Source: an uncultured Erysipelotrichaceae bacterium (GTDB lineage: Bacteria > Bacillota_I > Bacilli_A > RF39 > UBA660). Taken from it: a stretch of 64,000 nucleotides of DNA. The DNA lies in NCBI GenBank assembly GCA_902775285.1, contig CACYLI010000004.1, positions 1-64,000 on the forward strand, in the 5' to 3' direction. Shown here one piece after another: positions 1 to 64,000 of the stretch; position 1 is the stretch's first letter, and every line of letters begins with the position of its first letter. The translations under genes were made by a program, and so were the position numbers. A model generated the notes under the pieces. That model made no database searches. It saw only the letters and a list, made by a program, of their open reading frames with translations, and was not told the origin of the DNA.

Positions 1-69
1 AAAAATCGTGATCATGGTGGCTATGATGGCGGAAATGGCTCTGATGGAATACTTATGATAAAAAGATAA
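1..69 (+). CDS. C-terminal tail of a glycine-rich protein (5' end outside window)
   Basis: Frame 1 is open from the first base and ends at TAA (67-69). The 22 visible residues contain HGGYDGGNGSDG and end ILMIKR. This matches in style the end of the large secreted protein at 11425-15177, which finishes GGSGYKGIVIIRNTR. I infer that an upstream gene encodes another glycine-rich surface protein with the same type of C-terminal domain. A terminator follows 2 bases after the stop. Only the tail is visible, so full domain content is unknown. Confidence 0.6.
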   Translation, partial: KNRDHGGYDGGNGSDGILMIKR

Positions 70-70
70 A

Positions 71-100
71 AGAGTATTGAGATTATTCAATACTCTTTTA
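71..100 (+). terminator. Intrinsic terminator of the glycine-rich gene
   Basis: Perfect 10-bp stem AGAGTATTGA (71-80) / TCAATACTCT (87-96) with a 6-base loop, followed by TTTT. Confidence 0.85.
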
Positions 101-109
101 AAAAGAGTC

Positions 110-138
110 TTTACAAATAAAAATTATGATGTTATAAT
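110..138 (+). promoter_or_regulatory. Sigma-A promoter of the ileS T-box transcript
   Basis: -35 TTTACA (110-115), 17-base spacer, -10 TATAAT (133-138). Transcription should start near 145, just before the T-box leader. Confidence 0.8.
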
Positions 139-144
139 TATTGC

Positions 145-355
145 ATTGTGAAAACAAATGAGGAAGACGTTATATAATGGATTTTTAAGAGAGTTAGTGG
201 TTGGTGAGAACTAATAAATGAAGTTATATATGAATCACTTCTGATGTTGCTTATGGATAAGATAAGCACGGGGTTAAATTAAAACCTCGTTATACGAATA
301 AAGTTAATTAAAGGATGGTACCGTCATTATGACTCCTTGTACTCATCCTTTTTAT
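145..355 (+). promoter_or_regulatory. T-box riboswitch, isoleucine-specific, upstream of ileS
   Basis: This fills most of the gene-free stretch 70-373. It has the T-box stem I segment (AGAGAGTTAGTGG, near 190) and a probable specifier ATC (Ile) at 234-236 after TGA. The antiterminator bulge AAGGATGGTACCG lies at 311-323. A terminator pairs AAGGATG (311-317) with CATCCTT (344-350), followed by a T-run. Uncharged tRNA-Ile should stabilise the antiterminator and let ileS be transcribed. The same layout precedes lysS, where AAA sits at the equivalent position, which supports the specifier choice. Confidence 0.9.
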
Positions 356-373
356 TTTGAAAGGAGAATTGTT

Positions 374-3300
374 ATGAAGTTTAAAGAACTTGATAAAAAA
401 AGTGTTAAAGAAGTAGAAGAAAAAAGAGTAGAATCTTGGAAGAAAATGGACCTTTTAAATAAAACTATTAAAAATAGAAAAAATGCTGAATACTATAATT
501 TCTATGATGGACCTGCTTATGCTAATGGATTCCCTGGAGTACATCATATGCTTGCTAAAATATTAAAAGATGCTGTATGTAAATATAAAACTATGAAGGG
601 ATTTAGAGTAGATAGAAAAGTAGGATGGGATACACATGGTCTTCCAACTGAAGTTGCTGTTGAAAAATTACTTGGTTTTGAAGGTAAAACTGATATTGAA
701 AAATATGGAATTGAAAAATTCTGTGAAGAATGTAAGAAGAATGTTAGATTAAATGAAAAAGAATTTGTTCGTTTAACTGATAGAATGGGTCAATTAATAG
801 ATACAGATAATGCATATATTACTTTTAAAAATGAATATATTGAATCTGAATGGTGGAGTTTAAAGAAATTTTTTGATGCTGGACTTGTTTATCATAGCCA
901 TAAAATATTACCATATTGTCCTAGATGTGGAACAGAACTTTCTACTCATGAAGTAAGTGATAATTATAAAGAAGTAGATGTTAATTCTGTAATTATACCT
1001 TTTAAAGTTAAAGGAAAGGATGAATACTTTTTAGCTTGGACTACTACTGCATGGACATTACTTGCAAACTTAGCTCTTTGTGTTAATCCAAATGAAGATT
1101 ATATTAAAGTTCTAAGTAAAGGATATAAATTTATTTTAGGAGAAAAATTAGCACCAACTGTTTTAGGGGAAGGTTATGAAGTATTAGAACATTATAAAGG
1201 AACAGATTTAGAAGGCATGAAGTATGAACAACTAATGCCATATTTAGAAATAGGTAAAGATGAAAAAGCTTTTGAAGTATTATGTGATGAATATGTAACT
1301 ATGGATGATGGAACTGGTATAGTACATATAGCACCTGCTTACGGAGCTGATGATGCTCGTGTATGTGAAAAGTATGGAATTACTTTCCAAAATCCAGTTG
1401 ATTTAAGTGGTAAATATACATGTGGTCCTTGGGAAGGTAGACTTGTAACTGATACTGAATTAGAAAAAGAAATAATTGATTATTTAAAACAAAATGATAA
1501 ATTATTTAAGAAAATAAAAATATCTCACAACTATCCTCATTGCTGGAGATGTAAGAGTCCTTTAATATATATGGCTAAACCAGCTTGGTATATTAGAGTG
1601 ACAGAAATAAGAGATAAAATTGTTGAAGCTAATAAGAGTGTTAATTGGTATCCTGATTTTATAGGAGAAAAGAGATTTGCTAATTGGCTTGAAAATGCTC
1701 AAGATTGGGGAATTTCTAGAAGTAGATATTGGGGATGCCCAATTCCACTTTGGACATGTGAATGTGGACATAAGGAAATGATTGGTTCAATTGATGAATT
1801 AGTTAGTAAATCAGTAGAAAAAATTGATCATAATATAGATTTACATAAACCACATGTAGATAATGTTCATATTAAATGTAGTGAATGTGGTAAATTAATG
1901 AATAGAATTCCGGATGTTATTGATGTTTGGTATGATAGTGGATGTGTTCCATTTGCTCAATATCATTATCCATTTGAAAATAAAGAATTTTTTGAGAGTC
2001 ATTATCCTGCATTTATAGCAGAAGGACTTGATCAAACTAGAGGATGGTTTTATACATTAATAGTTGTAAATACATTCCTTTTTGGAAAAAGCCCATTTAG
2101 TAATGTACTTGTAAATGATTTATTACTTGATAAGTATGGTCAAAAAATGCATAAATCTAGAGGTAATGCTGTTGAACCATTTACAATAATGGATAAATAT
2201 GGAGCAGATGCTGTTAGATGGTATATGGTTCATGTAAGTCCAGTATGGACTCCATTAAAATTTGATGAAGATGGTGTTAAAGAAGTTAATTCTAAATTCT
2301 TTAGTACTCTTAAAAATACATATACATTCTTCCAAATGTATGCAAATGTAGATAATTTAGATCCAAGAGAATTTGATGTTAAATATAGTGACTTAGAAGA
2401 TATTGATAAGTGGTTACTTTCTAAATATAATAATTTAGTTAAAAATTGTACTTTAGCAATGGATTCATATGATTTAAATAAAACAGCTCATTTAATTCAA
2501 GACTTTGTATGTGATGATTTAAGTAACTGGTATATTAGAAGAAATAGAAGAAGATTCTGGCAAAGTGAACTTGATAATTCTAAAAAAGCAGTTTATAAGA
2601 CTACATATGATGTATTAGTTGGTATTTGTAAATTAATTGCACCAATTGTTCCATTTATAAGTGATGAAATATATACTAAATTAACAGGAGAAAAGAGTGT
2701 TCATTTATCTGATTATCCAGTATGTGATGAAAAACTAATTGATTTGAAAATAGAAGAAAAAATGGATTTAGTAATTGAACTTATAAGTGCAGCTAGAAAT
2801 ATTAGAGAAGATGCTAAAATTAAAGTACGTCAACCAATAAGTGAAGTAATATTTGAACAAAAATATTATGATAAAATAAATGAATTTGAAGATTTATTTA
2901 AAGAAGAATTAAATGTTAAAGAAGTTAAATGGACAGATAATATGGATGAGTATATTACTGTATCATATAAACCTAACTTTAAAACAGTTGGTAAAGTACT
3001 TGGTAGTGATATTAAAGAATTCACAGAAACTCTTAAGAATTTAAGTGTAGAAGAAGAAAAAGAAATTGAAAATGGAACATTTAAATTTAAACATTATACA
3101 GTAGACAACAGTTATGTATTAAAAGATATTAATGCTAAAGAAGGATATAGTGCTGTAATGTTAAATTATAAAAAAGTTGTTATTAATACAAAATTAACTA
3201 CTGATTTAATTAATGAAGGACTAGCTCGTGAAATTGTTTCTAAAGTTCAAAATCTAAGAAAAACAAGTGGTTTTGATATAGCTGATAGAATAACTATGGA

Positions 3301-3460
3301 ATATGAGTGTGATAGTGAATTAGAAAGTGCTATTAAAGAATATAAATCATATATTATGGATGAAGTATTAGCTGTTTCTTTAGAAAAAAATGATAAATGT
3401 AATACAGAACTTAAGATTAATGACTTCACTATGAAAGTAAATGTTAAACAAGTAAAATAA
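374..3460 (+). CDS. ileS: Isoleucyl-tRNA synthetase (IleRS, probably type 2)
   Basis: Class I synthetase charging tRNA-Ile in the cytoplasm. The start is ATG 374, after AAGGAG (361-366); an ATG at 329 is in frame but lies inside the T-box terminator. The product is 1028 aa. The HIGH-type motif is PGVHHMLA (about 54-61) and the KMSKS motif is KMHKS (591-595). A CPRCG zinc knuckle lies near 182, and the editing domain holds GTGIVHIAPAYG. The length and the CPRCGTELSTHEV signature fit the longer type-2 (eukaryote-like) IleRS rather than the roughly 920-aa type 1. Type 2 enzymes are often insensitive to mupirocin, which is family knowledge and not visible here. Expression is controlled by the upstream T-box. 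Confidence 0.97.
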   Translation: MKFKELDKKSVKEVEEKRVESWKKMDLLNKTIKNRKNAEYYNFYDGPAYANGFPGVHHMLAKILKDAVCKYKTMKGFRVDRKVGWDTHGLPTEVAVEKLLGFEGKTDIEKYGIEKFCEECKKNVRLNEKEFVRLTDRMGQLIDTDNAYITFKNEYIESEWWSLKKFFDAGLVYHSHKILPYCPRCGTELSTHEVSDNYKEVDVNSVIIPFKVKGKDEYFLAWTTTAWTLLANLALCVNPNEDYIKVLSKGYKFILGEKLAPTVLGEGYEVLEHYKGTDLEGMKYEQLMPYLEIGKDEKAFEVLCDEYVTMDDGTGIVHIAPAYGADDARVCEKYGITFQNPVDLSGKYTCGPWEGRLVTDTELEKEIIDYLKQNDKLFKKIKISHNYPHCWRCKSPLIYMAKPAWYIRVTEIRDKIVEANKSVNWYPDFIGEKRFANWLENAQDWGISRSRYWGCPIPLWTCECGHKEMIGSIDELVSKSVEKIDHNIDLHKPHVDNVHIKCSECGKLMNRIPDVIDVWYDSGCVPFAQYHYPFENKEFFESHYPAFIAEGLDQTRGWFYTLIVVNTFLFGKSPFSNVLVNDLLLDKYGQKMHKSRGNAVEPFTIMDKYGADAVRWYMVHVSPVWTPLKFDEDGVKEVNSKFFSTLKNTYTFFQMYANVDNLDPREFDVKYSDLEDIDKWLLSKYNNLVKNCTLAMDSYDLNKTAHLIQDFVCDDLSNWYIRRNRRRFWQSELDNSKKAVYKTTYDVLVGICKLIAPIVPFISDEIYTKLTGEKSVHLSDYPVCDEKLIDLKIEEKMDLVIELISAARNIREDAKIKVRQPISEVIFEQKYYDKINEFEDLFKEELNVKEVKWTDNMDEYITVSYKPNFKTVGKVLGSDIKEFTETLKNLSVEEEKEIENGTFKFKHYTVDNSYVLKDINAKEGYSAVMLNYKKVVINTKLTTDLINEGLAREIVSKVQNLRKTSGFDIADRITMEYECDSELESAIKEYKSYIMDEVLAVSLEKNDKCNTELKINDFTMKVNVKQVK

Positions 3461-3488
3461 GACTCATTTGACTTTGAGTCTTTTTTTT
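3461..3488 (+). terminator. ileS terminator
   Basis: Stem GACTCA (3461-3466) / TGAGTC (3475-3480) directly after the stop codon, then eight T. The loop holds the -35 box of the next promoter. Confidence 0.85.
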
Positions 3489-3496
3489 GCTAGAAT
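3468..3496 (+). promoter_or_regulatory. Promoter embedded in the ileS terminator
   Basis: -35 TTGACT (3468-3473) lies in the terminator loop. The 17-base spacer is the right arm plus the T-run, and the -10 is TAGAAT (3491-3496) preceded by TGC (extended -10). Confidence 0.65.
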
Positions 3497-3524
3497 ATTT
3501 TTTACTTTTTTAGGGGTGGATAAT

Positions 3525-4142
3525 ATGAATATTGAAATAATTATTAATAATGAAAATGATTTTAATAAATTAAATACTATATCTCGTTTTTCTAACGAAT
3601 TAAAAAGAGTTAATATTAGAATAACTAATGATATATTATTTACTAAAGCACTAAAACCAGCTGATTTTAAAGGAATAGATGTATGTATATATGGAAATAA
3701 TCATATATTATGTAATGTTAATATTTTTAATGTTAATGATGACAAATTAGTTGATAATGCTGGAATATTTAAAAATGTTAAAAACTTATATGTAGAAGAT
3801 TTAAAAATAAATCATGCTTATGTTTATGCAGGACAAGTAAGTGGGTTACTTGCAGCAAACGTAGAAGATAGTTTAACTTTAATGAATTCTGACTTTAATA
3901 ATGTAATAGTAAATTGTGAAGCTTATTGTGGCGGGGTAGTAGGAGTAGCTAAAACTGTTCAAGTAAGTGATTCAAGAGTACTTTCAAAAGTATATGGAAT
4001 AGATGTTGTTGGTGGAGTTGCTGGTATGGCTGATAAATATATCGAAGAAGATAGTTATATTGATGGTGAAATTATTGCAGTAGGTAAAGCAATAGGCCAA
4101 AAAGTAGGATTTTGTTATAATCAAATAATTAAATCATTATAA
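3525..4142 (+). CDS. Hypothetical protein with GLUG-like beta-helical repeats
   Basis: 205 aa, starting at ATG 3525 after GGGGTGG (3513-3519); the open frame extends upstream into the ileS terminator, but nothing there looks like a start. I do not recognise a named family. The C-terminal half has turns such as CGGVVGVAK and VGGVAGMAD, resembling GLUG motifs of right-handed beta-helix proteins. There is no signal peptide or membrane segment, so it is probably cytoplasmic, unlike most GLUG proteins. It is convergent with the sigK-like gene: its stop (4140-4142) directly abuts that gene's stop. Function unknown. Confidence 0.75.
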   Translation: MNIEIIINNENDFNKLNTISRFSNELKRVNIRITNDILFTKALKPADFKGIDVCIYGNNHILCNVNIFNVNDDKLVDNAGIFKNVKNLYVEDLKINHAYVYAGQVSGLLAANVEDSLTLMNSDFNNVIVNCEAYCGGVVGVAKTVQVSDSRVLSKVYGIDVVGGVAGMADKYIEEDSYIDGEIIAVGKAIGQKVGFCYNQIIKSL

Positions 4143-4844
4143 TTAAATATTATTGTTTTTTATAAATTCTCTGAGCATTTTAATTAATGCTCTTTTTTCT
4201 ATTCTAGATACATAACTTCTTGAAATATGCATACTTTTTGCTATTTCTTTTTGAGTTTTTTCTTTATTATTATCTAAACCATATCTTAGTTTAATTATTT
4301 TTAATTCTCTATCATTAAGTACACTTAAATACTTAGTTAAGTTTTTAATATTATCTTTATTTTGTATTGTTTCATCAATACTTATACTATTTTCTTCAAG
4401 TACATCTATTAAAGTAATATCACTGCCATCTTTATCATGTGCAATTACATCATTTAAACTAATATTATTATTGTATTTTTTATTACTTCTAAAATACATT
4501 AATATTTCATTTTCAGCGCATTTAGCAGCATAGGTAGTAAGCTTAACTCCTTTTTGTTTATTATATGAATCTATTCCTTTAATTAATCCAATTGTACCAA
4601 TACTAATTAAATCATCATTAGAAATACTTTTATTTTCATATTTTTTGACTATATGTGCTACTAATCTCAAATTATGTTCAATTAGTTTATTTCTTGCTTC
4701 TTTATTTCCTTTTAAAAGCTCATCTATGTAAAATGATTCTTCTTTATTAGATAGGGGAGGAGCAAATACTTGTATAGAATAACTTGTAGTAAAAACCATT
4801 ATGTTTTTAAGATACTCTTTAATTTTATTTAATAATTCTTTCAT
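4143..4844 (-). CDS. sigK: RNA polymerase sigma factor, SigK-like (late mother-cell sporulation type)
   Basis: 233 aa with sigma-70 regions 2 to 4. Region 2 reads NLRLVAHIVKKYEN and DLISIGTIGLIKGIDSY, then ENEILMYFRS. Region 4 has EKTQKEIAKSMHISRSYVSR followed by IEKRALIKM. These match B. subtilis SigK better than SigE; VAHIVKK, ISLNDVI and SRSYVSRIEKRAL are typical of SigK. About 33 residues precede the APPLS segment, as in pro-SigK, so a pro-sequence removed by SpoIVFB may be retained. A shorter form could begin at Met16. The gene is intact, with no skin-type interruption. Together with spoIIP (24214) it suggests the lineage sporulates or descends from a sporulator. No strong Shine-Dalgarno is seen. 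Confidence 0.88.
   Translation of the reverse strand: MKELLNKIKEYLKNIMVFTTSYSIQVFAPPLSNKEESFYIDELLKGNKEARNKLIEHNLRLVAHIVKKYENKSISNDDLISIGTIGLIKGIDSYNKQKGVKLTTYAAKCAENEILMYFRSNKKYNNNISLNDVIAHDKDGSDITLIDVLEENSISIDETIQNKDNIKNLTKYLSVLNDRELKIIKLRYGLDNNKEKTQKEIAKSMHISRSYVSRIEKRALIKMLREFIKNNNI
4173..4198 (+). terminator. Plus-strand terminator inside the 3' end of sigK
   Basis: Stem GAGCATT (4173-4179) / AATGCTC (4186-4192), 6-base loop, then TTTTTT (4193-4198). It lies within the coding region of the convergent sigma factor gene and would end the 3525 transcript. Confidence 0.65.
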
Positions 4845-4880
4845 AGTAAAATATATTTTTAAAAATAAATAATATACAAA

Positions 4881-4903
4881 AAAACTAACTTGTAAGTTAG
4901 TTT
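4881..4903 (-). terminator. Terminator of the paralogous membrane-protein pair
   Basis: Stem ACTAACT (4884-4890) / AGTTAGT (4895-4901) with a TGTA loop, just past the stop of the 4904 gene. There are T-runs on both sides, so it may work in both directions. Confidence 0.75.
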
Positions 4904-6466
4904 TTATTTATTTAATTTTAGTGAATAACCATTATATTCAAATAAAGGCTCTAATTTTTGATATTTAATTAATGTTTTATTATAAGCATCTTCTAATTCT
5001 TTTAATTCTTTCTTTAGCTTTAGTTCTTCTTCTTTGCTATAAGTTTTGCCATTTTCTTTATTATTTAATTGACTTAAATATTCTTTGCGTTTTTCTATAT
5101 ATTCATATATTTCATCCAAAAATTTTTTATACATTACAACAGCACCAATAAGTCCTCCAGAAAGATGAAGACTATTTTCCAAAGAACCAGTTGTAATTGA
5201 ATCAAATATAAACCAAGCCATAATTAATGCAAATCTTATAAAACCTGGAGTTCCATCAGTAGATATGTCATTATAATCAATACTTTTTACTATTTGTACA
5301 AAATCTATTTCATTACTATCTTTTAGATTTAATTCTTCATTTTGAATAGAACCATGTAAATACATATCTGCACTTGATAATCTTTGATTTAAGTATTCTT
5401 CAATAGGTATTCCTGTATTTTCAACATCATAATATTCATAATTTCTAGTTATTTCGGGGTATCTTGTAGTACTTACATCTTCACCTACAGGATAATATAT
5501 TTTAACTTTAACATTTCCAACTTCATCTTTTTGATAAAGTTTTTCTTCATAATATCCATCTACTGTATCATAACATTCAACCACTGATTTATATGTAATA
5601 TGCTTTTCTTTATATTGATTTGCTAGGTGATTAGCTCCAATTAATATAGAAAGTGATAATATTTTAGGAATAATTGAATACATAAAATATGTTCTTGCAT
5701 CTTTATATGATTTAATATTATCACTTGATATACTAGATTTTGAATGTTTTAAATTTTTAATATTATTTAATTCTTCTTCTTTTTCATGAATTAATTCTTT
5801 TTCTTTAAATATTTCTTCAAGTATTTTTTGTTTATAATTATCACTATTAAATGATAATAAATAAACCATCTTTTTATCAATTGAATCTATAGATAAAACT
5901 TCATTATTTCTTTTGTATATATCTTTTTCATTAATATATTTTTTGATATCTTTATTTATTAAATCTTTTAATTCATTTGTACCAATATCATATTTAATTA
6001 AACTATCAAGTAGACTAGAGTCGCCTGTTACTCTAAATTCAACTTTTATGATTTCATATATTGTTTGATATAGTTCTTCTTCTTTTTCATTTTTCATTTT
6101 GTATAGTGTATTATAATTTCTTAAGTCATTTATTATTAAATCAGTGATACTTTTTAATTTCTGAGGAGTAATATCATTATTTATTTCATTCTTAATTATA
6201 TTAATATGTTCATATATTTTGAATTTATTTTGTATACTAGTAACATATTCATCAAAAGAATCAATTAATGCAGTTATCGGAGCATAGTTTATTTCTTTTT
6301 GGACTGAACTATTAGAGTTATCTAGTATATTATTAAGACTATCATCTAATTTTTTGAAATTGTTTTTCATTTGGTTAGTATCATAATTAAATCCTTCAAT
6401 ACTTTCTATTTTTTTATAAATTGTTTCTAATTTATTTTTTATATAAAATATATTATTTTTATTCAT
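4904..6466 (-). CDS. Membrane-anchored coiled-coil protein, paralogue of the 6476 gene
   Basis: 520 aa, unknown family. About 260 residues of charged, coiled-coil-rich sequence come first. A membrane segment (IIPKILSLSILIGANHL) follows, then an outer region of roughly 120 aa with IYYPVGED. A second hydrophobic stretch (FALIMAWFIFDSITTG, then HLSGGLIGAVVMYKKF) and a C-terminal coiled coil complete it. The layout matches the neighbouring 518-aa protein, including the shared IYYP motif and the KSIDYND versus IKIDYTD segments, so I infer a tandem duplication. Its Shine-Dalgarno AAGGAGA overlaps the stop of the upstream gene, implying coupled translation. The two may form a hetero-oligomer. Confidence 0.8.
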   Translation of the reverse strand: MNKNNIFYIKNKLETIYKKIESIEGFNYDTNQMKNNFKKLDDSLNNILDNSNSSVQKEINYAPITALIDSFDEYVTSIQNKFKIYEHINIIKNEINNDITPQKLKSITDLIINDLRNYNTLYKMKNEKEEELYQTIYEIIKVEFRVTGDSSLLDSLIKYDIGTNELKDLINKDIKKYINEKDIYKRNNEVLSIDSIDKKMVYLLSFNSDNYKQKILEEIFKEKELIHEKEEELNNIKNLKHSKSSISSDNIKSYKDARTYFMYSIIPKILSLSILIGANHLANQYKEKHITYKSVVECYDTVDGYYEEKLYQKDEVGNVKVKIYYPVGEDVSTTRYPEITRNYEYYDVENTGIPIEEYLNQRLSSADMYLHGSIQNEELNLKDSNEIDFVQIVKSIDYNDISTDGTPGFIRFALIMAWFIFDSITTGSLENSLHLSGGLIGAVVMYKKFLDEIYEYIEKRKEYLSQLNNKENGKTYSKEEELKLKKELKELEDAYNKTLIKYQKLEPLFEYNGYSLKLNK

Positions 6467-6475
6467 AAAATCTCC

Positions 6476-8032
6476 TTATTTTTTTAATGTTTTTTTGAAA
6501 TTATAATTATTATTATTTAAATATTCATATACATGTGAGTATTTTTCTATTAATTCATTATAATTTTTATTTAATATTTCTAATTCTTGATTTAAATATT
6601 TTATTTTTTCTTTATCTTTTTTAATATTTAGTTTATTTTTTAAATTTTTAATTTGATTCTTTTTATTGTTTATTAAATCTATAACTTCTTTAAAATTTAA
6701 TAAGAGTACTGTTAATGTATAATAAGAATCATTTAACATATAATTACCAATTATATAATCAGCTGTTAATAATAAAATGTTTGCTAGTATATTTATTAAA
6801 AGAACTGGTAAATTGAATATGTTTTTCATATCTGTATAATCTATTTTAATAAGCCTTTTGACTATCATAAATTCATCTTCTGATATCTGATTAGATTCTT
6901 GATCATATTTATATATAGAAGAAGTAAAATTAAGATTATCATAATTAAAATTTTTAAAATCTTCTATTGGTATATCACTTACTAGATTAAATGTTTTTAT
7001 TATTCTTGTTTTATCTTTATCACATGGATAATATATAGTTAGTGTAGTATCTAATTCTTTTTCGTTATTAATGCGCTTATATATTGTTTCAGTATGATTA
7101 TATGAGTCATCTATACTTGAATAATATTCATATGTACTAGCAGGAACCAATGTATAGTTTTTTTCATGTTTTAAAGCAATTATATTTGAAGACAATATTA
7201 TACTTGTAGATAAAATAAATGGTAGTAGTGTAGTATATAAATGCGTATTTTTAATTTTCTTTTTTAATACCTTTTCTTTTTTATTAATAGTATTTAATAA
7301 CTCATTTTTATTTTTTAAATTAAAATTATAATTATCATTATATGTGTTAAATGTTTTAATTAAATCTTCAAGAAAACTTCCTTCAATTAGTGCTAGAGGT
7401 AATATAGTTTCTTTATGTAAGTAACTATTATCTTTTAAGTGTATTTTTAATAAATTTAAATCAGCTAAATTATTAATCTTATATTTTACAAACATATCAT
7501 TTTCAACTTCGTCTTCTAATTTTGATTTATCTAAATCACTTATTTTAAATAGATTTAATATATTTGAGTTTCCGCTATATTTAAGTTCTAGTTTTATTAG
7601 TTTATAAATAGTAGGTATTCTTTTATTTAATTCATTATTATTTTTCATAAATGGTAAAATCTTAGTATATTTTTGTAAATCATATAAACATCTATCAGCA
7701 TTATATTTATATGTTTTTTCATCATATGAATCTATATTTTCTTCTATATCATCTAGTGTTTTAAATATATAAATACATGATATATATTCAAAAGATTTAG
7801 AATGAAGAAAGTAAATATCTTTTGCTAATTTATTAAAATCTCTGGAATTTAATTTTTTAAATTGTTTATCACTAGGATTATTTGTATCATCAAAGTAACC
7901 ATTTAAAATAGCATCATATTTTTTTACTAATTCTTTAATTTCTAAAGAATTAAAACTATATTCTTCAAGTCTATTTGCATTTTCATATATGTTTTCTAGT
8001 GCATTTTTTAGATGAATTATATTAGCATCCAT
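6476..8032 (-). CDS. Membrane-anchored coiled-coil protein, paralogue of the 4904 gene
   Basis: 518 aa, unknown family, first gene of a two-gene minus-strand operon. It starts at ATG (complement of 8030-8032) after GAAAGGAAG. The N-terminal half is helical and charged. A membrane segment (TLLPFILSTSIILSSNIIAL) precedes an outer region containing IYYPCDKD, then a hydrophobic stretch (LPVLLINILANILLLTADYI), then a lysine-rich coiled coil. No catalytic motif is evident. The order membrane, outer loop, membrane, coiled coil is the same as in the downstream gene. Confidence 0.8.
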   Translation of the reverse strand: MDANIIHLKNALENIYENANRLEEYSFNSLEIKELVKKYDAILNGYFDDTNNPSDKQFKKLNSRDFNKLAKDIYFLHSKSFEYISCIYIFKTLDDIEENIDSYDEKTYKYNADRCLYDLQKYTKILPFMKNNNELNKRIPTIYKLIKLELKYSGNSNILNLFKISDLDKSKLEDEVENDMFVKYKINNLADLNLLKIHLKDNSYLHKETILPLALIEGSFLEDLIKTFNTYNDNYNFNLKNKNELLNTINKKEKVLKKKIKNTHLYTTLLPFILSTSIILSSNIIALKHEKNYTLVPASTYEYYSSIDDSYNHTETIYKRINNEKELDTTLTIYYPCDKDKTRIIKTFNLVSDIPIEDFKNFNYDNLNFTSSIYKYDQESNQISEDEFMIVKRLIKIDYTDMKNIFNLPVLLINILANILLLTADYIIGNYMLNDSYYTLTVLLLNFKEVIDLINNKKNQIKNLKNKLNIKKDKEKIKYLNQELEILNKNYNELIEKYSHVYEYLNNNNYNFKKTLKK

Positions 8033-8064
8033 TTACTTTTCTTCCTTTCAAATAAAGTTGTTAT

Positions 8065-8093
8065 ATTATACCACAAAATAGTATTAAAGTAAA
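8065..8093 (-). promoter_or_regulatory. Promoter of the membrane-protein pair
   Basis: Reading the minus strand: -35 TTTACT (complement of 8088-8093), 17-base spacer, -10 TATAAT (complement of 8065-8070). Confidence 0.75.
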
Positions 8094-8182
8094 TATTAGA
8101 GTAGATATTATTAAACTATAAAATATTAATGTAAAGCGAACAAAAATAAACTTATATGTTTTTTTGCCTTAAATTCTAGAGT

Positions 8183-8263
8183 AATGTTTTTTTGAACATC
8201 TTTTTTAAAAAAGTCAAGATGTAAAATTTTTAAAAAAATAAAAAAATTAAATAAAAAAACATT
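8183..8263. promoter_or_regulatory. Nested inverted repeats in the 303-base divergent region upstream of nrdD
   Basis: The gap 8033-8335 holds the minus-strand promoter above, this structure and the nrdD promoter. The outer arms are AATGTTTTTTT (8183-8193) and AAAAAAACATT (8253-8263); the inner arms are ACATCTT (8196-8202) and AAGATGT (8216-8222). It could be an operator or folded leader controlling nrdD. I see no convincing pair of NrdR boxes. AT-richness makes chance palindromes common. Confidence 0.35.
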
Positions 8264-8290
8264 TACATTTTTTCTTGTTTGTTATAAGAT
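8262..8290 (+). promoter_or_regulatory. Putative nrdD promoter
   Basis: -35 TTTACA (8262-8267) and -10 TAAGAT (8285-8290) with 17 bases between; TATAAG at 8283-8288 is an alternative. The -35 overlaps the right arm of the inverted repeat 8183-8263. Confidence 0.5.
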
Positions 8291-8335
8291 TTATTTAGGT
8301 TATAAAAAGTAATCAATGAAAGGTGAGGAATATTT

Positions 8336-10609
8336 ATGGAAAGGGATTTTTTTAATGACATTATTGTTGTAAAACGTAGTGGTCAAAGAGTAAGCTTCAA
8401 TCCTACTAAAGTAGCTATTGCTGTTAAAAAAGGATTTGATAGTGTATATGAAGAATATGATGAAAAACTAGTAAACAAAGTTAAAGAAAAAGTACTAGAT
8501 TATATTGAAAAAGAATATAAAGATAGAAAAACTATTGGAGTAGAAGATGTTCAAGATGTAATTGAAGAAGTTCTTAAGAAAATGAAATATGATGAAGTTT
8601 ATGAATCATTTAAAGGATATAGAGAGAGAAGAGCTGCTTCAAGAGAAGCATTTGTAGTTAAACAACAACATAAATTTGTTAAAGCAATTGAATCATTAGG
8701 ACTTAAAAGTGCTGCTGAAGAAAATGCTAAAAGAGAAAACGCAAATGTAGATGGTGATGGACCAATGGGAACTATGTTACATTTTGGTTCTACAGTATCA
8801 AAAGAATTTGCTAAAGCTTATTTAATGGATAATAAATATGCTCGTGCTCATGATGAAGGTGCTATTCATATCCATGATTTAGACTTCTGGGCAATGGGAA
8901 CTACTACTTGTACTCAAATAGATTTAAATAAACTATTTAAAAATGGATTTAGTACAGGACATGGGTATTTAAGAACTCCAAATTCAATAGCAAGTTATTC
9001 AGCACTAGCCGCAATTGCTATTCAAGCTAATCAAAATGAGCAACATGGTGGTCAAAGTATACCAGCATTTGATTATTATATGGCACCTGGTGTTCTTAAA
9101 ACATTTAAAAAAGAATTTAAACAAGAATTAAGTGAATTAATTGAATTTGAAGGTTTTTCTGAATTTGTTAAAATGGAAAAACTAGTTGAAATAATAGATA
9201 AACTAGAAAGTATTGATGTTGATTTAAGCGTATTTAGTGATTTTACTAGTAAAAGTAAAAAAATAGATGAAATATTTAATAGTGCTTATCAAAATGCTTT
9301 AAAGAAAACAGATAGAAGTACATTCCAAGCAATGGAAGCATTTATACATAATTTAAATACAATGCATTCAAGAGCAGGAGCACAAGTTCCATTTAGTAGT
9401 GTTAACTTTGGAACAGATACAAGTCCAGAAGGAAGAATGGTTATTAAAAATTATTTACTTGCTACTGATGCAGGACTTGGACATGGAGAAACTCCAATAT
9501 TCCCAATATCTATATTTAAAGTAAAAGAAGGAGTTAATTACAATAAAGAAGATCCAAGCTATGATTTATTTAGACTTGCATGTAGAGTATCTGCTAAAAG
9601 ATTATTCCCTAACTTCTCATTTATAGATTCAAGTTTTAATAAACCATTCTATGTACCAGGAGATTATACAACTGAAGTTGGATATATGGGATGTAGAACA
9701 AGAGTATTAGCAAATGTATGTGGGCCATCAGTTACTCCAGGAAGAGGAAATTTAAGTTTTACTTCAATTAACTTACCTAGACTTGGTATTAAATATGGAA
9801 TTGCTCTTGGAGAAAGAACTAAAGCTGATATGAAAGCTTTCTATAAAGAATTAGATGAAATGATGGATTTAGTAAAAGGACAATTACTTCAAAGATTTGA
9901 ATGTCAATGTTCTAAATCAAAAGCAAACTTTAAATTCTTACTTGGTTCTCATGTATGGTTAAATAGTGAAAAATTAGAAAAGAATACAAAAATTAGAACT
10001 GTTTTAAAACATGGAACTTTATCAATTGGATTTATTGGTCTTGCTGAAACATTAAAAGCTCTAATTGGAGAACATCATGGTGAAAGTGATAAAGCTCAAA
10101 AATTAGGAATTGAAATAATAAAACACATGAGAGAAAAATGTGATGAATATACTAAAGAATATAATCTAAACTTTACTTGTCTTGCTACTCCAGCTGAAGG
10201 ACTTAGTGGAAGATTCGTAGCAATAGATAGATCAATTTATGGAAAAATAAAAGGTGTTACTGATAGAGAATACTATACAAATTCATTCCATGTACCAGTT
10301 TATTATAAAACTAGTGTTAAACATAAAATGGAAATTGAAGGTAAATATCATAAATTTACAAATGCAGGACATATTTCATACGTTGAACTTGATGGAGATA
10401 CAGTTAATAATGTAGATGCATTTGAAAGTGTTGTTAGAATTATGCATGACAATGATATTGGATATGGTGCTATTAACCATCCAGTTGATAGAGATCCAGT
10501 ATGTGGATATGTTGGTGTTATAAAAGATGTATGTCCTAGATGTGGTCGTCATGAAGGCGAAGGCGTAGAAATGGAAAAAGTTAATTGTTATGACTGTTGT
10601 TGTCGTTAA
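8336..10609 (+). CDS. nrdD: Anaerobic ribonucleoside-triphosphate reductase, large part lacking the glycyl-radical segment
   Basis: 757 aa. It reduces ribonucleotides to deoxyribonucleotides under anaerobiosis. Residues about 10-100 form an ATP-cone (VVKRSGQRVSFNPTKVAIAV). The catalytic barrel has MGCRTRV, with Cys453 the likely thiyl-radical residue, and GRGNLSFTSINLPRL. The zinc site has DPVCGYVG and CPRCGRHE. In ordinary NrdD the zinc site runs straight into KFDRIRRITGYLVG, which carries the radical glycine. Here the chain instead ends GEGVEMEKVNCYDCCCR and stops at 10607-10609. The missing segment is encoded by the next ORF (10639-10797), in another frame with its own ribosome site. The Cys-rich tail is unusual. 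Start ATG 8336 follows AAAGGTGAGG. Confidence 0.93.
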   Translation: MERDFFNDIIVVKRSGQRVSFNPTKVAIAVKKGFDSVYEEYDEKLVNKVKEKVLDYIEKEYKDRKTIGVEDVQDVIEEVLKKMKYDEVYESFKGYRERRAASREAFVVKQQHKFVKAIESLGLKSAAEENAKRENANVDGDGPMGTMLHFGSTVSKEFAKAYLMDNKYARAHDEGAIHIHDLDFWAMGTTTCTQIDLNKLFKNGFSTGHGYLRTPNSIASYSALAAIAIQANQNEQHGGQSIPAFDYYMAPGVLKTFKKEFKQELSELIEFEGFSEFVKMEKLVEIIDKLESIDVDLSVFSDFTSKSKKIDEIFNSAYQNALKKTDRSTFQAMEAFIHNLNTMHSRAGAQVPFSSVNFGTDTSPEGRMVIKNYLLATDAGLGHGETPIFPISIFKVKEGVNYNKEDPSYDLFRLACRVSAKRLFPNFSFIDSSFNKPFYVPGDYTTEVGYMGCRTRVLANVCGPSVTPGRGNLSFTSINLPRLGIKYGIALGERTKADMKAFYKELDEMMDLVKGQLLQRFECQCSKSKANFKFLLGSHVWLNSEKLEKNTKIRTVLKHGTLSIGFIGLAETLKALIGEHHGESDKAQKLGIEIIKHMREKCDEYTKEYNLNFTCLATPAEGLSGRFVAIDRSIYGKIKGVTDREYYTNSFHVPVYYKTSVKHKMEIEGKYHKFTNAGHISYVELDGDTVNNVDAFESVVRIMHDNDIGYGAINHPVDRDPVCGYVGVIKDVCPRCGRHEGEGVEMEKVNCYDCCCR

Positions 10610-10638
10610 TAATAAAGAAAGGAAAGAGGTAATAAGAA

Positions 10639-10797
10639 ATGGAAAAGGAAGTTAAAAAAGCAAAAACTGTAGGTGAAGGAGTAAAATTCGATAGAATTAG
10701 AAGAATCACTGGATATTTAGTTGGAACACTTGATAGATTTAATAATGCTAAAAAATCTGAAGTAAATGATAGAGTAACTCATGCAACAAAAGAATAG
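10639..10797 (+). CDS. Separate glycyl-radical segment of anaerobic ribonucleotide reductase (52 aa)
   Basis: ATG 10639 follows GGAAAGAGGT (10621-10630). The 52-aa product starts with a basic stretch (MEKEVKKAKTV). It continues GEGVKFDRIRRITGYLVG and then TLDRFNNAKKSEVNDRVTH, which is the normal C-terminus of NrdD including the radical glycine in RITGYLVG. It is in a different frame from nrdD and starts 29 bases after the nrdD stop; its last 17 bases overlap the nrdG start. I infer that it binds NrdD and is activated by NrdG to carry the radical. A precedent for a small stand-alone glycyl-radical polypeptide is YfiD/GrcA, which repairs pyruvate formate-lyase. Programmed bypassing that joins the two ORFs is a less likely alternative. 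Confidence 0.85.
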   Translation: MEKEVKKAKTVGEGVKFDRIRRITGYLVGTLDRFNNAKKSEVNDRVTHATKE

Positions 10798-11350
10798 ATA
10801 TATTCGTTTAGCAGCTGATCTTCAATCAGATAGTATTGTTGATGGTCCAGGGCTTAGAGCTGTATTATGGACTCAAGGGTGTGCACATCATTGTAAAGGC
10901 TGTCAAAATCCACAAACATGGGATTTTAATGGCGGAGGATTAGTAGAAATAGATGAAGTCTTAAAGGCTATTGATGAACTTGAATATCAAACAGGACTTA
11001 CATTTAGCGGCGGAGATCCTATGTTTCAAGTTGAAGCGTGTAATGAAATAGCTGAATATGCTAAGAAGAAAGGCTTAAATATATGGGTATATACAGGTTT
11101 TACATTTGAGGAAATTATGAAATTAAATGAAAAGAATCCTGTATATAGAGAATTCTTAGAAAAAATAGATGTATTAGTTGATGGACGATTTAAGATTGAA
11201 GAAAGAGATTTAAGCTTACTTTTTAGAGGATCAAGAAATCAAAGATTAATAGATGTTCAAAAAACATTATCTTCAAATAAAATAGTATTATTAAATGAAT
11301 ACGAATATAATGAAAGCAAGTATTTTGAAAGAATACCAATGTATGTATAA
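10781..11350 (+). CDS. nrdG: Anaerobic ribonucleotide reductase activating protein (radical SAM)
   Basis: 189 aa. This radical-SAM enzyme abstracts hydrogen from the NrdD glycine to make the glycyl radical. The cluster motif CAHHCKGC supplies Cys34, Cys38 and Cys41, and TFSGGDPM is the SAM-binding GGE-like motif. ATG 10781 overlaps the end of the 52-aa glycyl-radical ORF by 17 bases, with no strong Shine-Dalgarno, so translation is probably coupled to that ORF. It is somewhat longer than typical NrdG (about 160-175 aa). The order nrdD, radical segment, nrdG forms one operon ended by the hairpin at 11351. Confidence 0.95.
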   Translation: MQQKNRYIRLAADLQSDSIVDGPGLRAVLWTQGCAHHCKGCQNPQTWDFNGGGLVEIDEVLKAIDELEYQTGLTFSGGDPMFQVEACNEIAEYAKKKGLNIWVYTGFTFEEIMKLNEKNPVYREFLEKIDVLVDGRFKIEERDLSLLFRGSRNQRLIDVQKTLSSNKIVLLNEYEYNESKYFERIPMYV

Positions 11351-11377
11351 GAATGATTTAAATATATCATTCTTTTT
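11351..11377 (+). terminator. Terminator of the nrd operon
   Basis: Stem GAATGAT (11351-11357) / ATCATTC (11366-11372) immediately after the nrdG stop, then TTTTT. Confidence 0.85.
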
Positions 11378-11378
11378 C

Positions 11379-11407
11379 TTTACATAAAATTTAAAAAAAT
11401 ATATAAT
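11379..11407 (+). promoter_or_regulatory. Promoter of the large secreted protein
   Basis: -35 TTTACA (11379-11384), 17-base spacer, -10 TATAAT (11402-11407). A second TATAAT lies at 11408-11413. The leader would be only about 11 bases, beginning at the AGGTGA ribosome site. Confidence 0.7.
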
Positions 11408-11424
11408 TATAATAGGTGAATAAT

Positions 11425-14400
11425 ATGAAGAAGATAGTTAAATATATATTTTTAATGTTACTATTATTACCAGTACTAGTTAGTGCTAGTAATTATAGAG
11501 ATGCTGTAGATTTATCTAATAATTTGTTACATGATAAATATACAGTATATAATTATGAGGATTTTTTGTATTCTGATAAAGCTGATTTATTAAGTAAGGA
11601 AGAATATAAAATAAGTTTAAAGAATGATAAAATTATAAATACAACATCATATTTAGCTTTTGGAGAAAGATATTGGACATCAAGTAAGAAAAGTGATAAT
11701 GAATTTTATGCAATAAGCGGAGCTCAAGATAAGGAAGAAGGGGTACTTGGTCTATCTTATTCAAATATAGATAATAATTTAAGTACAAGAGCAACAGAAA
11801 TGGTATTACCAGAAACAACAGTAACTGGAACAGGAACAATGTCTGATCCATGGGTATTTGTAACAAAATATAAACTAGAATTAGAATATGAACAAGATAA
11901 AGTAGAAAAAGTAAGTGTAAATGGAACAGAAATATCAAATACGGATATAAAATGTAATAAAGGAATATGTGTAGCTTATGCAGGAAGATATAAAGCAGAA
12001 TGTGATAGTGAAACAAAAGAATGCACAGCAAATGTAGAATTAAAATTGAAAGCTCCAAATATATATGTATCAAACAATTGTGGTGGGATTTTACAAGATA
12101 ATGGAATAATAAAAATAGGTAAATTAATAAGAAATACAAAATGTAATTTAAAACTAGGAACAGGTAAATTTAAAGTAAGACTTTCAAATAAATTTGGAAA
12201 TATAGAGGCAACAACAAAAGCTTCACCTAATCCAGTATATTTGTATTATGGTGAAAATTTTTACAAAGATAGTGAATATAAAACACCAATATATAATTTG
12301 GATACAAAACCAGTATTGAATGGTTATAATTTTAATGGTTATACATACAACAATATAGATATAATAGATAGTAATGGAAAATTCATAAATACAAAAGAAG
12401 CAAAAACTGCAATAAAAGCAGATGATTTAGAATTAACTATTAAGTATGATGCTCAGAAAGTAAAAATTAACTTTAATGCAAATGATACTGATGATGAACA
12501 AAAAGCAACACTTGGTGCGACAACTAAAACATATACTTATGGAGAAAAATATACAGGATTACCATCAGCAATAAGAAATGGATTTATATTTGATGGATGG
12601 TATTCATCGGCCACTAATGGAAATAAAGTAGATGAAAACACAGAAGTAAAAGAAACAGGTGAAAGAACACTATATGCTCATTGGAGATATGATAAATATG
12701 AAATGAAATTTGATGCTAATGGAGGTAAATTTAGTAATAATTCAACTGTTTATACTTTAAAACAAGATTATAAATCAAATATTACAGCTCCATCAAATCC
12801 AACAAGAACAGGCTTTATATTCGATGGATGGGATAAAACTGTACCTACAACTATGCCAATTGGAGGGGCCACATTAAATGCTAAATGGAAAGATACTGCA
12901 AAACCAACTTCTACATTAGCAACAACTAGTAGTTTAAAAGTTTCAAAACAAACATCTACACTAACATGTAAAGATGGTGCTGGTGTAGTAGCATATTATT
13001 TTGGAACAAAGAGTTCACCAGGAGCAAGTGATTATACAACAATTACAAGTAATACTAATTTTTCAACTACTAAAGAAGTAAGTAGTGCTGGAACATATTA
13101 CTTATTCTGTAAAGATAACGCAGGAAATATATCTGATTCTAAAAATATCGTATATCAAACATATAAAGTAGATAATATGTTATTAAACACAACCGGAGAT
13201 ACTTATACTACAACACATTATATAAAAGTAGGAAATACTCTTACATACTTAGCGCCAAAAAATACAACTATTACACTTACTTCTGTTTATACAATACCAT
13301 CTCATTCAAGAGCTGGAAGATTTAAAGGTGCAAGTACTGGTGCTGCATCAACTACTGCTGCAACAGTATCAAAAGATAATCCGAAATTAACTACAAATAA
13401 TACAACATATACTATGTGGTTTAGTAGAAATTTAATTTATTTTCAATATAAAGTATTATCAGATGAAACTTTGAAAAAAGGAAGTGATACAACATATACT
13501 TGGTCAAAAGACAGTGATAATTTCTTAGTTAGAACAACATCTGATAATTCATCTTCAAATAAATTCCAAGCATATAGATATGGTACTGCTCAAATAAATC
13601 TTTATAACAATTCAGCTTCAGGACATTTTCAAATAACAAAATCTGGTAAAACACCTAAATCAGGAGCAGAGTGGGCATGTGTTAGTGGATGTGCAACTGG
13701 AGTAACTGCTATTACAGAAGCTACAACATCAATATCAGATACTGATACTCAATTATGTAATACTACATCTAATGATTGTACAATAGTTTTAAAAACAAAT
13801 TGGGTAAATGCTTATGCTATAACATATAATAAAAACACAACAGATTCAGTATCAAGTATGCCAGATAATCAAACAAAAGAACATGCAGTTGATATAAAAT
13901 TAAGTACTAATACTCCTACAAGAACAGGGTATACATTTAGTGGATGGAATACAAAAGACAACGGAAGTGGAACAAGTTATGCAGCAGGTGCAACATATAA
14001 AACAAATGCAGCATTGACATTATATGCTCAATGGACTGCTAAAACATATACAGTATCGTATATTAAAAATACAACAGATTCAGTATCAAACATGCCAAGC
14101 AATCAAACAAAAACTTATGGTGCAGATCTTACATTAAGTAATAATACACCAACAAGAACAGGATTTACATTTACTGGATGGAATACAAAAGCTGATGGAA
14201 AAGGAACAAGTTATGCAAAAGGTGCAACATATAAAACAAATGCAGCATTAACATTATATGCTCAATGGACTCCTTCAAAAGTATTTACTTATATTTATAC
14301 AAAAGCATCAAAATTAAAAGATGGAACTGGTAATGAAAAAACAATTGCTGCAAATACTCAGACTGATGTAATTGGACCTAATTGGTATATTAAATTAGAT

Positions 14401-15177
14401 TCAGATGGACAATTAACTATTAAATATTTAAATCCAAATAAAATTGATATCTTTGCTGTCGGTGGCGGTGGCGGAGGTGGAAAAGGTAATGGCGGCGGAG
14501 GAGGCGGCGGTTACCGTGAAACAAAGTCTGGATATACTCCTACATTAAATAAAGCATATACAATAACTATAGGCTCTGGAGGTGCAAGTGATACAGCAGG
14601 TAGTGCTACATCGGTTAAATTAAATTCATCAGCAATTCTTAGTGCAAATGGTGGAGGAGCAGGGGCTGTTAGTGATGTATATGGTGTAAATGGCGGAACA
14701 GGTGGATCTAATGGTGGGGCATCAACAAGAAAAGCTGGAAATGGCGGTAGTTCTACTGGTGGTGCTGGATCAAATGGTGCAAAAGCTTTCGGCGATAATA
14801 CAATTGGAACTGAACTTTATGGAGCAGGCGGTGGTGGAAGTAATTTCTACGCAAATGCTGAAACATGGGTTTCTAGTGAAGGAAAATACTTAACTACTTA
14901 TAAACATGATTGTAATAATGTTGTGAATGAAGGTGGTACTGGTGGAACTAATGGTGGCGGTACTGGCGGAAATAGTATGATTTTAAGACAAACATGGCAT
15001 AGTGGTACTGGAAGTGTTACTGCTGAAACTTATTGTGCTGTAAAATCAGGAACAAATGCTACTTTCTATGGAGCTGGAGGTGGCGGTGGATCTATTTCAG
15101 GTTCAAATGTTAATAAAACATACAACAAAGGTGGCTCTGGTTATAAAGGCATAGTTATTATTCGTAATACAAGATAA
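11425..15177 (+). CDS. Large secreted protein with InlB-type B-repeats and a glycine-rich C-terminal domain
   Basis: 1250 aa; start ATG 11425 after AGGTGA (an in-frame GTG at 11416 overlaps that site). A signal peptide (KYIFLMLLLLPVLVSA) should be cut after Ala21. Four Listeria/Bacteroides-type beta repeats end in LYAHW, LNAKW, LYAQW and LYAQW (about 345-421, 422-490, 797-871, 873-949); the last two are near-identical copies. From about 1011 to the end it is rich in Gly, with runs of seven glycines, and ends KGIVIIRNTR. No LPXTG motif or C-terminal membrane anchor is present, so how it stays on the surface is unclear. It likely acts in adhesion or matrix formation. The tail resembles the partial gene at 1-69. 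Confidence 0.85.
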   Translation: MKKIVKYIFLMLLLLPVLVSASNYRDAVDLSNNLLHDKYTVYNYEDFLYSDKADLLSKEEYKISLKNDKIINTTSYLAFGERYWTSSKKSDNEFYAISGAQDKEEGVLGLSYSNIDNNLSTRATEMVLPETTVTGTGTMSDPWVFVTKYKLELEYEQDKVEKVSVNGTEISNTDIKCNKGICVAYAGRYKAECDSETKECTANVELKLKAPNIYVSNNCGGILQDNGIIKIGKLIRNTKCNLKLGTGKFKVRLSNKFGNIEATTKASPNPVYLYYGENFYKDSEYKTPIYNLDTKPVLNGYNFNGYTYNNIDIIDSNGKFINTKEAKTAIKADDLELTIKYDAQKVKINFNANDTDDEQKATLGATTKTYTYGEKYTGLPSAIRNGFIFDGWYSSATNGNKVDENTEVKETGERTLYAHWRYDKYEMKFDANGGKFSNNSTVYTLKQDYKSNITAPSNPTRTGFIFDGWDKTVPTTMPIGGATLNAKWKDTAKPTSTLATTSSLKVSKQTSTLTCKDGAGVVAYYFGTKSSPGASDYTTITSNTNFSTTKEVSSAGTYYLFCKDNAGNISDSKNIVYQTYKVDNMLLNTTGDTYTTTHYIKVGNTLTYLAPKNTTITLTSVYTIPSHSRAGRFKGASTGAASTTAATVSKDNPKLTTNNTTYTMWFSRNLIYFQYKVLSDETLKKGSDTTYTWSKDSDNFLVRTTSDNSSSNKFQAYRYGTAQINLYNNSASGHFQITKSGKTPKSGAEWACVSGCATGVTAITEATTSISDTDTQLCNTTSNDCTIVLKTNWVNAYAITYNKNTTDSVSSMPDNQTKEHAVDIKLSTNTPTRTGYTFSGWNTKDNGSGTSYAAGATYKTNAALTLYAQWTAKTYTVSYIKNTTDSVSNMPSNQTKTYGADLTLSNNTPTRTGFTFTGWNTKADGKGTSYAKGATYKTNAALTLYAQWTPSKVFTYIYTKASKLKDGTGNEKTIAANTQTDVIGPNWYIKLDSDGQLTIKYLNPNKIDIFAVGGGGGGGKGNGGGGGGGYRETKSGYTPTLNKAYTITIGSGGASDTAGSATSVKLNSSAILSANGGGAGAVSDVYGVNGGTGGSNGGASTRKAGNGGSSTGGAGSNGAKAFGDNTIGTELYGAGGGGSNFYANAETWVSSEGKYLTTYKHDCNNVVNEGGTGGTNGGGTGGNSMILRQTWHSGTGSVTAETYCAVKSGTNATFYGAGGGGGSISGSNVNKTYNKGGSGYKGIVIIRNTR
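13813..14271 (+). repeat. Two tandem near-identical repeat units within the large secreted protein
   Basis: The stretch 13987-14037 recurs at 14221-14271 with a single mismatch, and neighbouring parts are also similar. The offset is 234 bases, exactly 78 codons, so the protein repeats in frame. It points to recent duplication or recombination of one B-repeat and could vary in copy number between strains. Confidence 0.8.
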
Positions 15178-15202
15178 GAAGATAAACATATCTTCTTTTT
15201 TT
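15176..15202 (+). terminator. Terminator of the large secreted protein
   Basis: Stem AAGAAGATA (15176-15184) / TATCTTCTT (15189-15197), loop of 4, then a T-run. The left arm overlaps the stop codon. Confidence 0.8.
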
Positions 15203-15223
15203 ATGGAAAATTATGAACTTATG

Positions 15224-15232
15224 TGTTAAAAT
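15224..15232 (+). promoter_or_regulatory. Extended -10 promoter of obg
   Basis: TGT-TAAAAT (15224-15232) with a weak TGGAAA at the -35 position (15204-15209, spacer 17). Start near 15239, which rules out the upstream ATG at 15213. Confidence 0.5.
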
Positions 15233-15254
15233 AAATATAAGCGAGGAGATTAAT

Positions 15255-16538
15255 ATGTTTATAGATGAAGTTAATCTTAAATTAATAGCAGGTAAAGGTG
15301 GAGATGGGTGCACTTCTTTTTTACGTGAAAAATATGTTCCACTAGGAGGACCTGATGGTGGAAATGGTGGTAGTGGAGGAAACATTATCTTCAGAGCTGA
15401 TAAGGGACTTAGAACTTTAATAGACTTAAAACACAAAAAGGTTATTAAAGCAGAAAATGGAACAATGGGAAGAGGTAGAAATCAAACTGGTGAAAGTGCA
15501 GAAGATTTAGTTATTATTGTTCCAATTGGTACTACTATTAAAGATAGTGATACTAACTTAATAATATGTGATTTAACTTTAGATAAACAAGAATGTATTG
15601 TTTGTCATGGAGGAAGAGGTGGAAAAGGTAATGCTGCCTTCATGACAAATAAAAATAAAGCACCTTATACTAGTGAACTTGGTGAACCAGGTGAAGAAAG
15701 AAATATTCATATTGAACTTCATCTTCTAGCAGATGTTGGACTTGTAGGTTTTCCTTCAGTTGGAAAAAGTTCTTTAATTAGTGTAATTAGTGCTGCTAAA
15801 CCTAAAATTGCTGATTATCATTTTACAACTCTTTCTCCTAATTTAGGTGTTGTAAAAGCAGGAGATTATAGTTATGTAGTAGCTGATTTACCAGGACTTA
15901 TTGAAGGTTCTAGTAAAGGAGTAGGACTTGGCGATAAATTTTTACGTCATGCTAGTAGATGCAAAATTGTATGTCATGTATTAGATATGGCAGAAGTTGA
16001 TGGTAGAGATGTAATAGATGATTATAAAATTATTCGTAATGAAATAAAAAATTATGATGAAGACTTATATAATAAAAAAGAGATAATTGTTGCTAATAAA
16101 ATGGATTTAGAAGTATCTAAAGATAATCTAAGTAAATTTAAAAAAGAATATCCTGATAAAGAAATAATAGAAGTAAGTGCCGCAACACATTCTGGAACAA
16201 AAGAATTAATATTTAAATTAAAAGAAGTATTAGAAAGTATTCCAGATAGTGAAGTATTTAAGAAAAATGAATTTGAAGATTATGTATTATATGAATTTAA
16301 AAAATCTAAACCATATAAAATTACTCGTGAAGGAGAACATACTTGGGTACTTAGTGGAAATGAACTAGAAAAACTTTTAAAAATGACAAGATTTAATTCT
16401 GATGAAAGTGCTCTTCGTTTTGCTAAAAAACTTAAAAATTTAGGAGTAGATGATGAATTAAAAAGTTTAGGAGCAAAAGAAGGAGATATTGTTAAAATAT
16501 TAGATCAAGAATTTGAATATGAAGAGAGGTTATATTAA
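15255..16538 (+). CDS. obg: GTPase Obg/CgtA, ribosome assembly and stress control
   Basis: 427 aa, the normal length. Start ATG 15255 after GAGGAG (15243-15248); the in-frame ATG at 15213 precedes the likely transcription start. The glycine-rich Obg fold (PDGGNGGSGGNIIFRAD; GRGGKGNAAF) is followed by the G domain from about 160, with GFPSVGKSS (G1), DLPGLIEG (G3), NKMD (G4) and SAATH (G5). An OCT domain lies at the C-terminus. It acts in 50S subunit maturation. The rplU-prp-rpmA genes that often precede obg are absent here. The stop overlaps the start of the next gene by one base (TAATG). Confidence 0.97.
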   Translation: MFIDEVNLKLIAGKGGDGCTSFLREKYVPLGGPDGGNGGSGGNIIFRADKGLRTLIDLKHKKVIKAENGTMGRGRNQTGESAEDLVIIVPIGTTIKDSDTNLIICDLTLDKQECIVCHGGRGGKGNAAFMTNKNKAPYTSELGEPGEERNIHIELHLLADVGLVGFPSVGKSSLISVISAAKPKIADYHFTTLSPNLGVVKAGDYSYVVADLPGLIEGSSKGVGLGDKFLRHASRCKIVCHVLDMAEVDGRDVIDDYKIIRNEIKNYDEDLYNKKEIIVANKMDLEVSKDNLSKFKKEYPDKEIIEVSAATHSGTKELIFKLKEVLESIPDSEVFKKNEFEDYVLYEFKKSKPYKITREGEHTWVLSGNELEKLLKMTRFNSDESALRFAKKLKNLGVDDELKSLGAKEGDIVKILDQEFEYEERLY

Positions 16539-17515
16539 TGATAAATGATATAAATAATTCTAAAATAATTAAATATAATAATATTATTAATAAAGATTAT
16601 TATATTTATAAGGATCCAATGCTTGGAGCGAAAAAAGACTTAATATATTATAATAATGATGATTATATAATAAGTAGTTATGGTAATATTGTAGATTCAC
16701 GAATATCAACTTTAACACCTTATGAAATAGAAAAATTAAGATTACTTGCTATGTTTGTAAAAGGACAAGGAATTAATACTTTAAGTAATAACGATTTATT
16801 AACTTTAATAGATCTAGCTATTGATCCTAAGTATGATGATACTTTAAGAAATCTAGGAATAAGAATAAATAATACAAAAGGAAATACACCCAATCCTGTA
16901 AGTATTCCTGTTACTTCTCCTATACAACCAACGAAGATAGATAATGATAGTACTAAAAAACCTGATTTAAATATAATAAAGAAAGAAGAGGAAAAAAGAG
17001 CAAATCCTCTTGTAGAAAAATTCTTAAGTGATATTAGAAATAAACAAGGAAATGCTTCTTTTAGAGGATGGATGCTACCTAATGGAGAACTTTTAAGTCA
17101 ATATGTTGATACTACTGAAGGTACTAGAGGAGTAAGACAAGATCATGCAAAGTTATTTAAAGTTTTCTTTGCAGGGCTTGAAAAGTATAATAAAGATGCA
17201 TATGATATTATGAAAAAATTATATGACAATTATTTAGCTGCTCATGGATTTAGAGTAGGAGATTGGGATGAAAGTTTTGCAGTGGAAGCACTTGGATGGA
17301 TGCAAATAGCACATAATGGTAGAATGAGAATCTTATATAGAGGAGAAAGATGGCAAGATAAATTAATAAGACCATTCTTAATTGATTATGGATTTAATTT
17401 TGAAATATCAGATTTTGGAGATTGTCATTATGTAGAATTTATGAGTATATATGATCATATAGATGAAATTATATCTCTAGGTTTAGAACAAAAATATGGA
17501 AGGCTTGGTGTATAA
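16538..17515 (+). CDS. Hypothetical protein translationally coupled to obg
   Basis: 325 aa, no family recognised. The start overlaps the obg stop (TAATG) and uses AGAGAGG upstream. Residues about 1-110 form one domain. A proline/threonine-rich linker (PNPVSIPVTSPIQP) leads to a conserved-looking domain from about 165, with FRGWMLPNGELLSQYVD, ALGWMQIAHNGRMRILYRGE and a cluster of aromatic residues. No signal peptide or membrane segment. Sharing a transcript with obg suggests a housekeeping role, but none can be assigned. Confidence 0.75.
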   Translation: MINDINNSKIIKYNNIINKDYYIYKDPMLGAKKDLIYYNNDDYIISSYGNIVDSRISTLTPYEIEKLRLLAMFVKGQGINTLSNNDLLTLIDLAIDPKYDDTLRNLGIRINNTKGNTPNPVSIPVTSPIQPTKIDNDSTKKPDLNIIKKEEEKRANPLVEKFLSDIRNKQGNASFRGWMLPNGELLSQYVDTTEGTRGVRQDHAKLFKVFFAGLEKYNKDAYDIMKKLYDNYLAAHGFRVGDWDESFAVEALGWMQIAHNGRMRILYRGERWQDKLIRPFLIDYGFNFEISDFGDCHYVEFMSIYDHIDEIISLGLEQKYGRLGV

Positions 17516-17527
17516 CCAAGTCTTTTT
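17501..17527 (+). terminator. Terminator of the obg operon
   Basis: AGGCTTGGT (17501-17509) / ACCAAGTCT (17515-17523) with one G-T pair. The stop codon is in the loop and T-run follows. Confidence 0.8.
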
Positions 17528-17530
17528 AAT

Positions 17531-17559
17531 TTGCAATTGTGAAAAAGATGAGGTATAAT
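17531..17559 (+). promoter_or_regulatory. Promoter of the 17593-18432 gene pair
   Basis: -35 TTGCAA (17531-17536), 17-base spacer, -10 TATAAT (17554-17559), four bases after the preceding terminator. Transcription should start near 17566, after the in-frame GTG 17539. Confidence 0.8.
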
Positions 17560-17592
17560 ATGCATGTTTTCAAAAAGGGAAAAGGAGGAAAT

Positions 17593-18057
17593 ATGAGAAA
17601 TATTGATAGTATTTGCGCTAGTAATTTATCTTATGAAGAAAAAATACAGGAATTAGAATATGAAAAAGAATTAGCAAGTTCTATGATAGAAGAAGCACAA
17701 AATCAAATAACTAGTGCTGATGAAGCAGTATCAAAATTAAATGATGGTAAATATCTACCATTAATGATAGAAGCAAGAAAATATTTTGTAGATAGACTTA
17801 AATGGGAAATACCATCTTCTGTAGCTACTATTGGAGTTGGAGCTTATGGTCTTACAAATTTTATTAATATCATACTAGGAAAAATTCCAACAGACAATAT
17901 GTCTGTAGAAAAATTATTTGCTATAATTTTTGCTACATCATTTGGAACAACCACTTCATTAATTCTTGCTAAATCATTAGTAGATAACACTATTGATCTT
18001 GGTAAATATAATAGATCAATTGAAGCATATCAAAGAAGACTTAAAAGCAAAAAATAA
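17593..18057 (+). CDS. Small membrane protein with N-terminal coiled coil
   Basis: 154 aa; ATG 17593 follows AAAGGAGG (17581-17588), the strongest ribosome site nearby. An acidic helical N-terminus (IQELEYEKELASSMIEEAQN) leads to two hydrophobic segments (VATIGVGAYGLTNFINIIL; LFAIIFATSFGTTTSLILA) and a basic C-terminus (QRRLKSKK). The topology suggests a hairpin in the membrane with both ends inside. Family unknown. It resembles in layout the coiled-coil membrane proteins at 4904-8032 and may have a related scaffolding role; that is inference only. Confidence 0.75.
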   Translation: MRNIDSICASNLSYEEKIQELEYEKELASSMIEEAQNQITSADEAVSKLNDGKYLPLMIEARKYFVDRLKWEIPSSVATIGVGAYGLTNFINIILGKIPTDNMSVEKLFAIIFATSFGTTTSLILAKSLVDNTIDLGKYNRSIEAYQRRLKSKK

Positions 18058-18081
18058 TACAAAATAATTAAGGAGAGAAAA

Positions 18082-18432
18082 ATGCAAGAAAATTCGTTTA
18101 TTAATGGTAAAATTCCAGTTACTGGTAATGGAATGCATAAGACATATGAGGAAAGTATTATAAAAATGATTTCATATAAATATGATTCAATATTTAATGC
18201 ATATAACAATGAATTATTTATAGATGAATTGGGATACTTACGTTATGCAGCTGACTATAATGAATATAAGAGATATAGTACAAATGCTAATATGAAGAAA
18301 GTTGTTATTATAAATATTTTATATACCTATGATGATAAATTTTTAGTTGAACTTATTGATCCAAAAATATTAAATATGCATTTAATGCATGAAGAAAAAT
18401 TAAGAAATAATGAAAAAGTTTTAAAATTATAA
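18082..18432 (+). CDS. Hypothetical protein
   Basis: 116 aa, starting at ATG 18082 after AAGGAGAG, 24 bases behind the previous gene and in the same transcript. A mixed alpha/beta pattern is likely (KKVVIINILYTYDDKFLVEL looks like a strand pair). No signal peptide, membrane segment or known motif. Function unknown. Confidence 0.7.
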   Translation: MQENSFINGKIPVTGNGMHKTYEESIIKMISYKYDSIFNAYNNELFIDELGYLRYAADYNEYKRYSTNANMKKVVIINILYTYDDKFLVELIDPKILNMHLMHEEKLRNNEKVLKL

Positions 18433-18445
18433 TTTCATTTTATAA

Positions 18446-18467
18446 AGACTAAATTAGTCTTTTTTTT
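18446..18467 (+). terminator. Terminator after the 18082 gene
   Basis: AAAGACTA (18446-18453) / TAGTCTTT (18457-18464) with a 3-base loop and T-run. Confidence 0.75.
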
Positions 18468-18479
18468 ATACTCAAAAAT

Positions 18480-18488
18480 TGGTATAAT
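18480..18488 (+). promoter_or_regulatory. Extended -10 promoter of the yqeG-yqeH-mutL-miaA operon
   Basis: TGG-TATAAT (18480-18488) with no good -35. The first start codon lies 23 bases downstream. Confidence 0.6.
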
Positions 18489-18511
18489 TTTATATAAGGG
18501 AAGTGGCTTAA

Positions 18512-19036
18512 ATGGTAGAAAAATATATGCCTGATATATATCAAAAAAGTATATATTATATAAATTATGATAAATTATATAAAAAAGGAATTAGATGTAT
18601 TATATTTGATTTAGATAATACAATTGCTCCTCCTCATGTTAAAACTGCAACTAAAAGACTTAAAAAACTGTTTGACGAACTAAGAGATAAAGGATTTAAA
18701 GTTGTTATTATGTCTAATTCACCTAAACATAGAATTGAACCATTTAAAACATATTTAAATGTTGATGCTTGTGCTTTTTCATTAAAACCAAGTAAGAATA
18801 AATACGAAAGAATTATGGAAAAATTTAAATATAAATCAACTGAACTAGCAGCAGTAGGGGATCAATTACTTACTGATATTTATGGTGCTAATAAATTAGA
18901 TATTACAAGTATTTTAGTTAATCCATTAACTCCACATGACTATAGTATTACTTTAATAAATAGAATATTTGAAAAATTCATTTACACTCGTCTTGCTAAA
19001 AATGAATTATTAATAAGGGGAAAGTATTATGAGTAA
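18512..19036 (+). CDS. yqeG: YqeG-family HAD phosphatase
   Basis: 174 aa. HAD superfamily IIIA phosphatase with DLDNT (33-37) as nucleophile motif, then VVIMSNSP (motif II), KPSKNKYE (motif III) and VGDQLLTDI (motif IV). The family is usually encoded next to yqeH, as here, but its natural substrate is not settled. Starts at ATG 18512 after AAGGGAAGTGG; its end overlaps yqeH by 8 bases. Confidence 0.92.
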   Translation: MVEKYMPDIYQKSIYYINYDKLYKKGIRCIIFDLDNTIAPPHVKTATKRLKKLFDELRDKGFKVVIMSNSPKHRIEPFKTYLNVDACAFSLKPSKNKYERIMEKFKYKSTELAAVGDQLLTDIYGANKLDITSILVNPLTPHDYSITLINRIFEKFIYTRLAKNELLIRGKYYE

Positions 19037-20030
19037 AAAGTGTATTGGTTGTGGTAGTGTTTTACAATCTTTAAATGTAGATAAGGAAGGATTTGTAAAA
19101 TCAAATGTTTATGATAAAAGTGAGTATTGTGAAAGATGTTTTAAAATAATTCATTATGGAGAATATAGTGTTTTAGATAAAAAAATAGATACAGATGGAA
19201 TAATAAGAAATATAAATAGTGATAAATATGCAAGTGTAGCAATATTAATTGACTCATTAAATATAAATAATTCTATAAAAAATTATATAAATAGATTTAA
19301 ATGTAATAAATATATTTTAATTACTAAAAGGGATGTTTTACCTAAAAGTTTAAAAGAAAAAAAATTAATAGAGTATTTTAAAAATAATATATATGATACT
19401 CCTAATATTATGTGTATATCTAGTATTAAAAACTATAATATAGATGCATTTTTAAATAAAATTAGAAAAGATAATGTTAAAAGAATTTATATAGTTGGTT
19501 TTACTAATAGTGGTAAAAGTACTTTTATAAATCATATTTTAACAAGTAATTTAAAAAGTCCACAGATTACTACAAGTTCAATTCCTAATACAACAGCATC
19601 ATATATTACTATTAAATTAGATAATAAATTAACTATAGTAGACACTCCAGGATTTATAGATACTAATGCTATATATAATTTCGTAGATTATAAAAAGGTT
19701 GTAAAACTTTATCCAAAAAAAGAAATTAGAGTTAAAACTTTTCAAGTTAAAAGTGGTTATGCTATTGTAGTAAATGATATACTTAGAATTGAAAATATTT
19801 CTAATAAAACAAATAGTTTTAGTTTTTATATGAATGATAAATTAAGATATGAAAAGATTAAATCTAAAAATGATAAATTAACTATTCTTCCAAGTATAAA
19901 TTATGATATTTTAGAAAGTACAGATGTTTTAATAAATGGTCTTGGCTTTATTAGAATTACAAAAGTAGGAAGTATTAAAATAAACGTATTAGATTTAAAG
20001 CTATTAAGTAAAAGAAAGAGTATGATATAA
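19029..20030 (+). CDS. yqeH: Ribosome-assembly GTPase YqeH (circularly permuted)
   Basis: 333 aa. An N-terminal zinc finger (Cys5, Cys8, Cys34, Cys37) is followed by a circularly permuted G domain: TKRD (G4) comes before GFTNSGKST (G1, about 157-165) and DTPGF (G3). The C-terminal part matches the RNA-binding TRAP-like region of YqeH. It functions in 30S subunit maturation. It overlaps yqeG by 8 bases, and its stop shares one base with the mutL start. Confidence 0.94.
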   Translation: MSKKCIGCGSVLQSLNVDKEGFVKSNVYDKSEYCERCFKIIHYGEYSVLDKKIDTDGIIRNINSDKYASVAILIDSLNINNSIKNYINRFKCNKYILITKRDVLPKSLKEKKLIEYFKNNIYDTPNIMCISSIKNYNIDAFLNKIRKDNVKRIYIVGFTNSGKSTFINHILTSNLKSPQITTSSIPNTTASYITIKLDNKLTIVDTPGFIDTNAIYNFVDYKKVVKLYPKKEIRVKTFQVKSGYAIVVNDILRIENISNKTNSFSFYMNDKLRYEKIKSKNDKLTILPSINYDILESTDVLINGLGFIRITKVGSIKINVLDLKLLSKRKSMI

Positions 20031-21817
20031 TGTCAAAAATAAATGTAATGAATGATGAACTAATTAATAAAATAGCAGCAGGAGAAGTAGTTGAAAGAAT
20101 TTGCAATGTTGTTAAAGAATTAGTTGAAAATAGTATTGATGCAGGAAGTAAAAACATTAAAATTGAGTTAATTGAAAGTGGAAGCAAATCTATTAAAATA
20201 GTTGATGATGGTATTGGAATGAGTAAAGAAGATAGTGTTCTTTGCTTTAGTAGACATGCAACTAGTAAGATTAAAAATGAAAGTGATTTATATTTTATAA
20301 ATACACTTGGTTTTCGTGGTGAAGCCTTAGCAGCAATCGCAGCAGTTAGTAATACTTATTTAGATACCTTTGATGGAAAAGAATCAACTATGATTAATAT
20401 AAAAGCAGGTAAAATAATAAGTAATAAAACTGGAAGTAAGAGAAAAGGGACTATTATAGAAGTAAAAGAGCTTTTTTATAATACACCAGCTAGACTTAAA
20501 TTTATGAAATCACCGCAGACTGAGTTATCTAATACTGTATCAATTATTGAAAAAATAGCTTTATCTCATCCTAATATTTCATTTACTATAATAAATGATA
20601 ATAAGCAAATATTTAAAACAACGGGAAGTAATGATTTATATAAAACTATATTTGAAATATTCGGAGCTAATACAGCCAAAAATATGATTAAAATATCATG
20701 TGAAAATTATGATTACATAATTAATGGTTTTATTAGTAATATTAATTTATCTAAATCTAATAGAAATAATATGATAACATTAGTTAATGGAAGAGTTGTA
20801 ACAAATAAAGATGTAAATAGATGTATTAAAGATGCTTATCATAGAGTTCTTGCTGATAATAAATATCCAATAGTTGTAATTAATATTGAAACAGATCCAA
20901 CTCTAATTGATGTTAATATTCATCCAACTAAACAAGATATTAAGTTTTCTAAAATAGAAAGTTTAACAGATTTATTATTTAATACAATAAGAAATGAATT
21001 AAATAATTCTGATAATGGATTTAAACCATATAAAGAGTCATTTAATAATTATGATTATAAAAATAGTTATAATAATTATATAGAAAATGAAGAAGATGAA
21101 ATAAATCCATATTTATTTAAAGAAGAAAAACATGTAGAAGAGATAAGATTAGATTTAAGTGAAAAAGAAATTAATTATGAAGAAGAGGATGTTAAAAGAG
21201 AAAATAAGTTTATTAAACCTGTTGGTCTTGCTCTTGGAACTTTTTTAATCGCAGAAGATGAAGATACAATGTATATGTTTGATATACATGCAGCAGATGA
21301 AAGACATAATTATGAATATATAGTAGATCAAATTGAATCTAAAAAAGTATATACAACTAATATGTTATTTCCAATAACTTTAGAGTATTCTACAAATGAA
21401 TTTATGCGTATTAAAGAACATATTGATGAAATAAAAGATTTAGGTATTAATGTAGAAGAATTTGATAAAAATACATTTAAAATATATTCTCATCCATCAT
21501 GGATAAAAGAAGGTTTTGAATACGATAGTATTAAAAAAATATTTGATTTAGTTTGTGAACATAAAGGTAAGTTTGATAAAGCTAAATTTGTAGATAATGT
21601 ATGTGCTAGTGTAGCATGTAAGATGAGTGTTAAAGCAAATACTCATATTTCTTATGAAGAACAAGTAAGAATTATTGATAATCTATTTAAATGTAAATTC
21701 CCATACACTTGTCCTCATGGAAGACCTACACATATGAAGTATCCTTTAATTGAACTAGAAAAGATGTTTAAAAGAGTTAATTTTTCAAAAGAAATGGGGT
21801 ATGATGATGAAAGATAA
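20030..21817 (+). CDS. mutL: DNA mismatch repair protein MutL
   Basis: 595 aa. The N-terminal GHKL ATPase has KIAAGEVVE, ELVENSIDAG, DDGIGM and GFRGEAL. The C-terminal endonuclease motif, usually DQHAAxERxxYE, reads DIHAADERHNYE (418-429): the D, H and both E residues are kept, but Q is replaced by I. ACKMSVKA and CPHGRPTH complete the metal site. It should therefore be a nicking MutL, as in species without MutH. mutS is not in the window. The start overlaps yqeH by one base. The 3' end overlaps the small ORF at 21807. Confidence 0.96.
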   Translation: MSKINVMNDELINKIAAGEVVERICNVVKELVENSIDAGSKNIKIELIESGSKSIKIVDDGIGMSKEDSVLCFSRHATSKIKNESDLYFINTLGFRGEALAAIAAVSNTYLDTFDGKESTMINIKAGKIISNKTGSKRKGTIIEVKELFYNTPARLKFMKSPQTELSNTVSIIEKIALSHPNISFTIINDNKQIFKTTGSNDLYKTIFEIFGANTAKNMIKISCENYDYIINGFISNINLSKSNRNNMITLVNGRVVTNKDVNRCIKDAYHRVLADNKYPIVVINIETDPTLIDVNIHPTKQDIKFSKIESLTDLLFNTIRNELNNSDNGFKPYKESFNNYDYKNSYNNYIENEEDEINPYLFKEEKHVEEIRLDLSEKEINYEEEDVKRENKFIKPVGLALGTFLIAEDEDTMYMFDIHAADERHNYEYIVDQIESKKVYTTNMLFPITLEYSTNEFMRIKEHIDEIKDLGINVEEFDKNTFKIYSHPSWIKEGFEYDSIKKIFDLVCEHKGKFDKAKFVDNVCASVACKMSVKANTHISYEEQVRIIDNLFKCKFPYTCPHGRPTHMKYPLIELEKMFKRVNFSKEMGYDDER

Positions 21818-21977
21818 TTTAGACTTTAGTATATTAGAGGAAGCTAGTAATTTTTTACAAGAAATAATGGATAAATATGGTTGGGAAATGAATTCTAAAG
21901 GTGAAATAATAGATAAGAAAACAAAAGAAGTAATAATGAATGAAGAAAAATTAAAGGAAATAAACGAAAATGAGTAA
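21807..21977 (+). CDS. Small acidic ORF bridging mutL and miaA
   Basis: 56 aa from ATG 21807; starts at 21801 or 21804 are equally possible and give 58 or 57 aa. GGGG (21797-21800 region) serves as ribosome site. It overlaps the mutL end by 11 bases and the miaA start by 8, so it fills the gap exactly, in the manner of a translationally coupled gene. The sequence is acidic and helical (DFSILEEASNFLQEIMDKYG ending EINENE). Function unknown. Confidence 0.65.
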   Translation: MKDNLDFSILEEASNFLQEIMDKYGWEMNSKGEIIDKKTKEVIMNEEKLKEINENE

Positions 21978-22848
21978 AATTATTGTTATAGCTGGTCCAA
22001 CCGCAACATATAAAACAAAAATATCTATAACACTTGCTAAAATGTTTAATGCCGTTATTATGAATGCTGATTCTACTCAAGTTTATAAAGAACCATTAAT
22101 TGCTACTGCTAAAATAACTGAAAGTGAAAAAGAAGGTGTTCCTCATTATTTATTCGATATAGTTTCTTTAGATAATGAATACACATTATATGACTATCAA
22201 AAAGATGGAAGAAGCCTTTTAGATAAATTTATTAAAGATAATAAGAATGTAATAATTGTAGGTGGATCAGGTCTTTATTTAAAAGCTCTTTTATATGATT
22301 ATAATTTAGAATTTACTCCTACAAAAAGAGTAGATTATAGTAATTATACAAATGATGAACTTAAAAAAATGGCTGATTCAATTGATAAAAATAATAATAT
22401 ACATGTAAATAATAGAAGAAGACTTGAAAGATATATTACTTTTTATAATGAAACAGGAAAAACTATTTCTAAAACATCTTCTATTAATAATAAAGTTTAT
22501 GATTTTACTATAATTGGTTTAAGAGCAGATAAAAATATTTTATATGATAAAATTAATAAAAGAGTAGATAATATGTTTGAAAATGGATTATTAGAAGAAG
22601 CGAGTGCTTTATATAAAAAACATTTTAATAAATTTTCAAGTATTATTGGATATAGAGAACTTGAATTATATTTTAAAAATGAAATATCTTTAGAAGAAGC
22701 TAAAGAATTAATAAAAAGAGATACTAGAAGATATGCTAAAAGACAATATACTTGGTTTTATAATCAAATGAAAGATATTGTATGGTTTGATGTTGATTAT
22801 GATAATATAAATAATACAATTAATGAAATAAAAAAATTTCTTGGTTAA
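21970..22848 (+). CDS. miaA: tRNA dimethylallyltransferase MiaA with an altered P-loop
   Basis: 292 aa. It adds the isopentenyl group to A37 of tRNAs reading U-starting codons. ATG 21970 follows AAGGAA. Family signatures are ADSTQVY, GVPHYLFDI, VGGSGLYLKAL, NNRRRLERYI and a C-terminal RRYAKRQYTWF. The P-loop, normally GPTASGKT, reads GPTATYKT (residues 9-16): the glycine before the catalytic lysine is Tyr14, encoded by TAT at 22009-22011. The IGTAKP segment is also changed (IATAKI). The enzyme may bind nucleotide differently or be impaired; the rest looks intact. Confidence 0.93.
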   Translation: MSKIIVIAGPTATYKTKISITLAKMFNAVIMNADSTQVYKEPLIATAKITESEKEGVPHYLFDIVSLDNEYTLYDYQKDGRSLLDKFIKDNKNVIIVGGSGLYLKALLYDYNLEFTPTKRVDYSNYTNDELKKMADSIDKNNNIHVNNRRRLERYITFYNETGKTISKTSSINNKVYDFTIIGLRADKNILYDKINKRVDNMFENGLLEEASALYKKHFNKFSSIIGYRELELYFKNEISLEEAKELIKRDTRRYAKRQYTWFYNQMKDIVWFDVDYDNINNTINEIKKFLG

Positions 22849-22861
22849 TCAAGAAATTTTT
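22834..22861. terminator. Bidirectional terminator between miaA and the transglutaminase-like gene
   Basis: AAATTTCTTG (22834-22843) / CAAGAAATTT (22850-22859). T-runs lie on both strands and the hairpin includes the miaA stop. Confidence 0.85.
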
Positions 22862-23786
22862 AATTTAGTTCTAAATATAAACTTTGATTGAAATTATGTT
22901 CTTTTTTATCGAGTTGTAATAATTTATTTGTGTTAATCATGAAGAAATTTCTATTATTGTTTTTATTTACTTCATCATCATCCCATGTTACATCTATATG
23001 CACCCATTTTTTATTTAAATAAACTACATTCCATACATGTTCTTCACTTGTTACTTTAAAATTAGGAATATTTAATCTATCTAAGAATAAAGCAAATGCA
23101 TCTGTATATCCACTACATAGTGCTTTTTTATTTATTAATGCACCATTTGCTTTATTAGATATTGTATTTTCATCTCCCTTTTTATAATCATCATCATATT
23201 TAATATTATTAATTAAATAATCATGTATTTTTTCAACATCTTTAATTGTATAATTTTCTTTTGTTATTTTATATTTTTTTAATATATCATCAATAATAAT
23301 ATCAATATTTGCTATTTCATCATTAGAATATAGTTTTTGTACAGATAAACTTATTTCATAATTATCACTTATTAATGTATTATATTTTGTATATGCATTA
23401 TAAGGACTAACATAATTATTTATTAAAGCAATAAATGAATCCTTTTCATCATTAGCAACTTCTGATACATCATCTATACATGTTGTATATTCAGTATCAC
23501 AATAGAAAGTGAAGTTTTCCCATCCATTATTTAAAACTGTATAATATATTTTTTTAATATCTTCTTTATTTTTAGGAATAAAGTTATCTGTTTCTGATAC
23601 AGTTTTATAAAGATATGTTCTATGATTGTAACTTTTTTCTGGTATTTTAATATTTTTTTGATTATATTTTCTTATTAAATTAGCTACATATAATACAGTT
23701 TTTTCTGGATTACTTGATACATAATATAAACACATTATTGATATCAATAACATAAGTATACTAAATAGTTTTCTCGTACTACTCAT
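22860..23786 (-). CDS. Membrane-anchored transglutaminase-like protein
   Basis: 308 aa. An N-terminal hydrophobic segment (LFSILMLLISIMCLYYV) would anchor it with the rest outside the cell. The transglutaminase-like cysteine protease triad is Cys224 (ALCSGYTDAF), His250 (EEHVWNVV) and Asp265 (HIDVTWDDD). Such domains act as peptidases or crosslinkers of cell-surface proteins; the substrate cannot be predicted. Start is at 23786 with GGTGATATT before ATG. It converges on miaA and shares its terminator. Confidence 0.85.
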   Translation of the reverse strand: MSSTRKLFSILMLLISIMCLYYVSSNPEKTVLYVANLIRKYNQKNIKIPEKSYNHRTYLYKTVSETDNFIPKNKEDIKKIYYTVLNNGWENFTFYCDTEYTTCIDDVSEVANDEKDSFIALINNYVSPYNAYTKYNTLISDNYEISLSVQKLYSNDEIANIDIIIDDILKKYKITKENYTIKDVEKIHDYLINNIKYDDDYKKGDENTISNKANGALINKKALCSGYTDAFALFLDRLNIPNFKVTSEEHVWNVVYLNKKWVHIDVTWDDDEVNKNNNRNFFMINTNKLLQLDKKEHNFNQSLYLELN

Positions 23787-23807
23787 AATATCACCATAAT
23801 AATTATA

Positions 23808-23834
23808 ACAAAAAAAGTAGATTAAAATCTACTT
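23808..23834 (-). terminator. rpsT terminator
   Basis: Arms 23815-23822 and 23827-23834 (AAGTAGAT / ATCTACTT); on the minus strand a run of seven or more T follows. Confidence 0.8.
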
Positions 23835-23836
23835 AT

Positions 23837-24088
23837 TTATTTTGAGTTTACTAATCTTTGTAATCTTGTCTTATATCTATCTCTAGTATTTGACTTAATT
23901 ACTCCTTTAGAAGCAGCATTATCTATTCTTTTAATAGCTACATCTAATAATTTAGAAGCTTCATCTTTAGAACTTGCTTTTTCAACTTTCTTAATAGCAG
24001 TTTTCATACTAGATTTTACATCATTATTTAGTGCAGTTTCTTTCTTTGTAATTAAAACTCTTTTTTTAGCACTTTTAATATTAGGCAT
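23837..24088 (-). CDS. rpsT: Small ribosomal subunit protein bS20
   Basis: 83 aa, beginning MPNIKSAKKRV as in other bS20 proteins. Start ATG (complement of 24086-24088) follows a strong GGAGGTGG; an in-frame GTG three codons earlier is part of that ribosome site. Rich in Lys and Arg, helical, with a conserved end TRDRYKTRLQRLV. It binds 16S rRNA early in 30S assembly. A single-gene unit with its own promoter and terminator. Confidence 0.96.
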   Translation of the reverse strand: MPNIKSAKKRVLITKKETALNNDVKSSMKTAIKKVEKASSKDEASKLLDVAIKRIDNAASKGVIKSNTRDRYKTRLQRLVNSK

Positions 24089-24115
24089 AAATTCCACCTC
24101 CTCAGGACTTCTTTA

Positions 24116-24144
24116 ATAATAACAAATAAATTTTAAAAAATCAA
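24116..24144 (-). promoter_or_regulatory. rpsT promoter
   Basis: Minus strand: -35 TTGATT (complement of 24139-24144), 17-base spacer, -10 TATTAT (complement of 24116-24121). Confidence 0.7.
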
Positions 24145-24213
24145 TTATTTTAATTATTATTTCGACATTTTTTCAATAATTTTAATAGTATATTATTATT
24201 AAGGAGATAATTT

Positions 24214-25128
24214 ATGAATAAATTTAGATTTAAAAATAAAAAAATAAAAAATATTCTATTAATACTATTTTTAATTATAACTACTTATACATATATAGTT
24301 ACATTCATTAATAAAGATATAAAAAATGACATAATAAATGAAATTAATTCAAAATATAATATTAAAAGTATAAATCTAAAAGATGAAATATTTTATACCT
24401 CTCTTAATAAAATTATAAATAAGGAAACAATAAAAAAAGTAAACGTTAGTAATAATGAACAAAATGATAAGATTATTGAAATAATAGATAATACAAATAA
24501 AATAAAAGATGAACAAATTAAAGATGAAAAGAAAATAGTATATATATACAATACACATGATACTGAAAAGTATTCACTTTTATTTGATAATGATTATTCT
24601 ATAGTACCAGATGTTAAAATAGCGTCATATATCTTAAAAGATTATTTAAATGATTTAGGGGTTTATTCTTTTGTACAAAGCAAAAGTATTAATGATTACT
24701 TAAAAAAGCATAAATTAAACTATAAAGGCTGTTATGAAGCAAGTAGATATTATTTAAAAGAAGAACTTAAAAATAATGATTATAAAATTCTTTTAGATAT
24801 TCATAGAGATTCAGTTAAAAGAAAATATACTTTATATGAATATAATAATGAAAAGTATGCTAAGGTATTATTTGTTTTAACTACTAAACATAAAAATTAT
24901 AAAGAAAATGAAAAATTTGCTAATTATTTAAATGATAGAATTAATAGTAAATATAAGGGATTAAGTAGGGGAATAATGAAAAGAAATGATGTTATTTTTA
25001 ATCAAGATTTAAGTAATAATGCAATATTAATTGAACTTGGAGGAGTTGATAATACATTAGAAGAAATAAATAATACAATTAAAGTTTTGTCTCTAGTAAT
25101 AAATGATTATATTAAGGAGAATTTATGA
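24214..25128 (+). CDS. spoIIP: SpoIIP-family peptidoglycan amidase/endopeptidase
   Basis: 304 aa. An N-terminal membrane segment (ILLILFLIITTYTYIVTF) anchors it, and the catalytic domain lies outside the cell or in the intermembrane space. SpoIIP hallmarks are VYIYNTHDTE (His115, Glu118), DIHRDSV (195-201, His197) and NQDLSNNAILIELGGVDN. In sporulating Firmicutes SpoIIP works with SpoIID and SpoIIM in septal peptidoglycan removal during engulfment. The start is ATG 24214 after AAGGAGA. Its stop overlaps the start of the next gene (ATGA). spoIID and spoIIM are not in the window. It could be a vegetative relative. Confidence 0.88.
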   Translation: MNKFRFKNKKIKNILLILFLIITTYTYIVTFINKDIKNDIINEINSKYNIKSINLKDEIFYTSLNKIINKETIKKVNVSNNEQNDKIIEIIDNTNKIKDEQIKDEKKIVYIYNTHDTEKYSLLFDNDYSIVPDVKIASYILKDYLNDLGVYSFVQSKSINDYLKKHKLNYKGCYEASRYYLKEELKNNDYKILLDIHRDSVKRKYTLYEYNNEKYAKVLFVLTTKHKNYKENEKFANYLNDRINSKYKGLSRGIMKRNDVIFNQDLSNNAILIELGGVDNTLEEINNTIKVLSLVINDYIKENL

Positions 25129-25460
25129 TAGAAGAAAGTGAAAATAAAAACACTTTACTTAAAGTATTATTGTTTTTATTCATTTGTTTTTTAATAATGT
25201 ATATATCTAAAGAAACTGGTCTTTATGAATATAAAGTTTATAATAAAACAAGACTTACAGAAGATGCAATTAAAGAATTTGAAAGTGATGTTAATAATGG
25301 TAAAAATGTTAATTTAAAAGATTATATTGTAACTGATAATAATGATTATTCTTCTATTTTTAGTAAAACTGGAAGAAGTATGGGTTCATTTATTGAGACT
25401 CTAATGAATGATGGAATAAAAAAAACACTCAAATTTTTAAGTGCTTTATTCTATGAATAA
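25125..25460 (+). CDS. Small single-pass membrane protein coupled to spoIIP
   Basis: 111 aa, starting in an ATGA overlap with spoIIP. One membrane segment (LLKVLLFLFICFLIMYI, about 12-28) is followed by about 80 outer residues (NNGKNVNLKDYIV; FSKTGRSMGSFIETLMNDGI). No family recognised. The tight coupling suggests it partners with the SpoIIP-like enzyme. Its last 15 bases overlap the convergent YigZ-like gene. Confidence 0.75.
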   Translation: MIEESENKNTLLKVLLFLFICFLIMYISKETGLYEYKVYNKTRLTEDAIKEFESDVNNGKNVNLKDYIVTDNNDYSSIFSKTGRSMGSFIETLMNDGIKKTLKFLSALFYE

Positions 25461-25793
25461 CATTGATGATACTTTAGTATAAGTACGAGTTAAATTTCCA
25501 CTTCCAAGTAATATTCCTCCAAAATAACGAATTACTATAATTAGGTGATTATTCTTATTTTTAATATGTAACAAGTCAATTAATGATCTAGTCGTACCAT
25601 TTGGTTCTTTATCTGAATAATTCTTTTCTTGTCCATTAATGCAGTATGCATATACTATATGTCTAGCTTTTTTATGTTCTTTTTTTAATTCTTCTATAAT
25701 TTTTGTAACTTCATCAACAGAATTAACTTCATATAATAACCCAATAAATTTTGATTTTTTAACTTCAATAAAACTTTCATTTAATTTTTTCAT
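25446..25793 (-). CDS. YigZ/IMPACT N-terminal domain protein (single domain)
   Basis: 115 aa. It matches the UPF0029/IMPACT domain: KSKFIGLLYEV, ARHIVYAYCI, SDKEPNGT and VIRYFGGILLGSGNLTRTY. Bacterial YigZ proteins are usually about 200 aa with a second (DUF1949) domain; here the protein ends right after the first domain. Human IMPACT and yeast Yih1 regulate Gcn2, but the bacterial role is unclear. No Shine-Dalgarno is seen upstream of the ATG. The 3' ends of this and the preceding gene overlap by 15 bases. Confidence 0.85.
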   Translation of the reverse strand: MKKLNESFIEVKKSKFIGLLYEVNSVDEVTKIIEELKKEHKKARHIVYAYCINGQEKNYSDKEPNGTTRSLIDLLHIKNKNNHLIIVIRYFGGILLGSGNLTRTYTKVSSMLFIE

Positions 25794-25811
25794 AATTAAA
25801 TTTTATAATAT

Positions 25812-25841
25812 TTTATAATAAAAATGAAGTATTTTTGACAA
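25812..25841 (-). promoter_or_regulatory. Promoter of the YigZ-like gene
   Basis: Minus strand: -35 TTGTCA (complement of 25836-25841), 18-base spacer, -10 TATAAA (complement of 25812-25817). The -35 overlaps the divergent promoter's -35. Confidence 0.6.
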
Positions 25842-25864
25842 TAATATAAAATACACGATATAAT
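25835..25864 (+). promoter_or_regulatory. Promoter of the 25882 gene
   Basis: -35 TTGACA (25835-25840), 18-base spacer, -10 TATAAT (25859-25864). Both hexamers are perfect. Confidence 0.8.
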
Positions 25865-25881
25865 TGAAGTGGGTGAAGTGT

Positions 25882-26622
25882 ATGAAAATAGTTTTTAAAA
25901 AGCCAAATTTAGTTGAAGAATATTTAAAGTCTCTTATTGAATCTTATGATACTAAAAAAATTGATGTATCTAGTATAATGAGTAGAATTAATGATTATTT
26001 TAAAGTGGCTGATAGTTTTGATGTTTTATTAAATCATAGTGATAGTATGCCTAATTCTATGTATTATTTAATATTAAGTGATATATGTAGTATTACTTTA
26101 GAAAAAGATGATTATTTAAAAATAATATCAGATGTTAATGATAAAAAGTATAATAAAGTAATGACTATTAAAACTACAATGAAAGAAAATAAGAAAACTA
26201 GTTCTAGAGTTACATATGAATCATTTGTAAGTGATGATGCTGGTATTTTAAAAAATCAAATATTAAACAAAAAAGAATTAAAAGAAAGTATTGATAATAA
26301 AAGTATTGTATTAATTTATGAGAGACACGAAAGAAAAGATTTTGGTAAACATGAATTTACTGAAAAGAAAGAAGATTTTAAATTAACTAATTATAAAGAT
26401 TTTATAGATAAAAACAATTATTTAATTCTATATACATCAAAATATATAAGAGAAAATATAAGTAAAGAAAGATTAAAAAATGAACTTAGTATTTATTTGA
26501 GTTTTTTAAAAGAAGAAATAAATCATATAATAAATTATAGTACTATACTTAATAATTCGGTTATTATTTCTAAAAGAGTTGAAGAAGAAATAAATAACAA
26601 AGAATACTTAAAAAGATTATAA
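25882..26622 (+). CDS. Hypothetical protein
   Basis: 246 aa from ATG 25882, preceded by GTGGGTG. The open frame extends upstream to a TTG inside the -10 box, which cannot be the start. The product is soluble, mixed helix and strand, Lys and Glu rich (VLIYERHERKDFGKHEF; KNNYLILYTSKYI). No signal peptide, membrane segment or known catalytic motif. Ends in a terminator hairpin that includes its stop codon. Confidence 0.72.
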   Translation: MKIVFKKPNLVEEYLKSLIESYDTKKIDVSSIMSRINDYFKVADSFDVLLNHSDSMPNSMYYLILSDICSITLEKDDYLKIISDVNDKKYNKVMTIKTTMKENKKTSSRVTYESFVSDDAGILKNQILNKKELKESIDNKSIVLIYERHERKDFGKHEFTEKKEDFKLTNYKDFIDKNNYLILYTSKYIRENISKERLKNELSIYLSFLKEEINHIINYSTILNNSVIISKRVEEEINNKEYLKRL

Positions 26623-26636
26623 AAATAATCTTTTTT
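26612..26636 (+). terminator. Terminator of the 25882 gene
   Basis: AAAGATTAT (26612-26620) / ATAATCTTT (26625-26633), loop AAAA, T-run. Overlaps the stop codon. Confidence 0.8.
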
Positions 26637-26641
26637 AATTG

Positions 26642-26650
26642 TGTTATAAT
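26642..26650 (+). promoter_or_regulatory. Extended -10 promoter of uvrC
   Basis: TGT-TATAAT (26642-26650), six bases after the terminator T-run. No recognisable -35. Confidence 0.65.
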
Positions 26651-26670
26651 ATTAATGAAAGGAGGATATT

Positions 26671-28428
26671 ATGTTTAAAAAAGAATTAATGGAAGTTCCA
26701 AGAAAACCTGGTTGTTATCAAATGTATAATAGTAATGGTGTAATTATATATGTTGGTAAAGCAAAAATATTACAAAATAGACTTAGAAGTTATTTTACTG
26801 GAAGAGTAACTGGTAAAACTAAAAAAATGGTTAGTGAAGTAGATCATTTTGAATATATTGTAACAGATACAGAAACTGAAGCTTTTGTTTTAGAATTAAA
26901 TTTAATTAAAAAGTATGATCCAAAATATAATATTCTATTAAGAGATGATAAAAGTTATCCTTATATAGAATTAACACGTGAAAAATATCCTCGCTTATTA
27001 GTTAAAAGAGAAATAAATGCTAATAAGAAAAAAGGTCATTTATTTGGGCCATATCCAAATCAATATGCTGCTAGAAGACTTGTTAATTTAATAAATAGAT
27101 TATATCCTTTAAAAAAATGTGATGTTATGCCTAAAAAGGTATGTTTATATTATCATATAGGTGAATGCGCTGGATATTGTGAACATAAAGATATAGATAT
27201 AACTCCTATGAAAAATGAAATATTATCTATATTAAATGGTAATGATAAATTATTAATAGATAAAATAAATGAAAAAATTAAAATTAACTCTGATAATTTA
27301 AATTTTGAAGTATGTAAAACTCTTGTAGATGAATTAAACTATATAAAACTATTATTTAATAATCAACATGTTGAAATAAGTGATAGTAAAGATAGAGATA
27401 TATTTAATTTTTATTATGAAAATTCTTATGTAAGTATAGTTTGTATGTTTATTAGAGGTGGTAAATTATTAGGAATAAATACTAAAATTATTCCAGTTAT
27501 GACAGAACTTAAAGATACAATTGAATATTATATAGCATCATTTTATAGAAAAAATAATATTGTACCAAAAGAAGTAATAGTTCCAAGTATAGTTGATACA
27601 TCATTATTTAATGAAATACTAGATACTAAAGTAATAGTAGTTCATAGGGGAGATAAGAAAAAATTATTTGATATGGCATATAATAATGCTAAAACTCAAT
27701 ATGAAAAAGAAATTAAACTTATATATAATAATGAAGAATTAACTACTAATGCTAATGAACAATTAAGAATGATACTTGATTTACCTAAATTACATATTAT
27801 AGAATGTTTTGATAATTCAAATCTTTTTGGAACTTTTTCAGTTTCTGCGATGGTTTGTTTTATAGATGGTATTCCTTCTAAAAAGAATTATAGAAAATTT
27901 AAATTATCTTTTGAAAAAAATGATGATATTGCTTCTATGAAAGAAGTAATATATAGACGCTATTTTAGGATTTTAAATGATAATTTAGAAAGACCAGATT
28001 TAATTATAGTTGATGGTGGTATTAATCAAATAAATGCATGTAAAAGTATCTTAGAAAGTTTAAATTTAAAAATAAAAGTAATAGGTGTTAAGAAAGATAA
28101 TCATCATAGTCCAGAATCTATTGTTGATGGAGACACATTTAATGAAATAAAAATAGATAAAAAGAGTAATGTATTTAGATTACTTTCTAGAATTGATGAA
28201 GAGAGTCATAGATTTGTAATATCTTATCATAGAGAGATTAGAAGTAAAGGCAGTATTTCAAGTGTTCTTGATAATATTAGTGGACTAGGTGAAAAAAGAA
28301 AAAAAGCACTTATAAAGAAATATGGAAGTGTATCTAAGATGAAAGATGCAAGTATAAGTGATTTAGAAACAATTATTCCAAAAAACATTGCTATTAATTT
28401 AAAAGAGTATTTAAACAATCTAATTTGA
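26671..28428 (+). CDS. uvrC: Excinuclease ABC subunit C
   Basis: 585 aa. Makes both incisions in nucleotide excision repair with UvrA/UvrB. The GIY-YIG nuclease domain at the N-terminus (GCYQMYN, IIYVGKAK) is followed by a UVR motif region, an RNase H-like nuclease (ECFDNSNLFG; LIIVDGG) and helix-hairpin-helix repeats at the end (LDNISGLGEKRKKALIKKYG). ATG 26671 follows AAAGGAGG. Ends in TGA, confirming that UGA is a stop here. The stop codon is part of the next gene's -35 box. Confidence 0.97.
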   Translation: MFKKELMEVPRKPGCYQMYNSNGVIIYVGKAKILQNRLRSYFTGRVTGKTKKMVSEVDHFEYIVTDTETEAFVLELNLIKKYDPKYNILLRDDKSYPYIELTREKYPRLLVKREINANKKKGHLFGPYPNQYAARRLVNLINRLYPLKKCDVMPKKVCLYYHIGECAGYCEHKDIDITPMKNEILSILNGNDKLLIDKINEKIKINSDNLNFEVCKTLVDELNYIKLLFNNQHVEISDSKDRDIFNFYYENSYVSIVCMFIRGGKLLGINTKIIPVMTELKDTIEYYIASFYRKNNIVPKEVIVPSIVDTSLFNEILDTKVIVVHRGDKKKLFDMAYNNAKTQYEKEIKLIYNNEELTTNANEQLRMILDLPKLHIIECFDNSNLFGTFSVSAMVCFIDGIPSKKNYRKFKLSFEKNDDIASMKEVIYRRYFRILNDNLERPDLIIVDGGINQINACKSILESLNLKIKVIGVKKDNHHSPESIVDGDTFNEIKIDKKSNVFRLLSRIDEESHRFVISYHREIRSKGSISSVLDNISGLGEKRKKALIKKYGSVSKMKDASISDLETIIPKNIAINLKEYLNNLI

Positions 28429-28445
28429 CAAAATACTCTTTTTTT
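28403..28445 (+). terminator. uvrC terminator with a large loop
   Basis: AAGAGTATTT (28403-28412) / AAATACTCTT (28431-28440), an 18-base loop that holds the stop codon and the next -35 box, then T-run. Confidence 0.75.
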
Positions 28446-28453
28446 GTTATAAT
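28425..28453 (+). promoter_or_regulatory. Promoter embedded in the uvrC terminator
   Basis: Perfect -35 TTGACA (28425-28430) in the terminator loop, overlapping the uvrC TGA. The 17-base spacer is the right arm and T-run, and the -10 is TATAAT (28448-28453). Confidence 0.8.
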
Positions 28454-28480
28454 ATGCTCGTTTTATTAGGGGGAATTTAT

Positions 28481-29086
28481 ATGTTTTTAAAATTATGTAG
28501 TTTTATGTTTTTTGCATCAACTAGTATGCATGTTATTAAAGATCTAGCTATTGATAATAAAATTGAAAGAATGGGATATAAAATATTAAATGATAATAGA
28601 AGTTTTGCTGAAAAATATATTTCATTTTTAAAAGATTATGCTTATTTATTAGTACCTTTTGTAAATATTGTATCTTCTTTTAAAAAATTTGTAACTAAAG
28701 AAAATGATTATGCTTCCAAAAGAATTCAAACATTACAAGATAGAGAAAGAATAGTAGAGAAAAAAGAGAAAAAAGTAGAGGTTAATAAAGATGAAAGTGT
28801 TAATGAAGCAATAGAAGAAAAACCAATTAATAAAGAAGAAAAAGTAATATCACTTTCTTTAACTGAACAAAAAGCATATTATAAAGAAAAAGATAGAATA
28901 CTTAGAAATGAACTTGCTATTCTAAAAGAACAAAATGCAAGTATTTCTGAACAAAATGCAATTATTAGACAAATAAAAGAAGTAGATGAAAAGTATTATA
29001 GCGTTAAGAGAAAAATAGATTTAGAAAGACTTAAAGAAGAAAGAAATAATATTATTTCTTCTAGAGCAATGTCATTAAAAAAATAA
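28481..29086 (+). CDS. Hypothetical coiled-coil protein with hydrophobic N-terminus
   Basis: 201 aa from ATG 28481 after AGGGGG; the longer open frame begins at the -10 box. An N-terminal hydrophobic stretch (MFLKLCSFMFFASTSMHV) and a second one (YLLVPFVNIVSSF) precede a long charged helical region (ERIVEKKEKKVEVNKDE; ILKEQNASISEQNAIIRQI) likely to form a coiled coil. No family recognised. Membrane-associated scaffolding is a guess. Confidence 0.72.
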   Translation: MFLKLCSFMFFASTSMHVIKDLAIDNKIERMGYKILNDNRSFAEKYISFLKDYAYLLVPFVNIVSSFKKFVTKENDYASKRIQTLQDRERIVEKKEKKVEVNKDESVNEAIEEKPINKEEKVISLSLTEQKAYYKEKDRILRNELAILKEQNASISEQNAIIRQIKEVDEKYYSVKRKIDLERLKEERNNIISSRAMSLKK

Positions 29087-29108
29087 GTGTGATTTTCACA
29101 CTTTTTTT
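29085..29108 (+). terminator. Terminator of the 28481 gene
   Basis: AAGTGTGA (29085-29092) / TCACACTT (29096-29103), loop TTT, T-run. Overlaps the stop. Confidence 0.85.
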
Positions 29109-29113
29109 GTTGT

Positions 29114-29142
29114 TTGATTTTTATATTTAATTATTGTAAAAT
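29114..29142 (+). promoter_or_regulatory. Promoter of the 29166-30151 gene pair
   Basis: -35 TTGATT (29114-29119), 17-base spacer, -10 TAAAAT (29137-29142). Confidence 0.65.
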
Positions 29143-29165
29143 TAAAATATAAGGAGAAACATAAA

Positions 29166-29924
29166 ATGGAACAATTAAATAATGAAGCTCGTGATTATAT
29201 TTATAATATAGTAAATGGAATTAGTGAAATATTTGATAATGAAAACATTTCTCAAATAGTTGACTATATTTATATAACACTTAGAGATGAAAGAATGTAT
29301 ACTGATAGTAAAATTAAAAAGGGTATGGCTGATAAAGACATATATAAATATTTAACAGAAAATCGTTTTAAATTAAAATTTAAAGAACATTTTCGCGCAT
29401 CTTTAAGTAATGTACTTAAATACGTAAATGTTTTTATAAATGAAGAATTAGACTTAGCTAAAAAAGATACTGGTAGTTTATATAATAGATTTAATTCAAA
29501 CACAGATTATAAAAGACAAGTATCTTATGAAATAACATTTAAGCTACTTCAAAATGGAATGAGCCTTGATGAAATAGAAAAGACAAATCTATATGGTTTT
29601 GTTTCTAATTATATATCTCTTGAAAGGATGAAAGAAAATAGTTCTTCTAAAAAAATACAAAGTAAAAGTGAATATGAGACTAGAATGTATCATGTACCAG
29701 ATGCTGAAATTGTAAAAAGATTTGCTATTACTGGAGCTGTTATTTTTGGAATACTTACAGTAAATTCATTAGTAAATACTATTGATGATAAATATCACGA
29801 AAAATTTGATAGTAAAACAAAATATGAACAAAGTGTAGGTTCAATCCCAAGTCAAAAAGAATTAGTAGATAATGTGCTAAATAATTATAATAATATAACA
29901 CATGATTCAATGAAAAGAGGTTAG
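29166..29924 (+). CDS. Hypothetical protein with one C-terminal membrane segment
   Basis: 252 aa; ATG 29166 follows AAGGAGAAAC. The first 190 residues look soluble and helical (EIFDNENISQIVDYIYITLR; ITFKLLQNGMSLDEIEKTNL). A single membrane segment (FAITGAVIFGILTVNSLV) then leaves about 45 residues on the other side. No known motif. The DUF1292 gene starts 2 bases after its stop, so the two share a transcript. Confidence 0.72.
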   Translation: MEQLNNEARDYIYNIVNGISEIFDNENISQIVDYIYITLRDERMYTDSKIKKGMADKDIYKYLTENRFKLKFKEHFRASLSNVLKYVNVFINEELDLAKKDTGSLYNRFNSNTDYKRQVSYEITFKLLQNGMSLDEIEKTNLYGFVSNYISLERMKENSSSKKIQSKSEYETRMYHVPDAEIVKRFAITGAVIFGILTVNSLVNTIDDKYHEKFDSKTKYEQSVGSIPSQKELVDNVLNNYNNITHDSMKRG

Positions 29925-29926
29925 TT

Positions 29927-30151
29927 ATGTTAGATGAAGTATGTTATCCATTAGAAGATGGTTTAGAATATGTTTTAGTAGATAAAGTAGATTATAAAAA
30001 AGAAGAATACTTAATATTATCTCAAAAAGATAATTTAAAAAATATTGTTGTTAGAAAAGTAGAAGATAATAAATTAACTACTATTGATGAAGAAGATTTT
30101 ATAAATGTTTTAGGGTGTTTCGTGAATAAAAATAAGGACTTATTTGAATAA
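29927..30151 (+). CDS. DUF1292-like small protein
   Basis: 74 aa. The acidic beta-rich pattern (LEYVLVDKVDYKKEEYLILS; DEEDFINVLGCF) resembles DUF1292 (YrzB family) proteins, which are small, widespread in Firmicutes and of unknown function. A clearer member of the family is at 45761. ATG follows AAAGAGG. The gene's 3' end forms part of the terminator hairpin. Confidence 0.65.
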   Translation: MLDEVCYPLEDGLEYVLVDKVDYKKEEYLILSQKDNLKNIVVRKVEDNKLTTIDEEDFINVLGCFVNKNKDLFE

Positions 30152-30159
30152 GTTCTTTT
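30134..30159 (+). terminator. Terminator of the 29166-30151 pair
   Basis: AAGGACTTAT (30134-30143) / ATAAGTTCTT (30148-30157) with one G-T pair and a short T-rich tail. Overlaps the end of the coding region. Confidence 0.65.
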
Positions 30160-30178
30160 CTAATAAAAAAAAATGGTT

Positions 30179-30184
30179 TATAAT
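30179..30184 (+). promoter_or_regulatory. Putative -10 box of the dnaB-dnaI operon
   Basis: TATAAT (30179-30184), 18 bases before the dnaB ATG. No clear -35. Confidence 0.5.
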
Positions 30185-30201
30185 TAAATTGGTGTGGTAA
30201 T

Positions 30202-31479
30202 ATGAACAAAATATCTTTATATCCTGCTGATATTTATCAAGTAATAGATAAAAGTCTACTTTCTGAATCAGATAGACTTGTTTTAAATATGCTATATATG
30301 CCTATTATAGGAAATACTGCAGTATCTTTATATTTAAAATTACAAACTGAAACTAGAAATATATATGTTTCTAGTGAACTTTCACATCATCATTTAATGA
30401 CAAGTATGGGTTTAACTCTTGATAATTTAAAAGAAGCAAGACTTAAATTAGAAGGAATAGGTTTACTTAAAACATATTATCATAAAGGAGATATAAATTC
30501 TTATGTATATGAATTATATACTCCAGTATCAGCTAGTGAATTCTTTTCACATCCAATTTTTAATGTTGTATTATATAATAATGTAGGTAAAGTAGAATAT
30601 AATAGACTTCATGATTATTTTAAAGTACCAAGTATATCTTTAAAAGATTATGAAGAAATAACTATACCATTTGATTTAGCTTTTAAAAGTAGAAATTATA
30701 CTGATATAGAATTATCACAAGGAGATATTATATCTAAAAATAAATTATTACTTAAATATGAACTAGATTATGATTTTGATTTAATTATTTCTTCATTACC
30801 GAAAGAGATGTTTAATGAAAAATGTTTGAATAAATCAACTCGTGATTTAATTATCAATTTAGCTTTTTTATATGATATAGATCCAATAGAAATGGCTGAT
30901 TTAATTAGAGCATCTTTAAATGAAAAAGGTAATATTGATAAAGAAGAATTAAGGAAGAATACACGTAAATATTATCAATTTAATAATGACAATAGACTTC
31001 CAAGTCTATTATTTAAAAGTCAACCTGAATATTTAAGAACAGCAACTGGAGATAATTCTAAAAGAGGTAAAATTATTAAAGTATTTGAAACACATTCACC
31101 ACTAGACTTCTTAAAAGCAAAATATAAAGGAGTAAAACCAACTGATAGAGATATTAAGATACTTGAAAGTTTAGTTATGGATTTAAAATTAAATCCTGCA
31201 GTAGTAAATGTTTTAATTGATTATACTTTAAAAACTAATAATAATAAATTAGTTAAAAATTATATTGAAACAATAGCTGGTCAATGGAAAAGAAGTGGAA
31301 TAGAAACAGCTAGTGAAGCAATGGATTTAGCAGAAAAAGAGCATAAAAAGAAATATAAGAGTGTTTCAAAACCTAAAAATAAAGTAATACCATCATGGTT
31401 TAATGAAAAAATAGAATCATCTAGTGATGAAACGGTAGATAGTGAATTTATGAATTTTATAGAGGAGTTTAGAAAATGA
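30202..31479 (+). CDS. dnaB: Replication initiation and membrane attachment protein DnaB (Firmicutes type)
   Basis: 425 aa. Its N-terminus (ISLYPADIYQVIDKSLLSES) and PIIGNTAVSLYLKL are typical of DnaB/DnaD-family helicase-loading proteins. Near the C-terminus, LNPAVVNVLIDYTLKTNNNK with KNYIETIAGQWKRSGI is the DnaD-like DDBH2 signature. It recruits DnaI and the replicative helicase to the origin. This is not the E. coli DnaB helicase. ATGA overlap with dnaI at 31476-31479 couples the two. Confidence 0.93.
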   Translation: MNKISLYPADIYQVIDKSLLSESDRLVLNMLYMPIIGNTAVSLYLKLQTETRNIYVSSELSHHHLMTSMGLTLDNLKEARLKLEGIGLLKTYYHKGDINSYVYELYTPVSASEFFSHPIFNVVLYNNVGKVEYNRLHDYFKVPSISLKDYEEITIPFDLAFKSRNYTDIELSQGDIISKNKLLLKYELDYDFDLIISSLPKEMFNEKCLNKSTRDLIINLAFLYDIDPIEMADLIRASLNEKGNIDKEELRKNTRKYYQFNNDNRLPSLLFKSQPEYLRTATGDNSKRGKIIKVFETHSPLDFLKAKYKGVKPTDRDIKILESLVMDLKLNPAVVNVLIDYTLKTNNNKLVKNYIETIAGQWKRSGIETASEAMDLAEKEHKKKYKSVSKPKNKVIPSWFNEKIESSSDETVDSEFMNFIEEFRK

Positions 31480-32378
31480 TTAAAAGTAGTAGTATAGTTA
31501 ATAAAAGTAAAAAAAGTATTGAAGATGAACTTAGAAGAGAATTTGTTCTATCATATTCAGATGAAACTTTTAAAAAACTTTGTAATAGACTAAAATTAAA
31601 AGAAGATATTTTAATGAAATATACTACTAAATTAGAAGTAACAACATGTGAACTAAAAAACTGCTCTAAATGTAAAAGTATAGATAAATGTAAAAATGAA
31701 ATAGAAGGCCATGTATATTATCCAATTGTAAGAAATAATCAACTAGAGTTTACTTATAAACCATGTAAATACTATAAAGAAACTAAAAGTAAAAATAATA
31801 CTATCTTTTTTGAAACCCCACTTATATTAAAAAATGCTTCTTTAAGTGATTTAATTATAGAAAAAGAAAGAAATAGTATTTTAAAATATATAAAAGATTT
31901 TTTAAAAAAGAAAGTAAATAATGAAGAATGTAAAGGATTATATTTGAGTGGATCATTTGGAAGTGGTAAATCTTATATATTAAGTGCATTACTTAATGAA
32001 TTATCAAACAAAGGATTTAAAACAGTTAATGTATATTATCCATCATTATTAAAAAAACTAAAATCTTCATTTAATGATTTTTCATATAATGATGTTTTAG
32101 ATGAAATTATGGAATGTGATATTTTATTAATTGATGATATTGGTGCTGAAAATAATTCTTCTTGGGCAAGAGATGAAGTATTAGGCACAATTCTTCAATA
32201 TAGAATGGATAATAATTTAACTACATTTTTCACTTCTAATTTTACAATTGAAGAACTAGAAAGTGTATTATCTGAAACATCAAAAGATTCAGATATTATA
32301 AAAGCAAGAAGAATAATAGAAAGAATAAAATATTTAACAGTTGAAGATAAATTAATAAGTAAAAATAAGAGAGTTTAG
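31476..32378 (+). CDS. dnaI: Helicase loader DnaI
   Basis: 300 aa. An N-terminal cysteine cluster (CELKNCSKCKSIDKC) makes up the zinc-binding regulatory domain. The AAA+ domain has GSFGSGKS (about 159-166, Walker A), ILLIDDIGAE (Walker B) and TSNFTIEEL (sensor 1 region). It loads the replicative helicase with DnaB and DnaD. The start overlaps dnaB by four bases. Confidence 0.95.
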   Translation: MIKSSSIVNKSKKSIEDELRREFVLSYSDETFKKLCNRLKLKEDILMKYTTKLEVTTCELKNCSKCKSIDKCKNEIEGHVYYPIVRNNQLEFTYKPCKYYKETKSKNNTIFFETPLILKNASLSDLIIEKERNSILKYIKDFLKKKVNNEECKGLYLSGSFGSGKSYILSALLNELSNKGFKTVNVYYPSLLKKLKSSFNDFSYNDVLDEIMECDILLIDDIGAENNSSWARDEVLGTILQYRMDNNLTTFFTSNFTIEELESVLSETSKDSDIIKARRIIERIKYLTVEDKLISKNKRV

Positions 32379-32407
32379 TTTTTAGTCTTTAAACTTATAA
32401 TTAAATT

Positions 32408-32416
32408 TGTTATAAT
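32408..32416 (+). promoter_or_regulatory. Extended -10 promoter of the 32436 gene
   Basis: TGT-TATAAT (32408-32416) with weak TTTAAA at 32388-32393 (spacer 17). No strong terminator is seen between dnaI and this site. Confidence 0.6.
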
Positions 32417-32435
32417 ATTTTTTAAGGTGTAGAGT

Positions 32436-33029
32436 ATGAAGTATATAAAAAATTTAATTTTATTGTTTATTTTATTTATTCCAGTATTTGTTAATGGATT
32501 AACAAGTACTGAAGCAATAAATGATACGAATAGTATAGTTGAAACATATGGAGCTAATGAAGTAGAAAGATCAAGCAATTCAAATTTAAAATCTTTAAGT
32601 ATTTTAGGTTATGAAATAGATTTCTCATCTGATAAACATAAATATGAAATATTAGTGTCTGATAAAGTTAATTCTATTACTGTAAATTATGAAGTTGAGG
32701 ATGCAAATGCAACTGTAGAATTAATTGGTGCTAATAATTTAAAAGAAAATAATGATGAAGTAACTCTAATTGTAACTGCTCAAGATTTATCTAAAAGTGA
32801 ATATACTATTTTTGTTAATAGAAAAAATGAAGAAGAAAAAGTTATTGTAAAAGAAAGATTTAATATTAAAAAAATATATAAAACAGTTAAGAGTAAATTA
32901 TATGATAACAAAAGAAATAAAATAATATTATCAGTTTTATTATTATCTATTTTAGTTCTTAGTGTTTTAATTATTATTACAAATAAAATTAATAATAAAA
33001 AAATAGATACTCAATTTGATAAATTATAA
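32436..33029 (+). CDS. Secreted-domain membrane protein with a cadherin-like beta-sandwich
   Basis: 197 aa. Signal peptide (LILLFILFIPVFVNG), then an outer domain about 45-130 that fits the cadherin-like beta-sandwich family (LKSLSILGYEIDFSSDKHKY; VNYEVEDANATVELIG; SEYTIFVNR). A basic linker and a C-terminal membrane segment (IILSVLLLSILVLSVLIIIT) come next, then a short cytoplasmic tail. This is type I topology. ATG 32436 follows AAGGTGTAG. The role may be surface adhesion or protein display. It is followed after 17 bases by 33047. Confidence 0.82.
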   Translation: MKYIKNLILLFILFIPVFVNGLTSTEAINDTNSIVETYGANEVERSSNSNLKSLSILGYEIDFSSDKHKYEILVSDKVNSITVNYEVEDANATVELIGANNLKENNDEVTLIVTAQDLSKSEYTIFVNRKNEEEKVIVKERFNIKKIYKTVKSKLYDNKRNKIILSVLLLSILVLSVLIIITNKINNKKIDTQFDKL

Positions 33030-33046
33030 TTTTTTGGAGGTTTTTT

Positions 33047-33715
33047 ATGATTTATTATTTAGTGGAAGATAAATATATTAATAAATATGAAGTTGTATTT
33101 GAAAAAGATAAAATAATTAAAATAAGAGATGAAATTATTAAGAATTGTAGTTTAAAATCTAATGAAAGTCGTGAAAGTACATTAGAAAAAGAAGAGTTTA
33201 TTAGAAATAATACAAATGAGCTTAATAAAATAGAATCAATTATTATAAAAGATACTAATAGAGTTTCTTCATATAGTGATACTTCTGAAGACAAAAAAGT
33301 ATATAATTATAAATATATAAGAGTAAAGTATCCTTATTTAGTGGAACTTATTAATAGAATTTTAAATAATGATTCACAATCATTAAATGAACTATTAAAT
33401 AATTATAAAATAGAAGTTCCACAAAATTATAATGTATTAATTGACTCAATACTATCAGATATTAAACATAATAATTATACATCTTTAAATGATGGATTAA
33501 GTAAAATGGAAGAAGCTAAAAAATATATTGAATTAAAAGAATTAAATCCTAATATTGAATCTACATATTTTTATTATAATTCTTTAAAAGAAAATTTGGA
33601 TTTTCATTTAATAGATAGTTTAAGTATTGAAGATGTAATGAGATATAATGATTTCTTTGAAAATAATAAATATAAATATGATATAAAAAATGAAAGTATT
33701 TTAAGACTTAAATAG
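33047..33715 (+). CDS. Hypothetical protein
   Basis: 222 aa, ATG after TTTTGGAGG, 17 bases behind the membrane protein in the same transcript. Soluble and helical (YPYLVELINRILNNDSQSL; IDSLSIEDVMRYNDFFENNK). No family recognised, no signal peptide. The 3' end contributes to the terminator stem. Confidence 0.7.
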   Translation: MIYYLVEDKYINKYEVVFEKDKIIKIRDEIIKNCSLKSNESRESTLEKEEFIRNNTNELNKIESIIIKDTNRVSSYSDTSEDKKVYNYKYIRVKYPYLVELINRILNNDSQSLNELLNNYKIEVPQNYNVLIDSILSDIKHNNYTSLNDGLSKMEEAKKYIELKELNPNIESTYFYYNSLKENLDFHLIDSLSIEDVMRYNDFFENNKYKYDIKNESILRLK

Positions 33716-33732
33716 TTTAAATACTTTTTTTT
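33693..33732 (+). terminator. Terminator overlapping the 33047 gene end
   Basis: AAAGTATTT (33693-33701) / AAATACTTT (33719-33727) with a 17-base loop containing the stop, then T-run. Confidence 0.7.
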
Positions 33733-33733
33733 A

Positions 33734-33742
33734 TGCTATAAT
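33734..33742 (+). promoter_or_regulatory. Extended -10 promoter giving a probable leaderless transcript
   Basis: TGC-TATAAT (33734-33742). Its expected transcription start, about 7 bases on, coincides with the ATG at 33749. Confidence 0.65.
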
Positions 33743-33748
33743 ATTCTT

Positions 33749-35287
33749 ATGGTAGAAGAATATATTAAAAATCTTAATAATTATAGTATTAATGATAAAG
33801 AAAAAGAAATCATTGATAGTTTTTTAAGTGTAATAAAAAAACGTAAAATAGATATATATAATCCAAAAGATAAAGAATATTTTGAAAATATAATTAAAAG
33901 TATTATTGAATGTGAGTTGGGTGAACACACAAATTTAGTAATTAATTTTAATGATATTGATAATTATGTTGGTGAATTTAATTATATAAGAGAATATAAT
34001 AAAGAAAAAAGAAAATATGAAAATACATTATTATCTATATCATTTTCAAATTCATCTATAATTGTTGAATGCTTAAATGATGATATTAAAAGAAGGTTAT
34101 TTGCATTTAAACAAATATTAAAATGTATTTATCATGAATTAGAGCATTATAAACAATTTATGAGAATTACTAGTAATATTAGTGATAGAGATAGTCTTTT
34201 ATTTGCTAAAGATTATATATTTAGTGATGAAGTATTAGATAAAAAAACATCATTAGATACAAGAAAAGTATATCTTATGAATCATGATAATATGGCTATT
34301 GAAAGTGATGCTAATAATAATGCATTTAAAAAACTTATTTGGTATACAGATTTAGATTATGTAAGAAATTTAGATCAAATAAATGTAACTAGTATTGACT
34401 TTTATATAAGTGATTTAATAATTGAAGAAAATAATAAATTTTATAGATATGATAGAGTTGAATATATTAATTCTAATGTAGATGAAATAGTTAAAAATAA
34501 TCCTTATTTAATTCAAAAGTTTCCAATTTTAAACAAAGAATATAATAAAGATGGTAGTAAAAAAGATTTACTTAGTCTAATTATATCTATGTATAGTGAA
34601 ATTAGTTATTTTGACTCACTAGAAATTAATAATAAAGATAAAACAATACTTATTCAAAATATGTTAAATATGTATTATGAATTAATATATAATAGTCTAA
34701 GAATAACAAATGATGAAGATATAAAAAGGCTAATTGATCTAATTGGAAAAGAAAACTATTTAAATTTACTAAATAATATTAAGAATTTATTTAGAAATGA
34801 TAGAATAATTAGATCAAATCTAAGTAAAAGAAAATATATGTTAAAAAATAAACTTGATTCAAAATATAATTATTTAAAAAGGCTTGGAATAAGAGAAAAA
34901 ATAAGTCATTTTGAAAATGGAATAGAAAGAAAATATGACTTAGAAGAATATAAGAAATTTATTGAGTTTACTAATAATGAATCAATTAATAAGATAATGG
35001 AAAGATACTTAATACAAAGAATACCTTCAAGAGGATATTTTATATTAAAAGATGGAAAGAAAATAGATGCTAATACGTTATTTAAAGAAAAAATTATTAA
35101 AGAATTAAAAAGTGATATGTTTTTAAAAGATATTATAGAAGTATTTAAAAAATATGTTAAATCAAGTAGTGAATCAGACTATCAAATAGAATTAGAAAGA
35201 ATAAATTCTATATATCAGAAGAAAATATCATTTATTGAAACACTATATAATAATGCTTTATATGATACAAAAAGTAAAAAAAGTTGA
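33749..35287 (+). CDS. Cytoplasmic HExxH metallopeptidase-like protein (512 aa)
   Basis: 512 aa, unknown family. HELEH (129-133) gives two zinc-binding His and the catalytic Glu, and IESDANN (Glu185) may be the third ligand, as in gluzincins. There is no signal peptide, so it would act inside the cell. The remainder is helical, with a basic C-terminal third. ATG 33749 lies where transcription from TATAAT 33737-33742 should begin, there is no Shine-Dalgarno, and the next in-frame ATG is far downstream, so translation is probably leaderless. Ends in TGA, which is part of the next promoter's -35. Two further HExxH proteins occur at 46005 and 62667. Confidence 0.75.
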   Translation: MVEEYIKNLNNYSINDKEKEIIDSFLSVIKKRKIDIYNPKDKEYFENIIKSIIECELGEHTNLVINFNDIDNYVGEFNYIREYNKEKRKYENTLLSISFSNSSIIVECLNDDIKRRLFAFKQILKCIYHELEHYKQFMRITSNISDRDSLLFAKDYIFSDEVLDKKTSLDTRKVYLMNHDNMAIESDANNNAFKKLIWYTDLDYVRNLDQINVTSIDFYISDLIIEENNKFYRYDRVEYINSNVDEIVKNNPYLIQKFPILNKEYNKDGSKKDLLSLIISMYSEISYFDSLEINNKDKTILIQNMLNMYYELIYNSLRITNDEDIKRLIDLIGKENYLNLLNNIKNLFRNDRIIRSNLSKRKYMLKNKLDSKYNYLKRLGIREKISHFENGIERKYDLEEYKKFIEFTNNESINKIMERYLIQRIPSRGYFILKDGKKIDANTLFKEKIIKELKSDMFLKDIIEVFKKYVKSSSESDYQIELERINSIYQKKISFIETLYNNALYDTKSKKS

Positions 35288-35312
35288 AAAATAATATAAT
35301 TTGTGTTATAAT
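35284..35312 (+). promoter_or_regulatory. Promoter overlapping the stop of the 33749 gene
   Basis: -35 TTGAAA (35284-35289) includes the TGA stop. 17-base spacer, then extended -10 TGT-TATAAT (35304-35312). Confidence 0.8.
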
Positions 35313-35337
35313 ACCGTCCTACAAAGAGAGGGTTTGT

Positions 35338-36114
35338 ATGAAAGAAAATAGAGAAGATGATTTATATAAAAGAATCGTTGAGAAATTAGATAGTGAAGAA
35401 ATAGAATCTAATAGTGAATATATTAATCTATATGATTTAGTTAATTTATGTCATGAAGAAATGAAATCTTATAATGATTATTTTAGTGAGAATATTAAAT
35501 CAAGAAGTAAAAAAATAAATAATCCATCAAGAGTACATGGCTTCTTTAATGAAAATATATTATTCATTCATGATGTTATTCCAGAAGTAATTAATGATAA
35601 AAGTATAGTTAATATTATCTTTGAAAATAGTAATGAAAGATATGCTGGTGAAATGGAAATAACTAATGATGGAGTAAGATTATTAAATTTTGATGAAAAA
35701 AAATATAATAATAATCAAAACATAGTTTTCTTAGACAAATGTAGTGAATCATTTAAAGTATTTTTAAAAGTATTAGATTATTTCAGAAATAACTATAGAG
35801 GAATTGATTTTAGATGGGATAGAAATCATCCAAGTGATAATGCTAAATTAGATGTTTATAGTGATGATAAAATGTTACATGCAAGTGTTAATTTAGGTGA
35901 TTTAAAACATACTTTTGTTAATTTAAATAGTTTTGATGATATATTAATCGCAACATCTAGATCTAGTAAATATGGTATATTATATGATTATATTGAATTT
36001 TATAATGAAGCATTACAAAAAAGATTAAAAGTAAATATTAATGACTTAAATCCTATGTATAGAGAAATATATAATAAAAATGAAAATACAGTAAGTTTAA
36101 CTAAAAAGCAATAA
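35338..36114 (+). CDS. Hypothetical protein
   Basis: 258 aa from ATG 35338 after AGAGAGGG; the longer open frame starts within the promoter. Soluble, mixed alpha/beta, with DFRWDRNHPSDNAKLDVY and HASVNLGDLKHTFVNL suggesting a beta-rich core. No signal peptide or recognised motif. It sits among other lineage-specific genes. Confidence 0.7.
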   Translation: MKENREDDLYKRIVEKLDSEEIESNSEYINLYDLVNLCHEEMKSYNDYFSENIKSRSKKINNPSRVHGFFNENILFIHDVIPEVINDKSIVNIIFENSNERYAGEMEITNDGVRLLNFDEKKYNNNQNIVFLDKCSESFKVFLKVLDYFRNNYRGIDFRWDRNHPSDNAKLDVYSDDKMLHASVNLGDLKHTFVNLNSFDDILIATSRSSKYGILYDYIEFYNEALQKRLKVNINDLNPMYREIYNKNENTVSLTKKQ

Positions 36115-36128
36115 TAATTGCTTTTTTT
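36105..36128 (+). terminator. Terminator of the 35338 gene
   Basis: AAAGCAAT (36105-36112) / ATTGCTTT (36117-36124), short loop, T-run. Overlaps the last codon and stop. Confidence 0.8.
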
Positions 36129-36146
36129 ATTGTTTTATGATATAAT
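36118..36146 (+). promoter_or_regulatory. Promoter embedded in the preceding terminator
   Basis: -35 TTGCTT (36118-36123) is the right arm of the terminator. 17-base spacer, extended -10 TGA-TATAAT (36138-36146). Confidence 0.65.
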
Positions 36147-36171
36147 ATGCAAAGTTTTAAAGGGGTTTATT

Positions 36172-36498
36172 ATGAATAAATATGATCTAGTTTTTCAAAG
36201 GTTAGAACAATCTAAGTATTTAGCTAAATTTTTTTCAAAAATGTTAGATGAAAAAGAAAATAGTGAAAAAGATAATTATGAATTATTAAAAATATTAATG
36301 AAAAATTATGAAATGCATACAATGATTTTAGATTTTATTCAAGAATTAGATTTATTAATAAGTTTAAAAAATAAGTTTTTAAGGTCAAATGGTGAACTTG
36401 AATTAATGGATAATTATACACTATTAGATACTTATTTAGATGAACTAAATAATAAATATAGAATATTTGATTGTGATGAATATATTCAAGCATTATAA
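36172..36498 (+). CDS. Small helical hypothetical protein
   Basis: 108 aa from ATG 36172 after AAAGGGG (36159-36165). Almost entirely predicted helix (VFQRLEQSKYLAKFFSKMLD; MHTMILDFIQELDLLISLKN). No known motif, signal peptide or membrane segment. Confidence 0.7.
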   Translation: MNKYDLVFQRLEQSKYLAKFFSKMLDEKENSEKDNYELLKILMKNYEMHTMILDFIQELDLLISLKNKFLRSNGELELMDNYTLLDTYLDELNNKYRIFDCDEYIQAL

Positions 36499-36501
36499 AA
36501 T

Positions 36502-36530
36502 TTGTTATTAATTATAAAATATGTTATAAT
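36502..36530 (+). promoter_or_regulatory. Promoter of the glucosaminidase gene pair
   Basis: -35 TTGTTA (36502-36507), 17-base spacer, extended -10 TGT-TATAAT (36522-36530). Confidence 0.7.
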
Positions 36531-36559
36531 ATTCTTTGCTTTGTTAAGGAAGTGAATAT

Positions 36560-37141
36560 ATGAACTATATTATATTAATAATGGGTTTTTTTAATTCTTT
36601 ATTTAAAGAGATAGATATAAATCATAATTATTTAGATAATCAAATTAAAATTAGTGTTGAAAATTTTGAAACTGAATATAATGAATATCAAGATTATTTA
36701 AAAAAAGAATATGAAAAGAAACATACTTTTAATGGAGAAAGTGACGAAATAATTGCTAAAAAAATAAATAAATTTTTAAATTCTACATTAAAAGGAAAAG
36801 GAAAATTTATTACAGAATGTTCAATTAGTGTTGGATTAGATCCATATTTTGCAGCTGCGGTAATGTTACAAGAAACTGGTTGTTATTGGACGTGTAGTAA
36901 GCTTACAAGAAGTTGCTATAATGTTGGTGGTAATAAAGGGAAACCTTCATGTAATGGAGGAAGTTATAGAAAATTTAATTCAATAGAAGAAGGAATGAAA
37001 TTCGCTATAAATAAATTAAATAGTTATTATAAAAAAGGATATAAAACACCTGCTCAAATTAATCCATTTTATGCAACTGATAAAACATGGCATGAAAAAG
37101 TTCAAAGATACTATAATAAACTAAAAAAAGCAAAAGTTTAA
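36560..37141 (+). CDS. Secreted N-acetylglucosaminidase-type peptidoglycan hydrolase
   Basis: 193 aa. A short hydrophobic N-terminus (MNYIILIMGFFNSLF) may act as signal or anchor. The glucosaminidase domain contains GLDPYFAAAVMLQETGC, where the Glu of QETG is the likely catalytic acid. CYNVGGNKGKPSC, FNSIEEGMKFAINKLNSYY and INPFYATDKTW follow, all typical of the LytG/glucosaminidase superfamily. It would trim cell-wall glycan strands. ATG follows AAGGAAGTG. The next gene starts 18 bases after its stop. Confidence 0.85.
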   Translation: MNYIILIMGFFNSLFKEIDINHNYLDNQIKISVENFETEYNEYQDYLKKEYEKKHTFNGESDEIIAKKINKFLNSTLKGKGKFITECSISVGLDPYFAAAVMLQETGCYWTCSKLTRSCYNVGGNKGKPSCNGGSYRKFNSIEEGMKFAINKLNSYYKKGYKTPAQINPFYATDKTWHEKVQRYYNKLKKAKV

Positions 37142-37159
37142 TGAAAGGAGAGAAAACTT

Positions 37160-37795
37160 ATGAATGAACGTATATATCTTCATACTATTAATAATGGTTA
37201 CAATAATTACTATGTTTCTAAAAAACAAAAAGAAGTATTAGAGAGTATATTAAAATCTAGAAAAATATTATCTAAAAGAATGCAAGGTTATAATGAAAAA
37301 AATACAACTATTAATTTTGCTGGATTAGATTATATTTCACTAAGTGACTATGAAAAAAGATTTATAAGTAATAAGGAAGAAGCATATTATAATTGTTATT
37401 ATGGTTATTCAAGACGTGGTATATCATTTAGTTTTCCTCATGATTCATTAGAAGTAATCGAGCCTACCATAATTGGTGTTTGTTCTAAAAGATATAATGA
37501 CTTTTTACTTATGGAAAAATTAGGTTTAGATGAAAACAGATATTCTGATTTACCAGATGAAGTACAAGTTAAAGATAGTATTCCACTTGAGAAAATGAAT
37601 GGAATAATCTTTCCAACTAGAGAATTTATGTGTAGTAAAGTGTTTGCTAAAAAAAATAAAATGATTGTTTTATTAAAGCAAGAATTAGAAGAAATAAAAA
37701 ATATGTTAAGTGAATATAATTACGAGACTAGAATGTATGATATAGATACATTAGAAGAAATAGATAAAATAGATGATTATATATTAAAATTATAA
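37160..37795 (+). CDS. Possible ADP-ribosyltransferase-fold protein
   Basis: 211 aa, ATG after AAAGGAGAG. The order of motifs recalls H-Y-E ADP-ribosyltransferases. IYLHTI (His8) near the N-terminus is followed by a helix with ILKSRKIL, then GLDYISLSDYEKR (about 55-67) and SRRGISFSF, and finally DEVQVKDSIPLEKMNGI (Glu134), which resembles the catalytic-Glu strand of that fold. No signal peptide, no zinc site, no neighbouring obvious immunity gene. If the fold is right, it could modify a protein or nucleic acid; the substrate is unknown. It could equally be an unrelated protein. Confidence 0.45.
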   Translation: MNERIYLHTINNGYNNYYVSKKQKEVLESILKSRKILSKRMQGYNEKNTTINFAGLDYISLSDYEKRFISNKEEAYYNCYYGYSRRGISFSFPHDSLEVIEPTIIGVCSKRYNDFLLMEKLGLDENRYSDLPDEVQVKDSIPLEKMNGIIFPTREFMCSKVFAKKNKMIVLLKQELEEIKNMLSEYNYETRMYDIDTLEEIDKIDDYILKL

Positions 37796-37796
37796 G

Positions 37797-37825
37797 TTGA
37801 CAAAATTTGTTTTTAATATTATAAT
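37797..37825 (+). promoter_or_regulatory. Promoter of the lysS T-box transcript
   Basis: Perfect -35 TTGACA (37797-37802), 17-base spacer, perfect -10 TATAAT (37820-37825). Confidence 0.85.
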
Positions 37826-37831
37826 CGTGTC

Positions 37832-38039
37832 GTAAGCGATGAAAAGAGAAGTAAGTGTTTGCTTTCCTTTATAGAGAGTTAGTGGATGGTGTAAACTAAT
37901 AATAGGTAAATAACTGAAAAAAGTATTCTTAGAGCTTAAACGCAAATCTGCGATAAAGATTTAAAGGTAGAATTATTAGAATCTATAAAGTAAGATGGTA
38001 CAGTGAAATAGTCACGCTTACGTTATAGATTCTTTTTTT
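37832..38039 (+). promoter_or_regulatory. T-box riboswitch, lysine-specific, upstream of lysS
   Basis: The leader contains the stem I segment AGAGAGTTAGTGGATGG (from about 37873) and a likely specifier AAA (Lys) at 37918-37920, aligned with ATC in the ileS leader. The antiterminator bulge region is GATGGTACAGTG (37994-38005), where the usual ACCG is ACAG. A strong terminator pairs AGAATCTATAA (37978-37988) with TTATAGATTCT (38023-38033) before a T-run. Uncharged tRNA-Lys should induce lysS. Confidence 0.88.
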
Positions 38040-38054
38040 AATAAGGAGGGAAAA

Positions 38055-39953
38055 ATGAAAGAAAATTTAAGTGAACAAGAAATTGTAAGAAGGGAAAAAT
38101 TAAAAGAAATTAGTAAATTTTGTAATCCATATCCAGATAAATATGATAGAACTCATACATTAAAAGAAGCAAAAACTTTAAATGATGGAGAAAGTGAAGT
38201 TAGAATTGCTGGAAGAATAGTATTCATGAGAAAAATGGGTAAACTATCTTTTGTAAAAATTCGCGATATAGAAAGTGATATGCAATTAGAAGTAAAGATT
38301 GATGAAATTGGAGAAGAAAACTATGACTTCTTTAAACGTCAAATAGATACTGGAGATTTTGTAGGAGCAGAAGGTGAAATATTTACTACTGGGACAGGAG
38401 AAAAAACATTAAGAGTAAAAGAACTTACTTTTTTAGGTAAAGCTCTTCGTCCACTTCCAGAAAAATTTCATGGTTTAACTGATATTGAAGAAAAATATAG
38501 ACAAAGATATGTTGATTTAATTATGAATGAAGAATCTAGACGTATATTTCTTGGAAGAAGTAAATTATATGCATTTATTCATTCTTATTTAGGAAAAAAT
38601 GGATTTTTAGAAGTAGAAACTCCAATTTTACAAAATGCAGTTAGTGGAGCTAGTGCTAAACCATTTTATACTCATCATAATGCACTTGATATGGATTGTA
38701 ATTTAAGAATTGCACCTGAAACATATTTAAAGCAATGTATTTCAGGTGGATTTGATAGAGTTTATGAATTAGCTAAATGTTTTAGAAATGAAGGAATGGA
38801 TACTGAACATTTACAAGAGTTTACTCAAGTTGAATGGTATGTTTCTTATTGGAATTTTGAAGATACAATTACATTTTATAAAAAATTTATGCAAGAATTA
38901 TTAACTGAAATTGTTGGTACTACTAAAATAGAATATCAGGGAAATACTTTAGATTTTGGTAAAGATAAATGGGTTAGAATTAATTATTGTGAGGAAATGG
39001 AAAAGCTACTTGGATTTGATTTCTTAAGTATAGAAGACCCAGAAGAATTAAGAAACAAAATTGTTGAAACAGGACTATATAATTTTGAAGATTTAGTTGA
39101 TTATCATTCAATTAGTCAACTTATAGATTTTGTATATAAAAGACAAATAAGAAGTAAAATAATAGAACCAACTATAATATATAATTATCCTGCTGTTATG
39201 ATGCCTTTAACTAGAAGAAATGATGATGATAATAGAAGAGTTGATATGTTCCAAGTAGTGGCATGTGGAACAGAACTTTGCAAAGCATATTCAGAACTTG
39301 TTGATCCTCAAATTCAAAGACAAGCTTTTGTAGATCAATTAAAAGCAAAAGAACAAGGAGATGATGAAACTATGGATTTAGATGAAAGTTTCTTATCTTC
39401 TATGGAAATGGGTATGCCTCCAATTAGTGGGTTAGGTTTTGGAATTGATAGATTAATGATGCTATTATTTGATGCTCCATCTATTAGAGATGTTGTATTA
39501 TTCCCACAAATGAAAGATGTAAATAATAGTAATAAAAAAGTAATGAGCGTAAATAATAATAAAGAAACAAAAATAGTTGATTTTAGTAATGTAGTAATAG
39601 AACCTTTATTTGAAGATATGGTTGATTTTGAAACATTCAGTAAAAGTGATTTTAGAGTTGTAAAAGTTAAAGATTGTGTTGCTGTTGAAAAGAGTAAAAA
39701 ATTACTTATGTTTACATTAGATGATGGAACAAATAACGATAGAACTATATTAAGTGGAATACATGCTTACTATGAACCTGAAGAATTAATAGGTAAAACA
39801 TGTGTAGCTATACTAAATCTACCTCCAAGAACAATGATGGGTATAGATTCATGTGGAATGCTTATATCTGCAGTACATACTCAGAATAATGAAGAAAAAT
39901 TAAATCTACTTATGCTAGATGATAGTATTCCAGCTGGAAGTAAATTATATTAA
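38055..39953 (+). CDS. lysS: Class II lysyl-tRNA synthetase fused to a Trbp111/EMAPII tRNA-binding domain
   Basis: 632 aa; LysRS is normally about 500. N-terminal OB anticodon-binding domain (about 45-140, RIAGRIVFMRKMGKLSFVKI), then the class II core with motif 2 (ELAKCFRNEGMD) and motif 3 (GLGFGIDRLMMLLF). After about residue 515 comes an extra domain. FSKSDFRVVKVKDCVAVEKS, SGIHAYYEPEELIGK and LPPRTMMGIDSCGMLISA match the Trbp111/EMAPII-type module found at the C-terminus of many MetRS. It probably increases tRNA affinity. ATG follows AAGGAGGG. Controlled by the upstream T-box. Confidence 0.95.
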   Translation: MKENLSEQEIVRREKLKEISKFCNPYPDKYDRTHTLKEAKTLNDGESEVRIAGRIVFMRKMGKLSFVKIRDIESDMQLEVKIDEIGEENYDFFKRQIDTGDFVGAEGEIFTTGTGEKTLRVKELTFLGKALRPLPEKFHGLTDIEEKYRQRYVDLIMNEESRRIFLGRSKLYAFIHSYLGKNGFLEVETPILQNAVSGASAKPFYTHHNALDMDCNLRIAPETYLKQCISGGFDRVYELAKCFRNEGMDTEHLQEFTQVEWYVSYWNFEDTITFYKKFMQELLTEIVGTTKIEYQGNTLDFGKDKWVRINYCEEMEKLLGFDFLSIEDPEELRNKIVETGLYNFEDLVDYHSISQLIDFVYKRQIRSKIIEPTIIYNYPAVMMPLTRRNDDDNRRVDMFQVVACGTELCKAYSELVDPQIQRQAFVDQLKAKEQGDDETMDLDESFLSSMEMGMPPISGLGFGIDRLMMLLFDAPSIRDVVLFPQMKDVNNSNKKVMSVNNNKETKIVDFSNVVIEPLFEDMVDFETFSKSDFRVVKVKDCVAVEKSKKLLMFTLDDGTNNDRTILSGIHAYYEPEELIGKTCVAILNLPPRTMMGIDSCGMLISAVHTQNNEEKLNLLMLDDSIPAGSKLY

Positions 39954-39976
39954 AAGAGAATTATTTCTCTTTTTTT
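39953..39976 (+). terminator. lysS terminator
   Basis: AAAGAGAA (39953-39960) / TTCTCTTT (39965-39972), loop TTAT, T-run. It begins at the stop codon. Confidence 0.8.
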
Positions 39977-39977
39977 G

Positions 39978-39986
39978 TGTTATAAT
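39978..39986 (+). promoter_or_regulatory. Extended -10 promoter of the 40003 gene
   Basis: TGT-TATAAT (39978-39986), immediately after the lysS terminator T-run. Confidence 0.65.
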
Positions 39987-40002
39987 TAAAAAGGTGAATA
40001 TA

Positions 40003-40323
40003 ATGAAAAAATATATAAATGATTACATTAAAGAAATAGAATCAAAAGATAAAATGAATAAAGAAGAAATAGAAGAATTACTTATAAAAATAAAATTCTT
40101 TTCTCATGAAAGATTAATACATTTATTAGTAACTATGTTTTTTGCTTTATTTACAATTCTTTTTCTATATTTTTCTATTAATAGTAGTAACTTCTTATTT
40201 ATGATAATTACATTTATATTATTAATAGTATTGGGATTTTATATTTTTCATTATTTCTTTTTAGAAAATAGTGTACAATATTTATATAAATTATATGATA
40301 AAATGAATAAAAAAATTAAATAA
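40003..40323 (+). CDS. Small two-pass membrane protein
   Basis: 106 aa from ATG 40003 after AAGGTG; the longer upstream frame overlaps lysS and the promoter. A helical N-terminus (DYIKEIESKDKMNKEEIEEL) leads to two adjacent membrane segments (HLLVTMFFALFTILFLYFSI and FLFMIITFILLIVLGFYIFH) and a basic tail. Unknown family. Confidence 0.72.
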   Translation: MKKYINDYIKEIESKDKMNKEEIEELLIKIKFFSHERLIHLLVTMFFALFTILFLYFSINSSNFLFMIITFILLIVLGFYIFHYFFLENSVQYLYKLYDKMNKKIK

Positions 40324-40347
40324 ATTATTTTATAAATAATATATATT

Positions 40348-40356
40348 TGTTATAAT
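40348..40356 (+). promoter_or_regulatory. Extended -10 promoter of the polC operon
   Basis: TGT-TATAAT (40348-40356). A weak AT-only hairpin just after the 40003 gene stop may terminate the previous transcript. Confidence 0.6.
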
Positions 40357-40373
40357 TAATTAAGGTGAGGTAA

Positions 40374-43300
40374 GTGGATAATAAACTTGAGAGATTTTTA
40401 AATGCTATAGATTTTAATAAAGATTTTTATAGTTATTTTAATAATGCATCTGTAAAAGATGTTCTTTTAAATAAGAAAATAAATAGAATGACATTAATTC
40501 TAAATATCGATACTCATTTACCTTTAAATGTATTTAAAGAATTATGTGAAAAAGGTTTAAATATAAAAGGATCTTCATCAGTAAGATATAAATTTATTAC
40601 TGAAGATAATTCTCTTTTAAAAGATTATTTTGATTATTATTATGATATTTTAATTAGCAAATGTCCAATGCTAAAAGCAATAGATAAAAATAATATAAGT
40701 ATAAGTGATGATAATATTACTTTTGATGTATTAAATAGTTTTGAAAAAGATAAAATAGAATCTTTAAAAGATAAAATTATTAGTTTTTTATCTGATATGG
40801 GTTATAAAAATATTAATATAAATGTAAATATAAATGAAGAAAAAAGAAAAGAATTTAAAGAAAGTGTAGAAAAAGAAGAAGAAAAAAAGGAAGAAAAGAA
40901 AGAATTAAGAGTTTTAAAAGGGAAAAGTGTAGTTGGATCATCTTCTCAAATTAAAAACCTAATTACTAATGAAAGAAATGTAATTTTAACATGTGAAGTA
41001 TTTGGTATAGAAGGAAAAGATATAGTTTCTCGTAAAGATGGTAGAAGATGGTTTATAATAACTTTAAAATTAACAGATTATACTGATTCAATTATGGCTA
41101 CTATATTTACTGGAGATGAAAGTGAATATAATAATTTGTTATCTAATATTAAAGAAGGTAAATGGTATAGATTTAGAGGTAATGTTAATTTTAATGAAAG
41201 AAGTAATGATTACGAATATTCTATTAATGATATAGAAGAATTTGATAAAAAAACAATTAAACTTGTAGATGATGCTCCAGTTAAAAGAGTAGAACTTCAT
41301 GCTCATACTATGATGAGTCAAATGGATGGACTTACTAAAATAGATTTAGGAAAGCATACTTGTGAATTAGTAAGTAAGTGTATAGAAATGGGGTATAAAG
41401 GTGTAGCTATAACTGATCATAATGGATGTCAAGCATTTCCTATAGCTTATCAAATAATATCAAAATATAATAAAGGTAAAGAAGATAAAGATAAATTTAA
41501 AGGTTTATATGGAACAGAGCTTACTCTAGTTGATGATATGATAAATATTGTTGTAAGACCTAGTAACCTATCTTTAGAAGAAACAGAATTTGTTGTTTTT
41601 GATACTGAAACAACTGGTTTTAATGCAGCTTCTGGAGATCAAATGATTGAAATTGGTGCAGTTAAAATAAAGAATGGAGTAATTACAGATAGATTTGATG
41701 AATTAATTAATCCATTTAGACATATTCCAGATAGAATTACTGAACTTACTGATATTACAGATGATATGGTTAAAGATAAAGAAGATGAAGAAAGCGTTAC
41801 TAAAAAGTTTTTAAGCTTTATAAATGATGCTCCATTAGTTGCGCATAATGCTAAATTTGATATAAGTTTTCTTGAAATGAGTATGAAAAAATATAATTTA
41901 GGTGAACTTAAAAATACTGTAATAGATACTTTAGAATTATCTCGTACATTAGATCAAGGATTTGCTCGTCATAGTCTTAGTGCATTAGTTAAAAGATATA
42001 ATGTAGATTTTGATGAAGAACATCATCATAGAGCAGATTATGATGCTGAAGGAACAGCTTTAGTATTTTATAAAATGTGTCAAAAACTTATTAATCAAAA
42101 AATAGAACATATTAATGAAATAGATAAACTTGTATCTAAAGATGAAATACATAAATTTGGTAGAACATATCACTTTAATGCAATTGCTTTAGATAGAGTA
42201 GGACTTAAAAATTTATTTAAAATTATTTCTCTTGCAAATACTACTTATTTATATAAAACTCCAAGAATACTTAGAAGTAAATTAAATGAACTAAGAGAAG
42301 GTCTTTTAATTGGAAGTGGATGTTATGAATCAGAAGTATTTATTGAAGCAAGAAGTAAAGATGGTGAAGAACTTACTAATATAATAAATTTCTATGATTA
42401 CGTAGAAGTTCAAAGTCCAGAAGTATATAATCATTTAATACAAACTGGAGATTTTTCAAGTGAAGAAGAACTTAAAAATCATATTAAAAAGATTATTGAA
42501 GCTACTAAAAGTGCTGGTAAAATTATAGTTGCTACTGGAGATGTACATCATTTTACTAGAGAAGATAAAATATATAGAGAAATTATAGTTAATCAAAAAG
42601 TACCTGGTGGAGGAAGACATCCTCTTGCAAAAAGTGAAATAAAAAGTATTCCTTCACAACACTTTAGGACTACTAATGAAATGTTATCTGATTTTAGCTT
42701 TTTAGATAAAGATTTAGCATATGAAATAGTAGTAACAAACACCAATAAAATATGCGATATGGTTAGTGAAATAGAAGTTATCATAGATACACATGGTGTT
42801 CCATTTAGTCCAAGAGTTAGAAGTGATGATGGAAAAAGCTTTTTAGATTGTCCAAGAGTAGTAACAGATTTAGTATTTGAAAAAGCAGAATCTTGGTATG
42901 GTAATCCTTTGCCACATAATATTGAAGAAAGAATTAGTAAAGAATTATATGGAGATGCAGTATACAACTATTGGTATAATAAAATAAAAGAAGAAAATCA
43001 AGATATAAATGAAGAAGATTTAATAAAAGAAACATTTAAAAATTTACATGAAACTTTAATTAGTGGTTTTGATAAAGTAAAAGAACTTATGAAAGAAGTT
43101 GTATTAAATAAGTGGGAAGATGATACTCCAAAAACTGATAAAGAAATTGAATCAAGAATTAAAAAAGAACTTGGAGGTATTATTGGTGGAGGATTTGATC
43201 CAATTTATTTAATTGCTCAAAGACTAGTAAAGCACTCAAATGATGATGGATATTTAGTAGGATCTAGAGGTAGTGTTGGTAGTAGTTTTGTTGCTACAAT

Positions 43301-44993
43301 GATGGGAATCACTGAAGTAAATCCACTTCCTGCTCACTATAGATGTACAAATTGTAAGCATAGTATTTTTGAAAGCGATGATGGTAGTGCTCTTGGAGCA
43401 ACTTATTCAAGTGGATTTGATTTACCTGATAAAAAATGTCCTAAATGTGGTGAATATATGAAAAAAGATGGTCAAGATATGCCATTTGCTACATTCTTAG
43501 GATTTAATGCAGATAAAGTACCAGATATTGATCTAAACTTTAGTGATTTAAATCAAGCAAGTGCTCATGAATATACAAAAGTACTATTTGGTGTAGACAA
43601 TGTATATAGAGCTGGAACTATTGGTACAGTAGCAGATAAGACAGCTTATGGATTTGTTAAAGGTTATTATGAAGATAAAGGAATATTTGATAAGAGAAGT
43701 TGTGAAATAGAACGTCTTGCTAAAGGATGTACTGGAGTTAAAAGAACAACTGGACAACATCCAGGTGGTATAGTAGTAGTACCAGATTATATGGAAGTAT
43801 CAGATTTTACACCATTCCAATTTCCAGCAGATGATAATACTTCAGCATGGAGAACAACACACTTTGATTATCACTCAATAGAAGAAGATTTACTTAAATT
43901 AGATATTTTAGGTCACTCTGATCCTACACAGCTAAGACTAATTCAAGATTTAAGTCATACTAATGTTCAAGATGTACCATTAGATGATAAAGAAACAATG
44001 AGCATATTTTCTTCACTTGATGCTCTTCATGTTACAGAAGATGAAATTATGTGTCCAACTGGTACACTTGGTATTCCAGAATTTGGAACAAACTTTACTA
44101 TTAGTATGGTTAATGAAACAAAGCCTACAACATTTGCAGAACTTGTTAAAATATCAGGACTTTCTCATGGTACTGATGTATGGCTTGGTAATGCAAGAGA
44201 TTTATGTACTCCTGATGAGAATGGGGACATAAGAGTACCTTTTAAAGAAGTTATTGGATGTCGTGATGATATAATGGTATACCTTATGTATAAAGGTGTA
44301 AAACCTATAAAAGCATTTAAAATAATGGAATTTGTTAGAAAAGGTAAAGCTAGTAAAGATCCCGCTGGATGGGAAGAACATAAGCAAACTATGATAGATG
44401 CTGGCATTGAAGATTGGTTTATTGATTCATGTCAAAAAATAAAATATATGTTCCCTAAAGCTCATGCTGCTGCATATGTTACAAGTGCATTTAGAATAGC
44501 TTGGTATAAAGTACATATGCCTATATACTTTTATGCATCATGGTTTTCTACAAAAGCGACTGATTTTGATATAGAAGCAATGATTAAAGGTTATGATGCT
44601 ATAAAAGATAAACTTGTTGAAATAAAAGAAAAAGGATTTGATGCCACTAATAAAGAAAGTGGAGTTAAAGAATCTTTGAATGTTGCTTTAGAAGCCGCTG
44701 CAAGAGGAATGAAAGTAACTAATTTTGATCTTTATAAATCTAAAGGTATGACATTTGATGTATTAGATGATCATACAATGATTCCTCCATTTATAACTAT
44801 AGATGGTTTAGGTGAAGTAGTTGCAAAGAATATTGAAGCAGAAGCTAAAAAGAAACCATTCGTAAGTATAGAAGAATTTCAAAATAGATGTAAAGTTTCA
44901 CAAACTTTAATTGATAAAATGAAAGCAATGGGTATTTTTGATAATATGCCAGAAAGTTCACAATTAAGTTTATTTGATTTGGGGATAGAATAG
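40374..44993 (+). CDS. polC: DNA polymerase III alpha subunit, PolC type
   Basis: 1539 aa, starting with GTG 40374 after AAGGTGAGG; somewhat longer than B. subtilis PolC (1437). Domain order is an N-terminal region, an OB fold (GRRWFIITLKLTDY), a PHP domain (VELHAHTMMSQMDGL) split by the DnaQ-like 3'-5' exonuclease (VVFDTETTGFN; HNAKFDISFL), a zinc site (CTNCKHSIF; CPKCGEYM), the catalytic palm (PDIDLNFS), and a C-terminal tail. SQLSLFDL at the end is a sliding-clamp binding motif. It is the main replicative polymerase. walJ starts directly after the stop. Confidence 0.98.
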   Translation: MDNKLERFLNAIDFNKDFYSYFNNASVKDVLLNKKINRMTLILNIDTHLPLNVFKELCEKGLNIKGSSSVRYKFITEDNSLLKDYFDYYYDILISKCPMLKAIDKNNISISDDNITFDVLNSFEKDKIESLKDKIISFLSDMGYKNININVNINEEKRKEFKESVEKEEEKKEEKKELRVLKGKSVVGSSSQIKNLITNERNVILTCEVFGIEGKDIVSRKDGRRWFIITLKLTDYTDSIMATIFTGDESEYNNLLSNIKEGKWYRFRGNVNFNERSNDYEYSINDIEEFDKKTIKLVDDAPVKRVELHAHTMMSQMDGLTKIDLGKHTCELVSKCIEMGYKGVAITDHNGCQAFPIAYQIISKYNKGKEDKDKFKGLYGTELTLVDDMINIVVRPSNLSLEETEFVVFDTETTGFNAASGDQMIEIGAVKIKNGVITDRFDELINPFRHIPDRITELTDITDDMVKDKEDEESVTKKFLSFINDAPLVAHNAKFDISFLEMSMKKYNLGELKNTVIDTLELSRTLDQGFARHSLSALVKRYNVDFDEEHHHRADYDAEGTALVFYKMCQKLINQKIEHINEIDKLVSKDEIHKFGRTYHFNAIALDRVGLKNLFKIISLANTTYLYKTPRILRSKLNELREGLLIGSGCYESEVFIEARSKDGEELTNIINFYDYVEVQSPEVYNHLIQTGDFSSEEELKNHIKKIIEATKSAGKIIVATGDVHHFTREDKIYREIIVNQKVPGGGRHPLAKSEIKSIPSQHFRTTNEMLSDFSFLDKDLAYEIVVTNTNKICDMVSEIEVIIDTHGVPFSPRVRSDDGKSFLDCPRVVTDLVFEKAESWYGNPLPHNIEERISKELYGDAVYNYWYNKIKEENQDINEEDLIKETFKNLHETLISGFDKVKELMKEVVLNKWEDDTPKTDKEIESRIKKELGGIIGGGFDPIYLIAQRLVKHSNDDGYLVGSRGSVGSSFVATMMGITEVNPLPAHYRCTNCKHSIFESDDGSALGATYSSGFDLPDKKCPKCGEYMKKDGQDMPFATFLGFNADKVPDIDLNFSDLNQASAHEYTKVLFGVDNVYRAGTIGTVADKTAYGFVKGYYEDKGIFDKRSCEIERLAKGCTGVKRTTGQHPGGIVVVPDYMEVSDFTPFQFPADDNTSAWRTTHFDYHSIEEDLLKLDILGHSDPTQLRLIQDLSHTNVQDVPLDDKETMSIFSSLDALHVTEDEIMCPTGTLGIPEFGTNFTISMVNETKPTTFAELVKISGLSHGTDVWLGNARDLCTPDENGDIRVPFKEVIGCRDDIMVYLMYKGVKPIKAFKIMEFVRKGKASKDPAGWEEHKQTMIDAGIEDWFIDSCQKIKYMFPKAHAAAYVTSAFRIAWYKVHMPIYFYASWFSTKATDFDIEAMIKGYDAIKDKLVEIKEKGFDATNKESGVKESLNVALEAAARGMKVTNFDLYKSKGMTFDVLDDHTMIPPFITIDGLGEVVAKNIEAEAKKKPFVSIEEFQNRCKVSQTLIDKMKAMGIFDNMPESSQLSLFDLGIE

Positions 44994-45743
44994 ATGAGAA
45001 TAGTAGTACTTGGAAGTAGCAGTAGTGGAAATTCTACTTATGTTGAATTTAATGATAAAAAATTCTTAATAGATGTAGGACTTGGCTTTAATGATATTAA
45101 AGATAAGCTTTATGATTTAGGAGTTTCAGCAGATGAAATAGACTTTATAATAATTACTCATGCCCATAATGATCATGTAAGAAGTCTTCATTCTTTTAGT
45201 AGAGTTTACAATACTAAAATATATATTGGACATGAAACATTCTTAGAATATCAAAAAAAAGATTATATTAAGAATTATGAATTTATTGATGAATTAAATA
45301 TAATTGAAGGAATCAAATTACATAAGATACCTATATCTCATGATAAAAAAGGTTTTGGATTTGTATTTGAAAATGAAGAAAAGTCTCTTGCTTATATGAC
45401 AGATACTGGTATGATTCATTCTAAATTTCATGAACTTTTAAAAAATAGAACTATATATTTACTTGAAAGTAATCATGATGTAGAGATGGAAATGAATGGT
45501 CATAAGGATGAAATGACTAAAATAAGAAATATAGGTGATATGGGTCATTTATCTAATGAAGAATGTGCTATGTATTTAAATCATTTTATTGGGCCAAATA
45601 CAAAAGTAATAATCTTAATGCATATAAGTGAACATGATAACACTTATGAACTTGCTTATAATGTTAATAGAGAATCTATAAATAAAAAAATACCAATTTA
45701 TTTATCTAATAAAGATAAAACTAGTGAAGAAATAATAATATAA
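44994..45743 (+). CDS. walJ: Metallo-beta-lactamase fold hydrolase, WalJ/YycJ type
   Basis: 249 aa. Short MBL-fold protein with GSSSSGNSTYVEF at the N-terminus, THAHNDH as the metal motif (usually THEHSDH), SHDKKGFGF, DTGMIH and HISEHDN. In B. subtilis YycJ/WalJ lies with the WalRK operon; here it follows polC with no gap (TAG then ATG). It has been linked to nuclease and cell-wall or DNA metabolism in relatives. No walR or walK in the window. Confidence 0.88.
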   Translation: MRIVVLGSSSSGNSTYVEFNDKKFLIDVGLGFNDIKDKLYDLGVSADEIDFIIITHAHNDHVRSLHSFSRVYNTKIYIGHETFLEYQKKDYIKNYEFIDELNIIEGIKLHKIPISHDKKGFGFVFENEEKSLAYMTDTGMIHSKFHELLKNRTIYLLESNHDVEMEMNGHKDEMTKIRNIGDMGHLSNEECAMYLNHFIGPNTKVIILMHISEHDNTYELAYNVNRESINKKIPIYLSNKDKTSEEIII

Positions 45744-45760
45744 ATATTGTAGGTGAAAAT

Positions 45761-46012
45761 ATGGATGATAAAATGAAAATAACATTAAAAGATGGAAAGG
45801 AAGAAGAATATAAAGTTATATTCACTTTCTTTTCAAATGAATATAATAAAAATTATATAGTGTATACAGATGAAACTAAGAATATTAATGATGAATTAAA
45901 TGTTTATTGTAGTATTTATGAAAATAACAAACTCATTGATATCGAAGATGATAAGGAATATGATATGGTTAGTGAAGTAATAGATAATTATATGGAGAAG
46001 AGTAATGAATAA
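45761..46012 (+). CDS. DUF1292 family protein
   Basis: 83 aa. ITLKDGKEEEYKVIFTF, then NYIVYTDETKNINDELNVYC and SIYENNKLIDIEDDKEYDMV, is the DUF1292 (YrzB) pattern, widespread in Firmicutes and of unknown function. ATG 45761 follows GTAGGTG. It overlaps the next gene by 8 bases, in the polC-walJ transcript. Confidence 0.82.
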   Translation: MDDKMKITLKDGKEEEYKVIFTFFSNEYNKNYIVYTDETKNINDELNVYCSIYENNKLIDIEDDKEYDMVSEVIDNYMEKSNE

Positions 46013-47102
46013 TATAAATGAATTAATAATTAATACTATAAATAGTCCTGTTTTTATAAGAGTATGTGAGATTTTAATTCAAAATGTAATTGCATATACT
46101 ACTGCTAATGCTCTTGCAAAAAAGCATTTCTTTAATAGAGCTAAAAAAGTAAAAGATATTTCATATGTTTATTTACCTCCTGAAATAAAGAAAACTATTG
46201 AAAGTGTTAATACTGATCATATTAGAGATGAATTTAAAGATTCTGTTTTAAGATTTACTGATGTTCTAAAAAAGAATTTTGAAGAAAAAGATATAATATT
46301 GTTTTTAAATAATTTAAATAATGTAAATATTGTTAGTAATCATAAAAAACATGTTTTTGGTGATAATAGTAAAATAGTTGGTACAGCAGCAACTTATGAT
46401 ACAAGGAAAAATAGTATTGTTATTATTAATAAAAATTCTAAAAATGCAATTTTTCATGAATTATTTCATATGAGTAGTACTAAAAAAGAAAATGGTGTAA
46501 TTTATTGTGGTTTTTCTCAAACTGATAATATAAAACATATAAATATAGGTGATGGGTTAAATGAAGGTTATACTGAACTTCTTGCTAGTAGATATTTTTA
46601 TAAAGATGATGATGGTGTTTCTTATCCATACTTAGTTTATGTTTCTATGCTTCTTGAATTGATTGTTGGAAAAGATAAAATGGAAAAGATGTATATGAAT
46701 GCTAGTCTATATGATTTAATAGATGAACTTAAAAAATATGCATATTATGAAGATATAATGAAATTTATAAATGATTTAGATTTTATAAAAGAATATCTTG
46801 TTAAGATTAAAAAAGGAAAAAGTGTAAATAAAGAACTAGAAGATTCTTTTAAAAGAATTAATTATTTCTTAATTAATTCATATATAGAAAGTTTTAAATA
46901 TAATAAATCTTATAAATATACTGATATAAATAAACTTTTAGCAGATATAATAGCATTTAAGAAAAGACTTATTAAAACATTTAATTATGATAATAAAGTA
47001 TATGATATGGATATATTTCAAGATGAAAATAATAAACAAAGTATAAGTGAACATATATATGAAGTAAATAAGTATTTAGAAGATGATGTTAAAACACTAT
47101 GA
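46005..47102 (+). CDS. HExxH metallopeptidase-like protein (365 aa)
   Basis: 365 aa, unknown family. HELFH (151-155) with downstream NEGYTE (186-191; Glu187 or Glu191 as third ligand) is a gluzincin-type zinc site. A mildly hydrophobic N-terminal stretch (IRVCEILIQNVIAYTTANAL) could bind the membrane. The rest is helical and charged. Starts inside the DUF1292 gene (8-base overlap), so it belongs to the polC-walJ operon. The EGYTE pattern resembles EESLTE in the HExxH protein at 62667. Confidence 0.75.
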   Translation: MNNINELIINTINSPVFIRVCEILIQNVIAYTTANALAKKHFFNRAKKVKDISYVYLPPEIKKTIESVNTDHIRDEFKDSVLRFTDVLKKNFEEKDIILFLNNLNNVNIVSNHKKHVFGDNSKIVGTAATYDTRKNSIVIINKNSKNAIFHELFHMSSTKKENGVIYCGFSQTDNIKHINIGDGLNEGYTELLASRYFYKDDDGVSYPYLVYVSMLLELIVGKDKMEKMYMNASLYDLIDELKKYAYYEDIMKFINDLDFIKEYLVKIKKGKSVNKELEDSFKRINYFLINSYIESFKYNKSYKYTDINKLLADIIAFKKRLIKTFNYDNKVYDMDIFQDENNKQSISEHIYEVNKYLEDDVKTL

Positions 47103-47128
47103 AATCTATATTTAATATAGATTTTTTT
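47102..47128 (+). terminator. Terminator of the polC operon
   Basis: AAATCTATAT (47102-47111) / ATATAGATTT (47115-47124), T-run. Starts on the last base of the stop codon. Confidence 0.85.
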
Positions 47129-47169
47129 GTTTTATTTTTTAAAAACTTTATAATTATTTAATATTATTG

Positions 47170-47175
47170 TATAAT
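47170..47175 (+). promoter_or_regulatory. Putative -10 box of the alr operon
   Basis: TATAAT (47170-47175) preceded by TTG, 29 bases before the alr ATG. -35 unclear. Confidence 0.5.
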
Positions 47176-47204
47176 AAATAATAGAGTGATATTTGAGGTG
47201 TTTT

Positions 47205-48383
47205 ATGTATAGAAAAACATATGTTGAAATTAATTTAGATAATATAAGTAATAATGTTAAAAATATAATAAAAAAATATCCAAATTATAAATATTATATT
47301 GGTATGGTTAAATCTAATGCTTATAATCATGGATATTATATAGTAAATACTTTAATTAAAGCTGGTATTAATTATTTAGCAGTTTCTTCTTTAGATGAAG
47401 CAATGAAAATAAGAGAATATAATAAAGAAATACCTGTTTTAATTACTGAAATAATTGACTATGATTTAATAAATACTGCTATTAAAAATAATATTACTTT
47501 AACTATAGATAATTTAGAATATTTAAAAAGAATAAATGATAAATGTAAAATACATATTAAACTTGATACTGCAATGAATAGAATTGGTGTTAAAACAAAA
47601 AGTGAGTTTAATCAAATATATGAATATATTAAAAAACATAATAATGTTTATTTAGAAGGTATTTATACTCATTTTGCTACACCTGGTATTAATGATGTAT
47701 ATTATGATTTACAAATAAAAAAGTTTTTAGAAATAACTCAAGATATTGATTTAAAAACTATTGATATTGTTCATTTAAGTAGTAGTTTTAGTCTTCTAAA
47801 TCATAAAAAAATAGAATTTTCTAATGCTGTTAGAATTGGAACTATAATGTATGGTTATGACATATCTTTACCAAATTATGGAACTGATTTTAAGAGTAAA
47901 ATTAAAAAGATAAGAGATGATTATTATATAAGTAAAAATAATATTAGTGCTGTTATTAGGGGAGTGAATATTGATTTAAAACCTGCTTTTAAAATTAAAA
48001 CTAATGTAATGGAAATAAGAAAAATTAAAAAAGGTGAAATACTTGGATATAGTACTAATGTAATTGAAAGTGATAAAACAATTGCTATATTACCTATTGG
48101 ATATGATTCTGGTATTGGAACAAAAAGTTTAGGAAGAAAAGTAATTATTAATAATAAAATATATGACTCTATTGGACCTATATGTATGTGTATGATGTTT
48201 GCAAGTGTTGATGAAAGTGTAAAAGTAGGAGATGAAGTTACTATTTTAGGGGACGATTTAACTCTAGGATATATGAGTAGATTAAATAATAGTCATATTC
48301 AAGAAGTTCTTGTTAATATTGGAAAAGAATTGCCAAAAGTATATATAAAAAACAATAAAATAGTGGAGGAAATATGTCAGTAA
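47205..48383 (+). CDS. alr: Alanine racemase
   Basis: 392 aa, PLP-dependent, making D-alanine for peptidoglycan. Start ATG 47205 after GAGGTG; the in-frame codons upstream belong to the ribosome site. The PLP-lysine motif is MVKSNAYNHG (usually VVKANAYGHG), and HIKLDTAMNRIGV, THFATPG, RIGTIMYG and AILPIGYDSG follow as in the family. It overlaps the ATP-grasp gene by 10 bases. Together with the flippase downstream this forms a likely cell-envelope operon. Confidence 0.94.
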   Translation: MYRKTYVEINLDNISNNVKNIIKKYPNYKYYIGMVKSNAYNHGYYIVNTLIKAGINYLAVSSLDEAMKIREYNKEIPVLITEIIDYDLINTAIKNNITLTIDNLEYLKRINDKCKIHIKLDTAMNRIGVKTKSEFNQIYEYIKKHNNVYLEGIYTHFATPGINDVYYDLQIKKFLEITQDIDLKTIDIVHLSSSFSLLNHKKIEFSNAVRIGTIMYGYDISLPNYGTDFKSKIKKIRDDYYISKNNISAVIRGVNIDLKPAFKIKTNVMEIRKIKKGEILGYSTNVIESDKTIAILPIGYDSGIGTKSLGRKVIINNKIYDSIGPICMCMMFASVDESVKVGDEVTILGDDLTLGYMSRLNNSHIQEVLVNIGKELPKVYIKNNKIVEEICQ

Positions 48384-49393
48384 AAAGTATGATGGTTAGA
48401 AAAATTAAAGCCATTGATAAAGAAAAATTAAATAAAATTGCTAGTGATATAGCAGCACGTAACAATAAAAGCGTTAGTTATGTTAAAAATGATATGATTA
48501 AGAATTTTATTAAGTATGGTATAGGCTATACTGATTATTTAAAAGGAGATTATATTAATTTAACAAGTGAGCAAAAGAAGACTTATGTTACTACAAAATC
48601 ATATTATAAATTACTAAAATATTTAAATAATCCTAAATATGATGCTTGTATGTCTGATAAGATAGTGTTTAATAGAATATTTAATAAATATCTACATCGT
48701 GAATGGATTGATCTTAGAACTACATCCCTTGATGATTTTAAAAAGTTTATTAAAAATAAAAAGACAATATTTGCTAAACCTCCAACTGATTTTGGTGGTC
48801 ATGGTATTGAAAAAATAGTTATTAAAGATATTAAAGATATAAAATCATTATATGAAAGACTAAAAGAAAAGAAGTTAAATTTAATAGAAGATGCTATTAT
48901 TCAACACAAAGAACTTGATAAACTAAATCCATATGCAGTTAATTCATTTAGAGTTGTAACTTTAGTTAAAGATGGTAAAGCATATATTCTTGCTAATGCT
49001 TTAAGAATAAACTTAGATGATGCTTTTGCTATAGGATGTTCTGATGCTTATATGAGACTTAATGAAAAAGGGCAAATTTGTAGTAGAGTGGTTGATGATG
49101 TAGCTAATGTTTATACAGAGCACCCAATTGCTAAAATTAAATTTGATACAGTAAAAGTACCTTATGTAAAAGAAGCATTTGATATGGCTTTAGAAGCAGC
49201 TTTAGTTGTACCAGAAGTAAGATATGTTGGTTGGGATATAGCAATAAGTGAAAATGGTCCTGTTATTTTAGAAGGAAATGAATATCCTAGTTATGGTCTT
49301 GTTCAATATTATTTATTTAATGATGAACATGAAGGACATTTATCTTCTATTTCTAAAATACTTGGAAAAGAAATGGAAAATATTAAATTATGA
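48374..49393 (+). CDS. ATP-grasp enzyme of the sugar-transfer-associated (hexapeptide) family
   Basis: 339 aa. FAKPPTDFGGHGIEKI, NSFRVVTLVKDGKAYILANA and VGWDIAISENGPVILEGNEYP form the nucleotide-binding and Mg-binding parts of an ATP-grasp domain like those found in polysaccharide gene clusters. The acceptor is unknown; ligation of an amino acid or acid to a glycan or peptide is typical. GGAGG precedes ATG. It overlaps alr at its start and murJ at its end (ATGA), so all three are coupled. Confidence 0.82.
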   Translation: MSVKSMMVRKIKAIDKEKLNKIASDIAARNNKSVSYVKNDMIKNFIKYGIGYTDYLKGDYINLTSEQKKTYVTTKSYYKLLKYLNNPKYDACMSDKIVFNRIFNKYLHREWIDLRTTSLDDFKKFIKNKKTIFAKPPTDFGGHGIEKIVIKDIKDIKSLYERLKEKKLNLIEDAIIQHKELDKLNPYAVNSFRVVTLVKDGKAYILANALRINLDDAFAIGCSDAYMRLNEKGQICSRVVDDVANVYTEHPIAKIKFDTVKVPYVKEAFDMALEAALVVPEVRYVGWDIAISENGPVILEGNEYPSYGLVQYYLFNDEHEGHLSSISKILGKEMENIKL

Positions 49394-51030
49394 AAAGAAA
49401 ATTAAAGAAAAATTCGTTTATACAAGGAACTTTAGTTGCTTCATTCTCTTTAATTTTTATAAAAATATTAGGAGCGTTATATGTTATTCCATTTTATAAA
49501 ATAATAGGAGAAGAAGGCGGAACTTTATATAGTTATGCATATAATATATATAGTTTATTCTTAAATATATCTACAGCTGGAATTCCAATAGCTATGAGTA
49601 TGATTATAAGTGAATATTTAGCTTTAGAAATGTATGATGCTAAAGAAAGAAGTAAAAAAATTGGTACTAAAATGATTAGTATTTTAGCAATAGTATCATT
49701 CTTAATTGTATTTTTTGCATCTCCCTTACTTGCTAAATTCTTGCTTAGTGATGTTAGTGGAGGACATTCAATTAGTGAAGTATCTATTGTTATAAAATCA
49801 GTTTCATTTTGTTTACTTATAATACCATTTTTAAGTGTACTTAGAGGTTATTTTCAAGGACATAAATATATTACTCCTACATCGTTTTCTCAAGTGTTAG
49901 AACAAATTGTTAGAATAATTGTTGTTTTACTAGGATCATATACAGCAATAAAAGTTTTACATTATAATACAGAAATAGGTGTATGTGTTGCTTTAACTGG
50001 GGCCTTTTTAGGAGGACTTGTTGCATATATATATTTAAGAATTAAATTAAGAAATAATAGTAATGAATTTATAAAACCAGTTAGAAAAGATAAAGTAAGT
50101 AATAAAGTAATATTTAAAAAAATACTTACATATTGTATACCAATAGTAATGGTAGCAATAATAGATAATTTATACACTCTAGTTGATATTAAACTTATAG
50201 TTAAAGGACTTAATATGGTAGGATTTAGTGCTATGGAAAGTGAAACAATTTCTGGAATTGTTGCTACATGGGCACCTAAAATATGTACTATAATAATAGC
50301 AATAGCTACAGCACTAACAACAAATATTATTCCTCATGTAACATCTTGTTTCATTAAAAAAGATTATAATGGAGTAAACTATAGAATTAATCAAGCATTA
50401 TCTACAATGCTAATAATTACTATACCAATGTCAGTTATGTTATTTATGCTTTCAAATGAAGCGTATTCAATATTTTATGGTACAAGTAAATATGGAAGTT
50501 TAATACTTAAATTTTCATCTTTAAGCCATATATTATTCGGAGTATGGACAGTTTTAAATACATCACTTCAAAGTTTGAAAAAATTTAAATTAATTTATTT
50601 AAATTCAATCATAGGTCTTGCTTCAAATGCACTACTTGATATTCCAATGATTTTATTACTAAAAAAATTATCACTAGACCCATATATTGGCACTATTTTA
50701 GCTACTTGTATAGGTTATACAATATCAATTACTATTGTATTAAAATATTTAAATAAAGAGTTTAAATTTAATTATAGAGATGTACTAAATGTTTTAAAAA
50801 GATTAATATTACCTGTAATAATAATTCTTATATTATTAATAATATCAAAGCATTATATAGTATTTAATTATACTAGATTAAATTCAATAATATCTATAAT
50901 GATTCATGGTATTGTTGGAGTAGTAATATATCTATTTATAACATATAAAAATAAATCTTTAACTGATGTACTAGGAAAAGAATTTGTAGATAAAATTTTA
51001 ATTAAATTACATTTAAAAAGAGTGAATTAA
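49390..51030 (+). CDS. MurJ/SpoVB-family lipid flippase
   Basis: 546 aa with about 14 membrane segments of the MOP superfamily. The N-terminus (QGTLVASFSLIFIKILGALY, then VIPFYKIIGEEGG) and AGIPIAMSMIISEY are typical of the YtgP/SpoVB branch that includes MurJ, which flips lipid II for peptidoglycan synthesis. Whether this is the vegetative MurJ or a SpoVB-like protein cannot be told from this window. It starts in an ATGA overlap with the ATP-grasp gene. Confidence 0.88.
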   Translation: MKRKLKKNSFIQGTLVASFSLIFIKILGALYVIPFYKIIGEEGGTLYSYAYNIYSLFLNISTAGIPIAMSMIISEYLALEMYDAKERSKKIGTKMISILAIVSFLIVFFASPLLAKFLLSDVSGGHSISEVSIVIKSVSFCLLIIPFLSVLRGYFQGHKYITPTSFSQVLEQIVRIIVVLLGSYTAIKVLHYNTEIGVCVALTGAFLGGLVAYIYLRIKLRNNSNEFIKPVRKDKVSNKVIFKKILTYCIPIVMVAIIDNLYTLVDIKLIVKGLNMVGFSAMESETISGIVATWAPKICTIIIAIATALTTNIIPHVTSCFIKKDYNGVNYRINQALSTMLIITIPMSVMLFMLSNEAYSIFYGTSKYGSLILKFSSLSHILFGVWTVLNTSLQSLKKFKLIYLNSIIGLASNALLDIPMILLLKKLSLDPYIGTILATCIGYTISITIVLKYLNKEFKFNYRDVLNVLKRLILPVIIILILLIISKHYIVFNYTRLNSIISIMIHGIVGVVIYLFITYKNKSLTDVLGKEFVDKILIKLHLKRVN

Positions 51031-51041
51031 TTTCACTCTTT
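51017..51041 (+). terminator. Hairpin after the flippase gene
   Basis: AAAGAGTGAA (51017-51026) / TTTCACTCTTT with a short loop at the stop codon. The T-run is brief, so termination may be partial and the next gene may be read through. Confidence 0.6.
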
Positions 51042-51058
51042 ATTAAAAGGAGATAATT

Positions 51059-51796
51059 ATGAAAAAACCAATTATTGGAATAATTACATATAGAAATATA
51101 GGAGAAGATGATAGACCATATAGTGATTTTATTAAATTTCAAAGCATATATCTTAAATATATTTATTCTCTTAATGCAATTCCTTTATGTTTAAGTTTTC
51201 CTTATGGGAAATTTTATAAAGAACAGTTAAGTTTATGTGATGGATTCTTATTTACTGGTGGATCTTTAATAGAAAGTTATCAATTAGAAGTTTTAGATTA
51301 TGCTATTAAAAATAAAAAAAGTGTACTAGCAATATGTAATGGGCTTCAAACAATTGGGGCTTATGAATGGTTAAGAAAAAAGTTTAATTATAAAATTAAT
51401 AATAAAAAAATAGAAGAATTCTTTTCTTCATCAAATGAAAAATATTTTTTAAAAAAAGTATCTAATCATAATAAACTAAATCCATTTTATTTATCAAGAA
51501 TAAATGAATCAAAACATAAAGTTATATTAAATAAAAATAGTAATATTTATAATATATTTAAGAAAGATTATATAAATGAACCTTCACTACATGAATGGTC
51601 AGTAGAAGATAATATATTTAATGAAAAAAGTATATTTGAAGTGACAGGTAAAAGTGAAGATGACATTATAGAAATTGTAGAACTTAAAAATAAGAAACAT
51701 TTTATAATTGGAGTACAATTTCATATAGAACTTGAAAGTCAAAATAAATGTTTATTTAAATCATTTATAGAATCATGTAAACTTGAAAAAAATTAG
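51059..51796 (+). CDS. Peptidase C26 / class I glutamine amidotransferase-like protein
   Basis: 245 aa. The class I amidotransferase triad is visible: Cys in LAICNGLQ (usually GICRGLQ), His in GVQFHIE (usually VQWHPE), and the following Glu. The N-terminus (IIGIITYRN) and FLFTGGSLIE match gamma-glutamyl-gamma-aminobutyrate hydrolases (PuuD-like), but the usual HPE is HIE and the Arg after the Cys is Asn, so the substrate may differ. ATG follows AAAAGGAGA. Confidence 0.82.
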   Translation: MKKPIIGIITYRNIGEDDRPYSDFIKFQSIYLKYIYSLNAIPLCLSFPYGKFYKEQLSLCDGFLFTGGSLIESYQLEVLDYAIKNKKSVLAICNGLQTIGAYEWLRKKFNYKINNKKIEEFFSSSNEKYFLKKVSNHNKLNPFYLSRINESKHKVILNKNSNIYNIFKKDYINEPSLHEWSVEDNIFNEKSIFEVTGKSEDDIIEIVELKNKKHFIIGVQFHIELESQNKCLFKSFIESCKLEKN

Positions 51797-51811
51797 AATA
51801 ATCTAATATTC

Positions 51812-51840
51812 TTTATAAAAAATAAAATATAATGTATAAT
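51812..51840 (+). promoter_or_regulatory. Promoter of polA
   Basis: -35 TTTATA (51812-51817), 17-base spacer, -10 TATAAT (51835-51840). A weak 6-bp hairpin (51795-51812) just upstream may end the previous transcript. Confidence 0.6.
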
Positions 51841-51857
51841 AATTAGTAGGTGAGAAT

Positions 51858-54425
51858 ATGAAAAAAAGAGCAATTTTAATAGATGGAAATAATTTATTAT
51901 TTAGAAGTTATTATGCTACTGCATATAGTGGAAACTTAATGAAAAATTCTAAGGGAGTGCCAACTAATGCATTATTTGGATTTACTAATATGATTAATAA
52001 AATAATAAATGAAGAAAATCCTGAATATATAATGGTTGCTTTTGATAAAGGTCATAATTTCAGACAAGATATGTATAAAGAGTATAAAGATGGAAGAATT
52101 GAAACACCAAGTGATTTAAAAATACAATTTCCTATAGCTAAAGAATTATGTACACTTATGGGAATTAAATATATAGAAATTGATAATTATGAAGCAGATG
52201 ATATAATTGGAACTTTTGCAAGAATGGCAGATGAAGATAAAAACTATAATGCAACTATTATAAGTAGTGATAAAGATCTTTTACAATTAATTAGTGATGA
52301 AGTGGATGTAAAACTTTTAAAACAAAAAGATTATATTATTATGAATAATAAAACCTTTTATGATACATATGGATTAGAACCAATTAAAATGATTGATTTA
52401 AAAAGTTTGATGGGAGATGCTAGTGATAATATTCCTGGTGTTAAAGGAATAGGTGAAAAAACTGCTTTATCATTATTACAAAAATATTCTTCACTAGATG
52501 GTGTATATGAACATATAGATGAAATAAGTGGTAAAACAAAAGAAAAACTTATTAATGATAAAGATAATGCATATTTTTCTTATAAACTTGCAACTATTTA
52601 CAAAACTGTTCCTTTTGATTATACATTTGATAGTATTAAATATAATGGACCTGATACTAATAAATTAATTGAAAAATATAAAGAACTAGAATTTAATTCT
52701 TTTTTAAAAAACATCAGTATTAAAAAAGAAAAGAGTAGCTTTGAATATGAAATTGTTAAAAGTAAAATAGATATAAATGGTGATTATAGTTTTTATTTAG
52801 AATTAAATGATTCAAATTATCATAATGCTAGTATTATTGGTGCTTGTATTTATGATGGAAATAAATATTATTATTTTGATAGTGCTAGTTTAATGTTAAA
52901 TAAAGATTTGATTAAGAATACTAAAGTAACATTTGATTTAAAAAAGAATATTGTTAATTTAAATAAATTAAATATAGAAACAGATAGTAATTTTGATACA
53001 TTAATTGCTTCATATTTACTAAATTATAATGTTAAAGATGATTTAGCTAATTTAAGTTTGTCTTTTAATGAAGAAATACCTTATTATATAGCTATAATTA
53101 ATAATAAAAATAAAATGAGTGATAATGATATTATTGTGGCTATATGTAAAAAAGCAAAGTTTTTATATGATACATATGATTTCTTTAATGAAAAATTAAA
53201 AGACGAAGAATTAGATAAACTATATTATGAAATAGAACATCCTTTAATTAGAGTTCTTAGTGATATGGAAATAACTGGTATTAATGTGGATAAAAAAGTA
53301 ATTGATGATTTAAAAGAAGATATAAGTAAAAAAGTACTAGAATTAGAAAAGAAAATATACAATCTTGCTGGATGTGAATTTAATATTTCAAGTCCTAAAC
53401 AATTAGGAGAAGTATTATATGATAAACTTTCTTTACCTAAGGGAAGAGGAAAGAATGCTACTAGTACAGCACATGATGTATTAATTAAATATAAGAATTA
53501 TCATCCAATTATAAATGAAATACTAGATTATAGAAATTTAAATAAACTATATACTACATATTTAAATACATTTGATAGTTATATACATAGTGATGGTAAA
53601 ATCCATACTATATATTTGCAAACTGGTACTCGTACTGGACGACTTTCTTCAATTGAACCAAATTTACAAAATATACCTGTTAGAAGTGAAGAAGGAAAAC
53701 AAATAAGAAAAGCATTTTTACCAAGTAAAAATTGTGTATTATTATCAAGTGATTATAGTCAAATAGAACTTAGAATACTTGCTCATATAAGTAATTGTGA
53801 GAGTCTTAAAAATGCATTTATTAATGATGAAGATATTCATACTCATGTAGCATGTGATATATTTGATAAAGACGAAAAAAGTATTACTCCAAATGAGAGA
53901 AGAATAGCCAAAAGTGTTATATTTGGTATAGTATATGGAATTAGTGGTTATGGTTTAGGAGAAAACTTAGATATTACTCCAACTGAAGCTAAAAAATACA
54001 TCGATAAATATTTGAATCTATATCCAGAAGTTAATACTTATATGAAAAATATCATTGAGCGTACACGTGAAACAGGATATGTAAGAACTTTATTAAATAG
54101 AAAAAGAGTTATCGACGAAATTAAAAATACTAATTATTTGATTCGTAGTAATGGAGATAGAATGGCATTAAATACTCCAATACAAGGAACTGGAGCTGAT
54201 ATTTTAAAACTTGCTATGATAAAAATATATAATTTATTAAAAGAAAATAATTATAAAACTAAAATTATATTACAAGTGCATGATGAATTAATATTTGATA
54301 TTCCAAAAGATGAACTTGATATTATGTTAAAACTTATAAAAGATACAATGGAAAGTATTTATAAATTATCAGTACCATTAAAAGTTGGTATTTCGTATGG
54401 AAATAATTGGTATGAAGCAAAATAA
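51858..54425 (+). CDS. polA: DNA polymerase I
   Basis: 855 aa. N-terminal 5'-3' nuclease (ILIDGNNLLFRSYYA; DNYEADDIIGTFARMA; GDASDNIPGVKGIGEKTAL), a middle region where the 3'-5' exonuclease acidic residues are missing (SFYLELNDSN in place of a DxE motif), and the polymerase with DYSQIELRILAH, RRIAKSVIFGIVYG and QVHDELIF. It acts in Okazaki fragment processing and repair and should lack proofreading. ATG follows AGGTGAG. Confidence 0.97.
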   Translation: MKKRAILIDGNNLLFRSYYATAYSGNLMKNSKGVPTNALFGFTNMINKIINEENPEYIMVAFDKGHNFRQDMYKEYKDGRIETPSDLKIQFPIAKELCTLMGIKYIEIDNYEADDIIGTFARMADEDKNYNATIISSDKDLLQLISDEVDVKLLKQKDYIIMNNKTFYDTYGLEPIKMIDLKSLMGDASDNIPGVKGIGEKTALSLLQKYSSLDGVYEHIDEISGKTKEKLINDKDNAYFSYKLATIYKTVPFDYTFDSIKYNGPDTNKLIEKYKELEFNSFLKNISIKKEKSSFEYEIVKSKIDINGDYSFYLELNDSNYHNASIIGACIYDGNKYYYFDSASLMLNKDLIKNTKVTFDLKKNIVNLNKLNIETDSNFDTLIASYLLNYNVKDDLANLSLSFNEEIPYYIAIINNKNKMSDNDIIVAICKKAKFLYDTYDFFNEKLKDEELDKLYYEIEHPLIRVLSDMEITGINVDKKVIDDLKEDISKKVLELEKKIYNLAGCEFNISSPKQLGEVLYDKLSLPKGRGKNATSTAHDVLIKYKNYHPIINEILDYRNLNKLYTTYLNTFDSYIHSDGKIHTIYLQTGTRTGRLSSIEPNLQNIPVRSEEGKQIRKAFLPSKNCVLLSSDYSQIELRILAHISNCESLKNAFINDEDIHTHVACDIFDKDEKSITPNERRIAKSVIFGIVYGISGYGLGENLDITPTEAKKYIDKYLNLYPEVNTYMKNIIERTRETGYVRTLLNRKRVIDEIKNTNYLIRSNGDRMALNTPIQGTGADILKLAMIKIYNLLKENNYKTKIILQVHDELIFDIPKDELDIMLKLIKDTMESIYKLSVPLKVGISYGNNWYEAK

Positions 54426-54449
54426 AACACAGTTTAATCTGTGTTTTTA
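54424..54449. terminator. Bidirectional terminator between polA and tmcAL
   Basis: AAACACAG (54425-54432) / CTGTGTTT (54439-54446). T-runs on both strands; the right arm lies within the last codons of tmcAL. Confidence 0.8.
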
Positions 54450-55567
54450 ATTGGTTTATTTTTAATTTCATCATCCATTATATCTTCATATATAATTGAA
54501 TAAATTTCACTTATTCTTTTTTCAATAGATAATCCTTTATATTCATTAGTATCATATTTATTTAGAATAGGAAGAGTTAATTCCTTTTTAATACTATTTA
54601 AGTATTCTTGACCTTTTTTACTAAATCCTAGTATTCTAATATATTCTATATCTATATTATTTTCATCTTTTTCTAGAGAACATAATATATGGTTTAGCAT
54701 TCTAGATATTTTATTATATGTATATCTTTTTGTTTTAATATTTTGAATTAATTCTTCTAAATTATTAGATGAATTGATGCATGTTTTAATTCTTGTACTT
54801 AATCCTTCATCAACATCTAGATATTTATTTAAGTCTTTTTCAGATATAATTTTATATTTTAAATATTCAAAATATTTAGAATTAATATTTTTATTCTTTA
54901 GTAATTCATATACATTTAAAGGAACTTGATCTTTAAATGATTCTTTATTTAATATTTTATTTCTTATATTTGAAGCAGATACTATTTTGTCATTAGATAG
55001 AATATCATGATAATCATTAGTTCTTTTAATATTAAAAATATCTATTTTATAATTGTTTTTTAGTATTTCTTTTATATATGAAAGAGCTAATAAATCATTT
55101 GGACTATTAATACTAGAACAATTTAAGTCTTTTAAAGCATTATTTAAGGCAGTAGGATAATTAATACCAGATGACATATATTCTTTTACTATAGAATTAA
55201 ATTCTTTATTATAAAGTTGTGTTTTAGCAGATTCTATTATTTCATTTATATTATCTGTTTCACTTCCAAAACATAAAGTATCTATTTTTAATTCATTTAA
55301 TAGTTTAATTGATTTAGATGCAAATATATCACTACTTTGGGTAGAAAATATATATGGAAGTTCTATTACAATATCTATTCCATTTTCTAAAGCTATCTTT
55401 GTTTTATCAAATTTATTTAATATAGAAAGTTCACCTCTTTGAGTGAAAGAGGAAGACATACAAACAATAATTAAAGAGTCTTTATATTTTTCTTTAATTT
55501 TATTTATTTGATAAATATGCCCATTATGAAATGGATTATATTCTGCTACTATTCCTATTATATTCAT
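54434..55567 (-). CDS. tmcAL: tRNA(Met) cytidine acetate ligase
   Basis: 377 aa, YlbM family. It acetylates C34 of elongator tRNA-Met using acetate and ATP. The N-terminal nucleotidyltransferase fold has VAEYNPFHNGH (HxGH motif) and MSSSFTQRGE, and SNIRNKIL follows further on. Start is at 55567 after AAGGAAT. In many Firmicutes this gene lies beside rpmF in divergent or nearby orientation, as here. Confidence 0.94.
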   Translation of the reverse strand: MNIIGIVAEYNPFHNGHIYQINKIKEKYKDSLIIVCMSSSFTQRGELSILNKFDKTKIALENGIDIVIELPYIFSTQSSDIFASKSIKLLNELKIDTLCFGSETDNINEIIESAKTQLYNKEFNSIVKEYMSSGINYPTALNNALKDLNCSSINSPNDLLALSYIKEILKNNYKIDIFNIKRTNDYHDILSNDKIVSASNIRNKILNKESFKDQVPLNVYELLKNKNINSKYFEYLKYKIISEKDLNKYLDVDEGLSTRIKTCINSSNNLEELIQNIKTKRYTYNKISRMLNHILCSLEKDENNIDIEYIRILGFSKKGQEYLNSIKKELTLPILNKYDTNEYKGLSIEKRISEIYSIIYEDIMDDEIKNKPIKNTD

Positions 55568-55593
55568 AATAATTCCTTCTTTTTAATGAAATA

Positions 55594-55622
55594 ATTATAG
55601 CAAAATAATAATTTTTTATCAA
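55594..55622 (-). promoter_or_regulatory. tmcAL promoter
   Basis: Minus strand: -35 TTGATA (complement of 55617-55622), 17-base spacer, extended -10 TGC-TATAAT (-10 = complement of 55594-55599). Confidence 0.75.
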
Positions 55623-55713
55623 TTTTACTTGATATTTTTTATTATTTATGAGAAAATACTTTAGCAATGCAAAAAAGTATATATACTAAAATCGCGCGAA
55701 GGAGGAATAAAAA

Positions 55714-55926
55714 ATGAAATTAAATATTCAATTATTTGGTGCACTACCTTTTAGAAGAATTAGTAAAACTGCTAAAAGACAAAGAAGAACTCATCTAAAG
55801 AAATCTGCTCCAACTACAACTACTTGTAGTAATTGTGGTGCTGTTGTTGCTCCACACAGAGCTTGTACTAAATGTGGTTTCTATAAAGGAAAAGAAGCTT
55901 TAAAGATTAAAAAAGATGAAGAATAA
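55714..55926 (+). CDS. rpmF: Large ribosomal subunit protein bL32 with a Prp-type N-terminal leader
   Basis: 70 aa. The body, ALPFRRISKTAKRQRRTH, with CSNCG and CTKCG zinc ligands and a C-terminal GFYKGKE, is standard bL32, which normally starts (M)AVPxRR. Here nine residues, MKLNIQLFG, come first. A strong AAGGAGG (55699-55705), 8 bases before the ATG, fixes this start, and the codon at the usual N-terminus (GCA for Ala10) is not a start codon. MKLNIQLFG resembles the KLNLQFF|A leader of Firmicutes bL27, which the cysteine protease Prp removes. I infer that bL32 is made as a precursor in this lineage. Confidence 0.95.
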   Translation: MKLNIQLFGALPFRRISKTAKRQRRTHLKKSAPTTTTCSNCGAVVAPHRACTKCGFYKGKEALKIKKDEE

Positions 55927-55951
55927 GTCAATATACATATATTGACTTTTT
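55925..55951 (+). terminator. rpmF terminator
   Basis: AGTCAATAT (55926-55934) / ATATTGACT (55939-55947), T-run. Begins at the stop codon. Confidence 0.85.
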
Positions 55952-55957
55952 ATTTGT

Positions 55958-55986
55958 TTGAATTGATAATTTTTTTGTTGTATAAT
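55958..55986 (+). promoter_or_regulatory. Promoter of the pilin-like gene
   Basis: -35 TTGAAT (55958-55963), 17-base spacer, -10 TATAAT (55981-55986). Confidence 0.7.
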
Positions 55987-56006
55987 TATTATAGTAGGTG
56001 ATTAAA

Positions 56007-57782
56007 ATGAAAAATAATAAAGGGTTTACACTTGTAGAGTTACTAGCAGTTGTTGCAATAATAGCAATACTTACAATAATAGCATTACCAAATGTTATGA
56101 AATTATTTAGAAAAAGTACAGAAGAAACAATGCTTATACAGGAAACTGAAGTATTAGATGCAGCTAATTTATATAAACAAGATTATTGCGGTAGAACTGC
56201 ACTCGATAATACTAAAAGAGGAGAATGTAATAATTCATTAAATAATAATATTATAGCTGACTCTAATGTTGAAAATAAAAAAGATATATTCTTTTGTTTA
56301 AATACACTACAAAATGCTTCTTATGCTGGAAAAGTACTATATAGTGGAGGAACGCCATGTGAAGGTATAGTAGTTTATACATATGATGAAAATACAGCTA
56401 AGTTTTCTCAAGGAAAAACATATTTAAGATGTGGCGAAAATGGATATAGTACACAAAATATTGAACCTAAATATTTAGATGCAATAAATAAATGTTATGG
56501 TGAAGCACAAACACAAGAACCTATTCCTGAGATAGAACCAACATATACATATACATATACTTCTTCTCAATTAAGTAGTATTGGAGATACACACTTTGGA
56601 ATAAAGATTAGGAAACTTGCAAATCCTGGAAGTACAGTTATATTTGATGATCAAACAAAATTATATAAAATAAATAATACTGAGGATTCAGAAAAAAATA
56701 TTAAAAAAATATTAAGATATAATGGAGAAGTTCCAGAAAAATATAAAACTGATGAATATAAAATATCAGGATCAAATACATATACAGGAATATATACATG
56801 GTTTGATGAAGAAAAAGGAACAATTTATATTGGTGGAAACACAGATAGATTTAATTTGCCGACTTTATCATCTGGATTGTTTTCAAAATTAGAAAATCTT
56901 GAAGAAATTGATATGTCTATGTTTACTACAACTAAAAATACAAAGGTGGCAAATAATGTTCAATATACTTTAAATCATTTATTTTATAAAGATACAAAAT
57001 TAAAAAAGATAAATATGTCATCATTTGTATCAGAAAATGTTAAACAAGTTGATTCAATGTTTAATGGTTGTTCTTCTCTAGAAGAAGTTAGTTTTGGTGA
57101 AAATTTTGATGCTTCTAAAATTACATCAACTGTAAGTATGTTCGAAAATTGTACTTCTTTAAAAAAGATTGACTTAAAAAATTTTAAAACTACAAATGTT
57201 TTATCTAGTATAAATGGAATGTTTTATAAATGCTCAAATGTCACTGAAATAGATATTTCTGGACTTAACACAAAAAATGTTTCTAAAGCAAATAATAATA
57301 ATGTAGGGTTTGCTAGTGTGTTTAGTGATTGTCAAATGCTAGAAAGTATTAAATTTGGCCCTGATTTTTCAATAAATACTGCAAAAAGTTTAGCATCTAT
57401 GTTTTATAATTGTAAACGTTTAAAAGATGAATCATTAAAAGCAAATAATGAAACTGGTTTCCCAGGATTTGAATCAATGATAGGAAGTAATATAGCATCT
57501 TTTGATCATACCTTTTATAATTGTCAAAGATTAGAAAACGTTGATTTAAGAAATTTAAATCCTACAGTTTCAGAAATAAATCTTTCTTATATGTTTAATG
57601 GTTGTTCAAATTTAAATAATGTATATCTTAACAATTTAAAACTGACTGGAGTTATAAGTGGATCAAATAATAAAAAAAATATTTTTTCTGAGAATAACAA
57701 TGTAATAGTACATACTTCTACATCTGAGATTTCAAAATATAATAGTTTAACTCCAAAACCAAGTGTTGTTATTAGTGACTGA
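56007..57782 (+). CDS. Pilin-type N-terminus fused to DUF285/BspA-like repeats
   Basis: 591 aa from ATG 56007 after AGGTG (an in-frame GTG at 55998 is part of that site). The N-terminus NNKGFTLVELLAVVAIIA is a type IV prepilin/pseudopilin signal, normally cut between Gly and Phe by a prepilin peptidase. From about 290 the protein is a string of DUF285/BspA leucine-rich repeats (SMFNGCSSLEEVSFG, SMFENCTSLKKIDLKNF, GMFYKCSNVTEIDISGL), the kind common in Mycoplasma surface proteins. Two Cys pairs occur in the middle. It is probably displayed on the surface through a pilin-like stalk. No other pilus genes are in the window. Confidence 0.85.
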   Translation: MKNNKGFTLVELLAVVAIIAILTIIALPNVMKLFRKSTEETMLIQETEVLDAANLYKQDYCGRTALDNTKRGECNNSLNNNIIADSNVENKKDIFFCLNTLQNASYAGKVLYSGGTPCEGIVVYTYDENTAKFSQGKTYLRCGENGYSTQNIEPKYLDAINKCYGEAQTQEPIPEIEPTYTYTYTSSQLSSIGDTHFGIKIRKLANPGSTVIFDDQTKLYKINNTEDSEKNIKKILRYNGEVPEKYKTDEYKISGSNTYTGIYTWFDEEKGTIYIGGNTDRFNLPTLSSGLFSKLENLEEIDMSMFTTTKNTKVANNVQYTLNHLFYKDTKLKKINMSSFVSENVKQVDSMFNGCSSLEEVSFGENFDASKITSTVSMFENCTSLKKIDLKNFKTTNVLSSINGMFYKCSNVTEIDISGLNTKNVSKANNNNVGFASVFSDCQMLESIKFGPDFSINTAKSLASMFYNCKRLKDESLKANNETGFPGFESMIGSNIASFDHTFYNCQRLENVDLRNLNPTVSEINLSYMFNGCSNLNNVYLNNLKLTGVISGSNNKKNIFSENNNVIVHTSTSEISKYNSLTPKPSVVISD

Positions 57783-57784
57783 TA

Positions 57785-57811
57785 AAAGTTAGAATTATTT
57801 CTAACTTTTTT
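57785..57811 (+). terminator. Terminator of the pilin-like gene
   Basis: AAAGTTAGAA / TTCTAACTTT (57785-57808), T-run. Confidence 0.85.
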
Positions 57812-57817
57812 ATTTAT

Positions 57818-57846
57818 TTGATTATTTATATAAATTAAAGTATAAT
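57818..57846 (+). promoter_or_regulatory. Promoter of the yvlD-like/lgt/rlmB/sigH operon
   Basis: -35 TTGATT (57818-57823), 17-base spacer, -10 TATAAT (57841-57846). Confidence 0.75.
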
Positions 57847-57863
57847 TTATATGAGGTGAAATT

Positions 57864-58265
57864 ATGAGTAAAAGTAAGTTATATAAAATTAATGGAAGAA
57901 ATAATAAAAGTGATTTAGTATCTTTTATAGTTGGTATAATTGTTTATGCTATTGTATTAATGATTAGTTCATCATTATTTACTAATTTTTATATTTCAAG
58001 TTTCTTTTATGCGATAATTGCGGCATTAGTTTTAAGTGCATTGAATTATACTATTAAGCCTTTACTTATTTATTGGACACTTCCTCTTACAATAGTAACT
58101 TATGGAATAGCTTATCCTATAGTAAACATGATAATATTAAAATTATGTGATATTATTATGGGAGTACATTTTCAAATTAGTGGATTTATATCAATGTTTT
58201 TTATAGCTATTTTTATTAGTGTTCTTAAAATATTTTTTGATAATTTAATAACTAAAAATATTTAG
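57864..58265 (+). CDS. YvlD-like four-helix membrane protein (phage holin superfamily IV fold)
   Basis: 133 aa with four hydrophobic segments. LNYTIKPLLIYWTLPLTIVT and the following INMIILKL/GFISMFFIAIF pattern match the YvlD/DUF360 family, annotated as a phage holin superfamily although mostly chromosomal. It may relate to envelope stress. Longer than usual because of about 25 extra N-terminal residues. No phage genes are nearby, so I read it as a chromosomal gene. GAGGTG precedes ATG; lgt follows 14 bases on. Confidence 0.82.
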   Translation: MSKSKLYKINGRNNKSDLVSFIVGIIVYAIVLMISSSLFTNFYISSFFYAIIAALVLSALNYTIKPLLIYWTLPLTIVTYGIAYPIVNMIILKLCDIIMGVHFQISGFISMFFIAIFISVLKIFFDNLITKNI

Positions 58266-58279
58266 AAAGAGAGGATTTT

Positions 58280-59080
58280 ATGTCACCTGTTATATTTACT
58301 TTATTTGGTTTTGAAGTTAGATGGTATAGTGTACTTATTTTAATTGGTGTATTACTTGCATATATAATTATTCTTAATGAGAGTAAAAGATTTCATATGG
58401 ACAAAGAAAAAGTATTTAATTTAATATTTTGGGGTCTTATAATTGGAATAATTGGAGCTAGACTTTATTATGTTATATTTAATTTTGATTATTATAAAGA
58501 TAATTTAAAAGAAATATTAATGGTTTGGAATGGAGGGCTAGCTATTCATGGAGGAATACTTTTTGGATTAATAACTGTTATAGTTTACTGTAAAATAAAC
58601 AAAATGGATTTACTTAAAATGTTAGATATTTTAAGTCCAGGTTTAATAATTGCCCAAGCTATTGGAAGATGGGGTAACTTCTTTAATAGTGAAGCTTATG
58701 GAAGTGCTGTTTCATATAAAACACTTGTTAATATGAAAATTATTCCTCAATTTGTAATAGATAATATGGAAATAAATGGCTTTTATCATTTACCAATGTT
58801 TTATTTTGAATCATTATTATGTATAGTTGGCTTTTTAATAATGATTATTTTAAGAAGAAAAAATTATTTAAAAAAAGGACAAGTATTTTCATTTTATTTA
58901 ATATGGTATGGAATGATTAGATTTGTAATAGAAATATTTAGAACTGATAGTTTAATGTTCTTTAATTTAAAAGCTGCTCAAATTGTAAGTATTATTATGA
59001 TACTTGTTGGTATAATTATTACAATTGTACAACTAAGGAAACCTAAACTTGATGATTTATATGATGAAATAGAAGATTAA
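58280..59080 (+). CDS. lgt: Prolipoprotein diacylglyceryl transferase
   Basis: 266 aa, multi-pass membrane enzyme that adds diacylglycerol to the lipobox Cys of lipoproteins. VRWYSVLILIGVLLAY, WNGGLAIHGGILFG and the signature QAIGRWGNFFNSEAYG are present, and the seven expected membrane segments are visible. It implies the organism makes lipoproteins. AGAGAGG precedes ATG; rlmB begins 10 bases after the stop. Confidence 0.96.
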   Translation: MSPVIFTLFGFEVRWYSVLILIGVLLAYIIILNESKRFHMDKEKVFNLIFWGLIIGIIGARLYYVIFNFDYYKDNLKEILMVWNGGLAIHGGILFGLITVIVYCKINKMDLLKMLDILSPGLIIAQAIGRWGNFFNSEAYGSAVSYKTLVNMKIIPQFVIDNMEINGFYHLPMFYFESLLCIVGFLIMIILRRKNYLKKGQVFSFYLIWYGMIRFVIEIFRTDSLMFFNLKAAQIVSIIMILVGIIITIVQLRKPKLDDLYDEIED

Positions 59081-59090
59081 TGGAGGATAT

Positions 59091-59789
59091 ATGCTTGTAT
59101 ATGGTAAAAATGTAGTAAATGAAATACTTGATAATAATACTAAAATAAATAAAGTTTTTTTAGATAATAAATTTAATGATGAAATTATTTTAAATAAAAT
59201 AAATAAAAGAAATTTAAAAAAATTTCATATGGATAAAAATAAAATAGATAAGATGTGTAATAATAGTGTTAATCAAGGTATAGCTTTAGATATTGAAGAA
59301 TATAAATATTTAAGTATAGATGATATAGTAAAAGATGATAACGCTAATTTTATAGTTATGCTTGATTCTTTAGAAGATCCTCATAATTTTGGAGCTATTA
59401 TTAGAACATGTGAATGTGCTGGTGTAAACTATATAATTATACCAAGAAATAGAAGTGTATCAGTTAATAGTACTGTATATAAGACAGCTAGTGGAGCTTT
59501 ATCACATATGAAAATAGTAGAAGTAGTAAATCTTTCAAATACTATTAGAAAATTAAAAGATTTAGGATATTGGGTATATGCTGCAGATATGGATGGAAAA
59601 GACTATAGAAATATAGATTTTAGTGGTAAAACTTGTCTTGTAATTGGAAGTGAAGGGCATGGAATAAAACAAATAGTTTCATCTACTTGTGATGAAACAG
59701 TATCTCTTCCTATGAAAGGAAAAATAAATTCACTTAATGCAAGCGTAGCAGCAGGTATATTAATTTATGAAATAATGAAATATAAGTAG
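59091..59789 (+). CDS. rlmB: 23S rRNA 2'-O-methyltransferase, RlmB/TrmH family
   Basis: 232 aa. SpoU (SPOUT) knot motifs are DPHNFGAIIRT (motif 1), VIGSEGHGI (motif 2) and SLNASVAAGILIYE (motif 3), following a substrate-binding N-terminal domain (MLVYGKNVVNEIL). It probably methylates G2251 of 23S rRNA or a nearby site. GGAGG precedes ATG. It stands directly before the sigH-like gene, as in Bacillus where yacO lies near sigH. Confidence 0.92.
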   Translation: MLVYGKNVVNEILDNNTKINKVFLDNKFNDEIILNKINKRNLKKFHMDKNKIDKMCNNSVNQGIALDIEEYKYLSIDDIVKDDNANFIVMLDSLEDPHNFGAIIRTCECAGVNYIIIPRNRSVSVNSTVYKTASGALSHMKIVEVVNLSNTIRKLKDLGYWVYAADMDGKDYRNIDFSGKTCLVIGSEGHGIKQIVSSTCDETVSLPMKGKINSLNASVAAGILIYEIMKYK

Positions 59790-59798
59790 GATGGATAT

Positions 59799-60401
59799 AT
59801 GAATTATAAAGAACTAAATGATAACGAACTAGTTTATTTATGTGCTGAGAATAATGAAGAAGCGATATCTTTAATGATTGATAAATATAAACATGTAATA
59901 TTATCAATTTTAAAAGAGTTTTTAAGCGAATATAACGTTATTGGTATAGAAGTTGCTGATTTATATCAAGAAGGATTAATTGGTTTATTACAAGCTATAA
60001 ATACATTTGATAAAAATAAAGATGTTACATTTTATACATATGCTTGTACATGTATTAAAACAAGTATAATTTCAGCTATTAGAAAAACATTTAGAATGAA
60101 AAACAGAATACTTAATAATTCATATAGTTTAGACAAACTACTTGAAGATTCTACAACTAATTTATATGATATATTTAAAGATGAAAATAATGATCCAAAT
60201 ATTTTATTAGAAAGTGAAGAAGAAAAAAATGAATTAATAGATACTATTAAGAATAAACTTAGTAAAAATGAAAAAATAATATTTGAATTAAGACTAAAAG
60301 GACTTTCAAATAGTGAAATATCATCTTTAATTGATAAAGATAAAAAATATATTGAAAATACAATGTATAGAATTAATAAAAAATATAAAGAATTGTTTTA
60401 A
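59799..60401 (+). CDS. sigH: SigH-like RNA polymerase sigma factor
   Basis: 200 aa. Region 2 has DLYQEGLIGLLQAINTFDKN followed by VTFYTYACTCIKTSIISAIR, as in SigH, but region 4 (NEKIIFELRLKGLSNSEISS then LIDKDKKYIENTMYRINKKY) is more diverged. Position next to rlmB supports the SigH assignment; in Firmicutes SigH drives the shift to stationary phase, competence or sporulation. A diverged vegetative sigma is possible. Together with the SigK-like protein (4143) it adds two alternative sigma factors to this window. The gene ends in its own terminator. Confidence 0.8.
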   Translation: MNYKELNDNELVYLCAENNEEAISLMIDKYKHVILSILKEFLSEYNVIGIEVADLYQEGLIGLLQAINTFDKNKDVTFYTYACTCIKTSIISAIRKTFRMKNRILNNSYSLDKLLEDSTTNLYDIFKDENNDPNILLESEEEKNELIDTIKNKLSKNEKIIFELRLKGLSNSEISSLIDKDKKYIENTMYRINKKYKELF

Positions 60402-60411
60402 TTCTTTTTTA
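60387..60411 (+). terminator. Terminator of the sigH-like operon
   Basis: AAAGAATT (60387-60394) / AATTCTTT (60400-60407), T-run. Overlaps the stop. Confidence 0.8.
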
Positions 60412-60422
60412 TTTGAAAACAA

Positions 60423-60452
60423 TTGTTTTATATTTATTTATTATGTTATAAT
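60423..60452 (+). promoter_or_regulatory. Promoter of the ruvA operon
   Basis: -35 TTGTTT (60423-60428), 18-base spacer, extended -10 TGT-TATAAT (60444-60452). Confidence 0.65.
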
Positions 60453-60470
60453 TTTAATGAGGATGATTTT

Positions 60471-61019
60471 ATGTATGAATATTTAAAAGGAAATATAGTA
60501 AAGCAATTTGCTAATTATATAGTAATAGATGTTAATGGTGTAGGATATAAAGTATTTACACCAAATCCTTATAGTTTTAAGGAAACAAATAATGTATATG
60601 TATATGTATATACTCATATTAGAGAAGATGAACAGACTTTATATGGATTTAAGAGTGAAGATGAAAGAGATTTATTTTTAAGACTTATTGATGTTAAAGG
60701 ATTAGGTCCTAAAATGGCCATTACAATACTTGCTAGTTGTTCAGTTAATGGACTTGTTGATGCAATAGATAGAGAAAACATTTTATATCTTAAAAAGATA
60801 CCTAAAGTTGGAGAAAAACTTGCTCGTCAAATAATTCTTGATTTAAAAGGAAAACTTGCTATGAGTGATAATGATACAAGTGAGAGTGATGAATTAAGTT
60901 TAGCCCTTGAAAGTTTAGGGTATAAATCAAATGATATCAAAAATGTTATATCTAAAGTAGATAGAGAGCAAAATATAGAAGCACAAATTAAAGAAGCGTT
61001 AAAATTATTACTTAAGTAG
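60471..61019 (+). CDS. ruvA: Holliday junction DNA helicase subunit RuvA
   Basis: 182 aa from ATG 60471 after GAGGATG; the longer frame upstream covers the promoter. N-terminal OB domain (YLKGNIVKQFANYIVIDVNG), two helix-hairpin-helix motifs (VKGLGPKMAITIL; IPKVGEKLARQIILDLK) and a C-terminal domain (ALESLGYKSNDI) that contacts RuvB. It binds four-way junctions. ruvB lies two genes downstream with the nucleotidase gene between. Confidence 0.96.
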   Translation: MYEYLKGNIVKQFANYIVIDVNGVGYKVFTPNPYSFKETNNVYVYVYTHIREDEQTLYGFKSEDERDLFLRLIDVKGLGPKMAITILASCSVNGLVDAIDRENILYLKKIPKVGEKLARQIILDLKGKLAMSDNDTSESDELSLALESLGYKSNDIKNVISKVDREQNIEAQIKEALKLLLK

Positions 61020-61030
61020 GAGGAATTAAT

Positions 61031-61606
61031 ATGATTATTGGAATTGATATGGATGATACCATATGTTCAACTAATGAATTAATTATTGAAGAAGCAGATA
61101 AGTATGATAAAGAAGTACTTGGTGGTAGTGGAGTAAAAGATATAAATGCATATGAGTTTACTGAAATGATGGGTTGGCCAAAAGAAATGAAAGGTCAGTT
61201 TTTTGCAGATAGACTTGAATATATTATGTCTCATTCACCAATTAAAGATGGTGCTCGTGAAGTAATTAATAGACTTCATGATAATGGATGCAAAATAATT
61301 ATTATTTCATTTAGAAAAGATAAATATTTAAAAGATCCATATAAATTAACTATAGATTGGTTAAAAGAAAATGATATTAAATATGATAAAGTATATGTAA
61401 ATACAGGAACTAAAGAAGATGAATGTATTGAAAATAATGTAAATTTATTTATAGATGATAAAGAAAGTCATTGTGAAGATGTAAATCGTGTAGGAATTGA
61501 TGTTTTATTGTTTACTAATGCATATAATCATGATGAAAAAAGATTTAAAAGAGTAGATAATTGGTATCAAGTAGAAGAATATGTTAAGGAGAAATATAAT
61601 GGATGA
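61031..61606 (+). CDS. 5'(3')-deoxyribonucleotidase-like HAD phosphatase
   Basis: 191 aa. HAD family NT5C type: DMDDT (6-10), [10 protein letters not shown] (motif II), [10 protein letters not shown] (motif IV). It probably dephosphorylates nucleoside monophosphates. Inserted between ruvA and ruvB, which are usually adjacent. Overlaps ruvB by 8 bases. AGGAGG precedes ATG. Confidence 0.85.
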
Positions 61607-62618
61607 AAGAATAGTAAGTAATCATGAACTAGAAGCAGATACATTTGAAAAAAATATTAGACCAGATTCATTTGATGAATATATTGGTCAAACAGATGTA
61701 AAAGAAAATATTAAAGTATTTGTTAAAGCTGCTAAAATGAGAAATACTAGTCTAGATCATGTCTTATTATATGGCCCTCCTGGACTTGGAAAAACAACTC
61801 TTGCTCATATTATTGCAAATGAACTTGGAAGTAATATTAAAACATCTAGTGGACCTACAATAGAAAAAAGTGGTGATTTAGCCGCAATTCTTTCCACTTT
61901 AGAACCAAATGATGTCTTATTTATTGATGAAATACATAGAATTCCAAGATATATTGAAGAGATTCTATATAGTGCAATGGAAGATTTTAAATTAGATATT
62001 ATTATTGGAAGTGAAGGACAAAGTAGAAATATCAAAATTGACTTACCTCCTTTTACATTAGTTGGAGCAACTACTAGAGCTGGAGATCTTTCAAGTCCAT
62101 TAAGAGATAGATTTGGTATTGTTTCTAAACTAGAGTTTTATACAGATGATGAACTTACTCAAATAGTAGAAAGAACTGCTAGAGTAATTGGTGCTAAAAT
62201 TAATAAAAATGCCGCTCATGAAATAGCTATTCGTAGTCGTAAAACTCCTAGAATTGCTAATAGATTATTAAAAAGAGTAAGTGATTTTGCTTTAGTTGAA
62301 GGTGCTAAAACAATTGATATAGATATTGTTAAAAAGTCATTGGAACGTCTTAAAATAAATGAAAATGGTCTTGATAGTACTGATGTAGAGTATTTAATGA
62401 GTATTATAAAGAAATTTAATGGAGGTCCTGTTGGAATTGAATCAATAGCATCATCTATTGGAGAAGAAGCTACTACTATTGAAGATGTAATAGAACCATT
62501 TTTGCTTCAACAAGGATATGTTAAAAGAACATCAAGAGGTAGAATAGTAACTGAAAAAACATATAGAGAATTTAAAATAAATGAACAAAAAACACTATTT
62601 GATTATGACATCATTTAG
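61599..62618 (+). CDS. ruvB: Holliday junction branch migration helicase RuvB
   Basis: 339 aa from ATG 61599 after AAGGAG; the longer frame starts inside the preceding gene. AAA+ motor with [11 protein letters not shown] (Walker A), [10 protein letters not shown] (Walker B) and [18 protein letters not shown] (sensor 1 and arginine finger), and a C-terminal winged helix ([16 protein letters not shown]). It drives branch migration with RuvA. The stop codon is part of the terminator. Confidence 0.98.
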
Positions 62619-62630
62619 TGTTTTCTTTTT
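62589..62630 (+). terminator. ruvB terminator
   Basis: AAAACACTA (62589-62597) / TAGTGTTTT (62616-62624) with an 18-base loop, then T-rich tail. The TAG stop lies in the right arm. Confidence 0.7.
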
Positions 62631-62640
62631 ATATTAAATG

Positions 62641-62649
62641 TGTTATAAT
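62641..62649 (+). promoter_or_regulatory. Extended -10 promoter of the 62667 gene
   Basis: TGT-TATAAT (62641-62649). Start expected near 62656, only about 11 bases before ATG 62667. Confidence 0.65.
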
Positions 62650-62666
62650 ATTAAATCGTGATTTTT

Positions 62667-63581
62667 ATGATTGAAAGTTTAGGGGATAAATCAAAATTTA
62701 ATAGTAAAGATATTGAAGCAATAGTTGAAACTTGTGTTTTTGAAAGTATTGTTACTTTTGGAAACTTTTTTGATTTACTTGGTATTGATAGTAGTCTTTT
62801 TACTCATTTAATGGATAATAGAATTATAATTGATTATACTAGTGAATTTGGAAGCGCTATTGCATGTTATTTATCTAATGAAAATGGAGATAATACTATT
62901 CATATAGGAGCAATATATATTAATAATTTATTAGATATACTAAAGAAAAATAATAATATCGTCGAATATAAAAATATAATTGATGAGATAACTGCAACTA
63001 TAGTTCATGAAGTGATTCATTCTAATAGAGATATTTATATTAATAATAGTATAAATCTTAATAATTTAATGCATTATGAAGAAAAATTTTTTAATATTCA
63101 TTATACTAAATTAAATAAAGATTTTTATGGAGTATCTTCAGATCATTTATGGAGTTTTAATGAAGATATTAGTACTCTTAGTCTAGATGAAATAAGAAAA
63201 TATAGAGAAAAGCTAATTAGACAAATTGGTATAGAAGAATCATTAACTGAAGCCTTTGCTAATATAATGGTTTTCCATAAAAATAAAAAAGAATTAAAAA
63301 TAAAAGAATTTTGTAATTTAATGTTGAATTCTAATTTAAGTGATAATTTAAACGCTGCTTTTTATTTAATATCTAATATGAGTATTAATGATATTAAATG
63401 GTTTTATTTATCTAGTTATGAAGATATTTATAATGATAGATTTTATACATTATTTAATAAAGATTATAATAGAATAATTTCATATTTTTATAATTTTTAT
63501 ATTAATGAAAAAAAGAAACCTCATCAAGAAAGTAAATATGATAAATGTATTAAATTAATAGATAAGCATTTAAAAAAGTAA
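62667..63581 (+). CDS. HExxH metallopeptidase-like protein (304 aa)
   Basis: 304 aa from ATG 62667, or 307 aa from the in-frame GTG at 62658. HEVIH (114-118) and GIEESLTEAF (Glu191 or Glu195 as third ligand) give a gluzincin-type zinc site. No signal peptide or membrane segment. The leader is about 2 to 11 bases with no Shine-Dalgarno, so initiation is probably leaderless or nearly so. No terminator of its own is visible: the IS3 end begins 13 bases after the stop. Confidence 0.75.
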   Translation: MIESLGDKSKFNSKDIEAIVETCVFESIVTFGNFFDLLGIDSSLFTHLMDNRIIIDYTSEFGSAIACYLSNENGDNTIHIGAIYINNLLDILKKNNNIVEYKNIIDEITATIVHEVIHSNRDIYINNSINLNNLMHYEEKFFNIHYTKLNKDFYGVSSDHLWSFNEDISTLSLDEIRKYREKLIRQIGIEESLTEAFANIMVFHKNKKELKIKEFCNLMLNSNLSDNLNAAFYLISNMSINDIKWFYLSSYEDIYNDRFYTLFNKDYNRIISYFYNFYINEKKKPHQESKYDKCIKLIDKHLKK

Positions 63582-63593
63582 TAGATTTTGATA

Positions 63594-63636
63594 TGAACCC
63601 TATTTAGGAGACATTAATTAAAAAGTATTTAATTAA
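63594..63636. mobile_element. Left end of an IS3-family element (putative terminal repeat)
   Basis: TGAACCC...GGAGACA (63594-63613) resembles the terminal sequences of IS3/IS150-type elements, and lies 13 bases after the 62667 gene stop. Next is an AT palindrome, TTAATTAAA (63614-63622) / TTTAATTAA (63628-63636). The matching terminal repeat lies outside the window, so the exact end is unproven. Confidence 0.4.
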
Positions 63637-63664
63637 AAAGAGAAAAAATTATTTTTCTTTTTTT
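63636..63664. terminator. Hairpin at the transposase 3' end
   Basis: AGAAAAA (63641-63647) / TTTTTCT (63652-63658) with T-runs on both strands, including the transposase stop. It may end both the transposase and the 62667 transcript. Confidence 0.6.
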
Positions 63665-64000
63665 GTGTAAGTTTTTCTCTTTTTCTTAACTTTTGACTTT
63701 AATCTAGTTGTATTGTAAAATAATATCCATTCTTCTACAAGTTGAATATATTCTTGTAAAGATGTAATATTATTATTGTACAAAGTTTCTTTTTTAAGAA
63801 GTGAGTGCCAACTCTCTATTGGAGAGTCGTCAATTGGAGTACCTTTTCGCGACATAGATATTTGTATTCCATTTGATTCACATATAGCTTTGTACTCATA
63901 AGATGTATATTGGAATCCTTGGTCACTATGAATGATCAATCCATGTACATCTTTTTCTTTGTATAAAGCTTGATTCAAAGTGTCCATTACTAGTTTATTA
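63649..64000 (-). CDS. IS3-family transposase, C-terminal part (5' end outside window)
   Basis: 117 residues are readable and the frame remains open to the window edge; Met at 63987 is internal, not the start. HSDQGFQYTS carries the second catalytic Asp and SMSRKGTPIDDSPIESWHSL the catalytic Glu of the DDE integrase core, as in IS150/IS3 OrfB. The end WILFYNTTRLKSK is also typical. It ends with a basic tail (KKKRKTYTKKEK). Whether the element is intact cannot be judged here. Confidence 0.9.
   Translation of the reverse strand, partial: NKLVMDTLNQALYKEKDVHGLIIHSDQGFQYTSYEYKAICESNGIQISMSRKGTPIDDSPIESWHSLLKKETLYNNNITSLQEYIQLVEEWILFYNTTRLKSKVKKKRKTYTKKEK

Follow-up and report, generated by a model that had tools for sequence, protein, structure and literature searches.

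Few endogenous functions of ADP-ribosyltransferases (ARTs) are known in bacteria. The NatT-type NADases with a RES domain are members of the ART superfamily. According to the available part of PMC7955679, strand 1 of ARTs carries motif I, strand 2 carries motif II, and the front edge of strand 5 carries motif III, which is usually a Glu; the same text counts DUF2441 among the members of the Pfam ART clan. In DarT1, the place of the motif-II tyrosine of DarT2 and PARPs is taken by a serine that is conserved yet dispensable, as stated in the accessible text of PMC11543638. As for NAD metabolism, excerpts of PMC3680494 and PMC11535050 report that NrtR responds to ADP-ribose, which signals that NAD is being consumed, and that PncC recycles NMN.

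In this study, I analyzed a stretch of 64,000 nucleotides, hereafter called the window, which lies in contig C4 of a 1.44-Mb, 28-contig genome (G000) of an uncultured Erysipelotrichaceae bacterium. The estimated completeness of this genome is 83%. The window has a gene for a small protein (Table 1) that is very probably, to judge from its modelled fold and conserved residues, an ART of the intracellular, NAD-consuming type. I judge the ART-like clade to which it belongs to be a new, unnamed branch of the known ART superfamily in gut Bacilli.

Table 1. Features of the window and of loci with related ART-like genes
Feature	Location	Strand	Remarks
ART-like protein gene, 211 aa, ATG start	window 37160..37795	+	ORF list; putative active-site residues His8, Tyr58/Ser60/Ser62 region, Glu134
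Glucosaminidase-family wall hydrolase, 193 aa, hydrophobic N-terminus	window 36560..37141	+	Pfam PF01832, E 1.1e-8
aaaggaga, ribosome-site-like, within the 18-base intergenic gap	window 37144..37151	+	read from sequence
T-box leader of the downstream gene	window 37830..38022	+	69.3 bits, family gathering score 93; E 3.4e-15 (351-base search)
Downstream gene, presumably lysyl-tRNA synthetase-like	window 38055..39953	+	product recognised from sequence
HD domain, then ART-like domain	L092:1228-2790		HD below cut-off
HD domain, then ART-like domain	L091:1831-3711		by similarity to L092
HD domain, then ART-like domain	L096:103-1713		HD over cut-off
ART-like domain, then C-terminal DUF2441	L089:1704-3056		PF10386, E 2.2e-19
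ART-like domain, then C-terminal DUF2441	L093:1681-3048		by similarity
NAD operon with ART-like gene beside PncC	L139:3632-8735		
NAD operon with ART-like gene beside PncC	L140:5172-10792		
NAD operon with ART-like gene beside PncC	L141:7519-8576		
NAD operon, broken ART copy beside PncC	L176:7146-9780		

Putative active-site residues and predicted fold

A preliminary description of the gene had pointed to LHT (His8), GLDYISLSDYEKR, and DEVQVKDSIP (Glu134) in its product as having the order and spacing of an H-Y-E enzyme. All of them are found in the translated ORF. Are they more than a coincidence? In a chosen 30-row alignment, with members as little as 21% identical to the window protein, no column is invariant other than those of His8, Ser60, and Glu134. 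I also prepared an unselected alignment of all matches to a 19-member profile among the loci examined (83 domains, 82 distinct); this profile was built from part of the aligned sequences, and the rows are related by descent. Residue 8 is His in all 62 distinct domains covering the position, and residue 134 is Glu in all 74. Residue 60 is Ser in 62 of 69 distinct domains (six have Cys and one Asn), so that conservation within the middle motif peaks at Ser60, ahead of Tyr58 (Tyr in 57 of the 70 non-gap domains). Fifty of the 54 domains spanning all three positions have H-S-E, and the other four have H-C-E. L049, which lies outside the 30-row set, has Pro at position 8 and Cys at position 60, and looks like a decayed copy. 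Since the motifs are conserved across relatives in both the 30-row and the 82-domain alignments, a chance motif or a wrong reading frame was excluded. The H and the E of the earlier label are supported, while for its Y there are three candidates, as the middle catalytic residue may be Tyr58, Ser60, or Ser62.

The AlphaFold2 model of the window protein, calculated from an alignment with 17 relatives (27-60% identity), has a pLDDT of 90.2 and a pTM of 0.88. In this model, His8 lies within a strand (residues 5-9), as motif I does in strand 1, and Glu134 is the first residue of another strand (134-138), as motif III is at the front edge of its strand. Tyr58, Ser60, and Ser62 alternate along the strand from 58 to 63. 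A Foldseek search of the PDB gave ARTs in all of the best ten rows (Thermus and Mycobacterium DarT, Tpt1, DarT1, CteC, and DarTG) and mostly noise below. The best row is DarT 7omw (E 3.3e-3, probability 0.99); the E-values are modest, none being 0.001 or lower, and the TM scores are about 0.4. When the model was compared using VIA, the Z values were 8.1 (136 residues, rmsd 3.9) and 8.0 for DarT, Tpt1 having 7.5 (104 residues, rmsd 3.2), DarT1 6.5, and CteC about 6.0. The identity between the window protein and DarT in these comparisons is 9-17%. Because a Z of about 8 is in the range that the tool warns about and may reflect a common arrangement, a second member was folded separately. The model of this protein (L053, 26% identical to the window protein) has a pLDDT of 82.7 and a pTM of 0.83, and ARTs again fill the list, with Z values of 8.6 for DarT, 8.5 for Tpt1, 7.3 for DarT1, and 7.0 for CteC. 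The list includes two structural-genomics entries, 2o0q and 1wfx, whose titles do not name an ART and which I take to be ART-fold proteins. In the BFVD collection of viral folds, two rows have an E of 0.001 or lower, and both are uncharacterised viral proteins.

These predictions support a split beta-sheet ART fold for the window protein. The weight of this assignment lies in the uniform ART matches and the conserved residues, not in the size of the Foldseek E-values or of Z. Structure prediction and a fold search had been proposed beforehand as the check, with a fold lacking the split beta-sheet NAD cleft as the outcome that would speak against an ART. Both separately folded members match ARTs first in these computed models, which speaks against such an outcome.

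Distribution of the family

The window protein has no above-chance family in Pfam, NCBIfam, or PADLOC, and none of the PADLOC defence models match it. In PHROGs, its best match (0.076) is to a family without known function. The immunity protein Imm70 was dropped as an identity, since its Pfam E of 0.095 falls short of the cut-off. Nothing meaningful was found among solved structures by sequence, with either the single protein or the profile as the query.

Nine of the 18 genomes of the genus have the ART gene according to a single-sequence search. The same kind of search, run on 291 sampled genomes of the bacterial family, gave matches in 24 at E <= 0.01, the weakest of which are doubtful, and the profile of 19 members gave matches in 46 of the 291 at E <= 0.001. 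A search of genome contigs yielded 20 loci, and the relatives that carry a name come from metagenome assemblies under labels such as Bacilli, Tenericutes, Erysipelotrichaceae, and Clostridia. Besides the fusions listed in Table 1, an ART domain forms the end of proteins about 1,050 residues long in L088 and L090. Some genomes have multiple matches: G237 has several neighbouring copies on two small contigs (the L094 and L095 clusters) and a total of eight matches, and G679 has three matches on one contig (the L174 cluster). In a literature search that left subscription papers, including older ART surveys, mostly outside its coverage, no description of this family was found. The present analysis adds an unannotated ART branch that is diversifying in uncultured gut Bacilli and in which the His and the Glu are constant and the Ser is conserved.

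Proposed reaction and its alternatives

On the basis of the modelled fold and the residue pattern, I consider it likely that the window protein performs NAD-dependent ART chemistry. The fold, the strand positions, and the conservation used for this proposal were computed, and from them I infer how NAD may be bound and cleaved. The split beta-sheet would hold NAD+ in its cleft, where His8 of strand 1 would grip the NAD ribose and the nicotinamide amide, and Tyr58, Ser60, or Ser62 of the middle strand would line the nicotinamide pocket. Glu134 would stabilise the oxocarbenium ion as nicotinamide departs, and the ADP-ribose would then move to an acceptor within the cell that makes the enzyme. Nucleic acid is the leading, if tentative, guess for this acceptor, because the closest folds are those of DarT, which acts on DNA, and Tpt1/KptA, which acts on the 2'-phosphate of RNA.

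One subfamily (L016, L017, L025, and L026; 23-29% identical to the window protein) sits among NAD genes. A model built from these four sequences alone recovers the window protein with an E of 9.3e-17. The gene order is Prs, radical SAM, NadD, ART, PncC, NrtR, and NadK in G071, and NadE (farther off), Prs, NadD, ART, PncC, one unknown gene, NrtR, and NadK in G084. G213 has PncC-ART, while G067 has a broken ART copy between NadD and PncC, followed by NrtR; the completeness of the Prs, NadD, PncC, NrtR, and NadK set therefore varies among the four operons. Pfam recognised CinA/PncC, a cytidylyltransferase-like fold, NUDIX with the NrtR winged helix, and a Prs-like domain, and the names NadD, NadK, and NadE were given from recognised sequence motifs and similarity to those genes. 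A NUDIX gene adjoins the ART gene in G107, the match in L187 is no more than a weak NrtR/NUDIX-like one, and the surroundings of the ART gene in G653 yielded no NAD gene. Among the 68 loci examined, a set that does not contain the window and in which several loci are overlapping or short, the NAD-gene context was found in only four (L139, L140, L141, and L176), all of one subfamily, and not outside it. The literature covered by the search described above, in which subscription papers were mostly missing, has no ART in a NadD-PncC-NrtR operon. The operons suggest a regulatory role for this branch. They also support NAD chemistry for the clade, which by extension may apply to the window gene, and offer a concrete, testable connection of an ART to NAD homeostasis in bacteria.

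The same operons argue for a rival reading, namely an NAD hydrolase or sensor. Water or phosphate would be the main acceptor, as phosphate is for the RES toxin NatT, and the enzyme would tune the NAD pool or make an ADP-ribose signal, which in the NAD-operon subfamily would feed back on NrtR. The available parts of PMC11535050 and PMC3680494 are in line with this, since they report that ADP-ribose is sensed by NrtR and that NatT cleaves NAD and induces the NrtR regulon. However, the operon placement is limited to four loci of one subfamily, and the window protein has neither a RES match nor an NAD gene among its identified neighbours. I regard this reading as unlikely for the window protein. 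A wider picture, also speculative and rather improbable as a whole, is that gut Bacilli have a large ART clade that has gone unrecognised. One branch of it, placed between nadD and pncC in an NrtR-type operon, would be an NAD-consuming regulator whose product reports NAD turnover, while the others, including the window gene, would have been recruited to other targets in the cell and joined to HD domains and to second ART domains. If this is true, there would be an ART with NAD homeostasis as its normal job.

Does the neighbourhood of the window gene point to a target? The ART ORF starts 18 bases past the stop codon of the glucosaminidase ORF, as had been noted for a wall hydrolase, and both the ORF coordinates and the Pfam Glucosaminidase match confirm this. 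In the genus, the ART gene lies directly downstream of the glucosaminidase gene in all nine genomes that carry it. The glucosaminidase gene itself is present in 16 of the 18 genomes, seven of which lack the ART gene, and in five of these seven (G015, G010, G006, G013, and G003) an aminoacyl-tRNA-synthetase match follows it. Because the glucosaminidase gene often runs straight to the tRNA synthetase gene when the ART gene is absent, the latter is considered an optional insert. On the glucosaminidase tree (16 rows), the presence of the ART gene needs at least four changes, and 92 of 500 label shuffles are equally low; the clustering is little better than that of shuffled labels. In all 36 genome pairs, the ART proteins resemble each other less than the glucosaminidases do (mean identity, 44.5% vs 64.6%). 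The ART gene has the behaviour of an optional chromosomal gene that changes fast, not that of a toxin with an antitoxin next to it. A functional pairing with the glucosaminidase was rejected as a clue to what the ART protein does, given the seven of 16 genomes without an ART gene and the weak tree clustering. In addition, the glucosaminidases have hydrophobic N-termini and the ART protein has no such segment. Because only the glucosaminidase has this feature, the two proteins are probably on opposite sides of the membrane, the ART in the cytosol.

Outside the genus, the neighbours differ: the ART gene is near a cysS-type gene in L039, L043, and L046 and comes directly after a tyrS gene in L050 and L051, and further neighbours are an HD-domain gene, an adenosine deaminase gene, and others. 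Therefore, the "glucosaminidase operon" of the preliminary description holds as an adjacency within one genus, and the link says little about function. Three side observations were made here. ART-like genes occur near different aminoacyl-tRNA synthetase genes in unrelated contexts (cysS, L043:6001-9252; tyrS, L050:4281-6121; lysS, window 37160-39953). The T-box leader, which begins 35 bases after the end of the ART gene, is under the Rfam gathering score and is overlooked by a default scan. Window 33749-35287 encodes an unannotated 512-residue protein with a YHELEHY (HExxH) motif and no above-chance Pfam match, possibly a zinc peptidase.

A mono-ADP-ribosyltransferase that regulates a protein of its own cell would agree with the next best folds, which include CteC and further ARTs that modify proteins. 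Their Z values are, however, below those of the nucleic-acid ARTs, and the neighbourhoods contain no consistently linked target candidate, and I find this reading doubtful.

Another reading considered was a DarT1-like toxin or anti-phage enzyme acting on nucleic acid, with an unlinked NADAR or macrodomain hydrolase erasing its mark. DarT is the closest fold, and DarT1 has a serine at motif II and a NADAR partner (accessible part of PMC11543638). An annotated macrodomain gene adjoins DarT in four of six plasmid stretches examined, whereas neither a macrodomain nor a NADAR gene is beside the window ART gene, whose neighbours are the glucosaminidase and lysS-like genes. G000 has no Macro match, and its one NADAR is on contig C10, away from the ART gene. 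Across the 18 genomes of the genus, Macro is found in eight, NADAR in two (G000 being one), and ADP-ribosylglycohydrolase in 11. Macro or NADAR is present in eight of nine genomes with the ART gene and in two of nine without it (Fisher 0.015, in a post hoc test that ignores the kinship of the genomes). This co-occurrence is suggestive only, as it was chosen after the fact and vanishes when ADP-ribosylglycohydrolases are counted too (9/9 vs 7/9). No tblastn match to the window protein was found in phage and plasmid collections, and none of 19 candidate stretches from viral contigs were confirmed as relatives; phage or plasmid cargo was ruled out on these grounds. With no hydrolase adjoining the gene and the window protein below the Pfam DarT cut-off, I consider the toxin reading quite improbable. 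Lastly, a non-catalytic ART fold serving as a binding scaffold, for which the available text of PMC7955679 offers precedents in ART-fold families that have lost the triad, is very improbable, as His and Glu are retained in every covering domain.

Comparison with known systems

The preferred reading, an NAD-dependent ART with nucleic acid as the tentative acceptor, can be set against four described groups. The NatT-type RES NADases would be alike in that NAD consumption is tied to NrtR-controlled salvage (PMC11535050, in the part available), an analogy drawn here through the NAD-operon subfamily. They differ in that the window protein has no RES sequence match and the operon link is a feature of that subfamily, not of the window gene. 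DUF2441 is fused to a family member (L089), but it is a separate domain in the same chain and the window protein does not match it.

Tpt1/KptA shares the ART fold, with Z values of 7.5 and 8.5 over 103-104 residues for the two models. The alignment is limited to the ART part, and the window protein has no Pfam PF01885 match. Human Tpt1 has a triad listed as H-H-V (PMC7955679, available part), whereas the present clade keeps Glu throughout.

From DarT1 and DarT2 the window protein differs in that its gene has no macrodomain or NADAR gene next door and that it has no match over the Pfam cut-off for DarT (PF14487). Residues R52 and D54 of DarT1 have no clear alignable counterpart in the window protein. 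On the other hand, weak Pfam DarT matches occur in three of 30 relatives (best E, 0.0089), and in an hhalign comparison Glu134 falls on the Glu that is invariant in a DarT alignment (E 0.0031; probability 10%, a local match to the C-terminal motif only). A His in strand 1, as in four of six DarTs aligned, and a putative catalytic Glu opening a similar strand are likely shared features, Ser60 may correspond to the motif-II serine of DarT1 (accessible part of PMC11543638), and DarT is the best fold match for both models.
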